Of a stretch of 44,094 bases of DNA, positions 1 to 44,094 are shown one piece after another (within the stretch, counting starts at the first letter, position 1; every line of letters starts with the position of its first letter). Below the pieces are notes generated by a model. It was given only the letters and a program-made list of their open reading frames with translations, was not told the origin of the DNA and did no database searches. Both the position numbers and the translations under genes were made by a program. This stretch comes from Actinomycetales bacterium (GTDB lineage: Bacteria > Actinomycetota > Actinomycetes > Nanopelagicales > Nanopelagicaceae), in NCBI GenBank assembly GCA_018970885.1, contig JAGWVL010000007.1, positions 1 to 44,094 on the forward strand, read 5' to 3'.

Positions 1-206
1 GAATGCACAGTTAAATTGTCAATCTTTGTTTGATAATAAAGTGGGTGCCAACTAATTCTGCAAATTGAACAAATACTTGGACCAAGTTTTTGGCAGCCAA
101 AGCATCTACTAGGAAACAAAAGTTGAGACAGTTCGGTCAAAGAGTTCATGGCGCATTATCGATTTTGGTACGTACCTGCAAATTTTTTAACACCAAAGTG
201 TGGAAA
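1..206. other. Non-coding stretch downstream of mtrB
   Basis: No credible gene is seen here. A plus-strand reading frame from 90 runs into mtrB antisense and matches nothing I recognise. A minus-strand TTGACA lies at 17-22, so a leftward promoter with its -10 box just outside the window is possible. A small hairpin-like palindrome at 75-87 (ACTTGG/CCAAGT) has a loop of only one base and is not a convincing terminator. The lipoprotein gene lpqB, which usually follows mtrB in actinobacteria, is not here. Confidence 0.5.
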
Positions 207-1757
207 CTAAGCTTTGTAATCCTCAGGCTGCAGTGGAATCAATCGTTGCTCAATGCTTTCCCACGTATTTCGAGGTAATGTCACAACAAAGTGGGCACCA
301 CGTCCGGGTCTTCCCCATGCTTCAAGTTCTCCATTATGTAAACGTGCATCCTCTAGCGCAATGGAAAGACCAAGTCCCGTACCACCTCGAGTTCGAGCAC
401 GTGATGGATCTGCTCGCCAAAAACGATCAAAGACTCGTATCAAAGCGTTTTCATCTAAACCAACACCATAATCACGAACACCAATTGCGACATCATGATC
501 GCTAGCCTCGATACGTACATCAATTTGTAACTCTTCCGCGTGATCGATTGCGTTAGCTAAAAGGTTACGGAGAATGCGCTCTACGCGGCGAATGTCAGCT
601 TTCACCATGACCACTGGCTGCGCTGTAGTCACGTAAATTTCGGTCTTCCGCTCTTTTGCAACCAACGCTAAATCATCTGCGCATCGCTGAACTAATTGGA
701 CGATGTCAAAATCAACCGCTTCAAGAACAGCAACCTCTGCATCGAAACGAGAAACTTCAAGCAAATCTTCAAGTAATCGTTCAAAGCGATCTAATTGTGC
801 AACTAATAATTCAGCGCTTCTAGCAACAATCGGATCAAAAGTGTCCTTGGAGGAGTGAATGACCTCAGATGCCATACGCAAAGTTGTTAACGGTGTTCGT
901 AGTTCATGGGATACATCAGACACGAACCGTTGCTGAACACGCGAGAGGTTTTCTAAGCGTGCAATCTGTTTTTCAATAGATTCTGCCATCTCATTGAAGG
1001 CCAATCCTAAAGTTGAAATTTCATCCTGCGACTCAACCTTTAGGCGCTTTCTGAAATCTCCAGCAGTAAACTCGGTAGCAATATTCGCAGCATCTCGAAC
1101 TGGGCGAACAACCTGCCGCACAACCAGCCACGTAATTAAACCAATCAATAGCAGAAGTACAAAACCAGTAAGAAATAATGCACGCCTAATAAGGTCAAGT
1201 GTTTTTTCTTGGTTTGCTAGTGAAAAAATTATGTACATCTCGTACTGCCCGGCATTTGGAATCTGAACCTTTTGTCCGATCGCCAAACCTTTAACCTTTG
1301 TACCAGTTAGGTATTTCATATTGGTGTACTGATAAACAAGTTCAGTCTTCTTACGCACACGCTCACTTAGGCTGGTTGGAATTGAGTTTGGATCTAAAAG
1401 ATTGGATGCAATCTCGTAATTATTGTCCATAGTGTTTCCAGGACTACGGATGAAAACTACTTCTCGGGTATTTTCATTGGCGGTCAAAGTTGTGGCTGAA
1501 CTAATAACATCATCGACAACTTTTTGAACTACTGAATCCCTTTCGCCCTGTGCGAGTAAGAACCGATATTCGGCGGTAAAGATTGTAGATCGGGCCTCGG
1601 CAAGGGCTGAATTGAGATTCACCTCTCTAATGCCCGCAGACAGCTGAGAATTAAGGGCAGAACCTGTCACTCCTGTGACACCTAGAGAAAGTATAACTGT
1701 GGAGAGAATTACCTTGATCGCAAGTGAATTACGGATTCGCCAATAGATTCGGTTCAT
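207..1757 (-). CDS. mtrB: MtrB-type sensor histidine kinase
   Basis: Membrane sensor kinase of the MtrAB two-component system, which in actinobacteria tunes cell-wall hydrolases, division and osmotic response. The 516-aa protein has a first membrane helix at about 13-33, an extracytoplasmic domain of about 155 residues, a second helix at about 193-214, a HAMP linker (about 215-265), and a dimerisation domain with the phospho-acceptor His284 in DVSHELRTPL. The ATPase domain follows, with an N-box (LRNLLANAIDHAE), DYGVGL and GGTGLGLSIA. The start ATG lies 2 nt after the mtrA stop, so the two are translationally linked. Family membership is clear from the sequence and from pairing with mtrA. The expected downstream lpqB is absent from the adjacent 206 bp. 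Confidence 0.95.
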   Translation of the reverse strand: MNRIYWRIRNSLAIKVILSTVILSLGVTGVTGSALNSQLSAGIREVNLNSALAEARSTIFTAEYRFLLAQGERDSVVQKVVDDVISSATTLTANENTREVVFIRSPGNTMDNNYEIASNLLDPNSIPTSLSERVRKKTELVYQYTNMKYLTGTKVKGLAIGQKVQIPNAGQYEMYIIFSLANQEKTLDLIRRALFLTGFVLLLLIGLITWLVVRQVVRPVRDAANIATEFTAGDFRKRLKVESQDEISTLGLAFNEMAESIEKQIARLENLSRVQQRFVSDVSHELRTPLTTLRMASEVIHSSKDTFDPIVARSAELLVAQLDRFERLLEDLLEVSRFDAEVAVLEAVDFDIVQLVQRCADDLALVAKERKTEIYVTTAQPVVMVKADIRRVERILRNLLANAIDHAEELQIDVRIEASDHDVAIGVRDYGVGLDENALIRVFDRFWRADPSRARTRGGTGLGLSIALEDARLHNGELEAWGRPGRGAHFVVTLPRNTWESIEQRLIPLQPEDYKA

Positions 1758-1759
1758 TA

Positions 1760-2446
1760 TTAGGAACCGCCCATCACTCCAGCTTTGTAACCAACTCCGC
1801 GCACAGTGACAACAATCTCAGGATGTTCAGCATCATGTTCAATCTTTGAACGTAGGCGTTGAACGTGCACATTAACTAAGCGAGTGTCAGTAGAGTGACG
1901 ATAACCCCAGACCTCGCTGAGCAATGCATCACGGGTAAAGACTCGACCTGGTTCTTTAGCTAAAGCAACAAGTAGATCAAACTCCAAGCGAGTTAAAGCA
2001 ATTTGCTTGCCCCCACGAGTCACTTGGTGTGCCTGTACATCAATAGCTAAATCACCAATTGTTAAAAGCCCTGAAACATCTGCGTTTGTTCGACGTAAGC
2101 GGGTCCTAATTCGTGCGATTAGTTCGGATGGATGACGGAATGGCTTAACCATGTAGTCATCTGCACCAGCCTCTAAACCTTTTACCACATCTTGGGTGTC
2201 ACCTTTTGCCGACAACATAACAATCGGAACCATAGATTCTGCACGAATTAATTTGCAGACTTCAATACCATCAAGGCCGGGCAACATAACATCCAATAAA
2301 ACTAGATCTGGTGGGTTGTTATGGAACACATCCATAACCTCATCACCACGACTTACTAGATCCACGTCGATGCCGGCACCGGTTAAAACGATGCCGAGCA
2401 TCTCTGCGAGATCCTGGTCGTCATCGACGACCATAACTAAAGTCAT
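1760..2446 (-). CDS. mtrA: MtrA-type response regulator
   Basis: OmpR/PhoB-family response regulator, partner of MtrB. The 228-aa protein has a receiver domain with an acidic pocket (Asp8-10), phospho-acceptor Asp52 in LLDVMLPG and conserved Lys100 in VKPF. A C-terminal winged helix (about 130-224) ends in the typical VRGVGYKAG. Its ATG overlaps the ahcY stop by one base (TAATG), and mtrB starts 2 nt after its own stop, so ahcY-mtrA-mtrB is one transcription unit. In mycobacteria, tmk sits between ahcY and mtrA; here it is missing. Length and motifs match full-length MtrA. Confidence 0.96.
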   Translation of the reverse strand: MTLVMVVDDDQDLAEMLGIVLTGAGIDVDLVSRGDEVMDVFHNNPPDLVLLDVMLPGLDGIEVCKLIRAESMVPIVMLSAKGDTQDVVKGLEAGADDYMVKPFRHPSELIARIRTRLRRTNADVSGLLTIGDLAIDVQAHQVTRGGKQIALTRLEFDLLVALAKEPGRVFTRDALLSEVWGYRHSTDTRLVNVHVQRLRSKIEHDAEHPEIVVTVRGVGYKAGVMGGS

Positions 2447-3732
2447 TAGCTACCGTGCTCCCAAGAGTTCAGGTACATATCTTGTGCAGGAGTAAGAACG
2501 TCGATGCGTCCACCCATGCTGATTAACTTGAGTGAAGCTACTTCCTTGTCAATGTATGAAGGAACCTCATGAACACCTGGCTTTAGATTCTTTGCTTCCT
2601 TCACTAGATACTCAGCTGTCAGCGCCTGATCTGAGAATGACATATCCATTACAGATGCTGGGTGACCTTCAGCTGCTCCAAGGTTAACTAGGCGACCTTC
2701 AGCTAGAAGGAGCAAACGACGCCCATCTGACAGTACATATTCATCAGTCTGGTGGCGCATCTTTGAATTCTTCTTCTTCGAGTTCTGCTCAAGCCATGCA
2801 ACATCAATCTCAATATCGAAGTGACCAGAGTTGGCCATAATTGCGCCATCTTTCATTACAGCAAAGTGCTCATCACGAAGAACATCGCGGTTACCTGTAA
2901 CTGTAATAAAAACATCACCGAGCTTTGCAGCATCAAGCATTGGCATTACGCGGAAACCCTGCATCATTGCATCAAGTGCCTTTGTTGGATCAATTTCAGT
3001 AACGATTACATCCGCGCCCATACCCTTTGCACGCTCTGCAACACCCTTACCGCAGTAACCGAAGCCAGCTACAACTACAACTCGACCAGCAAGCAGGAAG
3101 TTAGTTGCACGAAAAACAGCATCAAGCGTTGATTGACCTGTTCCGTAACGGTTATCAAACATGTGCTTTGTATCTGTGTCATTCACCGCGATCATTGGGA
3201 ACTGAAGAGCGCCATCTTTTGCCATCTGATTGAGACGAATAACACCTGTTGTTGTCTCTTCGCACCCACCAGTGATGTTTGGGATTAACTCTTTGCGAGT
3301 TGTATGTAAAGTATTAACTAAATCACAACCATCATCAAATACTTGATGTGGTTCGATATCGAGAGCGGCGTTGATGTGCTTGTAGTAACCATCACGGTCA
3401 ACCGCATTGCGAGCAAATACTGAGATTCCATATTCGTGAACGAGAGCTGCTGCGGTGTCATCTTGTGTAGATAGTGGATTTGATGCGCACAATGCGATCT
3501 CTGCGCCTCCAGCCTTTAGAACACGCATCAAGTTAGCGGTTTCTGTTGTTACGTGCATGCATGCGGCGATACGCACACCTGCAAATGGTTGTGACTTTTC
3601 AAAGCGCTCACGGATTTGAGCAAGCACAGGCATATTGCGCTCAGCCCATTCGATGCGCTTTCGACCCTCTGCTGCAAGTGATGCATCAGCAATGTCATGC
3701 TTTGGAAGAGTTGAAGTAATTGGAACGTTCAC
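2446..3732 (-). CDS. ahcY: Adenosylhomocysteinase
   Basis: S-adenosyl-L-homocysteine hydrolase, an NAD-dependent cytoplasmic enzyme that splits SAH into adenosine and homocysteine and so removes the by-product of SAM-dependent methylation. The 428-aa protein carries the substrate region with TTETANLM and the adjacent [11 protein letters not shown], a Rossmann fold with [18 protein letters not shown], and a C-terminal segment ending in SWEHGS. The start is GTG at 3730-3732, supported by AAGGAG six bases upstream. It is first in the operon with mtrA and mtrB. At 428 aa it is the shorter form, without the insertion seen in many mycobacterial enzymes. A 126-bp gap separates it from the upstream phosphomannomutase gene, so it probably has its own promoter, although I could not choose a convincing -10. 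Confidence 0.96.
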
Positions 3733-3858
3733 GTAAATCTCCTTAAATGGTAATCAAAGTATTAATTGGATACCTAAGGCGTAGGGCTCTACTGTGCTAG
3801 GCGGCTATAGGCATAGGTTACTGCCCTCTTGCGAAAAGTACGTATTGGAAAACGGGGA

Positions 3859-5214
3859 TTAGCCGCGTATTACAGAGAGAACCGCATCACGTACCGACTC
3901 CATTTGAGCCTGAGTTGTAGCCTCAACGTTAAGCCGTAGTAGCGGCTCGGTATTTGAAGGACGCAGGTTGAACCACCATGTATCCCCATTTACCGTCAAG
4001 CCATCTAATTCATCAATCACAACATTGTCCGAGTCATAACTCCGGCGAACTAAATCGGTTGCTTGTTGTGTGTCCGCAACTTTTGAGTTGATCTCACCAC
4101 TTGATGAGTACCGATTAAAAGGAGCTAATAGTTCGGACATGCTTGTAGAACTTTCGCCAAGAGCTGCAATCGCATGAAGTGCTGCAAGTGCGCCGCTATC
4201 TGCCATCCAAAACTCTTTAAAGTAGAAGTGTCCTGAGTGCTCACCGCCAAAGATTGCCCCACTTTCAGCCATCATCTTCTTGATGTATGAGTGACCTACT
4301 CGACTCCGCAATCCAGTACCACCATTTTCGGCAATAACCTCTTGCACCGCACGAGATGATATTAAGTTGTAAATGATCTTTGAGCCAGGATGCTTCTGCA
4401 ACTCTCGTTGTGCAATCAATGCGGTAAGTGCTGAAGGATTTACTGCAATGCCACGTTCATCAACCAAGAAACAACGATCGGCATCTCCATCAAATGCCAA
4501 ACCTATGTCAGCTTTCTTTTCGATCATAGCTTGCTTTAAATCTTGCAAAGTTGTTTCATCTAACGGATTTGCCTCGTGGTTTGGAAATGATCCATCCAGC
4601 TCGAAGTACATGGGAATGACCTCACAATTAAGCCGTGCAAAAATGGCCGGAGCTGTGTGACCAGCCATTCCATTTCCAGCATCCACAATAATCCTTAGTG
4701 GGCGAATCTTTGTTACATCAACAAGGGTCAAAAGATAGTCAACGTACTCCTCCAACATGTTGCGCTGCTTCTCGACCCCTACGTTGCGCAATGCAATTGG
4801 CGAACCTTGGCGGACAAAGTTCTCAATAGTTACTAAGCCAGACTCTTTTCCAATGGGACGAGCTTTGCTCAAGCACAACTTAATTCCGTTGTATTGAGCG
4901 GGGTTATGACTGGCGGTAAACATCGCTCCTGGTAGCCCTAACTTTCCAGATGCGAAATACAACATATCTGTTGAGGCTAAACCAATTCGTATTACATCCA
5001 TACCTTGGGAGGTTGCTCCCGCTGAAAAAGCATCTGCTAACTCTGGAGATGATGGGCGCATATCCTCGCCAATAACAATTGTTCCGGGTTCACGTTCTAT
5101 TTGTAAGAAACGAGCAAAGGAGACTCCAGTTGCAAAAGCAAAATCTGCATCAATTTCTGTATCAACTAAACCTCTAATGTCATAGGCTTTAAAAATGTTG
5201 GGGATGAGTTCCAT
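3859..5214 (-). CDS. manB: Phosphomannomutase / phosphoglucomutase
   Basis: Alpha-D-phosphohexomutase, probably interconverting mannose-6-phosphate and mannose-1-phosphate for GDP-mannose and surface glycans. At 451 aa it has all four family signatures: the phosphoserine loop TASHNPAQYNG (Ser102), the magnesium loop FDGDADRCFLVD, the sugar-specificity loop GGEHSGHFYFK, and the phosphate-binding RPSNTEPLLRLN. It starts 6 nt after the DUF3499 stop, so the two are probably cotranscribed. The same neighbourhood (manB near DUF3499, whiB and mtrA) occurs in other actinobacteria. A second, different mutase of this superfamily lies at 37845-39470. Specificity for mannose over glucose is inferred from context. 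Confidence 0.92.
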   Translation of the reverse strand: MELIPNIFKAYDIRGLVDTEIDADFAFATGVSFARFLQIEREPGTIVIGEDMRPSSPELADAFSAGATSQGMDVIRIGLASTDMLYFASGKLGLPGAMFTASHNPAQYNGIKLCLSKARPIGKESGLVTIENFVRQGSPIALRNVGVEKQRNMLEEYVDYLLTLVDVTKIRPLRIIVDAGNGMAGHTAPAIFARLNCEVIPMYFELDGSFPNHEANPLDETTLQDLKQAMIEKKADIGLAFDGDADRCFLVDERGIAVNPSALTALIAQRELQKHPGSKIIYNLISSRAVQEVIAENGGTGLRSRVGHSYIKKMMAESGAIFGGEHSGHFYFKEFWMADSGALAALHAIAALGESSTSMSELLAPFNRYSSSGEINSKVADTQQATDLVRRSYDSDNVVIDELDGLTVNGDTWWFNLRPSNTEPLLRLNVEATTQAQMESVRDAVLSVIRG

Positions 5215-5220
5215 AATTTT

Positions 5221-5586
5221 TTAGGATGGAACTGCGCGAAGGTGACCACGGCGACCTAATTGTTGCTGTGCAGATGAAGTTTGAGTTGGTGCAATTGCCT
5301 CAATATCTTTTGCTGCAACTTCACGGACCGCATCGGCTATCGCCATCAAATCATCATCGCTGGGTCCTTGTGAGCTGCCATCAATTTCTTGCTTGATAAC
5401 ACTCCAACCGTGAGGAACCTTTAACCGCGTTCCGTGGACGACACACAAATCATAAGCATGCGGCTCTGAGTAAGTAGCAAGTGGTCCAACGACCGCGGTT
5501 GATTCTGCATACACATAAGTCAAGGTCATGGTTGCATGAGATTTGCATCCAGCGCGAGAGCAACCGCGTCCACCTTGAGTTCTCAT
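5221..5586 (-). CDS. DUF3499 family protein
   Basis: Small actinobacteria-specific protein of unknown function (121 aa). The N-terminal half is well conserved in the family: CSRAGC, then TLTYVYAESTAVVGPLATY and EPHAYDLCVVH. Cys9, Cys14, Cys48 and His51 form a C-x4-C...C-x2-H set that could bind zinc; this is inferred from spacing only. The C-terminal half is variable and looks disordered. It lies 6 nt upstream of the phosphomannomutase gene, a linkage seen in many actinobacteria, which hints at a role with surface glycan synthesis. The start at 5586 fits a leaderless transcript. Confidence 0.88.
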   Translation of the reverse strand: MRTQGGRGCSRAGCKSHATMTLTYVYAESTAVVGPLATYSEPHAYDLCVVHGTRLKVPHGWSVIKQEIDGSSQGPSDDDLMAIADAVREVAAKDIEAIAPTQTSSAQQQLGRRGHLRAVPS

Positions 5587-5593
5587 AAGTGAA

Positions 5594-5599
5594 ACATTA
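5594..5599 (-). promoter_or_regulatory. Candidate -10 box for leaderless DUF3499-manB mRNA
   Basis: On the minus strand the hexamer TAATGT (TANNNT) ends 7 nt before the DUF3499 ATG, and no Shine-Dalgarno sequence is visible. This spacing places the transcription start at or next to the start codon. No clear -35 box is seen. Confidence 0.5.
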
Positions 5600-5628
5600 G
5601 TGGGAGGTGGTATGAAAAGTTGGGATTA

Positions 5629-6939
5629 TCAAGGATTTAATATTCGAATATTTGAGTCAGGAATCTCGATGCGAGTAAGTACGCTTCCGGGTGCTATCGG
5701 GAAGTACCCATATCCGTTAACCGATGAAACCAGCGCACCTGCATAGGTCTGCTTTCCAACCTTGGTGATAGTAAATGATCGTGCCTCAGCAGGTACGCGC
5801 CAAGTAGCAACATCTGAGCCCTTGATTGCCTTTCGAATTGATTTGCCATTAACCAAGGTGACCTCAACGGCAACATTAATTTCTGAACCTGCAAAAACAA
5901 CAAGTGGGGTAAGACCTGTGACCGCCATTGTGAACTCGCTTAGTTCTGGGGCTCCCGTGCTCCACGTGAAGTCTTTACCTCCCCCAATCGCCACTGATGA
6001 TTCAACTGCAGCTACCACCGGCTCAGTTGAAGTTATCTTTACGGCAAAAGCTGAAGAGGATATCTTGGGAGAGAAAGTAAATTCAGTTACAAGCCCCGCC
6101 GAAATACTTCGTGAATTCAAGCCAACTGGTATAAACACCCCATCGGCTGAGAGAAGTTCAACGGTTACACTGGAATCAACATCTCCGGGAGTCAGGACTC
6201 TGAGTACATGTTCGGGTGCAGCACCTTGCCCAGGTTTCTTTCCTTGATTTGGAATCGCAGGAATTACAACCACTTTGCTGGGTGAGGTTGTTGGATTAAC
6301 AAGATCTCCACCTAATGCACGCAAGCCCTTTCCTTGCTCATCAATCATGAAGGAGTTAATTCTGCCTGAACGTGGAACAACGTTGACAGTTAACTTCTTA
6401 TCACCTGGTGCAAGCGAATCAACTGGAATAACCAAGTAATTTTTAGATAAAACATTAAATGTTCGTAGCGGTTGCTTCCCATTTTCGGTGAAGATGTTGA
6501 CATCTACTACAGCATCGCTTAATCCACTATTTACAATTATTAGTCGACCCTTTGTTGTGATGTCTGCACTGGCACCAACAAACCACTGTGAAGAAGCAGG
6601 GCCTGAACAGAGCGCTCCACCCGCCCAACTACCCGCTTTGCTCTGCCATACAACTGGTGTTGAACCCTGCGCATCAAATAGTAAGGAGTCTTTCATTACA
6701 GGAAGGCGTAATACTTTTACGGGCTCTGTTTTCTTACTTTTATTTTGCAACCTTTGAAACTGGATTTTTTTGGAGGAAAGAGAAATCTGTGATGACAACC
6801 CAGAAAGTGTCGGTGGACAAACAACGGCTGGGTAGTTTTCTGAGTAACTCTTTTTAGTCACAGCCACATTAAGCGCTGAAGCGATTATGATTGCGGCAAC
6901 AATAAAGGCGATAAATCGAAGGGGGCGAGAAAAATTCAT
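5629..6939 (-). CDS. DUF5719 family secreted/membrane-anchored protein
   Basis: Protein of unknown function (436 aa) with a single N-terminal hydrophobic segment at about 8-28 (FIAFIVAAIIIASALNVAV), suggesting an uncleaved anchor or signal peptide. The rest is a beta-rich extracytoplasmic region with features typical of DUF5719, including FTWSTGAP. Its ATG overlaps the stop of the upstream giant glycosyltransferase by 4 nt (ATGA), a pairing conserved in actinobacteria. It may therefore work with that enzyme outside the membrane, for example as an accessory or carrier for the glycan; this is inference. No catalytic motif is recognisable. Confidence 0.85.
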   Translation of the reverse strand: MNFSRPLRFIAFIVAAIIIASALNVAVTKKSYSENYPAVVCPPTLSGLSSQISLSSKKIQFQRLQNKSKKTEPVKVLRLPVMKDSLLFDAQGSTPVVWQSKAGSWAGGALCSGPASSQWFVGASADITTKGRLIIVNSGLSDAVVDVNIFTENGKQPLRTFNVLSKNYLVIPVDSLAPGDKKLTVNVVPRSGRINSFMIDEQGKGLRALGGDLVNPTTSPSKVVVIPAIPNQGKKPGQGAAPEHVLRVLTPGDVDSSVTVELLSADGVFIPVGLNSRSISAGLVTEFTFSPKISSSAFAVKITSTEPVVAAVESSVAIGGGKDFTWSTGAPELSEFTMAVTGLTPLVVFAGSEINVAVEVTLVNGKSIRKAIKGSDVATWRVPAEARSFTITKVGKQTYAGALVSSVNGYGYFPIAPGSVLTRIEIPDSNIRILNP

Positions 6940-9900
6940 GCTAGCTCCCTCTCTGAGATTTCACTCTTACGACGTCCTGCAGGAAGGGCCATCACCAGCA
7001 CTATGACGAGGAGAATTAACTGTAAGGAAAGCCATCCACGGCGAATAGTTCCATCGTGAATTAATGAGATTTCTCCCGGCTCGGTAACAGTAAAGGTTGG
7101 GAGACCTTGCTCACTCTTGTTGCGGTCTAGCCGGTAACCATTTTCAAGAACCTGCCAAGAACGATTGTACGTCTCTGTCAAAATTAAAGTTCCTGCTGAT
7201 GGAACAAATGTTCTAGCACCAACTTCACCAGCTTCTAACTCTTTTCGAACTCCATCAGCACCTACAAACATTAAACGTGAAGCCGGTGCGGTTACTTTCC
7301 AAACAACACCTAATGAAGTTGCAGAGGTTCTAGAAAATCCACCAATTCCATCGATAGAGCGAATAATCTCTTTTTTAAATGGAGCTTTTACATAAAGGTA
7401 CTTCACACCGAAATCACTGAGTGTCGAACTACTCGTGACTCCAGAACCATCAATAAGTCCACGTGCAGCCTCTGCGATTGCGACAGTCTGTGTAGGGGCT
7501 ACATCTGGTTCACCAAGTGAAATATCTTTACCACGCGATAAGTAGTACTGAATCTTCTTGTCATTTTTACTACCGACTTCACGTAAAACAAGAATTTTTA
7601 CATCTTTTTCAACACTCAAAAAAGCAGGCATTACCGTTTCTTGATTAGCTTGAACTAATGAATCTGCACCTTTCGTCACCGTCCACCCAATAGCCAACAC
7701 TGAATAGATAAATGTCGTGAACAAAAGTAAGGCAGAGAGAACATGACGATAATGAATGTGGCTCAAAACCAAAGTTTCACGCAAGCGATCGAGTAACACC
7801 GTGCCCGCCGCTACCGCAGCTAATGTCACCAGAACCAATACCGGTCCTGGCCAAACCTTGGAAGAGGCCTCATTACCATGTGTTGAGATTGAAAGAGCTG
7901 ATACAACAACGGCTAAGACCAATGCCCTAACACCATATTCTGCTATCTGGCGCGCATGCGTGGAAGAAAAGAGTGAGACGATCAAAACCAACAAAATTGG
8001 GCTAACTAACCAAATGGGTAATGAATTTGCACCACCTGGATTTCCAAGTAATGCATGAATTGGTCCGCCACCAGGAATAAGTAATCCTGGCTCTACTAAT
8101 AAACGACTTGGATGAGTAAACGTTTCTAGTGAATAAGGAATGTTTAAAATAAAGGGAACAAAGATTAAAGCGACACGTTTTTGAAAGCGTAATGAGTACA
8201 AAGCGGCATTGGCTTCTTGCGCATGCTTTCCATAATCACTTAAGGTCGAAATAATCCCTGCAGCTAGACCAATTACAAAGATCATGAGTGAGAACCCATA
8301 GAGCAGAGCTAAGAGCAGCGAAACTCCGGCAATTTTTCTCCAAGTAAAGCTTTCAATATTTTCGATGTCACTGAGAAGTAGTGCAACCAAAGGCGCCAGG
8401 ATCATAAACAAAACCGTTGCTATGTGACCTGTAGATACCGCCGCAATAGCTACCGGTGACATCGCATAAAGAAATGCGGCAGGCATTGAGATCCAGGTAT
8501 TTCCGGTTAAACGCTTGAGAAGCTTGGATGCCGAAAACATCATGAGAATGGGTGCAACCAAGAAGAAAATTGTAATCAAGAACTGAACCTTGCCCAGGAA
8601 AAATAAGGATGCTGTTGCTGTGATTGCAACCCATGTTGGGGTCGCAACAGTTGAGCCCATACCTACTTGGTGCCAGGACTCAAAATATGTGCGCCACAAA
8701 TCGGTAGCCCCAGCTGTCGAAATGGGCAAGGCTCCTCCAACAAGTGCCCCAAATCTGTTGCGAGAATTCAGGAGGCTGATGAGCGTGATCAAAACAAATC
8801 CAATTACTTCTGGACGTTTGAAAACACCAAACCAATGATTGGAATTCACAGGAGTGAGTAAATCTTCATCATCATTAGTATCTAATACTGAAGTTGTTGA
8901 AACCTGATTGTTCTCCGGAAACAACTTTGCACGAACCGCATCGACGACACCTTCTAATGCAAGTCGGATCTGTGACCAGCGTGGTGGAATAAATTCAGCG
9001 ATAACTCTGGCTGAAACAAAACGTTGCTTTTTACGCACCTTACGTGCAGCAATGATTAACCCTGGTCTAACGATCAAAGACCCCACAGCCAAGATTTCAT
9101 CTGCTGCATAACCCGGAAGCTTTGCGATCAAATAGCCAATAGCTCTAGCAATTGCTGTTCCTAGCAACTGAATTACCAGCCATGGCAAAATCCACCACGA
9201 AGAGTTTGAAAGCAAAACATAAGCTGCGTTGCGTCGATCTAGCAATAAAGGTCTATGAAGAAAAGCACCTTCGACTTCAACTGTTCTTCGTTCATTAGCT
9301 GAAGCTTGTGCATGAAATGCAACAGCACCTGTTGCAACCATTACAGAGTGGCCGGCAGCACGAGCACGCCATCCAAAGTCAACATCATCTCTAAATAGGG
9401 TTAATTTGGGATCTAAACCACCCAGCTCCTCAAAAACTTCTCGGCGAATCAATGCACCGGCTGTGCTGACCGCTAATACATCATGGTTTCCATCATGTTG
9501 ACCTTGGTCATACTCCAAAGGTTCCAGCCCTGTCCATCGTGCACCATTACCCGCAATGCTGACACCGGCTTCAAGTAAGTGTGTTCGATCATGCCAACCC
9601 AATAACTTTGGACCAACCATAACAACTTGTGGTCGATCATTGACTGCAGCTAATAACTCTGCGAGCGCAGTTGGTGCAGGTGCACAATCATCATGAATCA
9701 ACCAGATCCATTCATTTTCAACTGCTTTTGGTAATTTATTGACGGCCAGCGAAATTGCTTGACCGAAACCAGTTTCAACATCTGCTGAGACAAATGGAAT
9801 GCGTGCAGATTTTAAAAGTTTTGTTGATGCATCCTGCGAACCTGTATCAACCGCGGTAATTAAATCAATCGGTCGAGTTTGCGAGGTGAGCGCTGCAACA

Positions 9901-9983
9901 ACTTCGGGCAACCACACCGCTCCATTGTGAGAAACAAGAACAGCGGTTACACGATGCTTATCGACTGCGGCTTGGGAAGCCAT
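6936..9983 (-). CDS. Large membrane glycosyltransferase, family GT2
   Basis: A 1015-aa fusion of a cytoplasmic GT-A domain (about 10-240) with a long polytopic membrane region and a C-terminal extracytoplasmic portion. The GT2 fold shows VSHNGAVWLPE near the N-terminus, IHDDCAP as the probable DXD-type metal and nucleotide site, and RDDVDFGWRARAAGH as the acceptor and base region. Hydrophobic helices appear around 260-290 and repeatedly between about 390 and 780, with a last helix near the C-terminus followed by a basic tail. The architecture suggests transfer of a sugar to a lipid-linked or surface acceptor. It sits upstream of DUF5719 and near phosphomannomutase, whiB and a nucleotidyltransferase. 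Donor and acceptor cannot be read from sequence. Confidence 0.88.
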   Translation of the reverse strand: MASQAAVDKHRVTAVLVSHNGAVWLPEVVAALTSQTRPIDLITAVDTGSQDASTKLLKSARIPFVSADVETGFGQAISLAVNKLPKAVENEWIWLIHDDCAPAPTALAELLAAVNDRPQVVMVGPKLLGWHDRTHLLEAGVSIAGNGARWTGLEPLEYDQGQHDGNHDVLAVSTAGALIRREVFEELGGLDPKLTLFRDDVDFGWRARAAGHSVMVATGAVAFHAQASANERRTVEVEGAFLHRPLLLDRRNAAYVLLSNSSWWILPWLVIQLLGTAIARAIGYLIAKLPGYAADEILAVGSLIVRPGLIIAARKVRKKQRFVSARVIAEFIPPRWSQIRLALEGVVDAVRAKLFPENNQVSTTSVLDTNDDEDLLTPVNSNHWFGVFKRPEVIGFVLITLISLLNSRNRFGALVGGALPISTAGATDLWRTYFESWHQVGMGSTVATPTWVAITATASLFFLGKVQFLITIFFLVAPILMMFSASKLLKRLTGNTWISMPAAFLYAMSPVAIAAVSTGHIATVLFMILAPLVALLLSDIENIESFTWRKIAGVSLLLALLYGFSLMIFVIGLAAGIISTLSDYGKHAQEANAALYSLRFQKRVALIFVPFILNIPYSLETFTHPSRLLVEPGLLIPGGGPIHALLGNPGGANSLPIWLVSPILLVLIVSLFSSTHARQIAEYGVRALVLAVVVSALSISTHGNEASSKVWPGPVLVLVTLAAVAAGTVLLDRLRETLVLSHIHYRHVLSALLLFTTFIYSVLAIGWTVTKGADSLVQANQETVMPAFLSVEKDVKILVLREVGSKNDKKIQYYLSRGKDISLGEPDVAPTQTVAIAEAARGLIDGSGVTSSSTLSDFGVKYLYVKAPFKKEIIRSIDGIGGFSRTSATSLGVVWKVTAPASRLMFVGADGVRKELEAGEVGARTFVPSAGTLILTETYNRSWQVLENGYRLDRNKSEQGLPTFTVTEPGEISLIHDGTIRRGWLSLQLILLVIVLVMALPAGRRKSEISERELA

Positions 9984-10020
9984 AGGTATAACTCACTTTC
10001 TCGTGAGAGAAATGTGAACC

Positions 10021-10320
10021 TTACGCAGTACGACGCTTTAAGCGACGACGCTCTCGCTCTGAGAGGCCGCCCCAAATTCCGAAGCGCTCATCATGAGCTA
10101 GTGCATACTCAAGGCACTCGGAGCGAACATCGCATGAAAGACATACGCGCTTTGCTTCACGAGTTGAGCCACCCTTTTCTGGGAAGAACGCCTCTGGATC
10201 GGTTTGCGCACACAATGCGCGTTCCTGCCATGAAAGCTCCATGTTTTCGCCAGATGCGAGTGTGATTGTTGGACCTGAAGTGGGGATCGGGGAGTTCTGG
10301 GCTGCGGGTTGAATCGGCAT
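10021..10320 (-). CDS. WhiB-family iron-sulfur transcription factor (WhiB2-like)
   Basis: Small actinobacterial regulator binding a [4Fe-4S] cluster. The 99-aa protein has the four cluster cysteines Cys37, Cys60, Cys63 and Cys69 (C-x22-C-x2-C-x5-C), the GIWGG turn at 81-85 and a basic tail (ERERRRLKRR) for DNA contact. Position near manB, DUF3499 and the glycosyltransferase matches the WhiB2 locus, whose members control septation and division. The ATG at 10320 is preferred because GGAG lies 10 nt upstream and a near-consensus promoter lies further up. An internal ATG at residue 27, just before the conserved domain, is an alternative but has no good ribosome binding site. Confidence 0.93.
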   Translation of the reverse strand: MPIQPAAQNSPIPTSGPTITLASGENMELSWQERALCAQTDPEAFFPEKGGSTREAKRVCLSCDVRSECLEYALAHDERFGIWGGLSERERRRLKRRTA

Positions 10321-10385
10321 AACGTCGATGCTCCATTAGCTAGATCTTGTCTCATCCCTCTTGGAAAAGACTTTCTTAGGAGTGA

Positions 10386-10414
10386 ATTACACGCTTGTAA
10401 CTCGCTCATGTCAA
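10386..10414 (-). promoter_or_regulatory. Strong sigma-70-type promoter of whiB
   Basis: On the minus strand there is TTGACA (10409-10414), exactly 17 bp, then TGTAAT (10386-10391). The predicted start is near 10379, giving a leader of about 60 nt before the whiB ATG. This is the best -35/-10 pair I noticed in the window. Confidence 0.75.
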
Positions 10415-10441
10415 GCCCAAGAAAAGGATTTTACGCGTGAA

Positions 10442-11404
10442 CTACTGCGGAATTGGAAGAATTTCGCCCTTTGTGACACAAGATGAGTCTATTTTCGCCC
10501 CATTATCGACAACAGCACCGGTCGCAACAAATGAGTTAGTAATGATCGCCTGACTCCCAATAACCGCCCCAGCTTCAATAATGGATCCATCGACATGAGC
10601 ACCGGCTCCCACTGAAGCACCGCGCCCGATGCAGCTACCACCAGTGATCTGCGCCGATGAATCAACGGTTGCACCTGGCATCGCAAGGCCAGACCCAGTT
10701 CGAAGAACAATATCTGTTGATGCCTTTAATAAAGCTTTTGGTGTTCCGATATCTAACCAATAAGCGTTATCAAGAAATCCATAAATCTTTGCACCGTTAC
10801 TGACTAACTGCGGAAATGTTTCCCGTTCTACCGAAACTACAGTATCCAAAGGAATTGTATTTATAACGTGAGGATTAAACACATAGCAGCCTGCATTAAT
10901 TTGATTTGTTACCGGGTTATCCATTTTTTCAAGAAAAGCGGTAACCCTGCCATCAGCATCAGTTGGTACACAACCAAATGCTCGGGCATCTTCCACCTGA
11001 GTTAAATGCAAAGTTACATCAGCATCGTGTGCCTCATGTTGCCTGACTTGCTCTGCTAAATCATGGGAACTCAGTACATCGCCATTTAAAATCACTACTG
11101 ACTCTTGCGAATCTAATAACTGTGCTGCATTACGAATTGCACCACCTGTTCCAAGCGGCTCTTTTTCAACCGCATATTTAATGCTCATCCCCCATTTTGA
11201 CCCATCCCCGAAGTACGGGGTAAAAACATCTGAAAGATAAGAGGTAGCTAGCACAATTTGGGTGATTCCAGCTTTTTTCGCCATAACTAATTGATGTTCA
11301 GTAACAGGAATTCCGGCGACTGACAGCATGGGCTTGGGAGTATTGCGAGTTAAAGGCATTAAACGTGTACCAAAGCCACCTACTAACAAAATTGCTACAG
11401 CCAC
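10442..11404 (-). CDS. Sugar-1-phosphate nucleotidyltransferase, probable mannose-1-phosphate guanylyltransferase
   Basis: The 320-aa protein has an N-terminal nucleotidyltransferase domain with LVGGFGTRLMPLTRNTPKPM, the nucleotide and sugar-phosphate site, LNGDVLSSHDL for metal binding and EKEPLGTGGAIRNA. After about residue 240, left-handed beta-helix hexapeptide repeats resemble the C-terminus of actinobacterial GDP-mannose pyrophosphorylases. It would make GDP-mannose (or another NDP-sugar) from the product of the phosphomannomutase at 3859-5214. It starts with GTG (11402-11404), 2 nt after the dapC stop, so it is the last gene of the fdxA-dapC operon. An RmlA-like or glucose-1-phosphate specificity cannot be excluded. 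Confidence 0.85.
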   Translation of the reverse strand: MAVAILLVGGFGTRLMPLTRNTPKPMLSVAGIPVTEHQLVMAKKAGITQIVLATSYLSDVFTPYFGDGSKWGMSIKYAVEKEPLGTGGAIRNAAQLLDSQESVVILNGDVLSSHDLAEQVRQHEAHDADVTLHLTQVEDARAFGCVPTDADGRVTAFLEKMDNPVTNQINAGCYVFNPHVINTIPLDTVVSVERETFPQLVSNGAKIYGFLDNAYWLDIGTPKALLKASTDIVLRTGSGLAMPGATVDSSAQITGGSCIGRGASVGAGAHVDGSIIEAGAVIGSQAIITNSFVATGAVVDNGAKIDSSCVTKGEILPIPQ

Positions 11405-11406
11405 TT

Positions 11407-12471
11407 TTATGCCTTCAAGCGTTGAACTGCTTCAGCAATTTGGGCATCAGAGGCGGTCATGGCGATACGAATATGGCTCTTTCCCATGTGGCCGTAAAAG
11501 CTGCCCGGGGTTGCAAGGATTCCGCGCTCTGCCAACCAGGCAACACTTGTCCAAGCATCTTCATTGCGAGTGCACCACAGATATAAACCTGAATCACTGA
11601 ACTCAATTGTAAATCCCACACCCTCAAGTGCCGGACGCAGCACATCTTTTCGGGCGTTGTAGCGAGCACGTTGTTCTGCAACATGAAGATCATCTGACAG
11701 CGCAACTGTCATCGCCTTTTGCACTGGAAGTGGAACCATCATTCCACCATGCTTTCGTATCTCGCGAATCTGAGAAATCAAAGCACTGTCTCCAACCAAG
11801 AAAGCTGCGCGATAACCAGCCATAGATGAACGCTTTGAAAGAGAATGAACCGCCAAAATATTGGTGTTGTCGCCACCTGTTTGCGATAAGACAGATACAG
11901 AATGTGCTGTGTGATCAAATTCGAGGTAACACTCATCAGAGATCAAAACTGATTTATTTTTACGAGACCAATCAATGCACGCTTTAATCTCATCGACGCT
12001 ATGAACTCGACCAGTTGGATTTGATGGAGAGTTCAGCCATGCTAAATCAGCAGCCGGCCAACTTTTTGCATCAATTGCCACTGGCACAGACTCTGCACCG
12101 GCTAATACCGCCCCGACGTGGTACGTCGGATATGCAATCTCTGGGATTAACACAGTACTAGATTCAAGATAAGTAGGAAGCCAGGCCACTAACTCTTTAG
12201 AGCCGATTAATGGCAGCACATCAAACTCACCTGTTGCACCTAAACGATCTATCGCCCATTTCTGTATCGCTGCCCTAAGTTCTGCAGTTCCAGCGGTGAC
12301 GGGATAACTGGGAGAGTTTGATGCATCGCGAAATGCCTGTTGAATAAATTCAGGCGTTGGATCTACAGGCGTTCCTTGTGAGAGATCAATAATCCCTTTT
12401 GGGTGGGAACGAGCCTTCTCACCATATGGCGCTAATGCATCCCACGGAAAATCTGGGAGCTGGGCACGCAA
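11407..12471 (-). CDS. dapC: Succinyldiaminopimelate transaminase DapC (TTG start)
   Basis: PLP-dependent aminotransferase (fold type I) converting N-succinyl-2-amino-6-ketopimelate to N-succinyl-LL-diaminopimelate in lysine and peptidoglycan synthesis. The 354-aa sequence opens with the actinobacterial DapC block LPDFPWDALAPYGEKA, then IDLSQGTPVDPTP, IGSKELVAWLP, LNSPSNPTG, ISDECYLEF, and the PLP lysine Lys213 in SLSKRSSMAGYR. The start codon is TTG at 12469-12471. An in-frame stop, which is the stop codon of fdxA, lies just two codons upstream, and conserved sequence begins at once, so no ATG is available. It lies 3 nt after fdxA. DapD of the same succinylase branch is at 27925. Confidence 0.93.
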   Translation of the reverse strand: MRAQLPDFPWDALAPYGEKARSHPKGIIDLSQGTPVDPTPEFIQQAFRDASNSPSYPVTAGTAELRAAIQKWAIDRLGATGEFDVLPLIGSKELVAWLPTYLESSTVLIPEIAYPTYHVGAVLAGAESVPVAIDAKSWPAADLAWLNSPSNPTGRVHSVDEIKACIDWSRKNKSVLISDECYLEFDHTAHSVSVLSQTGGDNTNILAVHSLSKRSSMAGYRAAFLVGDSALISQIREIRKHGGMMVPLPVQKAMTVALSDDLHVAEQRARYNARKDVLRPALEGVGFTIEFSDSGLYLWCTRNEDAWTSVAWLAERGILATPGSFYGHMGKSHIRIAMTASDAQIAEAVQRLKA

Positions 12472-12474
12472 TGG

Positions 12475-12795
12475 TTACTCGCTCTTTGGTGGACGCGCTG
12501 AGACTGAAGCGTGATCTGTACCGGTTGGGCCAACCTTGCTTGCTCCGCCTGGTGAACCGATTTCAATAAAGAACTCGGTGTTGACTTTGCCAAACTCTTT
12601 CCACTGACCAGGGACATCATCTTCGTAGTAGATAGCTTCTACTGGACAAACCGGCTCACACGCGCCGCAATCCACACACTCATCAGGCTGGATGTAGAGC
12701 ATGCGATCGCCTTCGTAAATGCAATCCACCGGGCACTCTTCGATGCATGACTTATCTTTCACATCGATGCATGGGTCTGCAATCACATAGGTCAC
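12475..12795 (-). CDS. fdxA: 7Fe ferredoxin
   Basis: Low-potential ferredoxin carrying one [3Fe-4S] and one [4Fe-4S] cluster. The 106-aa protein has Cys9, Cys17, Cys21, Cys25, Cys40, Cys43, Cys46 and Cys50, the pattern of actinobacterial FdxA/FdxC, followed by the usual EAIYYEDDVP and a C-terminal extension. The start is GTG at 12793-12795 with GGAGG six bases upstream, a strong ribosome site. It heads an operon with dapC and a nucleotidyltransferase. The fdx-dapC adjacency is conserved in actinobacteria. The electron partner is unknown. Confidence 0.95.
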   Translation of the reverse strand: MTYVIADPCIDVKDKSCIEECPVDCIYEGDRMLYIQPDECVDCGACEPVCPVEAIYYEDDVPGQWKEFGKVNTEFFIEIGSPGGASKVGPTGTDHASVSARPPKSE

Positions 12796-12833
12796 GGGCG
12801 GCCTCCAAAGTGTTGGTCAAAATCTCTAGCCGA

Positions 12834-12839
12834 ATTCTA
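12834..12839 (-). promoter_or_regulatory. Candidate -10 box for the fdxA-dapC operon
   Basis: The minus-strand hexamer TAGAAT differs from TATAAT by one base and would start transcription about 30 nt before the fdxA GTG, leaving room for its GGAGG. The -35 region is not consensus. Confidence 0.4.
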
Positions 12840-12896
12840 ATAGCAACTCTTGCCAGTGCGCGATATTTACCGCTGGTTGATATGTAGCGGTGGGCT

Positions 12897-12902
12897 TATC
12901 GT
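12897..12902 (+). promoter_or_regulatory. Candidate -10 box for leaderless 66-aa gene/cysS mRNA
   Basis: TATCGT (TANNNT) ends 6 nt before the ATG at 12909, and no Shine-Dalgarno precedes that ATG. A TTGATA at 12877-12882 is too close (14 bp) to be a standard -35 box. Confidence 0.5.
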
Positions 12903-12908
12903 TCTCTC

Positions 12909-13109
12909 ATGCCAACAGAGCTCGAGACGCAATTCATCGAACTCATTGGCTCACGGGTCAGCATCAGACTCCATGATCCAGAGGGCGGATTTCGTGACAT
13001 TCTGGGGTATCTACTGACCCCGTACTCATTACGCAATAAGCGAGGGGAGATAATCGAATTCTCTCATAGTGAGATTTTTGTCTGGAAGCGGGTGATTGAA
13101 AAGGTATGA
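12909..13109 (+). CDS. Stand-alone SH3/Tudor-like domain protein (N-terminal domain of Rv0428c-type GNAT)
   Basis: A 66-aa protein of which nearly all is a small beta-barrel-like domain: GSRVSIRLHDPEGG, DILGYLL, NKRGEIIEF and a final VWKRV. This pattern resembles the N-terminal domain of actinobacterial GNAT acetyltransferases such as Mycobacterium Rv0428c, which in some relatives lie beside the ferredoxin/dapC genes. Here the acetyltransferase part is absent: the stop overlaps the ATG of the cysteinyl-tRNA synthetase by 4 nt (ATGA). It is thus a domain-only relic or an independent small protein, translationally coupled to cysS. The domain match is from memory and moderately sure. Function is unknown. 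Confidence 0.7.
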   Translation: MPTELETQFIELIGSRVSIRLHDPEGGFRDILGYLLTPYSLRNKRGEIIEFSHSEIFVWKRVIEKV

Positions 13110-14452
13110 AGTTATACGACACGCAATCGCGACAACTCAAAGAGATTGATGTAACTCCACAGCAAATTCAAATGTACTGCTGTGGACCAACTGTTTATCG
13201 TGATGCTCATGTCGGAAATCTTCGAACCTTTCTACTATCTGACTTAATCGCACGGGTTGTTCGACTCAATGGTTCACACCCATACCTGATTCAAAACATT
13301 ACTGATGTTGGGCATATGTCTGAAAATTTTGTCGAAGATGACAAGATGCTGACTCAGGCTAAATTAGAAAGGGTTGACCCCTTTGAGATTGCTCGAAAGT
13401 ATGAGGCGAAGTTTCATCAAGATTTAGCAGATCTCAATATTCTGCCGGCAGCGGCTTATCCAAGAGCAAGTGAAAGCATTGATTTAATGTTGAGTCTTAT
13501 TGGAAAGTTAATTGATGCTGATTTTGCATATGTTGGTTCCGATTCATCCGTGTATTTCAGCGCTCAAAAGTTTGCAAGCTATGGTGCAATCAGTGGAAAT
13601 AAACTTGGCTCGTTAAAGCCGGGCCACCGTTATGAGTACTCTGAAGATGGGGCGAAAAGATTTCACGCCGATTGGGCGTTATGGAAAGCAGCTGGTGATC
13701 GCACGGAAATGGTGTGGGAGTCTCCGTGGGGTAAGGGATTTCCGGGCTGGCACATCGAGTGTTCAGCGATGTCTTTAGAGTTGCTGGGTGGACATGTAGA
13801 TATCCATGTAGGCGGAATTGATCTTCGTTTTCCTCATCATGAAAATGAACGAGCGCAGTCCAATGCATTGATTAATACTGAAGCGGTAGGTCTCTGGGTC
13901 CATGGCGAACACCTTCTATTTGAAGGTAAGAAGATGTCAAAAAGTTCTGGCAATGTTGTTCTTTTAAGGGATGTCATTGAGCGTGGAATTGATCCCCTTG
14001 CTATTCGTCTTTGTTTCCTGGAAAACAAATATCGCTCTCAAATGGATCTGACCTGGAACTCAATTGAGGCTGCCCACGAGACTTTAAAACGTTGGCGCTT
14101 GAAGATGTCTCAATGGGGCACTGACAAATCAATTCAGATTGATCCGGAAATTGAATCAGCTTTTAACACCGATCTTGATACTCCACGTGTCATCATGCGA
14201 TTGCGAGAAATTGAAAAGTCCGAGACTGAAAATAAAGCTTCACTTTTTCGCTACGCTGATCAAGTTCTTGGACTTGATTTAGATCGCCCGCTTGAGACCA
14301 AAGTTCTGTCAACTCAGATGAAAACACTCTTAGATGATCGGGCTCTGGCTCGTGCTGAAAAACGTTGGGCAGATAGCGATCGACTGAGAGTTGAGTTAGA
14401 GAATCTCGGCTTGGAAATTAAAGATACGCCCGAAGGTCAAAGCTGGAGTTAA
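13106..14452 (+). CDS. cysS: Cysteinyl-tRNA synthetase
   Basis: Class I aminoacyl-tRNA synthetase charging tRNA-Cys (448 aa). Catalytic features are CCGPTVYRDAHVGNLRT (HIGH motif as HVGN, residues 35-38), zinc and cysteine-binding Cys25 or Cys26, Cys219 in GWHIECSAMS, and His244/His245/Glu248 in FPHHENE, with GKKMSKSSGN (KMSKS 276-280). The C-terminus keeps the short CysRS tail with ADSDRL and DTPEG. Two oddities are the final His of HIGH replaced by Asn, and NITDVGHM where many bacterial enzymes have NITDVDDK. MshC, the mycothiol cysteine ligase, is a relative, but the intact C-terminal CysRS tail argues against it. The stop overlaps the convergent DUF6113 gene by 4 nt. Confidence 0.9.
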   Translation: MKLYDTQSRQLKEIDVTPQQIQMYCCGPTVYRDAHVGNLRTFLLSDLIARVVRLNGSHPYLIQNITDVGHMSENFVEDDKMLTQAKLERVDPFEIARKYEAKFHQDLADLNILPAAAYPRASESIDLMLSLIGKLIDADFAYVGSDSSVYFSAQKFASYGAISGNKLGSLKPGHRYEYSEDGAKRFHADWALWKAAGDRTEMVWESPWGKGFPGWHIECSAMSLELLGGHVDIHVGGIDLRFPHHENERAQSNALINTEAVGLWVHGEHLLFEGKKMSKSSGNVVLLRDVIERGIDPLAIRLCFLENKYRSQMDLTWNSIEAAHETLKRWRLKMSQWGTDKSIQIDPEIESAFNTDLDTPRVIMRLREIEKSETENKASLFRYADQVLGLDLDRPLETKVLSTQMKTLLDDRALARAEKRWADSDRLRVELENLGLEIKDTPEGQSWS

Positions 14453-14760
14453 AGTGGTGTCATGATTGCAATAACGATTGCAATAAATCCAAAGTTGATA
14501 AGTGAAACTCCAATGGTGTCACCTTGAACTAAGTACTCGTCATTGAGTCCAGGGAAACCTGCACGCAGTACCACTAATGCCCAAGCAATCGCTGCAATTA
14601 ATTTATACGCGCGCTTTCCCCACAGCCTTCCAGTAGACCAGATACCCATTCCTGTTGCTACGAGAGAGACAACTAGCCCTACAGGTGGATAAAAGCTATG
14701 AAGGAAGATTGAACTTGCGCCAAGTGTTGCGCCAAATAAAAGTGAGTAAATGCCTTTCAT
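14449..14760 (-). CDS. DUF6113-type small membrane protein
   Basis: A 103-aa hydrophobic protein with about four membrane helices (about 3-20, 25-44, 53-70, 82-100), of unknown function. Its ATG overlaps the mshB stop by one base (TAATG), and such a small membrane protein after an MshB/LmbE gene is a common actinobacterial arrangement, which is why I place it in DUF6113. No catalytic motif is visible. It ends tail to tail with cysS, overlapping by 4 nt. Confidence 0.75.
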   Translation of the reverse strand: MKGIYSLLFGATLGASSIFLHSFYPPVGLVVSLVATGMGIWSTGRLWGKRAYKLIAAIAWALVVLRAGFPGLNDEYLVQGDTIGVSLINFGFIAIVIAIMTPL

Positions 14761-15626
14761 TACAGCGTTATTCCGGAGGTTAAATCTGTTTCTCGGCCAT
14801 GAGAATCAAAGGGTTCGCTTTTAACCCCTTTTACTAAGGTGTAGTACTCATCGCCCCAGATCTGCAATCCTAAATTATTGGATAGGGCAAAAAATGGACC
14901 ATCTAATGAAATCTGAGTCTCGTGGGCTTTCATGGCAGCCATCTTTGCATCAACGTAATCAACACCATTGATCAGAGTTGTAACAAACTCATCATCTTTT
15001 GCAAATGGAAGATCATCAACACTTTCAGCACCAAAGAAATCTGAACCAATCTCTTTCATCTTTGCCATACCTTCAGCTAAAACTGATTTAGGCATAGTAT
15101 TCCAGTAAATCTTTTGGATCTGCCAAGTAGATAACTCCGAGGCTCTCATCGCAACGCGATGCGCCTGAATATGATCGGGATGACCGTATCCGCCAATTTC
15201 GTCATAAGTAATTAAAATATGCGGCTTAACTTCTTCAATAATCTCAACCAAAATCTTTGCAGCTGTATCAACATCTGCTTGCCAGAAAACATCTGGACGA
15301 TTGTTAGGCTCAGTTCCCATCATTCCGCTGTCGCGAAACTTAATTGTTGGAGCACCTAAGAAACGATGGTCTGAAACACCAAGAGCTTTCATTGCATCAG
15401 CTAACTCAGTCTCACGATGTGTCCCTAGTTGATCCTTTTCACTACTAGCCAAATACGAAAGGGATGGAACCAAAACTTCTCCCTCTTCTCCACGTGTGCA
15501 GGTCACCAGCGTGACATGTGCCCCACGATCTGCATACAAAGCCATTGTTGCCCCGTTATTGATGGTTTCATCATCAGGATGCGCATGTACGAGCAGAATA
15601 CGGAAGCCTTCATAGGAGCGGTTCAT
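14760..15626 (-). CDS. mshB: MshB-like GlcNAc-inositol deacetylase (LmbE/PIG-L family)
   Basis: Zinc-dependent deacetylase, probably removing acetyl from GlcNAc-inositol in mycothiol synthesis. The 288-aa protein shows the LmbE signature VHAHPDDETINNGATMA (His16, Asp18, Asp19), then TCTRGEEGEVLVP, LGTHRETELADAMKALGV, the FRDSGMMGT segment typical of MshB, and GGYGHPDHIQAHR with the third zinc ligand. Length and segments fit MshB better than Mca, though Mca (mycothiol conjugate amidase) is closely related. The neighbouring cysS and fdxA do not prove a mycothiol operon. It is divergent from a TetR gene across only 30 bp. Confidence 0.85.
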   Translation of the reverse strand: MNRSYEGFRILLVHAHPDDETINNGATMALYADRGAHVTLVTCTRGEEGEVLVPSLSYLASSEKDQLGTHRETELADAMKALGVSDHRFLGAPTIKFRDSGMMGTEPNNRPDVFWQADVDTAAKILVEIIEEVKPHILITYDEIGGYGHPDHIQAHRVAMRASELSTWQIQKIYWNTMPKSVLAEGMAKMKEIGSDFFGAESVDDLPFAKDDEFVTTLINGVDYVDAKMAAMKAHETQISLDGPFFALSNNLGLQIWGDEYYTLVKGVKSEPFDSHGRETDLTSGITL

Positions 15627-15643
15627 GTTTGGTAATTCTGCCG

Positions 15644-15649
15644 TACGAT
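15644..15649 (+). promoter_or_regulatory. Candidate -10 box for leaderless tetR mRNA
   Basis: TACGAT (TANNNT) ends 7 nt before the TetR ATG at 15657, within the 30-bp gap shared with divergent mshB. No Shine-Dalgarno is present. An autoregulating TetR protein bound here would cover both promoters. Confidence 0.45.
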
Positions 15650-15656
15650 TAGACCA

Positions 15657-16268
15657 ATGAGTAACGTAGACACAACCAACAAGGCTCGCTTGCCTCGTGA
15701 TGAGCGCCGAGCATTGCTGCTATCTGCAGCCCTTGAAGTTTTCACCGCAGCCGGATATCACTCTGCAGCGATGGATGAGATTGCAGATCGTGCAAATGTC
15801 TCAAAACCGGTTTTGTATCAGCACTTTCCTTCAAAGCTTGATCTGTACTTAGCTGTTTTGGATTTACATATTGACTCATTAGTTTTTGAAATTCAAAAGG
15901 CGATCGCATCAACTCCAGACAATAGAGATCGAGTTCTTGCAACGGTTGATGCTTACTTTGCATTTATTGAAAAAGAAGGTGAAGCCTTTCGCCTGCTCTT
16001 TGAGAGCGACATGAGCGTCGAACCACAGGTTCGCGAACGTTTAAATCGCATGACGTACGACTGTGCAGCTGCCGCAAGTGCGGTTATTGCAATTGATACT
16101 GGCCTACCAAAAGAGGCATCAATGCTTTTGGGTGTTGGAATGATTGGTTATGCGCAAGTAACTGCTCGTCACTGGCTCGAACGAGATAGCAAGTTGACTC
16201 GACAAGATGCTGTGGCTTTGGTTCACAACCTCATGTGGCGAGGCATTTCAGGTTTTCCGCGCAATTAA
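15657..16268 (+). CDS. TetR/AcrR family transcriptional regulator
   Basis: A 203-aa one-component repressor. The N-terminal helix-turn-helix (about 17-63) reads ERRALLLSAALEVFTAAGYH, then MDEIADRANVSKPVLYQHFPSK, a textbook TetR DNA-binding domain. The C-terminal ligand domain is alpha-helical, with FRLLFESDM resembling regulators of lipid or envelope genes. It is divergent from mshB (30 bp) and 21 nt upstream of the DEAD-box helicase on the same strand. Targets are not evident; self-regulation and mshB control are possibilities from position only. Confidence 0.93.
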   Translation: MSNVDTTNKARLPRDERRALLLSAALEVFTAAGYHSAAMDEIADRANVSKPVLYQHFPSKLDLYLAVLDLHIDSLVFEIQKAIASTPDNRDRVLATVDAYFAFIEKEGEAFRLLFESDMSVEPQVRERLNRMTYDCAAAASAVIAIDTGLPKEASMLLGVGMIGYAQVTARHWLERDSKLTRQDAVALVHNLMWRGISGFPRN

Positions 16269-16289
16269 CATCGTTAGGATTAATTAAAC

Positions 16290-17627
16290 ATGTCACCAAC
16301 CTTTGCAGAGTTGCCTCTGCGCAGCCAAACTATTGATGCATTACATGCCCACGGATTTTTAGCACCATTTGCAATTCAAGAGATGGTTCTACCCATTGCA
16401 CTTGCCGATGGCGATGTTATTGGTCAAGCTAAAACTGGAACCGGAAAAACTCTCGCTTTTGGAATTCCTGTTATCGAAAGAGTTATTGCGCCCAACGATG
16501 CTGAGTGGGCAGATTTTGCTACTAAGGGAATGCCACAAGTTTTAATCGTTGTTCCGACACGCGAATTATGTACGCAGGTTACTCGAGACATCGAAGAACT
16601 TGCCTCTAACCGCGGAATTCGTACCCTTGCGGTTTACGGTGGGCGTGCATTTGAACCTCAAATTGAAGCATTACACGCAGGTGTTGAGATTGTTGTTGGA
16701 ACTCCTGGTCGCTTGCTCGATCTTTCACGACAGGGTCAGCTCAAGCTCAAAGAGGTATCCCGCTTGGTTTTAGATGAGGCTGATGAGATGTTAGATCTTG
16801 GCTTCTTGCCCGATGTGGAAAAGATTTTATCTAGCACTCCTAACCGCGCCCAAACTATGTTGTTTTCAGCAACAATGCCGGGAGACATCATCGCTCTGGC
16901 CCGTCGCTTTATGAATCAGCCGATTCATATTCGCACACAAGATAGTGAAGATGAAGGCGCGGTTGTTACCCGAATTAAGCAGCATGTATTGCGTGCTCAC
17001 GCTCTTGACAAGATAGAGATGCTCGCTCGAATCTTGCAGGCCGATGGACGTGGACCCACAATGGTTTTCTGTCGCACCAAGCGCACAGCACAAAAAACCG
17101 CTGAAGATTTAATGGAGCGCGGCTTTAAAGCGGTCCCAATTCACGGAGATCTCGGACAAAGTGCTCGCGAAAAAGCTTTGAGCGATTTCAAGGCCGGGAA
17201 ATCAGATGTTCTTGTCGCAACCGATGTGGCTGCACGCGGAATTGATATTGACGGAATTACCCACGTCATTAATTACCAGTGTCCAGAAGATGAAAAAACA
17301 TATGTTCACCGTATTGGTCGTACAGCTCGTGCAGGTGCACATGGAATTGCTGTTACTTTTGTTGATTGGGATGAACTAGCGCGCTGGAAGATGATTGATC
17401 AAACCCTCGAACTTGGATTAGCTGAGCCAGAAGAGACTTACTCTTCATCTGAACATCTTTATGAAATGCTCAACATCCCAGCTGGATCAACGGGCCGCAT
17501 GGTTAAAGCAAAGCCAGTTATTAAGGCAGAAAGCAAAGATGCTCATCCTGCACGCACAAAGCAAGAAGCTTCAAAGCCACGTACTGAACGTACGCGAACA
17601 CGTACTAAAAAGTTTAAAGAGATCTAA
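16290..17627 (+). CDS. DEAD-box ATP-dependent RNA helicase
   Basis: RNA helicase (445 aa), probably for ribosome assembly, mRNA turnover or cold adaptation. All core motifs are present: Q motif FAIQ, motif I AKTGTGKT (47-54), PTREL, GTPGR, DEAD (162-165), SAT, and in the second RecA domain TDVAARGIDI and HRIGRTARAG. The last 40 or so residues are basic and low-complexity, as in many RhlE/DeaD-type proteins, and probably bind RNA. The ATG at 16290 follows TTAGGATTAATTAAAC, readable as an AGGA ribosome site or as a TAGGAT -10 box. It overlaps the convergent marC stop by 4 nt. Confidence 0.95.
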   Translation: MSPTFAELPLRSQTIDALHAHGFLAPFAIQEMVLPIALADGDVIGQAKTGTGKTLAFGIPVIERVIAPNDAEWADFATKGMPQVLIVVPTRELCTQVTRDIEELASNRGIRTLAVYGGRAFEPQIEALHAGVEIVVGTPGRLLDLSRQGQLKLKEVSRLVLDEADEMLDLGFLPDVEKILSSTPNRAQTMLFSATMPGDIIALARRFMNQPIHIRTQDSEDEGAVVTRIKQHVLRAHALDKIEMLARILQADGRGPTMVFCRTKRTAQKTAEDLMERGFKAVPIHGDLGQSAREKALSDFKAGKSDVLVATDVAARGIDIDGITHVINYQCPEDEKTYVHRIGRTARAGAHGIAVTFVDWDELARWKMIDQTLELGLAEPEETYSSSEHLYEMLNIPAGSTGRMVKAKPVIKAESKDAHPARTKQEASKPRTERTRTRTKKFKEI

Positions 17628-18235
17628 GCGGCAACAAAGACGCGAATCGCATCGACCAACATTTGGACTGCGATAGCTGCCAGCAAGAGACCTGCAATTC
17701 GGGCGACCAGGGTAACTCCTGACTCCTTAATGACATTCAAAATAGTTGTCGATGCCATTAATGCGATCGCAATTGCAATGTGAACCGCTACAACGGCTGC
17801 CGTTAAGCCTAAGGCCATAGCAGTGGTATCTACTTGTTGCACAAAAATCATCGTCGCAACAATTGCACCGGGACCGGCCAAAATTGGAGTACCTAGTGGA
17901 ACCAACGCGATGTTGGAATCGCCATCATCCCCATGTTTCTTGGCATTGCCTGTTAACAGTTCAAGTGCTACCAATAACAAAAGTAACGCACCGGCAGCTT
18001 GCAGAGCTTCCATTGAAATATTGAGGTAGTTCAAAATTGCTCGACCAAAAAGGGCAAAGATAGAGATAACAAGAAGTGAGACACCCGCAGCTTGTACCGC
18101 CAAGACTCTACGAACCTTTGCAGACTTGTCTGCGACCAATCCTAAGAAAATTGGAGTCGCCCCAGGTGGATCCATAATCACAAAGAGTGTGACAAAAGAT
18201 TGGACTGCAAAAGTAATAGCGCTGATATCTTTCAC
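17624..18235 (-). CDS. MarC family integral membrane protein
   Basis: A 203-aa protein with about six membrane helices, UPF0056/MarC family; the exact function is unknown (earlier links to antibiotic resistance are not supported). Recognisable blocks are VIMDPPGATPIFLGL near the N-terminus, PLGTPILAGPGAI in the middle and the C-terminal MLVDAIRVF. I place the start at GTG 18233-18235, because it overlaps the upstream PHP gene stop by 4 nt (GTGA) and sits right before the first helix. A longer frame up to 18283 would overlap the PHP gene by 52 bp with non-family sequence. Confidence 0.88.
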   Translation of the reverse strand: MKDISAITFAVQSFVTLFVIMDPPGATPIFLGLVADKSAKVRRVLAVQAAGVSLLVISIFALFGRAILNYLNISMEALQAAGALLLLLVALELLTGNAKKHGDDGDSNIALVPLGTPILAGPGAIVATMIFVQQVDTTAMALGLTAAVVAVHIAIAIALMASTTILNVIKESGVTLVARIAGLLLAAIAVQMLVDAIRVFVAA

Positions 18236-19077
18236 GCTGAAACCACCCTTCGAGCATTGGCTTGTGACTCTAACTTCTCCCATTGTTCCCTATGGGTATG
18301 GTTTTCTGCTAATGAATTAAGTTTTCCGGTTCCGTGATAATCGCTACTTCCAGTCACAACAAGATCTAATTCTTTAGCAATACTTCGCAACATCGCTCTC
18401 TCATCAGGATTTTGATCGCGATGGTCCACTTCAATGCCGTTTAAACCTACTTCAACTAACTCAGAAAAATCCTCAGCTTTCAGGATTTGGCCACGGTGTG
18501 AAGCAAATGGATGTGCAATTACTGCAACTCCCCCTGCTCTTCGAATTAATGCGATCGCTTCAGCAGGTGTTGGGGCGGCGTGAGAGACATAAAAAGGTGA
18601 TTCATTATTCAGTAAATCGACGAAAGCCTCATCACGTGATTTCACAATTTTCTTTGCAACGAGTGCATCCGCAAGGTGCGGTCTACCCATAGTTGCACCT
18701 GTTGGCATTGCTTGCTCAACATCGGCCATAGAAATATCCATACCTGCTGCCCGCATTTTTTCAATCATTTTGCGCATACGAGGTAAGCGCCCATCACGGG
18801 TTTCGGCTAAAACTTGTTGCATCTCTGCATGCGCTGGATCAAAGAGCAACCCCAGCATGTGAACGCTGATGCCATCTGTCGTTAAGCAGGATATTTCTGA
18901 GCCCAGCGCTAACTTAAGAGAACCACGAACAGTTTCAGTAGCCTCTTTCCAACCAGATGTTGTGTCGTGATCGGAAATTCCTAAAACCTCTAAGCCCTGA
19001 ATAATCGCCTTGTTGACAAGCTCGCGAGGAGAATCTGTTCCATCACTGCAATTGGTGTGGGTGTGCAGATCAATCAT
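18232..19077 (-). CDS. PHP-domain phosphoesterase (RNase AM / nucleoside-bisphosphatase type)
   Basis: Metal-dependent hydrolase of the PHP family (281 aa), related to E. coli YciV/RNase AM and to 3',5'-nucleoside bisphosphate phosphatases. Metal-binding segments are IDLHTHTNCSDGTDSP at the N-terminus, GISDHDTTSGW, the glutamate in LGSEISC, VIAHPFAS, and the C-terminal GSSDYHGTGK. I take ATG 19075-19077 as start. A GTG four codons upstream is possible, but the ATG directly precedes the conserved IDLHTH. It overlaps the EamA gene by 8 nt and marC by 4 nt, so EamA-PHP-MarC is one unit. Likely roles are RNA 5'-end trimming or pAp turnover, inferred from the family. Confidence 0.88.
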   Translation of the reverse strand: MIDLHTHTNCSDGTDSPRELVNKAIIQGLEVLGISDHDTTSGWKEATETVRGSLKLALGSEISCLTTDGISVHMLGLLFDPAHAEMQQVLAETRDGRLPRMRKMIEKMRAAGMDISMADVEQAMPTGATMGRPHLADALVAKKIVKSRDEAFVDLLNNESPFYVSHAAPTPAEAIALIRRAGGVAVIAHPFASHRGQILKAEDFSELVEVGLNGIEVDHRDQNPDERAMLRSIAKELDLVVTGSSDYHGTGKLNSLAENHTHREQWEKLESQANARRVVSA

Positions 19078-19963
19078 TGCTTCCGCCACGAGTTCTAGTT
19101 ACGACTAAGACACATCCCAAGAGAATCAATGCAATTCCAGGAATGATTCCTAGTGGTGGCGTTTGATCCAACCACCAGGCTGCAAGTACCGCACTGACAG
19201 GTACCTCAAAAAATACAATCAGTGAAACAATGGCAGGTGACACACGCTTGAGCGCTGAGTTAAACATTGTGTGACCTAGCAACTGAGCACCAAGGATTAG
19301 CCCTAAAAGTATGAGCCATTCTCTTTGTTCGAAGGCAAAGATTTCATTTCCTGCAAGCAACGCCATAGGTAGCGCGGTAATTGAACAAACAAAGTAACAA
19401 ACCGATGTGTAGGAACTTGTTTCTAAGGTGCGTTGCGCCTTTGACCCAGCCATCATGTAAGCAGCAGCTAATGCAGCTGAAATCAACGCTGCAATATCTC
19501 CCAAGAAGGATCTGAAGGAAATAGTCAGATCCACGCCAGATACTAAAACAACTCCAACGAAGCTAACAATCATTCCAAGCCATGCTTTTGATGGAATATC
19601 TCCACCGCTAAACTTCACAAATAACGCCGCAAATATTGGTTGCAATGCAACAAGAGCTGTGCCCGCTGCAACTGTTGTCATTCTCATTGCTAAAAAGAAG
19701 CCGATAAAGTGCAACGCTAGTAGGGCTCCAGCAAAAACAGCCCATTTAATACCTGCACGATCACGTGAATGACGAAGTGCAAAGGGCAGCGTCATCAAGG
19801 ATCCGCCGAGATTTCTCCAGAAAATTAGGGTCAACACCGGCATTGCACTCATAGCAATTAATGGGCCCGATGTTCCGATTCCGATAATTCCTAGACCTAA
19901 TCGAATCAGATCTGGTTTTGCAGGGATCGCCGTGTGGTCATTAATGCGTTCGCCCGAGGTCAT
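19070..19963 (-). CDS. EamA/DMT-family transporter
   Basis: Drug/metabolite transporter superfamily exporter (297 aa) with about ten membrane helices in two EamA repeats of five, for example around 30-60 and 75-105 in the first half and 190-285 in the second. Conserved features include FWRNLGGS in helix 2, ALQPIFAALF and the C-terminal ALILLGCVLVV. The family exports amino acids, nucleosides or other metabolites; the substrate cannot be told. It heads the EamA-PHP-MarC unit. The ATG at 19961-19963 is preceded by TACCTT and 6 nt, implying a leaderless transcript. Confidence 0.9.
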   Translation of the reverse strand: MTSGERINDHTAIPAKPDLIRLGLGIIGIGTSGPLIAMSAMPVLTLIFWRNLGGSLMTLPFALRHSRDRAGIKWAVFAGALLALHFIGFFLAMRMTTVAAGTALVALQPIFAALFVKFSGGDIPSKAWLGMIVSFVGVVLVSGVDLTISFRSFLGDIAALISAALAAAYMMAGSKAQRTLETSSYTSVCYFVCSITALPMALLAGNEIFAFEQREWLILLGLILGAQLLGHTMFNSALKRVSPAIVSLIVFFEVPVSAVLAAWWLDQTPPLGIIPGIALILLGCVLVVTRTRGGSND

Positions 19964-19969
19964 AAGAGA

Positions 19970-19979
19970 AAGGTACCCT
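19970..19979. promoter_or_regulatory. Overlapping divergent -10 boxes in a GGTACC palindrome
   Basis: The ten bases AAGGTACCCT hold two -10-like hexamers on opposite strands that share TA: minus-strand TACCTT (19970-19975), 6 nt from the EamA ATG, and plus-strand TACCCT (19974-19979), 6 nt from the ATG at 19986. Neither gene has a clear Shine-Dalgarno, so both mRNAs are probably leaderless and use one melted region in alternative directions. Confidence 0.55.
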
Positions 19980-19985
19980 TATCCC

Positions 19986-21263
19986 ATGAGCGGCAATCTC
20001 TTAAACCGAGTATTTCTCGCCCGTCTTGCAGGTACCGCGGTCTTTGACCCTAATGGTGATCCCGTAGGAAAGGTGCGAGATGCTGTCGCGACCCTGCGTT
20101 CAAATAATCAGCAACCACGAATCCTTGGATTAGTTGTTGAAGTGCCTTTGCGTCGTCGCGTTTTTGTTCCCATCACTCGAGTTACTTCCATTGAAAGCGG
20201 AGCAGTCGTCATTACCGGACTCTTGAATATGCGACGTTTTGATACTCGCCCAGGTGAAGTTTTAGTTTTGGGAGAGATGTTGGATCGCTCAATAACCTTG
20301 CTAGAAACCTCTGAAGAGGTTGTTGTTGAAGATATGGGTATGGAGCAAAATCGAAATGGTGATTGGCTGATCGCAAAGGTTCACATCATGCGAAAGGGCC
20401 GAGGCTTACGTAGAAAAGGCGCAACCTCCACTGTTGCTTGGGAAGAGGTTGTTGGTTTTGCCAACGCGGAACAAAATCAAGGTGTAGCTAACCTTCTGTC
20501 AACCCTTGCTAATTTGCGTGCTGCAGATCTTGCGGCGGTGCTTCAGGATCTTGCACCAAAGCGCCGTATCGAAGTCGCAAGTGCACTTGAAGATGAGCGT
20601 CTTGCAGATGTGCTTGAAGAAATGGACGAGGACAATCGCGTTGCACTTCTTGCACAGCTTGAAGGAGAGCGCGCAGCAGATGTTTTAGGTGAGATGGATC
20701 CTGATGATGCTGCTGACTTACTGCGCGAAGTCGGCGAAGAACGTGCAAATGCACTCTTGGATCTGATGGAACCAGAAGATGCTGAAGATGTTTTACGTTT
20801 GATGACCTACGAGGATTACTCTGCAGGTGGAATGATGACTACGGAGCCTATTGTGCTCACCGCAGATTCCACTGTTGCAGATGCACTTGCCGCTGTTAGA
20901 CAAAAAGAGATTTCTCCTGCACTTGCTTCACAGATTTATATTTGTCGCCAACCAGTTGAGACTCCAACAGGGCGATTTATTGGTGTTGTGCATTATCAGC
21001 GTTTACTTCGTGAACCACCTTCAACTCTACTTGGTTCGATTGTGGACACAGATTCCAAGGCCACCAACCCTGATGCAACTTTGCATGAGGTTTCCTCGCA
21101 TTTAGCCAGTTACAACATGCTTTCACTACCCGTTGTTGATGCAAATGAGCGTTTGTTGGGCGCTGTGACAGTGGACGATGTACTCGATCACCTGTTACCT
21201 GAAAATTGGCGTCATGATCACCGTGAGAATTCACCAGTTTCATTTGAGTCGGAAAGCATTTAA
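19986..21263 (+). CDS. PRC-barrel / MgtE N-terminal / CBS-pair protein without channel domain
   Basis: Cytoplasmic protein (425 aa) resembling Mycobacterium Rv1232c. The N-terminal part (about 1-100) looks like a PRC-barrel. The next part (about 160-280) is a MgtE intracellular N domain made of alpha-helical repeats rich in LADVLEEMD-like and AADVLGEMDPDDAADLL motifs. The C-terminal part (about 280-410) is a pair of CBS domains, starting YSAGGMMTTE and ending AVTVDDVLDHLLPE. No membrane helix is present, so it is a sensor module (perhaps for magnesium or adenylates) and not a transporter by itself. The start is ATG at 19986. It is followed 11 nt later by a DUF1003 membrane protein, a conserved pair, suggesting the two form one system. 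Confidence 0.88.
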   Translation: MSGNLLNRVFLARLAGTAVFDPNGDPVGKVRDAVATLRSNNQQPRILGLVVEVPLRRRVFVPITRVTSIESGAVVITGLLNMRRFDTRPGEVLVLGEMLDRSITLLETSEEVVVEDMGMEQNRNGDWLIAKVHIMRKGRGLRRKGATSTVAWEEVVGFANAEQNQGVANLLSTLANLRAADLAAVLQDLAPKRRIEVASALEDERLADVLEEMDEDNRVALLAQLEGERAADVLGEMDPDDAADLLREVGEERANALLDLMEPEDAEDVLRLMTYEDYSAGGMMTTEPIVLTADSTVADALAAVRQKEISPALASQIYICRQPVETPTGRFIGVVHYQRLLREPPSTLLGSIVDTDSKATNPDATLHEVSSHLASYNMLSLPVVDANERLLGAVTVDDVLDHLLPENWRHDHRENSPVSFESESI

Positions 21264-21274
21264 GGGGGCGAGAG

Positions 21275-21772
21275 ATGGCACGTAACTATGGCTTAGACAC
21301 TCCTCGTGAGACCCGTCGATCACTTCGCCCAAATTATGATCCTGAAGCATTTGGTCGTATGTCGGAACGCTTTGCACGTTTCTTAGGAACAGCACGCTTT
21401 CTTGTGTACATGACAATCTTTATTGCATTTTGGGTTATTTGGAACTTTGCAGCACCAAGTAATTTACGTTTTGATGATTACCCATTTATCTTCTTGACCT
21501 TGATTCTTTCTATGCAAGCTTCATATGCAGCACCATTGATTTTGCTTGCACAAAATCGTCAAGCAGACCGTGATCGTATTCAGCTCAATGAGGATCGCGC
21601 TCAAAATGAGCGTTCAATTGCAGATACTGAGTACTTAACCCGTGAACTTGCGGCGTTGCGTAACTCGCTCGGCGAGGTTGCAACTCGTGATTTTGTAAGA
21701 AGTGAACTTGCTGACCTTATTGAGGAGTTAACTAAAGAGTTACGTCGAGACACCCAATCGGACTCCGAGTAA
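21275..21772 (+). CDS. DUF1003 membrane protein
   Basis: A 165-aa protein with two membrane helices (about 39-58 and 69-92: YMTIFIAFWVIWNFAAP, FIFLTLILSMQASYAAPLILLAQNRQ), followed by the typical DUF1003 tail RQADRDRIQLNEDRAQN and a C-terminal coiled coil of about 50 residues. Function is unknown. GGGGGCGAGAG just before the ATG serves as ribosome site. Located 11 nt after the MgtE-N/CBS gene, as for Rv1232c/Rv1234 in mycobacteria, so it may supply the membrane part for that sensor. Its last 33 bp overlap the convergent mrp gene in another frame. Confidence 0.92.
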   Translation: MARNYGLDTPRETRRSLRPNYDPEAFGRMSERFARFLGTARFLVYMTIFIAFWVIWNFAAPSNLRFDDYPFIFLTLILSMQASYAAPLILLAQNRQADRDRIQLNEDRAQNERSIADTEYLTRELAALRNSLGEVATRDFVRSELADLIEELTKELRRDTQSDSE

Positions 21773-22861
21773 AGATTTACTTCGCTTCATCAGCTTTTCT
21801 GCAACCTCTGTAATCGCTAACGCCGCCGCAGATGTTGGATCAGCATGCACAATTGGAACACCATCATCGCCACCAGTGCGCAGCGCTGGGCTAAATGGAA
21901 TCTTTCCAAGAAGTGGAACATCGCTGCCAACAAGTTGTGATAGTCGGCGTGAGGTTTCATCTCCTCCACCTTCGCCAAATAAGGAGATCGTTTCGTTACA
22001 TGTAGGGCAAGGAAAAGCTGACATGTTTTCGATAACACCGATGACATGTTGATGAATCTGATGGGCGATTCGTCCTGCGCGCTCTGCGACTTCAGCTGCA
22101 GCAATCTGAGGCGTTGTCACGACTACAATTTCAGAGGTCGGGATTAATTGTCCCAACGAAATAGCAAGATCACCTGTTCCGGGTGGAAGATCGATCAGCA
22201 GAACATCTAAATCGCCCCAGTACGCATCAGATAACAACTGCTCTAGGACTCTATGTAGAAGTGGTCCTCGATATGCGACAGGGTCTGACCGTTCGGGCTT
22301 AAACATCTCCATTGAAACTGTTTTAACACCGTAGGACTCAAGGGGAATAAACATCTGATCGATTGCCGTCGGACGCTGGCCCATTAAACCCATGAGACGT
22401 GGAATTGAGTGGCCGTATACATCTGCATCCAAAATTCCAACGCTTAAACCATTTTTAGCAATCGCTACGGCAAGGTTGGCGGTAACTGAAGATTTTCCAA
22501 CTCCGCCCTTTCCGGATGCGATACCGATGACTCGGGTTAATGAGTCAGGCTGGGCAAATGGAATGAACTTTTCACGACCACCGCGAACAACCTTTTTTAC
22601 AAAGTTACGTTGCTCCTCATTCATAACGCCAAAGACAAGAGCTACCTCTTTAACACCTTCAACATTTGCAACTGCAGTCGTAATATCTGTGCGTAATCGA
22701 TCCTGCATCGGACATGCTGCAATTGTTAACAGAATCTTTACAGTAATTGTGCCCTGATTTTCAGATAAATTCTCTATCATTCCAAGTTCAGTAATGGGAT
22801 GACGTAGCTCTGGATCATTTACCTTTGAGAGTGCATCTGTAACTTGTTCTAGAAGGTTCAT
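21740..22861 (-). CDS. Mrp/ApbC-type iron-sulfur cluster carrier ATPase
   Basis: P-loop NTPase (373 aa) delivering Fe-S clusters to apoproteins. It has an N-terminal MIP18/DUF59 domain (about 1-80, with DPELRHPITELGMI), then a Mrp ATPase with deviant Walker A GKGGVGKSS (117-125), DADVYGHSIPRLMG, LIDLPPGTGD, and the C-x2-C motif in FPCPTCNE, which binds the bridging cluster. The start overlaps the tatB stop by 4 nt (ATGA). Its 3' end overlaps the DUF1003 gene by 33 bp on the other strand, and both C-termini appear genuine. Confidence 0.94.
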   Translation of the reverse strand: MNLLEQVTDALSKVNDPELRHPITELGMIENLSENQGTITVKILLTIAACPMQDRLRTDITTAVANVEGVKEVALVFGVMNEEQRNFVKKVVRGGREKFIPFAQPDSLTRVIGIASGKGGVGKSSVTANLAVAIAKNGLSVGILDADVYGHSIPRLMGLMGQRPTAIDQMFIPLESYGVKTVSMEMFKPERSDPVAYRGPLLHRVLEQLLSDAYWGDLDVLLIDLPPGTGDLAISLGQLIPTSEIVVVTTPQIAAAEVAERAGRIAHQIHQHVIGVIENMSAFPCPTCNETISLFGEGGGDETSRRLSQLVGSDVPLLGKIPFSPALRTGGDDGVPIVHADPTSAAALAITEVAEKLMKRSKSLLGVRLGVST

Positions 22862-23166
22862 AAAAGATCTGGGTCAATCTTTGCAGCTGGCTTATTGACC
22901 TTAGCTTTTGGAGTTTCCTCATCCAAAAGATCGGAGAGCTGCTTCTTAACAAAGGTTTTTGGATTGAGATCTTTAGGTTGAAGATCTTCAAATCCAGGTC
23001 CTAGGTTCTCGCGTAGTTCAGCGGTTGCCTTTGTTGCCAAAGCTCGTGCCTTCTTCACCCACTGCGCCGCTTCAACCGCAATCTTTGGCAAACGCTCAGG
23101 TCCAACTAAGATCATTGCAAGAATTGCAAGTCCCAAGAGTTCGCCTGCACCAAGGTCAAAGAACAT
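22858..23166 (-). CDS. tatB: Sec-independent translocase subunit TatB
   Basis: Twin-arginine translocation component (102 aa). It has a short N-terminal membrane helix (about 6-22), the hallmark GPERLPK turn, an amphipathic helix (about 28-50) and a polar, lysine-rich tail. It binds Tat signal peptides together with TatC, which is not in this window. Position between htrA and mrp matches the mycobacterial tatB neighbourhood. It overlaps mrp by 4 nt. TAGGCT six bases before its ATG suggests a separate leaderless promoter in the 18-bp gap after htrA. Confidence 0.92.
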   Translation of the reverse strand: MFFDLGAGELLGLAILAMILVGPERLPKIAVEAAQWVKKARALATKATAELRENLGPGFEDLQPKDLNPKTFVKKQLSDLLDEETPKAKVNKPAAKIDPDLL

Positions 23167-23172
23167 TGCTTT

Positions 23173-23178
23173 AGCCTA
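23173..23178 (-). promoter_or_regulatory. Candidate -10 box for leaderless tatB-mrp mRNA
   Basis: The minus-strand TAGGCT (TANNNT) ends 6 nt before the tatB ATG, inside the 18-nt htrA-tatB gap. No Shine-Dalgarno is seen. tatB may also be read through from htrA. Confidence 0.45.
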
Positions 23179-23184
23179 CGCCAA

Positions 23185-24306
23185 TTACTTCTTAGCCGCG
23201 ATCAGCGTCAATGAGACTGATTTTTCAGTGCCATTACGTTTGTAGGTTAGTCTGACCACATCACCAACATTTTTGGAACGAACGGCAACGATTAACTCTT
23301 CCGGATTAGTAATTGGCTTTCCATCCAAAGCAATCACGACATCTCCCCCTTGTAATCCAGCCTTTTGGGCTGGGCTACCTGGCAGAATTCCACGTCCAGA
23401 GGTCGCAACTTGTGCACCTTCTCCGGCGTAATTCATATCCAGAGATATTCCAATAACAGGGTATGTAGCAACACCATTTTTAATAAGTTGATCGGCGGTC
23501 TTTCGTGCTTGATTAATTGGAATAGCAAATCCAAGTCCGATTGATCCTGTTTGTAAATCTGAACCAAGTGAAGCAATCGCTGAGTTCACTCCAATTACCG
23601 CTCCAGTTGAATCTACAAGGGGGCCACCAGAGTTACCTGGATTAATCGCTGCATCAGTTTGTAATGCATTAATAAATGAACTCTCATTACTTGAATCTCC
23701 AGCGGTTACTGGACGATTCTTGGCACTGATTATTCCCGTTGTAACTGTTCCAGATAAACCAAGTGGCGAACCGATGGCAATTACTGAATCACCAACGGCA
23801 ACTTGATCACTATCGCCAAATTGCAGCGCCTTCAAACCTGAGGCTGCGATCTTTAAAACCGCTAAATCATAGGATGCATCTCTTCCGACAATCTTTGCAG
23901 TAAAGATTCGACCATCATTGAGCTTGACTTGAATTCTTCCACCGGTTTGAGCAGCTGAACTAATAACATGGTTGTTGGTTAAAATGTATCCATCGCTATC
24001 GATAAAGAATCCAGATCCAGTTCCGCCACCAGTCAATGAACGTGTTTGAATAGAAACTACGGAAGGCAAAACTCGTTGCGCAGTTCCTGCAACTGAGTCA
24101 GGTGCTCTCTCGATTGTGCTAGTCGAAGATACAAGATTGACACGATTAAAGATTGAGGCACCTGATGCGTTGACTCCCAAAATTCCGCCAGCAGCGCCAG
24201 CTAAAACCGCGATCAATGCAACGCTTCCTTTAGAGCTCTTTGCTGATGTTTGTGCCTGCCACCACGGGGCGGTTACCTGAGCCGGCTTCTTACGAGGAAA
24301 TATCAT
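23185..24306 (-). CDS. Membrane-anchored HtrA/DegP-type serine protease
   Basis: Envelope quality-control protease of family S1C (373 aa). A cytoplasmic N-terminus is followed by one membrane helix (about 28-50), then a trypsin-like domain with catalytic His113 (TNNHVIS), Asp147 (DASYDLAVLKI) and Ser226 (INPGNSGGPL). A PDZ domain spans about 275-365, with GDVVIALDGKPI. It would cleave misfolded or regulatory proteins outside the membrane. In mycobacteria the homologous htrA lies with sigE and rseA, which are missing here, so its usual stress-sigma regulation must differ. It ends 18 nt before tatB. Confidence 0.94.
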   Translation of the reverse strand: MIFPRKKPAQVTAPWWQAQTSAKSSKGSVALIAVLAGAAGGILGVNASGASIFNRVNLVSSTSTIERAPDSVAGTAQRVLPSVVSIQTRSLTGGGTGSGFFIDSDGYILTNNHVISSAAQTGGRIQVKLNDGRIFTAKIVGRDASYDLAVLKIAASGLKALQFGDSDQVAVGDSVIAIGSPLGLSGTVTTGIISAKNRPVTAGDSSNESSFINALQTDAAINPGNSGGPLVDSTGAVIGVNSAIASLGSDLQTGSIGLGFAIPINQARKTADQLIKNGVATYPVIGISLDMNYAGEGAQVATSGRGILPGSPAQKAGLQGGDVVIALDGKPITNPEELIVAVRSKNVGDVVRLTYKRNGTEKSVSLTLIAAKK

Positions 24307-24318
24307 GACCCTATCTTG

Positions 24319-24945
24319 CTATAACTTGGTTGCAATTAGTAAACCATCACCGACTGGAATTAATGAGCTCACCCAGTGATCTGTGTCATTCTTAATAATT
24401 TTCCCAGCATCACGAAGTGCAACTGTGCGAGGATCGCGCTGTGCGGCGTCGCACACCTTGCCTCCGCCATAATAGTTATCGATAACTAGCGCTCCACCAC
24501 TTCGCAGAATGCGATGTGCCTCGTTGATTACATAGCTCAAATCTTCTGGGTTATGACGCAAAACTACTAAATCGTAAGCTCTATCTGTGAGTTTTGAGAT
24601 CACATCGAGAACTGAGTTTGTAATCAGGCGGTATCTGCTTTGAGCAATGTCTGCCTCTGAAAATGCAAGTTTTGCAATTTGAGAATGCTCCATCTCATCA
24701 TCAATTGAAGTCAATGTTCCACTAGGCAACATTCCATCAAATAACCACAAGCTGCCTACACCTGAACCGGTACCCACTTCAACTACTGATTGTGCCTTTA
24801 AGGTCAATGCTAAATATTTGAGGAAAGCACCAGCACCCGGAGTTGTATCAACAGTTCCTAGTTCGACACCACGCGCACGAGCTTGAGATTTAAAGTAATC
24901 CTCGGCGATGAAATTTTCGGCAAAGGTATGTGGATCTACTCTCAT
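24319..24945 (-). CDS. SAM-dependent O-methyltransferase (Rv1220c type)
   Basis: Class I methyltransferase of the catechol/caffeoyl-CoA O-methyltransferase family (208 aa). The SAM site VVEVGTGSGVGSLWLFDGM is clear, followed by TSIDDEMEHSQIAKLAF and the acidic metal and substrate segment LVIDNYYGGGKV. I choose ATG 24943-24945 because it overlaps the pepA stop by 4 nt (ATGA). A GTG at 24961-24963 would add six residues with no conservation I recognise. The gene order O-methyltransferase beside htrA/tatB mirrors Mycobacterium Rv1220c. The physiological substrate is unknown. Confidence 0.88.
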   Translation of the reverse strand: MRVDPHTFAENFIAEDYFKSQARARGVELGTVDTTPGAGAFLKYLALTLKAQSVVEVGTGSGVGSLWLFDGMLPSGTLTSIDDEMEHSQIAKLAFSEADIAQSRYRLITNSVLDVISKLTDRAYDLVVLRHNPEDLSYVINEAHRILRSGGALVIDNYYGGGKVCDAAQRDPRTVALRDAGKIIKNDTDHWVSSLIPVGDGLLIATKL

Positions 24946-26420
24946 GATAGGCAGGTAATCCACTCTGTCAGAAGGCGTACTCCAAACCCGGTACCACCCT
25001 TTGAATTTTCACCAGCATCAACTTCACTTCGAGCAGGACCTGCAATATCCAAATGAACCCAACGACGAGTTGATGTGAAGTTCTCTAAAAATAACGCCGC
25101 CGTTACAGAACCAGCTGAAAACTTTGATTTATCGGCGGTATGAACATAATCTGCAATTTCACTGTGCAACGCTTCCTTGTAGTCATCAACTAATGGCATG
25201 TGCCAAACACGATCACCTGTTATTTCTCCCGCCTTAGATAGTTGTGCAGCTAAAGCGTTGTCACGTGTGTACATCGCAGCATATTGACGACCCAAACCAA
25301 GTGTTGCTGCACCCGTAAGCGTTGCAATATCAACTAAATAATCTGGATCAAGATGTGCATTTGCATACGCCAAACCATCGGCCAAAACCAAACGACCTTC
25401 GGCATCGGTATTAATAACTTCTACCGTTGTTCCGCCGTAATGTTTAATCACATCGCTGGGGCGTTGAGCGGTCGCAGAAATAGCGTTTTCAGCCATCATC
25501 ATGAGCGCTGTTACCCGAACATTAGGCTGTAATTGTTCGAGTGCGGTCAAAGTTCCAAGAATCGCTGCAGCGCCAGCCATGTCGCTCTTCATTGCCATCA
25601 TGGTGTCATATGGACGCTTGAGTGAAATTCCACCGGTATCAAAGGTAATTCCCTTACCCACTAAAACAATGTGTGGAAGCGCATTTGCAGATCTCTTTTT
25701 TGATTTTGGTTGGTATGAAACTTGAATCATGCGTGGACCAGGCTTTGGAGATGATCCACCGACAGCCCTTAAGCCACCAAACTCTTTCAGCGCAGCACCA
25801 GCAAATATTTCCACCTTCAGCCCCGTACCTTTTGCAAACTCCTCTGCTTGTTTACCCATCCACGCTGGGGTCTTGATATTTGAAGGTGTGTGTATTAAAT
25901 CTCGTGTACGACACATCGCTTGTGCGATTGATGCCGCATCTTTGATGGCTTGTGCATCTTTGCTTGCGACAAAGAAAGTTGGCTCCTCTTTTTTCTTATC
26001 AGTTTTAAGGTTCCAAACCCATGCACCTAATGCAATTGAAATCGCAAATGACTTAAATTCAGTAACGACGCAAGCAGAAAACACAGTTGTGTTCTTGCCA
26101 CGTACTTTGCGTCCAACAGCAGCGCCCGCTGATCGTGCTGCAGCTCCGCCTTGGTCACCTACTCCAACTAGAAAAATTCGATCAGTTTGCGAACCTGTCG
26201 AGCTGACTGGGATTTCAAATAATTCACCAGCTTTTCCTGTTGGCGAAAAGAAAGTTAACTCATCAACAAGATTGAGTCCAAAGTATTTCTCTACATCTGC
26301 AGCAAATGAACCTACAAACTCAAAATCGCCATCAGTATTTTTGATAAACCCAAGGGCGATTGAATGTGCGCTTACAGCCTTTGAAATCTCGAAGGGCGCG
26401 TACTGTGGCAGAGCTGACAT
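24942..26420 (-). CDS. pepA: Leucyl aminopeptidase (M17)
   Basis: Dimetal cytosolic aminopeptidase releasing N-terminal residues from peptides (492 aa). The C-terminal catalytic domain has all the metal and catalytic residues: Lys256 and Asp261 in LVGKGITFDTGGISLK, Lys268, Asp280 in KSDMAGA, and Asp339, Glu341 and Arg343 in the signature NTDAEGRLVLADGLAYA. The N-terminal domain is more variable, as usual. The ATG at 26420 has a TAGCCT hexamer 8 nt upstream and no strong Shine-Dalgarno. It is followed by the O-methyltransferase with a 4-nt overlap. Confidence 0.96.
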   Translation of the reverse strand: MSALPQYAPFEISKAVSAHSIALGFIKNTDGDFEFVGSFAADVEKYFGLNLVDELTFFSPTGKAGELFEIPVSSTGSQTDRIFLVGVGDQGGAAARSAGAAVGRKVRGKNTTVFSACVVTEFKSFAISIALGAWVWNLKTDKKKEEPTFFVASKDAQAIKDAASIAQAMCRTRDLIHTPSNIKTPAWMGKQAEEFAKGTGLKVEIFAGAALKEFGGLRAVGGSSPKPGPRMIQVSYQPKSKKRSANALPHIVLVGKGITFDTGGISLKRPYDTMMAMKSDMAGAAAILGTLTALEQLQPNVRVTALMMMAENAISATAQRPSDVIKHYGGTTVEVINTDAEGRLVLADGLAYANAHLDPDYLVDIATLTGAATLGLGRQYAAMYTRDNALAAQLSKAGEITGDRVWHMPLVDDYKEALHSEIADYVHTADKSKFSAGSVTAALFLENFTSTRRWVHLDIAGPARSEVDAGENSKGGTGFGVRLLTEWITCLS

Positions 26421-26428
26421 GATCGGTA

Positions 26429-26434
26429 AGGCTA
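26429..26434 (-). promoter_or_regulatory. Candidate -10 box for pepA
   Basis: The minus-strand TAGCCT (TANNNT) ends 8 nt before the pepA ATG in the 31-bp gap after the DUF3117 gene, consistent with a leaderless or nearly leaderless mRNA. Confidence 0.4.
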
Positions 26435-26451
26435 GTGCCTTTAAATGAAAA

Positions 26452-26631
26452 TTACTTCTTAACGAGAGATACAGCGGCGTGTAGAGCGGCGCTGAGATTA
26501 TTTGCTTCTTCTGCGTTCATTTCGACAACTAAGCGTCCGCCACCTTCGAGCGGGATTCGCATTACTAATGAGCGCGCTTCCTTTGTAACCTCCATTGGAC
26601 CATCACCAGTGCGGGGTTTCATGGCTGCCAT
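26452..26631 (-). CDS. DUF3117 small protein (59 aa)
   Basis: Short actinobacterial protein of unknown function. The minus strand reads MAAMKPRTGDGPMEVTKEA, then RSLVMRIPLEGGGRLV, VEMNAEEANNLSAAL and a final SLVKK, which matches the DUF3117 family along its whole length. The ATG at 26629-26631 has GAGGAG seven bases upstream. A second ATG three codons later is less well placed. It lies in the same setting as Mycobacterium Rv1211. A perfect 11-bp inverted repeat lies just upstream (26657-26702). Its 59 codons are easily missed by length cut-offs. Confidence 0.9.
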   Translation of the reverse strand: MAAMKPRTGDGPMEVTKEARSLVMRIPLEGGGRLVVEMNAEEANNLSAALHAAVSLVKK

Positions 26632-26656
26632 GTGGAGACTCCTCTAAATCGTTGGT

Positions 26657-26702
26657 ACCGCTTTGTGTAAAGCAAGGGGGTAAGTATCTCGCACAAAGCG
26701 GT
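26657..26702. repeat. 11-bp perfect inverted repeat upstream of DUF3117
   Basis: ACCGCTTTGTG at 26657-26667 is exactly mirrored by CACAAAGCGGT at 26692-26702, with a 24-nt spacer. It ends 26 bp before the DUF3117 ATG. No T-run follows on the minus strand, so it is not a standard terminator. It could be an operator for a dimeric regulator or a leader stem-loop. Confidence 0.7.
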
Positions 26703-26725
26703 GTTGTGCGAAATCGAGATTGGGC

Positions 26726-26920
26726 TTAAATGCCCAGAATTGCGCTCAATCGGCTCCTGCCCTGGCGAATAATCACCGCTACAGAGCGTTCTGGAACGCC
26801 AAGCAGTGAAGCAATGTCGGCGGTGCTCATGGATTTTAAATAATGCATGGTCAAGATAATCCGCTCCTCCTCAGGCAAGGAAGCTATGGCTTGCGCCAAA
26901 GTTTGCGGTTGATTGCCCAT
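26726..26920 (-). CDS. Stand-alone sigma-70 region 4 helix-turn-helix peptide
   Basis: A 64-aa protein equivalent to region 4 of an ECF-type sigma factor only: LAQAIASLPEEERIILTMHYL, then the helix-turn-helix STADIASLLGVPERSVAVII and RQGRSRLSAIL. There is no region 2, so it cannot bind core polymerase and a -10 element like a full sigma factor. It starts 9 nt after the SRPBCC gene stop, with AAGGAAG about 12 nt before the ATG, so it is expressed as its own small protein in the LOG-SRPBCC unit. It may be a DNA-binding regulator, a sigma-competing factor or a remnant. Confidence 0.8.
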   Translation of the reverse strand: MGNQPQTLAQAIASLPEEERIILTMHYLKSMSTADIASLLGVPERSVAVIIRQGRSRLSAILGI

Positions 26921-26929
26921 AAGGCAACT

Positions 26930-27364
26930 TTACTTCCTTTGTTGCAGCTGGCGACGTAACGCCGAGAGCGAGATGCGCACACCAGCGTATAAACCTGGAG
27001 CGATCAGAAGGAATATCGCTCGCGGTGCAAGAATCTCTTCAGACCAATCAAATCGTGTTGAATTATCAGACAAAGCCGTTAACTCAAAACGCCCGGTGCC
27101 TTTGATGATTTTGCCTGTGTGAACAACATCGCAAATTGTTGGAGGATTCCAGGACGTTACCGTCATGTGATCCATAATTCCTAACTTTCCGATTCCGGTA
27201 AATGCTGCGATCGATGTTCCAACGCCTTCACGAATATCAGATGTAACTTCTACCGTTGTTTGTAGCATCCATTCACTTTGTGACTCCCAATCAGCAAGTG
27301 CTGCCCACACTTTGTCAATAGGAACATTAATTACAAGGCTCATTGCTATGTGATTACTTCTCAT
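26930..27364 (-). CDS. SRPBCC-family (polyketide cyclase/START-like) protein
   Basis: A 144-aa protein with the START-like fold: INVPIDKVWAALADWESQSEW near the N-terminus, a central beta-sheet (GIGKLGIMDHMTVTSWNPP), TGRFELTAL and a final amphipathic helix. Such proteins bind hydrophobic ligands. I take ATG 27362-27364 as the start because it overlaps the LOG gene stop by 4 nt (ATGA). A GTG at 27404-27406 would extend it into the LOG gene. It has a C-terminal basic end (RRQLQQRK). Ligand and role are unknown. Confidence 0.82.
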   Translation of the reverse strand: MRSNHIAMSLVINVPIDKVWAALADWESQSEWMLQTTVEVTSDIREGVGTSIAAFTGIGKLGIMDHMTVTSWNPPTICDVVHTGKIIKGTGRFELTALSDNSTRFDWSEEILAPRAIFLLIAPGLYAGVRISLSALRRQLQQRK

Positions 27365-27894
27365 GTGCCACAAGCCTTTAGTGCTTGATCCACTGTTGTA
27401 GTCCACTGAACAATTTCGCGCATTCCTGGTTTGATGAAGTTTTCATCTTCTAGGTGAATAATTAATTCATGTAGTGGCGTATAAATTCCAAATGGATCTA
27501 GGATAACTACAGGTTTTGTGTGGAATTTCAAATAGTGTCCAACCCAAATCTCAAAGAACTCTTCAAGGGTTCCTGCACCGCCTGGCAAGGTAATAAAAGC
27601 ATCGGAAATATCAGTGATCATGTGCTTTCGTTGCCCCATTGTTTCAACAATGTGTAGTTCATCGTTGTCATGATCGGCAAACTCAATATCTACAAGGGCT
27701 TGAGGAATAACACCAACGGTTTTTCCTTTAGCATCTCTGGCACCTCTGGAGACCGCACCCATCATAGATACATGGCCACCGCCGGTAACTAACTCATTGG
27801 AGGATTGCGCGATCCCCTTGCCTAAATCGTAAGCAAGCTCTACATACTTGTTATCGATCGTGGGTGATGATGAACAAAAGACGGCAATACGCAT
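27361..27894 (-). CDS. LOG-family nucleotide 5'-monophosphate phosphoribohydrolase
   Basis: Rossmann-fold enzyme of the LOG/YgdH group (177 aa), which hydrolyses N-glycosidic bonds of (modified) AMP, as in cytokinin activation. Motifs are MRIAVFCSSSP, LVTGGGHVSMMGAVSRGA, GQRKHM (Arg89, Lys90) and the signature LPGGAGTLEE (103-112). ATG 27892-27894 is chosen since the fold begins there. The frame continues upstream, but that would overlap the divergent dapD gene. TATTGT 7 nt upstream suggests a leaderless start. In mycobacteria the homologue also lies near dapD. The in vivo substrate (cytokinin-like or general nucleotide salvage) is open. Confidence 0.88.
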   Translation of the reverse strand: MRIAVFCSSSPTIDNKYVELAYDLGKGIAQSSNELVTGGGHVSMMGAVSRGARDAKGKTVGVIPQALVDIEFADHDNDELHIVETMGQRKHMITDISDAFITLPGGAGTLEEFFEIWVGHYLKFHTKPVVILDPFGIYTPLHELIIHLEDENFIKPGMREIVQWTTTVDQALKACGT

Positions 27895-27901
27895 GCGGCT
27901 A

Positions 27902-27907
27902 ACAATA
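27902..27907 (-). promoter_or_regulatory. Candidate -10 box for leaderless LOG-SRPBCC mRNA
   Basis: The minus-strand TATTGT (TANNNT) ends 7 nt before the LOG ATG. It is only 5 bp from the opposing dapD -10 box, within a 30-bp divergent gap. Confidence 0.5.
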
Positions 27908-27912
27908 GAGGC

Positions 27913-27918
27913 TAGGCT
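27913..27918 (+). promoter_or_regulatory. Candidate -10 box for leaderless dapD mRNA
   Basis: TAGGCT (TANNNT) ends 6 nt before the dapD ATG at 27925. No Shine-Dalgarno is seen, and its -35 region would lie inside the LOG gene. Confidence 0.5.
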
Positions 27919-27924
27919 TAGGAC

Positions 27925-28842
27925 ATGACGACCATCGCATCCGGCCACGGAATCGCAACAATCTCGGAGGGAACAACCCTTGATGTGTGGTTCCCTACAC
28001 CAGCTTTGTCTCCACTTTCAGGATCAGCACCAGCGGAGTTAACCGCTCTTGTTGGCAAAGACGATGCTCGTGGAGTTACGCGCGAAATTGTCAGTGTCGA
28101 AATTGATATTACAAAAGCTCCAGCAAATGCCGCAGATGTGTACTTGCGATTACATCTGTTGTCACATCGCCTCGTTAAGCCACATGGGCTGGCACTTGAT
28201 GGAATCTTTGGAATCTTAAGTAATGTTGTCTGGACCTCAGTTGGACCATGTGCGGTTGATGGTTTTGAACTTACACGTGCCCGCTTAAAAGCAGTTCATG
28301 GTCATGTATCTGTTTACGGAGTCGATAAGTTTCCGCGAATGGTTGATTATGTAATTCCATCTGGCATACGTATTGCAGATGCGGACCGAGTTCGACTAGG
28401 TGCTTATCTTGCATCTGGAACAACTGTAATGCATGAAGGATTTATTAACTTCAACGCCGGAACCCTTGGCACATCAATGGTTGAAGGAAGAATCTCTGCA
28501 GGTGTAATCATTGGAGATGGAACTGATGTAGGTGGCGGTGCATCCATTATGGGAACACTCAGCGGTGGAGGAAAAGAAGTTATCTCAATCGGCGAAAAGT
28601 GTTTACTAGGTGCAAACTCTGGACTCGGTATCTCCCTTGGAGATAATTGCGTTATTGAAGCAGGTACTTACATCACCGCAGCTGCGAAGGTTAAGTTGCC
28701 AGATGGTGAAGTAGTTAAAGCTGGAAAACTCTCCGGCGCAAGTAATTTGCTATTTCGTCGAAACTCTTTGGATGGCTCTCTTGAAGTTGTTTTACGGACT
28801 GGGAGTTGGGGTGGGCTCAATAGCGTTCTGCACGCCAACTAA
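27925..28842 (+). CDS. dapD: Tetrahydrodipicolinate N-succinyltransferase DapD
   Basis: Succinyl-CoA-dependent acyltransferase of the lysine/meso-diaminopimelate pathway (305 aa), actinobacterial type. The N-terminal domain includes LDVWFPTPAL and LRLHLLSHRLVKPHGL. The C-terminal left-handed beta-helix has hexapeptide repeats, FINFNAGTLGTSMVEGRIS, DGTDVGGGASIMGTLSGGG, CLLGANSGLGISLGDNCVIEAG and ends near NLLFRRNS. It provides the substrate branch leading to DapC at 11407-12471. Its last 51 bp overlap the convergent SpoIID/LytB-type gene. Confidence 0.95.
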   Translation: MTTIASGHGIATISEGTTLDVWFPTPALSPLSGSAPAELTALVGKDDARGVTREIVSVEIDITKAPANAADVYLRLHLLSHRLVKPHGLALDGIFGILSNVVWTSVGPCAVDGFELTRARLKAVHGHVSVYGVDKFPRMVDYVIPSGIRIADADRVRLGAYLASGTTVMHEGFINFNAGTLGTSMVEGRISAGVIIGDGTDVGGGASIMGTLSGGGKEVISIGEKCLLGANSGLGISLGDNCVIEAGTYITAAAKVKLPDGEVVKAGKLSGASNLLFRRNSLDGSLEVVLRTGSWGGLNSVLHAN

Positions 28843-30069
28843 ATCAAAATAGGCGGATGGAATTCTTGTTCGGCTTCTAAAGGTTTCACCACGCAAACTT
28901 TTTTGTACACCCGTACTTGAAGTTGCCTGAATAATTGCAACTGTTCCGCTCGCATTCCTAGACAAAACTTCGAGCGAAACTACATCTGGCAGAGCAAAAG
29001 TCAGCGCTACTGAAGCCTGAGTTACGGAACGTTTCCAGGTATAAAAGTTTGGGTTCAGAATTGGATCTTGGCTACCTGGATCTGCAACTATCTGGGTATA
29101 ACTTCGCTCGCTGCCCCATGCATTCATTGAAGTTTCAGTTAAGCCACCAGTTGAGCTCCCAAAGTAGGCAGCAATTGGCAGATTGTTTTGGGTCAGAGTT
29201 AAGCCTGCTGTATTTATGACAGCAGCTTTCCATAGTTTGCCCCAATCCTTTTCCATCTCTTTGGCATAACCAAGAAACTTTTGATCAGAGATCTCACCAT
29301 ATAAGTCGCAATCACAAGCAGCGCGATAAATGCCTGCTTTATTGAGCGCATAGGTTCGCGAAGCGATCGCTTGTGCTTCCAGAGCTGCTGCAGGCCATGA
29401 GGATGGAACCTCGCTGATCCCCCATAAATACTCATCAGCTAATCGAACTGAGTTCGTAATTTCCAGTCTGTATCCCAAAGTGGATGCCTTTACCGCTTTG
29501 AACTGCATCTGCCCGTAGCGGTATCGAGAGGTAACTTTTGAATGAGTAAGTAAGACAACACCATCTACTCCAGGTAAATAACGAGTTCCACTCCACCTAA
29601 CGGTGAAAACTCTGTTTCTTGGCAGGCTACTTGTTTTCTTACCTACGACAACACTTGGAACAACTGTAGAACCTAAGATTGAAAAATTGAGTGAGCTTTT
29701 AACTGGGACAACAGCAAGTGGCACAACATCTTGGGCATCGCCAATGTCACCACTAAATATCTGAAGAGTTGCTTCAGGGGTGGATGTTGCAATTCTGGCG
29801 GTACTGAGTAAGTGACCGACATTTACTCTTAAAATTTTAGAGTCATCAACTGGTTGAATGACAACATCTTTGTAATAGTAATTAAGAATTGCAGTTGCAG
29901 TTTCACCGGCAAGTGCCTTGGATCGCGCTCCGATTTGGCTTAATCCAACTCCATGTCCATAACCGGCACCGGTAATTGCAAACTCAGTGGGAACATCAAC
30001 TGCAGTGGCTTGTGGTGGAGCCACAAAAGCAATTGTCAAAAAAAGAACTAGAGGTTTAAAAATCCTCAT
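28792..30069 (-). CDS. SpoIID/LytB-domain secreted protein
   Basis: Exported protein (425 aa) with an N-terminal signal sequence (IFKPLVLFLTIAFVAPPQAT) followed by the SpoIID/LytB hallmark FAITGAGYGHGVGLSQIGARSKA. The central part contains EVPSSWPAAALEAQAIASRTYAL, and SSTGGLTE closes the domain. The family includes peptidoglycan glycan-strand hydrolases and amidase activators, so it probably acts on the cell wall. I choose ATG 30067-30069 because the signal peptide begins there; upstream codons overlap the ABC ATPase gene by another 48 bp. The proline/threonine C-terminus overlaps dapD by 51 bp on the other strand. Confidence 0.87.
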   Translation of the reverse strand: MRIFKPLVLFLTIAFVAPPQATAVDVPTEFAITGAGYGHGVGLSQIGARSKALAGETATAILNYYYKDVVIQPVDDSKILRVNVGHLLSTARIATSTPEATLQIFSGDIGDAQDVVPLAVVPVKSSLNFSILGSTVVPSVVVGKKTSSLPRNRVFTVRWSGTRYLPGVDGVVLLTHSKVTSRYRYGQMQFKAVKASTLGYRLEITNSVRLADEYLWGISEVPSSWPAAALEAQAIASRTYALNKAGIYRAACDCDLYGEISDQKFLGYAKEMEKDWGKLWKAAVINTAGLTLTQNNLPIAAYFGSSTGGLTETSMNAWGSERSYTQIVADPGSQDPILNPNFYTWKRSVTQASVALTFALPDVVSLEVLSRNASGTVAIIQATSSTGVQKSLRGETFRSRTRIPSAYFDLVGVQNAIEPTPTPSP

Positions 30070-30859
30070 CAATTGCTGCACTCTTTCCAAGGTGTAAAAA
30101 CTCTTGATACGCATCAATTACTTGATTGGGTTCGCCACGCTGAATCAATTTTCCTTTGTGCAGCCAAGCTACATCGTTGCAAGTGTCGCGCAATGTTTGC
30201 ATAGCGTGACTAACAAGAATGAGCGCACGATCATCACTCCGCAACTCCTTGACTCGGTTGAGGCTTTTTTCTTTAAACTTGGCATCACCAGTGCTAAGCG
30301 CTTCATCGATAATCAAAATATCTGGACGAACCGTTGCCGCAACGGAAAATGCTAAGCGAGCATACATTCCGGATGAATATGTGCGCATCGGAGCATCGAT
30401 TGCATCGCCAAGTTCAGAAAAATCAGCAATCTCATCAAAGTGTTTTTCAATCTCTTCGCGAGACATACCGGCTGCTAAGCCACCTAAATAAACATTGTCA
30501 CGACCCGACATTGAAGGATTAAAGCCAACACCCAACGCTAATAAAGTGCTAACAGATCCATACACTTCAATTCGACCTTGGCTCGGAGGCAGAATTCCTG
30601 CAACGCATCGCATCAGCGATGACTTTCCAGCACCATTTGTTCCTATTACACCTAGAACTTGACCGTATTCAACATCTAGGCTCACATCATCAAGTGCGCG
30701 AACAACTCGAGTTTGTTTTCCACCGCGGCCAAGTGCTTTAACGCGTGCCTTTAATGTAGGTCGGCGATCAATTGCGGTTGTGTAGGTAAGGCCGACATTT
30801 CTAATTGAAACGGCGAGCTCATTAGTTTTATGAATGCTAGAGGCGGACAGCGAACTCAC
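30056..30859 (-). CDS. Polysaccharide/teichoic-acid ABC exporter ATPase (TagH/Wzt-like)
   Basis: ATP-binding subunit (267 aa) of an ABC-2 exporter for lipid-linked glycans. It has Walker A GTNGAGKS (73-80), the Q-loop region with VGFNPSMSGRDNVYLGG, which is typical of the Wzt/TagH group, the signature YSSGMYARLAFSVA, Walker B ILIIDEAL and switch LVSHAM. The N-terminal extension of about 50 residues before the core also fits this group. The apparent start is GTG 30857-30859, overlapping the permease gene by 23 nt. No C-terminal glycan-binding domain as in some Wzt proteins is present. Confidence 0.9.
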   Translation of the reverse strand: MSSLSASSIHKTNELAVSIRNVGLTYTTAIDRRPTLKARVKALGRGGKQTRVVRALDDVSLDVEYGQVLGVIGTNGAGKSSLMRCVAGILPPSQGRIEVYGSVSTLLALGVGFNPSMSGRDNVYLGGLAAGMSREEIEKHFDEIADFSELGDAIDAPMRTYSSGMYARLAFSVAATVRPDILIIDEALSTGDAKFKEKSLNRVKELRSDDRALILVSHAMQTLRDTCNDVAWLHKGKLIQRGEPNQVIDAYQEFLHLGKSAAIDEDF

Positions 30860-31664
30860 GCTCCCTCGATAAGAAAAAGTAAGTGCCGATAAAGAAGATT
30901 CCAGTCGCCCACGCTAAACCTTGAAGCATGCTTGATGTTTGAGGAACTTCTCCATGAACTAAAGCATGTGACCATGAATCTAAAATTGGAAATAATGGGT
31001 TGATTACTTGGAGCGCTTTGAGATTTGGATTGAGTGCAGATGCTTCATACAAGATTGGAGACAAGTACAGAAGTGTTCTGGTTAAATAAGGCAAAAAGCT
31101 AGCGATATCTCGGAAGTACACATTGATGCATGAAATTGTGATTGCTAGTCCTAAGGCCAAAAAAATAGTGATCATCAAAACCGGAATCGCCCATAACATT
31201 TCAAATGAAAAGCTGGATCCAACGATCACCTTTATGATCAAAAATACAATTAAAGTTGGTAAAAACTTAAAAATTGCAATTACAACCGCTGAAATTGGCA
31301 ACATAATTCGTGGAAAAGCGGTATTCAGAATCAGTCGTTGTCCTGCGGTAATAGATTTAACACCGCCTGTTAGGGAATTTGCCACTAAATAAAACAAGAA
31401 AAGCGTTGCAGTTAGATGAACATAACGAGAACTATCTGTTGTACCACCGATGATTACGATCAAAATGAAGTAAACACCAGATAGCAATAGTGGATTTAAG
31501 ACCAACCACAACTGCCCGAAGACGGAGTCAAAGTGCTGTTCACGAAGCTCTGATTTTGAGTACTCGGAGATAAAGGTTCTGCGAAACCACAAGGATTTCC
31601 AGTACTTGCCCAACTTAGGCAGGCCGGCTCTAAATGGCTCATAAACCTGAAGTGGGGTGCTCAC
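30837..31664 (-). CDS. ABC-2 type polysaccharide exporter permease (TagG/Wzm-like)
   Basis: Membrane subunit (275 aa) of the exporter with the ATPase at 30056-30859. About six membrane helices are visible from residue 60 on (for example LLLSGVYFILIVIIGG and IPVLMITIFLALGLAITISC), and conserved segments RRTFISEYSKSELRE near the N-terminus and INPLFPILDSWSHALVHG near the C-terminus match the ABC-2 family. I take the start at GTG 31662-31664, overlapping the glycosyltransferase stop by 4 nt (GTGA). A frame upstream to 31760 is antisense-free but carries no conserved sequence. Confidence 0.88.
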   Translation of the reverse strand: MSTPLQVYEPFRAGLPKLGKYWKSLWFRRTFISEYSKSELREQHFDSVFGQLWLVLNPLLLSGVYFILIVIIGGTTDSSRYVHLTATLFLFYLVANSLTGGVKSITAGQRLILNTAFPRIMLPISAVVIAIFKFLPTLIVFLIIKVIVGSSFSFEMLWAIPVLMITIFLALGLAITISCINVYFRDIASFLPYLTRTLLYLSPILYEASALNPNLKALQVINPLFPILDSWSHALVHGEVPQTSSMLQGLAWATGIFFIGTYFFLSREREFAVRL

Positions 31665-32671
31665 GGATGAAAGGTTACCGCAGGGGCTAGTGACTTCGGC
31701 GATGTAAGAAAACCAAACCCCCACGAAATATGCATTGTGAGCAAAATAGTTGGTAAACAAACAATCTCGCCCACGCTCTTACCAATTATTACTGAAGCTC
31801 CCAGGATAAACACCGCGTATACAACAGCTGGGATGTAGAAAAAAGGCCACACTAAAGCACCTAAAAGGATTGATAGCAATGTAGCAACAACTGTGATTGG
31901 AGGCGCAAGATATCTGTAATTAATTGTGCCTTGATGTCTACGGGAAACAACTCGTCTCCAGCGTCCATACTCAAAGTACTGCTTCGCGAGCGCTTGAACT
32001 GTAGAACGGGGACGATACGTAACTGTCAATCGGGGATCAAAGTAAACAATGCCACCCTTTTCGCGCAAACGATAATTTAACTCCCAATCCTGTGCACGTG
32101 TAAATCTCTCATCAAATCCACCAACTGCAAGTAAGGCTTCTTTTCTAAAACATCCTAAATACACAGTGTCAGATTCACCTGCACCACCACCTGTATGAAA
32201 CCGCGCTGCACCAACTCCTAAGGGACTTCGCATCGCACTGGCAACTGCACGTTCAAACAAAGAAACACCTTCAGCGGCCATAATTCCGCCTACATTCACC
32301 GCTCCCGTTTCCAGGAGAGTTTGGAAGGCGATTTCACAATAATCATCTGGGATTTGAGAGTGACCATCTACTCGCACGATGATCGAATACCGAGATGCAG
32401 CTATCGCACGATTTAATCCTGGTGCTGTTCTTCCGGTTGGGTTTTCTACCACCACAACACGTGAATCCTTTGTATGCAGAGCCTGCGCAATCTGCATTGT
32501 CGCATCCTCGGAAGGTCCTACGGCAAGAATCACTTCTAGCGCACCATCAAATTTTTGGGACAGGATTGAATTCACAGAATCCTCTAAATACTTCGCCTCA
32601 TTGAGAACCGGAAGGATGACCGAGATTTCCCGCTTCGGTGAGCCATATAACGTGTTCGCTGATGTCGACAT
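31661..32671 (-). CDS. Membrane-associated GT2 glycosyltransferase (ExoA-like)
   Basis: Family 2 glycosyltransferase (336 aa). The GT-A domain has SVILPVLNEAKYLEDSVNSI at the start, RTAPGLNRAIAAS, RVDGHSQ as the metal-binding DXD equivalent, GCFRKEALLAVGGFDE and RAQDWELNYRLRE. Two or three C-terminal membrane helices follow (about 258-310), resembling succinoglycan-type ExoA enzymes. It is first in a unit with the ABC exporter and SpoIID/LytB protein, so it probably builds the exported glycan. It is divergent from the LytR-CpsA-Psr gene across 36 bp. Confidence 0.9.
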   Translation of the reverse strand: MSTSANTLYGSPKREISVILPVLNEAKYLEDSVNSILSQKFDGALEVILAVGPSEDATMQIAQALHTKDSRVVVVENPTGRTAPGLNRAIAASRYSIIVRVDGHSQIPDDYCEIAFQTLLETGAVNVGGIMAAEGVSLFERAVASAMRSPLGVGAARFHTGGGAGESDTVYLGCFRKEALLAVGGFDERFTRAQDWELNYRLREKGGIVYFDPRLTVTYRPRSTVQALAKQYFEYGRWRRVVSRRHQGTINYRYLAPPITVVATLLSILLGALVWPFFYIPAVVYAVFILGASVIIGKSVGEIVCLPTILLTMHISWGFGFLTSPKSLAPAVTFHP

Positions 32672-32680
32672 AACGCGTAC

Positions 32681-32701
32681 ACGCTATCGCTCAAGTACTC
32701 T
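32681..32701. promoter_or_regulatory. Divergent candidate -10 boxes between GT2 and LCP genes
   Basis: Plus-strand TACTCT (32696-32701) ends 6 nt before the LCP GTG. Minus-strand TAGCGT (32681-32686) ends 9 nt before the glycosyltransferase ATG. Neither start has a clear Shine-Dalgarno. The plus-strand box is the more convincing. Confidence 0.45.
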
Positions 32702-32707
32702 CTGACA

Positions 32708-33823
32708 GTGAAATCAACGCGGGCAATTCGGATTATTACCTCACTATCTGTGGGAGTAGTACTTATTTCCGCCTTTTCCTGGCTCGGACTAGGCCAAGTC
32801 AGCAGCGCAATCGAACGTATCGATGTCTTCAGTTCGATTACATCTCGACCAGATAAGCCCAACAAGGCCCTTAACTATCTATTGGTTGGATCAGATACCC
32901 GAGAAGGTCTTACAAAAGAGCAAATGAAGTTGCTTCGCGTCGGAAGTACAAAGACCGCAGCCGGTTCGCGCTCTGACACGATGCTTATGGTGCACATTTC
33001 TAAATCACGTGACAAGGCAACGATAATTTCAATTCCCCGAGATTCATTAGTAACAATTCCTGAACACCAATCTTCACTTGATAAAACAAAGATCGTTCCG
33101 GCTGCTAAAGGAAAAATCAATGCTGCTTTTGCTTGGGGTGGCGCACCTCTTTTAATTCAAACCATTGAGAATGAAACTGGTGTTCGAATTGATCACTACA
33201 TTGAAATTGGTTTTGCAGGATTTGCCGGGATGGTTGATGCTCTTGGTGGAATTGAAGTCTGTACTAAACGAGACATTGATGATCCAGGTAGCCACTTAGT
33301 ACTTCCTGCGGGTATTCATACACTTAATGGAGTTGACGCTTTGAAGTATGTACGAACACGTGACTTTGATGGAATGGGTGATCTCGGGCGTATGCAACGT
33401 CAACAGCAGTTCATGAGCGCTGTTCTTCGCAAAGTAACTAGCACAGGTGTTCTGCTCAATCCAATCAAACTAGTTAACTTTTTTAACGCTTCAATAGCTA
33501 CCGTTAAAACAGATTCAGAACTCAATAAAAGCGATCTCTTAACACTTGCTAAGCAGATGAAAAATCTCTCTTCCAGTAATGTTCGCACTCTGACAATTCC
33601 GTTGGGTAATGCCAATGCCCGTGTTCCTGGACTTGGATCTGTTGTGATCTGGGATTCAGAGCTTGCTCCTGAACTTTTCAATCGAATTCGTGAAGATTTA
33701 CCGCTTATAGATGAGGTTACCCCCTCACCATCAGCATCATCATCGACAACAGCCAAGCCAACTGTGATCGATAAATTTAAGACTCGTACCGCTGATGAAA
33801 ATCCTTGCGGGGCTCTGAAGTAA
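32708..33823 (+). CDS. LytR-CpsA-Psr (LCP) family glycopolymer ligase
   Basis: Membrane-anchored phosphotransferase (371 aa) that attaches glycopolymers from a lipid carrier to peptidoglycan. It has an N-terminal helix (about 7-28), then the LCP domain with LLVGSDTRE, SRSDTMLMVHIS, ATIISIPRDSLV (catalytic arginine), KINAAFAWGG, the loop DHYIEIGFAGFAGMVDALGG and VRTRDFDGMGDLGRMQRQQ. A serine/threonine-rich C-terminus follows. The start is GTG 32708-32710, with a -10-like box 6 nt upstream. It lies between the exporter cluster and UDP-glucose dehydrogenase, consistent with one surface-glycan pathway. Confidence 0.93.
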   Translation: MKSTRAIRIITSLSVGVVLISAFSWLGLGQVSSAIERIDVFSSITSRPDKPNKALNYLLVGSDTREGLTKEQMKLLRVGSTKTAAGSRSDTMLMVHISKSRDKATIISIPRDSLVTIPEHQSSLDKTKIVPAAKGKINAAFAWGGAPLLIQTIENETGVRIDHYIEIGFAGFAGMVDALGGIEVCTKRDIDDPGSHLVLPAGIHTLNGVDALKYVRTRDFDGMGDLGRMQRQQQFMSAVLRKVTSTGVLLNPIKLVNFFNASIATVKTDSELNKSDLLTLAKQMKNLSSSNVRTLTIPLGNANARVPGLGSVVIWDSELAPELFNRIREDLPLIDEVTPSPSASSSTTAKPTVIDKFKTRTADENPCGALK

Positions 33824-33826
33824 ACT
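33821..33826 (+). promoter_or_regulatory. Candidate -10 box for leaderless UDP-glucose dehydrogenase mRNA
   Basis: TAAACT (TANNNT) ends 7 nt before the ATG at 33834 and contains the LCP stop codon TAA. No Shine-Dalgarno is present in the 10-nt gap. Confidence 0.5.
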
Positions 33827-33833
33827 CTGGCGC

Positions 33834-35144
33834 ATGACTTTAACTCTCTCGGTAGTTGGCTGCGGTTATCTTGGAGCCACGCATGCTGCATGTATGTCCT
33901 CTCTAGGTTTCACCGTGGTAGGCGTCGATACCGATCCCGAGAAGGTTGCCCTCTTACAAAGTGGCAAGTTGCCATTTTATGAACCTGGTCTAGATACCTT
34001 GCTTGAGCAAGAGATGAAAACTGGAAGATTGTCATTTACAACGGATTTTTCTGCGGTTAAAGAGGCTGATGTGCACTTTGTTTGCGTAGGAACACCACAA
34101 AGTAAAGATGGACTTGCTGCTGATCTGACTTATGTGAAATCAGCTGTTGCAGCTATTGCTCCTCACCTAAAAGAAGGTTCATTGGTAGTTGGAAAGTCAA
34201 CTGTTCCCGTTGGAACTGCGCAAGGTTTACGCAATGAGTTAGCAAAGAGTGCACCACAAGCTGATCTTGCTTGGAATCCAGAGTTTCTTCGTGAGGGATT
34301 TGCAGTTGAAGACACCTTGACGCCAAACCGTTTAGTAGTAGGTGTTGCAAATGATCGTGCAGAAGAAATTCTGAAAGAGGTTTACAAACCTGTTATCGAA
34401 TTGGGAACACCATGGATTCGCGCAGATCTTCCAACTTCAGAGTTAGTTAAGGTTGCAGCAAACTCATTCCTTGCCACAAAAATTTCATTTATTAACGCAA
34501 TGGCTGAAGTGTGCGAGGCTGCAGGTGGCGATGTCACAGTATTAGCTAAAGCTATTGGTTACGACCCACGAATTGGAAACCGGTTCTTGCAAGCTGGCAT
34601 CGGTTTTGGTGGCGGTTGCCTTCCAAAGGATATTCGTGCATTTATGGCTCGTGCAGAAGAGTTAGGTGCCAGACAAGCTCTCGAATTCTTACGCGAAATT
34701 GATGCCATTAACCTACGTGCCCGCCAACGTGTGATTGATGTCGTGCGCGGTGAACTCTCTGAGGATTTAACAAAGTACAAAATCGCTGTTTTAGGTGCAA
34801 CCTTTAAACCTGATAGTGATGATGTACGCGACTCCCCGGCACTGGATATTGCTGCACAACTGCAAGCTGCAGGTGCAAATGTAGTTGTGCATGATCCTCA
34901 AGGTATTGAGCCCGCTCGCAAGCGTTTTCCAAACCTGCAGTATCAAGAGGTTGTTACAGATGCGCTTAAGGATGCTGATTTGATTTTGCATTTAACTGAA
35001 TGGAAGGAGTATCGACAGATCGATCCTGCCGCTATTGCTTCCTTGGTTAAGTCAAAGATCATTATTGATGGACGTAATATGTTGGATCGAACCATGTGGC
35101 GTAACGCTGGTTGGAAGTTCCACGCATTAGGTCGCACCGATTAA
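33834..35144 (+). CDS. UDP-glucose 6-dehydrogenase
   Basis: NAD-dependent four-electron oxidation of UDP-glucose to UDP-glucuronate (436 aa). It has an N-terminal Rossmann fold VVGCGYLGATHAACMSSLGF, KSTVPVGTA, NPEFLREGFAVED, Lys206 and Asn210 in ELVKVAANSFLATKISF, catalytic Cys262 in GFGGGCLPKDI, and C-terminal VLGATFKPDSDDVRDSPA. Location next to LCP, exporter and glycosyltransferase genes suggests that glucuronate or its derivatives enter the exported polymer. UDP-N-acetyl-mannosamine dehydrogenase is a related alternative, but GGCLPKD and the overall sequence favour UDP-glucose. Its stop TAA overlaps the ATT proposed as start of the next gene. Confidence 0.94.
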   Translation: MTLTLSVVGCGYLGATHAACMSSLGFTVVGVDTDPEKVALLQSGKLPFYEPGLDTLLEQEMKTGRLSFTTDFSAVKEADVHFVCVGTPQSKDGLAADLTYVKSAVAAIAPHLKEGSLVVGKSTVPVGTAQGLRNELAKSAPQADLAWNPEFLREGFAVEDTLTPNRLVVGVANDRAEEILKEVYKPVIELGTPWIRADLPTSELVKVAANSFLATKISFINAMAEVCEAAGGDVTVLAKAIGYDPRIGNRFLQAGIGFGGGCLPKDIRAFMARAEELGARQALEFLREIDAINLRARQRVIDVVRGELSEDLTKYKIAVLGATFKPDSDDVRDSPALDIAAQLQAAGANVVVHDPQGIEPARKRFPNLQYQEVVTDALKDADLILHLTEWKEYRQIDPAAIASLVKSKIIIDGRNMLDRTMWRNAGWKFHALGRTD

Positions 35145-35538
35145 TACTCAAGAGAGCATTGACGCCGCCCTGGCGTTAAAAACCTGGGCTATCGTAGGGC
35201 TGGGCAATAATCCTGAACGAGCAGCCTTTGGTGTTGCAAAGTTACTTCAAGATAAAGGTCATCGAATAATTCCTGTTTATCCACGAGCTGAAACAGTTCA
35301 TGGTGAGAAAGGTTACAAATCGCTTTCAGAAATTCCTGAAGCTGTTGATGTCGTCGATTGTTTTGTAAACTCGCAATTAGTGGGCAAGGTTGTTGATGAT
35401 GCGATTGCAATTGGTGCAAAAGCTGTGTGGCTGCAGTTAGATGTAATAGATGAGGCAGCTATTGCCAGAGCTCAGGCAGCGGGTTTGATTACGATCATGA
35501 ATCGATGTCCTGCGATCGAGTACCGAGCTCGAGCTTAA
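35140..35538 (+). CDS. CoA-binding domain protein with apparent ATT start
   Basis: YccU-type CoA-binding protein (about 132 aa). The frame reads [20 protein letters not shown], then [69 protein letters not shown] and [12 protein letters not shown], the usual full length and end for this family. The frame opens only after a TAG at 35128 and has no ATG, GTG or TTG before the conserved core. The best start is ATT at 35140, overlapping the dehydrogenase stop (ATTAA), with AGG about 8 nt upstream. ATT at 35158 or CTG at 35170 are alternatives. It ends with a 4-nt overlap with convergent purE. Function is unknown; the fold binds CoA. Confidence 0.82.
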
Positions 35539-36041
35539 AAACCAGTTTTGTGATTGCGACGAGAGTTTAGATTCTCGCCCTTTTCCTTTGCGATTCGATT
35601 GATCTCCCGTAAACCTTCAGTCACCTTTGCTGAAATCACTGCATCTGAAACACCTAAGATACGTGCAGCAAGTAGCGCTGCATTTTTTGCATTTCCAACT
35701 CCAACTGTTGCAACTGGAACACCGGCAGGCATTTGAACTATAGATAAGAGTGAATCCATTCCATCAAGATTTTTTAAGGCGATTGGAACACCAATAACTG
35801 GAAGCGAAGTTAAAGCTGCAACCATTCCGGGGAGATGGGCAGCACCACCGGCTCCAGCAATAATTATTTTGTACCCCTTTGATTGTGCGGTTTGTGAAAA
35901 ATCAACCATTTCTAGTGGCATACGGTGTGCTGAAATAACATCGGCGGTGTATGAAATTCCAAGTTCATCAAGGACCTTTGCAGCATCCTCCATCGTTGGC
36001 CAATCAGAGTCTGATCCCATGATGATCGCTACATCACTCAT
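35535..36041 (-). CDS. purE: N5-carboxyaminoimidazole ribonucleotide mutase PurE
   Basis: Class I PurE (168 aa) converting N5-CAIR to CAIR in purine synthesis. It shows [12 protein letters not shown] (phosphate and nucleotide loop), VISAHRMP with catalytic His39, [18 protein letters not shown], and [16 protein letters not shown] use ATG 36039-36041 as the start; a TTG codon directly precedes it. It overlaps the purK stop by 8 nt, so PurK and PurE, which act in sequence, are translationally coupled. The C-terminus is slightly extended and basic. Confidence 0.95.
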
Positions 36042-37146
36042 CAATTTCTCCGCTCATGTAATCCAACGCATGCTGAACATCTTGGATTAATTCTACGAGG
36101 TTCTCCCCCACCATAGTTACATGGCCAATTTTGCGGCCAGGGCGAACCTCTTTCTTGTAGTGGTGGAATTTAAGCGCAGGTGTTCGCGCCATAAGGTGTA
36201 AATATGGGCGGTACATGTCTGCCTTTTCTCCCCCGAGAACATTTCCCATCACAGCTAATGGAGCGGTCATTGAAGGATCGCCTAATGGAAGGTCCAAAAT
36301 TGCACGAAGATGTTGTTCAAATTGGCTTGTACAAGAACCATCAATTGTCCAATGTCCAGAGTTATGTGGACGCATGGCTAATTCATTTATGAATAATTCT
36401 TCACCCTTAACAAATAATTCAACAGCCATAACTCCAACGACACCAACAGCTGCAGCAATGTCTAATGCGAGTTTTTGTGCCTTTTCGCTCAGTGCAACGG
36501 AAAGCAGTGGAGCAGGCGAGATAGTCATCGTACAAATACCATCTTGTTGAATTGTTTGTGTTGGAGCCCACGTCGTGGCTTGGCCATGCGGAGAACGAGC
36601 AACCATAACTGCAATTTCATAATCAAATTCAACAAGTTCTTCAATTAATAACTTTGGGTTCTGTTGCAAGAGAGCGGCAAGCTCCTTTGTATCGGAAATT
36701 TTCCAGACTCCACGACCGTCATAGCCACCCGAAATCGCTTTCGCAATTACTGGAAAATCTTGAACTTGATCTGAAGATGTAACGATCTGCCAACGTGGCG
36801 AAGGAAAACTACTTAATTTTTCTCTCATCGCCGCTTTATCTTGTGAAAATTGAAAAGCAGCAGATGATGGACGAACAACAACGCCATCAGCTTCTAAAAC
36901 TTTAACGATACTTAACGGAATCAGTTCGTGTTCAAAGGTCACAACATCACACTTTTTCGCAAAGGCTCGAACAGTTTCTAAATCCTTGTAATCACCAACA
37001 ATGTGGTTAGTTATTTGAGCGCCCGAGTCTTGTGAATCAGTTGCAAGAAGTAAGAGATCAACTCCTAAAGCGGTTGCCGGAGCGATACTCATGCGTGCAA
37101 GCTGTCCTGCGCCAATGACGCCGACGATTGGAAAGGCTTTGCTCAC
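36034..37146 (-). CDS. purK: N5-carboxyaminoimidazole ribonucleotide synthase PurK
   Basis: ATP-grasp enzyme (370 aa) making N5-CAIR from AIR, bicarbonate and ATP. It begins [20 protein letters not shown], continues with [76 protein letters not shown] (metal-binding Glu and Asn) and ends [10 protein letters not shown]. The start is GTG 37144-37146 with TACGAT 6 nt upstream and no Shine-Dalgarno, so the purK-purE mRNA is probably leaderless. It is divergent from maf. Confidence 0.95.
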
Positions 37147-37152
37147 CGGCCT

Positions 37153-37158
37153 ATCGTA
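37153..37158 (-). promoter_or_regulatory. Candidate -10 box for leaderless purK-purE mRNA
   Basis: The minus-strand TACGAT (TANNNT) ends 6 nt before the purK GTG. The 99-bp gap to maf leaves room for a -35 box, but none is consensus. Confidence 0.5.
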
Positions 37159-37245
37159 GATGTTTCATAAGCAACTGTGTACCGCTAGTGTTAGTTGCCT
37201 AGCCAAGAGTCACATTACAAACGAAGCCAGAAGGTTTGATTAACA

Positions 37246-37848
37246 ATGACAACATTAGTCTTAGCTTCACAATCGACTAGCCGTCGTCGACTCCTTGAAT
37301 CGGCTGGACTCTCGCCAAGAGTTATCGTGAGTCATGTTGATGAGGAAACACAATTTTTTAACTCACTTTCACCTGCAGACATGGTCATTGCCTTGGCAAT
37401 AACAAAAGCTCATACAGTGCGTGAACAAGTAGATTTTCCAGCCATCATAATTGGTTGTGACTCCACCTTTGAATTTGATGGAGTTTCGCTTGGAAAGCCA
37501 GGAACCGCCGATGTCGCAATTGAACGAGCCAAGCGTGTTCGAGGTAACTCTGGTTTGCTGCACACAGGTCACTGCCTCATCGACACGGTCAAAGATGTTG
37601 AAATCTCAGATCGAGTCACTACTCGCGTTAACTTTGACCACATGAGCGATGAAGAGATTGCTGATTACGTTGCAACTGAAGAACCATTGCATGTGGCAGG
37701 TGGATTTACACTCGATGGATTTAGTTCACCGTTTATACCTTCAATAGAAGGTGATTACACAAATGTCGTCGGAATCTCGATGCCATTTATTCGTAAGGCT
37801 CTTACTCGGCTGGGTTACTCTTGGCCACAGGTGAAGTTGATGAAATGA
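37246..37848 (+). CDS. maf: Maf-family nucleoside triphosphate pyrophosphatase
   Basis: House-cleaning NTP pyrophosphatase (200 aa) that hydrolyses non-canonical or surplus dTTP/UTP-type nucleotides. It starts with the family signature LASQSTSRRRLLESAGL, followed by DEETQF, IIGCDSTFEFDG (catalytic Asp), LGKPGTADVA and GGFTLDGFSSPFI. The ATG at 37246 has AGAAGG about 10 nt upstream, one of the clearer ribosome sites here. Its stop overlaps the next gene by 4 nt (ATGA), so it heads maf-mutase-deoC-aldehyde dehydrogenase. Confidence 0.93.
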   Translation: MTTLVLASQSTSRRRLLESAGLSPRVIVSHVDEETQFFNSLSPADMVIALAITKAHTVREQVDFPAIIIGCDSTFEFDGVSLGKPGTADVAIERAKRVRGNSGLLHTGHCLIDTVKDVEISDRVTTRVNFDHMSDEEIADYVATEEPLHVAGGFTLDGFSSPFIPSIEGDYTNVVGISMPFIRKALTRLGYSWPQVKLMK

Positions 37849-39470
37849 AGCAGACATTAATTGCAAACCGTGATGAAATCGCGGCCTGGATCGCAGATGA
37901 TCCGGATCCGACTACAGCAGCTCAGTTACAACAATGGCTTGATACCAACAATGAATCAGAGTTGCATGCATCCTTTAATGGTTTCCTACAGTTTGGTACT
38001 GCAGGTTTAAGAGGTCCAATTAGACCTGGGCCTTCAGGGATGAATCGCGCAGTTGTGGGGCGTGCAGCTTCAGGAATCGTTGCTTACATGAAAGAGCGCA
38101 ACCTCACCTCTGTCGTCATTGGTCGTGATGCTCGGTATGGCTCGGAGGATTTCACCCATGAAACCGCCGAAATTATGAGTGGTGCGGGCATGAAGGTTTA
38201 TGTCCTACCGCGACCACTACCAACACCAGTTTTAGCTTTTGCAACAAATGAATTGAGGTGTGATGTCGGAATCATGGTGACCGCTAGTCACAATCCACCA
38301 CAGGACAATGGGTACAAGGTGTACTTGGGGGGAACAGTTGATGGAATTCACTATCGCGGCTCACAAATTGTTTCCCCAACTGATGAGGCAATCGCAGCAA
38401 AGATTGATGAGATAACCTCTTTGAAATCACAACCACGCGGAATGGTGTGGGAGGTTTTGGGCGAAGAGATTATTGAAAAGTACATAGCCCGCACCGCTTC
38501 TTTAGCAAACAACCCTGGTTCACTTCGAATTGTCTATACCGCAATGCACGGTGTTGGAACTGAAACTATTCAACGAGTTTTTCATACTGCGGGTTTCCCA
38601 GCTCCAATCCTTGTCGATGCACAAGCCGCACCCGATCCTGATTTCCCAACGGTTGCCTTTCCTAATCCGGAGGAGCCAGGTGCAATTGATCTAGCCCTAG
38701 AGACAGCAAAGAGTGTTGCTGCACACCTAGTTATCGCAAACGATCCAGATGCAGATAGATGTGCAGCTGCGGTCAATGATCCTGTTACGGGATGGCGCAT
38801 GCTTCGCGGGGATGAATTAGGTGCGATTTTCGCTGAATCTATCGCTCGAAAGATTGATTCCGGAATTTTTGCTAATTCAATCGTTTCTTCTTCAATCGTA
38901 AAGAAAATTGCATCGCACTACAACTTAGATTTTAAAGAGACCTTAACTGGCTTTAAGTGGTTGGCAAAGATTGAAAACTTAACCTTTGGATATGAAGAAG
39001 CACTTGGGTATGCAGTTGATGCGATCACAGTCAATGACAAGGATGGAATCTCTGCTGCAATTACATTGGCGCAAATCGCAACTGACCTAGCCGCTGAAGG
39101 AAAGACCCTTTTAAATTTGCTCGATGAGGTGTGGGAGCGTCATGGTTTTCATGCAACTGAACAAATCTCAATTCGCTTGAGTGATCTTTCAAAGGTTGGC
39201 CTCATCCTAGGAGGTTTGCGCAGTAACCCACCAAAAGATGTTGCTGGCCGTCTAGTTACCTCTATCGATGATCTGGCATCTCCTACCGATGGTCTGCCTC
39301 CGACTGATGGTTTAAGAATCTGGCTAGATGGTGGAGTACGAATCATTATCCGTCCCAGCGGGACTGAAGCAAAGATGAAGTGTTACATTGAGGCAATAGA
39401 AAAAGATTCAAAAACTGCACAAGTAGTTTTGGATCAATTGCGACCACCGCTTAAGGAATTGTTATCGTGA
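37845..39470 (+). CDS. Alpha-phosphohexomutase of PGM2/PmmB type, possible phosphopentomutase
   Basis: A 541-aa phosphosugar mutase. It has FGTAGLRGPIRPGPSGMN, the phosphoserine loop VTASHNPPQDNG (Ser148), metal loop NDPDADRCA, sugar loop GYEEALGYAVD, and phosphate site RPSGTEAKMKCYIE. The GYEEALGY loop puts it in the PGM2/PmmB branch, which includes phosphopentomutases such as human PGM2. It overlaps maf and deoC by 4 nt each. Because deoC follows, conversion of (deoxy)ribose-1-phosphate to the 5-phosphate is more likely than a mannose role; that is inference. ATG 37845 is chosen for the ATGA junction; a frame from 37821 is unlikely. Confidence 0.88.
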   Translation: MKQTLIANRDEIAAWIADDPDPTTAAQLQQWLDTNNESELHASFNGFLQFGTAGLRGPIRPGPSGMNRAVVGRAASGIVAYMKERNLTSVVIGRDARYGSEDFTHETAEIMSGAGMKVYVLPRPLPTPVLAFATNELRCDVGIMVTASHNPPQDNGYKVYLGGTVDGIHYRGSQIVSPTDEAIAAKIDEITSLKSQPRGMVWEVLGEEIIEKYIARTASLANNPGSLRIVYTAMHGVGTETIQRVFHTAGFPAPILVDAQAAPDPDFPTVAFPNPEEPGAIDLALETAKSVAAHLVIANDPDADRCAAAVNDPVTGWRMLRGDELGAIFAESIARKIDSGIFANSIVSSSIVKKIASHYNLDFKETLTGFKWLAKIENLTFGYEEALGYAVDAITVNDKDGISAAITLAQIATDLAAEGKTLLNLLDEVWERHGFHATEQISIRLSDLSKVGLILGGLRSNPPKDVAGRLVTSIDDLASPTDGLPPTDGLRIWLDGGVRIIIRPSGTEAKMKCYIEAIEKDSKTAQVVLDQLRPPLKELLS

Positions 39471-40414
39471 ATTTTTATGGCTTAGTAGATGGCAGTGAAG
39501 CCTCGCTCAAGAGCTACCTAAATCAACTTTCAGGCGTAGACCAGGTTGGTGCCGAGGCCCGTGCAGCGATGCTTGCAACTCGAAGCATTAAGACAAGCTC
39601 CAAGCGTTGGGCTATCGATACAGCGATCACAATGGTGGATCTAACAACGCTCGAAGGTGCCGATACCCCAGGCAAGGTAAAGGCGTTGTGCACCAAAGCG
39701 GTTCGTCCAGATCCAACTGATACAACGGTGCCAAGTGTTGGCGCAGTGTGCGTTTACAACGACATGGTTTCTGTCGCACGAACTCACCTAGATTTGATTG
39801 GTGGGCAGCATGTCCCAGTAGCTGCTGTTTCTACCGCTTTTCCATCGGGTCGAGCATCAATGGCGGTAAAGATTCAAGATACTCAGGATGCAATTGATGC
39901 AGGTGCGGCTGAGATCGATATGGTAATTGATCGTGGCGCTTTTCTAGCTGGTCATTACATCGAAGTTTTCAACGAGATTGTGCAGATAAAGCAGGTATGT
40001 GGCGATAAAGCCCACCTAAAGGTTATCTTCGAAACGGGCGAGTTAGTTACATATGACAATGTTCGTAAAGCATCATTCTTAGCGATGGCAGCTGGAGCAG
40101 ACTTCATCAAAACCTCAACCGGCAAGGTTGCCCCAGCTGCGACTCCACCAGTTGTTTTAGTAATGCTCGAAGCGGTACGTGACTTTTACGAAATGACAAA
40201 TACCCGTATCGGAGTAAAACCTGCTGGCGGGATCAGAACAACAAAGGATGCGATAAAACAATTAGTTTTGGTCAATGAAACTGTTGGGCCAGATTGGCTC
40301 AATCCGAAGCTGTTTCGTATTGGTGCTAGTGCTTTGCTCAATGATCTATTGATGCAACGTATGAAGTTGGATGAGGGTTACTACTCAAGCCCTCAGTATG
40401 TGACAATGGATTAG
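39467..40414 (+). CDS. deoC: Deoxyribose-phosphate aldolase
   Basis: Class I aldolase splitting 2-deoxyribose-5-phosphate to glyceraldehyde-3-phosphate and acetaldehyde. The 315-aa protein is the long form. It has MVDLTTLEGADTPGKV, VCVYNDMVSVAR, VSTAFPSGRAS, EIDMVIDRG, Lys185 in LKVIFETGEL and the Schiff-base Lys215 in DFIKTSTGKVAPAATP, then GVKPAGGIRTTKDA. The start is GTG 39467, overlapping the mutase stop (GTGA). The acetaldehyde formed is a natural substrate for the aldehyde dehydrogenase that begins 11 nt later. Confidence 0.96.
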   Translation: MNFYGLVDGSEASLKSYLNQLSGVDQVGAEARAAMLATRSIKTSSKRWAIDTAITMVDLTTLEGADTPGKVKALCTKAVRPDPTDTTVPSVGAVCVYNDMVSVARTHLDLIGGQHVPVAAVSTAFPSGRASMAVKIQDTQDAIDAGAAEIDMVIDRGAFLAGHYIEVFNEIVQIKQVCGDKAHLKVIFETGELVTYDNVRKASFLAMAAGADFIKTSTGKVAPAATPPVVLVMLEAVRDFYEMTNTRIGVKPAGGIRTTKDAIKQLVLVNETVGPDWLNPKLFRIGASALLNDLLMQRMKLDEGYYSSPQYVTMD

Positions 40415-40425
40415 TGGAGAGAACA

Positions 40426-41865
40426 ATGAGTTTCGAATACGCCCCAGCACCTGAATCAAGAGCAGTGGTCTCAATCAAACCAAAGTATGGCCATTTCATT
40501 GGTGGAAAGTTTGTGGCAGGTAGCAAACACTTTCCGACGATCAACCCCGCAACTGAAGAGGTGCTCAGTCAGATTGCTCTTGCCGGAAAGGCTGAAGTTG
40601 ATGCAGCGGTAAAGGCTGCTCGCAAGGCGTACACAACTACCTGGTCAAAGATGTCTGGCAAGGAACGTGGAAAGTATCTGTATCGCATCGCTCGAATCAT
40701 GCAGGAGCGAGCACGTGAATTTGCGGTGCTAGAGACTCTCGACAACGGAAAACCGATCCGCGAATCACGTGACACCGATATTCCGCTTGCTGCAGCACAC
40801 TTTTTCTATCATGCAGGCTGGGCAGACAAACTTGAGTACGCCGGTCTTGGCACATCTCCAAAACCATTAGGTGTTGCGGGCCAAATTATTCCGTGGAACT
40901 TTCCGCTATTGATGTTAGCTTGGAAAGTTGCACCAGCATTAGCTGCAGGAAACACAGTTGTCTTAAAGCCGGCGGAATCTACGCCGCTTACTGCATTGCT
41001 ATTTGCCGAGGTATGCCAACAAGCTGAACTACCTGCAGGTGTCGTCAATATTGTTACTGGGGATGGTTCTACTGGCGCCTTAATCGTTAATCATCCAGGA
41101 ATCGACAAGATTGCATTTACCGGATCAACTGAGGTTGGAAAGATTATTGCTCGCGCTGTCGCGCCCACCAAAAAGAGTGTGACCCTTGAATTAGGTGGCA
41201 AAGCAGCAAACATTGTTTTTGATGACGCACCCATTGATGAAACTGTTGAAGGAATTGTTAATGGAATCTTCTTTAACCAAGGACACGTGTGCTGTGCAGG
41301 TTCACGCCTGTTGTTGCAGGAAAACGTTGCTGAAGAGGTTCTTCATAAGTTAAAAAACCGTATGGAAAAGATCCGCGTAGGTGATCCTATGGATAAGAAC
41401 ACCGATGTTGGCGCGATTAACAGCAAGGAGCAGCTTGTAAAGATCACTGAACTTGCAGCTGCAGGTGATGCCGAAGGTGCAGAGCGATGGAGTCCTGCAT
41501 GTACTTTGCCAGTTAAGGGTTTCTGGTTTGCTCCAACAATCTTTACCGGTGTAACTCAGGCACATCGCATCGCACGCGAAGAGATCTTTGGTCCTGTTCT
41601 TTCAGTTTTAACCTTTAGAACACCCCAAGAAGCGATAGAAAAGGCTAATAACACCCCATTTGGCTTGTCCGCAGGAGTCTGGAGCGAGAAGGGTTCCCGT
41701 ATCTTGTGGGCATCTCAACAACTACGTGCCGGAGTTATCTGGGCTAATACCTTTAACAAATTTGATCCTACCTCACCATTTGGTGGATATAAGGAATCGG
41801 GGTGGGGTCGCGAAGGCGGGCGCCACGGCCTATCTGCATATTTGAAGGGAGTAGGCCATGAGTAA
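40426..41865 (+). CDS. NAD(P)-dependent aldehyde dehydrogenase
   Basis: Complete aldehyde dehydrogenase (479 aa). Cofactor and active-site features are PWNFPLLMLAWKVAPALAAGN, KPAESTPLTA, FTGSTEVGK, general base Glu255 in TLELGGKAANIVF, catalytic Cys289 in NQGHVCCAGSR, REEIFGPVL and PFGGYKESGWGREGG. I choose ATG 40426, with GGAGAG a few bases upstream; a GTG at 40414 would overlap the deoC stop. In this operon it probably oxidises acetaldehyde from DeoC to acetate. The region between the cofactor and C-terminal parts is slightly shortened around residue 350. It overlaps the truncated partner by 8 nt (ATGAGTAA). Confidence 0.93.
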   Translation: MSFEYAPAPESRAVVSIKPKYGHFIGGKFVAGSKHFPTINPATEEVLSQIALAGKAEVDAAVKAARKAYTTTWSKMSGKERGKYLYRIARIMQERAREFAVLETLDNGKPIRESRDTDIPLAAAHFFYHAGWADKLEYAGLGTSPKPLGVAGQIIPWNFPLLMLAWKVAPALAAGNTVVLKPAESTPLTALLFAEVCQQAELPAGVVNIVTGDGSTGALIVNHPGIDKIAFTGSTEVGKIIARAVAPTKKSVTLELGGKAANIVFDDAPIDETVEGIVNGIFFNQGHVCCAGSRLLLQENVAEEVLHKLKNRMEKIRVGDPMDKNTDVGAINSKEQLVKITELAAAGDAEGAERWSPACTLPVKGFWFAPTIFTGVTQAHRIAREEIFGPVLSVLTFRTPQEAIEKANNTPFGLSAGVWSEKGSRILWASQQLRAGVIWANTFNKFDPTSPFGGYKESGWGREGGRHGLSAYLKGVGHE

Positions 41866-42700
41866 TCGAATTGATGTGAAGAAGACTTATAAGTTGTACA
41901 TCAATGGCGCATTTCCACGCACTGAATCTGGTCGTACATACGAGGTAAAGAGTGCCAAGGGTGCCTTTATAGCCAATCCGTGTCTTGCATCTCGAAAAGA
42001 CTTACGTGATGCAGTTGTTGCAGCACGTGCAGCTCATGCTGGTTGGAACAAAGCAACTGCTTACAATCGCGGTCAGATCTTGTATCGCATCGCTGAAATG
42101 CTTGAGGGTCGTCGTGCACAATTTGTTGATGAAATCATGCAGGTTACTGGTGTGACAAAAATAAAGGCTGAGAAGGAAGTCACAGATTCTGTTGATCGAC
42201 TAGTTTGGTATGCGGGCTGGACAGACAAAATCGCATCTTTTGCAGGATCTACTAATCCTGTTGCAGGTCCTTTCTATAACTTTACAATCCCTGAAAGCAT
42301 GGGAGTTGTTGCAGCGATTGCACCTGAAACTCCATCACTTCTTGGTTTTATTGACGTGGTTGCACCAATCATCGCATCAGGAAACACCGTGGTAATCCTA
42401 GCGAGTACAAAAGCTCCACTATCTGCAATGACCTTTGCTGAAGTCTTGGCAACAAGCGATTTACCGAATGGAGTCATAAATATCTTAACTGGAAAGAAGG
42501 AAGAGATCGCGCCATGGATGGCATCTCACATGGATATTGATGCACTAGATATTTCTGGTCTGCCAGCAAAACTTCATGCTGAGACAAAGGTTGCAGGGGC
42601 TGAAAATCTGAAGCGAATTCACTCATTCAAATCAGCTGATCCTGGTCGCATCATCGCTTTTATGGAGGCTAAAACTGTGTGGCATCCAATTGGTCTCTAG
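41858..42700 (+). CDS. Truncated aldehyde dehydrogenase homologue lacking the catalytic domain
   Basis: A 280-aa protein homologous to the N-terminal half of the enzyme before it: YKLYINGAFPRTESG, NRGQILYRIAEMLEGRR, YAGWTDKIASFAG, SMGVVAAIAPETPSLLGFI, VVAPIIASGNTVVILAS and NGVINILTG. Where a true enzyme has FTGS and LELGGK it reads LDISGLP and then diverges, ending KTVWHPIGL. The catalytic cysteine domain is absent. Only 144 bp of unrelated DNA follow, so no frameshifted remainder exists. Intact frame and an 8-nt overlap argue for a maintained protein, and I recall similar short partners after deoC-ALDH in other actinobacteria. A structural or regulatory subunit is plausible. Confidence 0.88.
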   Translation: MSNRIDVKKTYKLYINGAFPRTESGRTYEVKSAKGAFIANPCLASRKDLRDAVVAARAAHAGWNKATAYNRGQILYRIAEMLEGRRAQFVDEIMQVTGVTKIKAEKEVTDSVDRLVWYAGWTDKIASFAGSTNPVAGPFYNFTIPESMGVVAAIAPETPSLLGFIDVVAPIIASGNTVVILASTKAPLSAMTFAEVLATSDLPNGVINILTGKKEEIAPWMASHMDIDALDISGLPAKLHAETKVAGAENLKRIHSFKSADPGRIIAFMEAKTVWHPIGL

Positions 42701-42844
42701 CCAAATAAGGTTTGGTATAAAACGTTCGCTTTTGAAAAAGATATTGCACAAAATGAAGTTCATTAGAATCAAAGTCAAGATGATTGTCCATGGCTGAGTT
42801 CCGTTAATACGCTAGCGACTGAAGATTCTGCTTGCAATTTTTTG

Positions 42845-43582
42845 TCAGCCATGAGCCCGAATAATGAAACTTGGCTCCAATTCGCTTACGTTACGGGTTG
42901 GATCAAACGGCGGAAAAGTTTCGATGCGGGAAAATCCAACATCTTCCAGAAGTCTTAGGATGGTCTCGTGGGTCGTTAAATTCATTTCAAAGTCTTCTTG
43001 CTCTTCTTCCAGTATTTCGCCGTTGCTCAATAGTTTATAGATTATTTCGTTCTTGTAACCAGTTCTTGTAGTAAGACAATTCCCCGAGATAGTTATTTCA
43101 CACCCTTCATCTAATGAATACGACTTACCCTGCCATTTTCCTGCAATTGGCAAGGCTGCGGGAGTTTCAATCTCCATGATAAGGAACCCATCCGTTTCAA
43201 GCCAATCGAGAATTTTCTCTAAAGCACGAATTTGTTCTTCAACATCTTTAAGGAGTCCAAAGGAGCCACTTGGGATTAATACGACACCGTACTTAGAATT
43301 AGGGGAATATTCACGAAAGTCAGAGTGGAAAACCTCTGCAGCTAATTTTGATTCCAATAGATGCGAGATGCAAGCTTGAATCATCTGTGGACTCTTATCG
43401 AACCCCTCGATTTTAATTCCCTGTGCCGCTAGTGGGCGTAAGAAACGGCCACTTCCGCACATCGGCTCAAGAACTTTGCCTTTTGCGGATTGCAATTCAC
43501 GGAAATAGAAATCGAATTCAACTTTTGGAGGAAATGGCTTAGAGAGATCGTAGTAAAGCGTCGAAAGTTTTCCGTAATTCAA
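42845..43582 (-). CDS. Class I SAM-dependent methyltransferase
   Basis: A 245-aa methyltransferase standing alone. The SAM site VLEPMCGSGRFLRPLAAQG is clear, followed by GFDKSPQMIQACI, VFHSDFREY, VVLIPSGSFGLL and a C-terminal LRLLEDVGFSRIETF. Many relatives act on small molecules, but the substrate cannot be told. I prefer TTG 43580-43582 as start, since AGGAG lies 5 nt before it. A GTG at 43586-43588 would be only 1 nt from that AGGAG. It is flanked by unusually long AT-rich non-coding DNA and shares no operon with neighbours, suggesting recent acquisition. Confidence 0.85.
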   Translation of the reverse strand: MNYGKLSTLYYDLSKPFPPKVEFDFYFRELQSAKGKVLEPMCGSGRFLRPLAAQGIKIEGFDKSPQMIQACISHLLESKLAAEVFHSDFREYSPNSKYGVVLIPSGSFGLLKDVEEQIRALEKILDWLETDGFLIMEIETPAALPIAGKWQGKSYSLDEGCEITISGNCLTTRTGYKNEIIYKLLSNGEILEEEQEDFEMNLTTHETILRLLEDVGFSRIETFPPFDPTRNVSELEPSFIIRAHG

Positions 43583-43588
43583 GACCAC

Positions 43589-43902
43589 TCCTGTTGGTTG
43601 GCGAACTTTTCATATGTATCTCGTTCTCTGCCCAGATATTCACTATTCTGTGTAGAACCAATCATTAACATATCTTATTCAGTCAAAAAAGCCAATAATT
43701 AATATCCTCACTAATTTGAAAGGAATTTAGCAATCCAATCTGCATTTCATGCGAGTAATTTCTTATTGAGTGAATAGTGGATACTCGATTCGGCGACACT
43801 GTGGGGCTTTGAGGCTTTCTAAAAAGTTGGCCATTTCAATTTCGCTGGGTCTCATTTTCTACGATTACAGTACGGTGCAAAGTTAGTCGTGGGCGCTGAG
43901 GG
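43589..43902. other. AT-rich intergenic region
   Basis: At 314 bp this is the longest non-coding stretch in an otherwise packed window. It lies between two minus-strand genes, upstream of the methyltransferase and downstream of the nucleoside hydrolase. Apart from the candidate promoter at 43667-43695 I see no gene, tRNA or clear terminator. Confidence 0.55.
43667..43695 (-). promoter_or_regulatory. Candidate sigma-70-type promoter for the methyltransferase
   Basis: On the minus strand TTGGCT (43690-43695), exactly 17 bp, then TATGTT (43667-43672). The start would be near 43660, giving a leader of about 75-80 nt that contains the AGGAG ribosome site. Confidence 0.45.
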
Positions 43903-44094
43903 TTATGAATTAACGGTTTTTAACCACAATTTCACGACCGCATCGACATCGAGATCAAGGGCTACCCGCACCTTTGCGGAATCCTCAAGGTCTAGTGGCT
44001 CTAACTGCTTTAACCATGCATCACGTCGATCAACAATAGTTTGACCGCGTGCTGGACCTGCCGATGTATCAACAACAACATCAAACATTTCAGT
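43903..44094 (-). CDS. C-terminal part of a nucleoside hydrolase (cut by window edge)
   Basis: The last 63 or so codons of a gene that enters from beyond the window; the frame stays open to base 44094. The sequence VVVDTSAGPARGQTIVDRRD, then VRVALDLDVDAVVKLWLKTV, matches the C-terminal strand and helix of inosine-uridine-preferring nucleoside hydrolases, where a TRGxTVVD-like motif is typical. The enzyme would release base and ribose from nucleosides, which fits the deoC/mutase operon nearby as nucleoside scavenging. The in-frame ATG at 44086-44088 is internal. Identification rests on a short segment only. Confidence 0.7.
   Translation of the reverse strand, partial: TEMFDVVVDTSAGPARGQTIVDRRDAWLKQLEPLDLEDSAKVRVALDLDVDAVVKLWLKTVNS

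Follow-up and report, generated by a model that had tools for sequence, protein, structure and literature searches.

How can two divergent genes be transcribed and translated from an intergenic gap of only 22 bp? The question is raised by the junction between an EamA-family transporter gene and a gene encoding PRC-barrel, MgtE_N and CBS domains (hereafter MgtE_N/CBS) in the window, by which we mean the whole 44,094-nt stretch of DNA that was analysed, from a tiny freshwater bacterium. The original prediction described a TANNNT hexamer for each gene, 6 nt from the ATG in both cases and with two bases in common, and this is what positions 19961-19988, which read CAT-AAGAGAAAGGTACCCTTATCCC-ATG, contain.

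Layout of the gap and start codon assignment

The features of the junction are listed in Table 1. The key bases of the two hexamers coincide reciprocally on the two strands, as the -12T and -11A of each fall at the same two positions. By eye, no -35 consensus was visible in either direction at the proposed promoter at 19964-19985. A single instance of the shared-TA layout would count for little, because it requires four fixed bases only; it is conservation and recurrence among the sequences compared that lift it above chance.

The assignment of the start codons is sound for both genes, to judge from the in-frame stops just upstream of them. There is no start codon in frame between the TAA at 19981-19979 and the EamA ATG, and the EamA frame runs 5 codons to its upstream stop in 23 of the 25 loci with an implied start distance of 23. 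At the MgtE_N/CBS gene, an in-frame stop lies one codon ahead of the ATG in 14 of those 25 loci. Downstream of the gap on the minus strand, the ends of EamA, PHP and MarC overlap one another (17624-19963), so that these three genes are probably a single operon transcribed from the reverse promoter.

Table 1. Features of the EamA-MgtE_N/CBS junction and of the flanking genes in the window
Feature	Position	Strand	Remarks
Intergenic gap, 22 bp, AAGAGAAAGGTACCCTTATCCC	19964..19985	.	Entire proposed bidirectional promoter; layout and length unchanged in 23 distinct orthologous junctions
Putative forward -10 hexamer TACCCT (TANNNT)	19974..19979	+	6 nt (TATCCC) ahead of ATG 19986
Putative reverse -10 hexamer TACCTT (TANNNT; plus-strand AAGGTA)	19970..19975	-	6 nt ahead of EamA ATG 19963-19961
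TA common to both -10 hexamers (-12/-11 of each)	19974..19975	.	Invariant in all 23 junctions with an implied start distance of 23
Predicted +1, leaderless MgtE_N/CBS mRNA (A of ATG)	19986	+	From -10 spacing
Predicted +1, leaderless EamA mRNA (A of ATG)	19963	-	From -10 spacing; 23 bp from forward predicted +1
EamA-family transporter gene	19070..19963	-	Pfam: EamA PF00892, 2e-26
PHP gene	18232-19089	-	Downstream of EamA, ends overlap
MarC gene	17624-18283	-	Downstream of PHP, ends overlap
PRC-barrel + MgtE_N + 2 CBS gene	19986..21263	+	Pfam
DUF1003 gene	21275-21772	+	Next after MgtE_N/CBS gene
In-frame TAA upstream of EamA, inside the gap	19979..19981	-	Limits EamA start to ATG 19963 or later

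From the comparisons reported below, we consider it very probable that the gap is a sigma-A-type bidirectional promoter with overlapping -10 elements that share a TA, that it gives rise to two leaderless mRNAs, and that its layout has a single origin. Whichever way it was oriented, RNA polymerase would open the same base pairs and use the shared TA as -12/-11, and each transcript would begin at the A of the gene's own ATG, about 7 nt beyond the hexamer. The EamA-PHP-MarC and MgtE_N/CBS-DUF1003 mRNAs would thus both be leaderless, and would presumably be translated as such. Because the predicted start sites are 23 bp apart, only one polymerase at a time would occupy the site, and the two orientations should be mutually exclusive.

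Both hexamers are conserved at their start codons

The divergent EamA-MgtE_N/CBS pair is found throughout the genus and in much of the family. The nearest complete genome in the public collection is that of Actinomycetia bacterium LanE43 (L035), whose MgtE_N/CBS protein is 100% identical in the match, and the named neighbours are Candidatus Planktophila species. Our set of orthologous junctions, drawn from Candidatus Planktophila and relatives, comprises 108 distinct ones. Alignment of the gap, which had been proposed as a check, bore out the overlapping divergent -10 boxes and, as far as conservation speaks to them, the two leaderless mRNAs: all 108 junctions have a TANNNT at 6-7 nt from the EamA start, 93 have one at that spacing from the MgtE_N/CBS start, 93 have both, and the layout is identical in 23 distinct junctions. 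When nine other hexamers were given equal freedom of start choice, no junction had both, and with nine other spacer ranges, under equal freedom, between 0 and 1 junctions did. Both hexamers are kept at 6-7 nt also in gaps of 29-74 bp, in which the boxes are separate; the reverse hexamer tracks the EamA start codon where that start shifts, and the forward TACCCT or TACTCT is conserved through genus and family. Both genes therefore carry the signature of actinobacterial leaderless genes, a TANNNT at about -12 from the start that is conserved in orthologues. A TA[GC]CCT-like box also occurs near the MgtE_N/CBS start in many Actinomycetes outside the family, and this box looks old.

Three other explanations were weighed against these data. 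In the first, the gap serves chiefly in translation: the forward mRNA would carry a leader from inside the EamA gene, with AGAAAGG (19967-19973) as its Shine-Dalgarno sequence. This element, which stands 12 nt ahead of the forward ATG and resembles the start of the canonical AGAAAGGAGG, was counted against the promoter reading. However, its first bases vary within the clade, leaving only AAAGG, which is largely required by the reverse hexamer anyway, and relatives with longer gaps have no such element there, yet keep TACCCT or TACTCT 6 nt from the ATG. A Shine-Dalgarno sequence also leaves the reverse gene unexplained. Considering the longer-gap relatives and the variation within the clade, we rejected it as the main signal and give this explanation very little chance.

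Slightly less probable again is that only one hexamer is functional and the other is a chance match preserved by the shared bases. With the TA shared, the second hexamer needs just one more fixed base (the T at -7), and a single locus would be little evidence on the matter; nevertheless, in the 93 junctions that have both, the hexamers persist independently where they do not overlap, and the way in which the reverse hexamer follows the EamA start argues against a single functional box. The least likely explanation makes the palindrome, with its partial dyad and its GGTACC core, an operator at which a dimeric transcription factor controls both genes, and the -10 matches incidental. Against it, the dyad is absent from the longer-gap relatives, where each hexamer still stands at its own start, and other loci with the same layout have no common palindrome beyond the TA. 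Of the palindromic core in the original prediction, GGTACC is a true palindrome and the only perfect part, but AAGGTACCCT as a whole is imperfect (8 of 10 positions), and conservation in the bidirectional promoter that we propose falls on the TA common to both hexamers and on the T(-7) of each, not on the palindrome.

Many of the forward exceptions belong to a Planktophila subclade that includes P. lacus (L020, L022, L023, L078, L081, L087, L090, L094, L095, and L099). In this subclade, TACCCT (TACTCT in L090) is located about 6 nt ahead of an ATG, replaced by TTG in L078, from which a six-codon ORF runs; this ORF has GGGAGG inside it and ends in a TGA that overlaps the MgtE_N/CBS ATG. There has apparently been a switch here from leaderless to led or coupled initiation.

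Origin of the fused boxes

The implied start distance is exactly 23 in 23 of the 108 junctions. Across these, AAAGGTACCCT, 11 contiguous columns, is invariant, and the variation lies in gap columns 1, 2, 4, 5, and 17-22 and in EamA wobble positions. On a quick tree built from two proteins (EamA and MgtE_N/CBS), the 23 junctions form a single clade with an SH-aLRT of 99, nested within a set of lineages whose start distances are 30-74, and the distance-23 state is one change. Because they form a single nested clade with an invariant AAAGGTACCCT, the data support the view that the two -10 boxes fused once, within a Planktophila clade, and then stayed fused. The simplest route would be the loss of about 7 bp between adjacent boxes: a related subclade has AAAGGTAGCCGATACCCT, and deleting TAGCCGA from it, as in AAAGG[TAGCCGA]TACCCT, yields AAAGGTACCCT exactly, with both hexamers intact. 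Constancy of gap length is no proof of coupling by itself, as other clades also show fixed gap lengths (e.g., a start distance of 42).

Related species with separate -10 boxes at the same genes thus provide matched natural versions, fused and unfused, with which to ask whether fusing the -10 elements makes the two directions compete or reduces expression noise, as has been proposed from E. coli. The fused version would be a minimal natural bidirectional promoter, with the transcription and translation start signals of two operons within 22 bp, and bears on how streamlined genomes cut intergenic space without losing promoters.

Leaderless signature and compactness in a close relative

For genome context, we used 400-kb stretches of three genomes. 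In that of the close relative G051, TANNNT lies exactly 6 nt upstream of 41 of the 111 genes with a divergent neighbour, over a background of about 1.3 per position; this relative thus carries the genome-wide leaderless signature described for Actinobacteria. The signature is present on both sides in 11 of its 52 divergent pairs, including gaps of 17, 23, 25, and 28 bp. The locus had been called unusually compact. At 22 bp it is compact but not extreme, because G051 has a 17-bp gap with two TANNNT boxes, and the layout itself recurs in the genus.

The 17-bp gap (G051:C1:189161-189178; L144 9161-9178) separates a divergent MFS/ABC transporter pair and contains overlapping TAACCT/TAAGGT, with an implied start distance of 18. 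At G051:C1:199220-199250 (L144 19220-19250), an xseA-like/ispH pair (tRNA_anti_2/LytB) has a 25-bp gap with adjacent -10 boxes, CCTAATAGACT; this arrangement is conserved in most of the genomes matched by the distance-26 pattern.

Recurrence at other gene pairs

We searched for the distance-23 layout with the pattern CAT-N6-ANNNTANNNT-N6-ATG, using the reversed pattern as control. In 31 Planktophila genomes the pattern gave 95 matches, orthologous repeats included, against 11 for the control. Summed from tables, the counts elsewhere in the family were about 66 against 25 (67 genomes of other genera), and those in other families of the class were about 35 against 13 (89 genomes). Simple Markov nulls predicted 17-68 matches in 43 Mb, compared with the 95 observed. 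The raw genus-wide excess thus depends on the null model and should not be overstated, and we toned down a simple claim of strong genus-wide enrichment on this account.

The flanks of the matches are better support for recurrence than the raw counts. We fetched 21 matches, picked to differ in sequence; 15 of these, one doubtful case included, are flanked on either side by an ORF of 60 aa or more, whereas the same holds for 2.1% of CAT..ATG pairs when every gap from 14 to 45 is counted. Nine or more further divergent gene pairs have the distance-23 layout, among them, by Pfam, SRAP/EPSP synthase, SpoU methylase/small membrane protein, TauE/small MoaD-like protein (MoaD-like by eye), tRNA_edit/MFS, DUF554/membrane protein, aldehyde dehydrogenase/hydrolase, DAO-GCV_T/choline kinase, and DUF4389/Gly_transporter.

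We also considered a general excess of all tight spacings and rejected it: the distance-18 pattern, which likewise has four fixed bases, is not enriched (17 matches against 18 for the reversed control), and the distance-25 pattern had no matches in the search. The distance-26 pattern had 17, mostly at one locus (xseA/ispH by Pfam), and the distance-30 pattern had 16. It is conceivable, although we lean slightly against it, that in Planktophila and near relatives back-to-back leaderless genes over a shared-TA 23-bp promoter are a spacing-specific, recurrent device of genome compaction, selected over other spacings and allowing about two gene pairs in each genome to be transcribed in only one direction at a time.

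Among the other loci with the shared-TA 23-bp layout are L232 6354-6381, L238 5411-5438, L223 6427-6454, L226 5599-5626, L230 4816-4843, and L240 6277-6304, where the divergent pairs are SRAP/EPSP synthase, small membrane protein/SpoU methylase, MoaD-like/TauE, tRNA_edit/MFS, and DUF4389/Gly_transporter.

Relation to known promoters

Overlapping divergent promoters with leaderless starts occur in Streptomyces, at aph and ermE. In the literature searched, which covered a minority of the subscription journals, we found no direct description of shared leaderless divergent promoters in actinobacteria. The sequence comparisons give good support for placing the locus in a known promoter type, of which it would be a variant: a 23-bp bidirectional promoter, leaderless on both sides, conserved in its clade and recurrent in a streamlined genus.

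Bidirectional promoters are defined by start sites on opposite strands 7-25 bp apart (PMC10268837), and work in E. coli found preferred divergent start distances of 10, 18, and 23 bp (PMC12825309). The type of Warman et al. (2021), as presented in PMC10268837 and PMC12825309, in which the -10 elements overlap reciprocally, resembles the present locus: starts on opposite strands, predicted ones in our case, flank a shared -10 region, and a distance of 23 bp is one of the three preferred classes. The locus differs in that each predicted start falls on the first base, A, of a start codon, so that the promoter would fill the whole intercoding gap. Spacing differs as well: in Planktophila the leaderless layout is enriched at 23 bp but not at 18 bp, the distance most often seen in E. 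coli and Salmonella.

Opposing polymerases are sterically barred from binding simultaneously at such promoters, and at all five E. coli promoters tested basal activity was so low that competition would count only if one side were activated (PMC12825309). For that reason the competition between the two genes that had been suggested is possible only.

The mark of a leaderless gene is a TANNNT some 12 bp ahead of its start (PMC3160421), and no -35 consensus was found for M. tuberculosis promoters (PMC3898074). The two genes are like such actinobacterial TA-led genes (Zheng et al., 2011, PMC3160421; Cortes et al., 2013, PMC3898074) in having a TANNNT whose first T stands some 12 nt ahead of the start codon, and no conserved -35, and differ in standing back to back with overlapping hexamers. 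Rv1129c/prpD of Mycobacterium tuberculosis (PMC3898074) is also a divergent pair, whose mRNAs were both mapped as leaderless, whereas here they are predicted to be so; the same study calls closely juxtaposed divergent promoters common.
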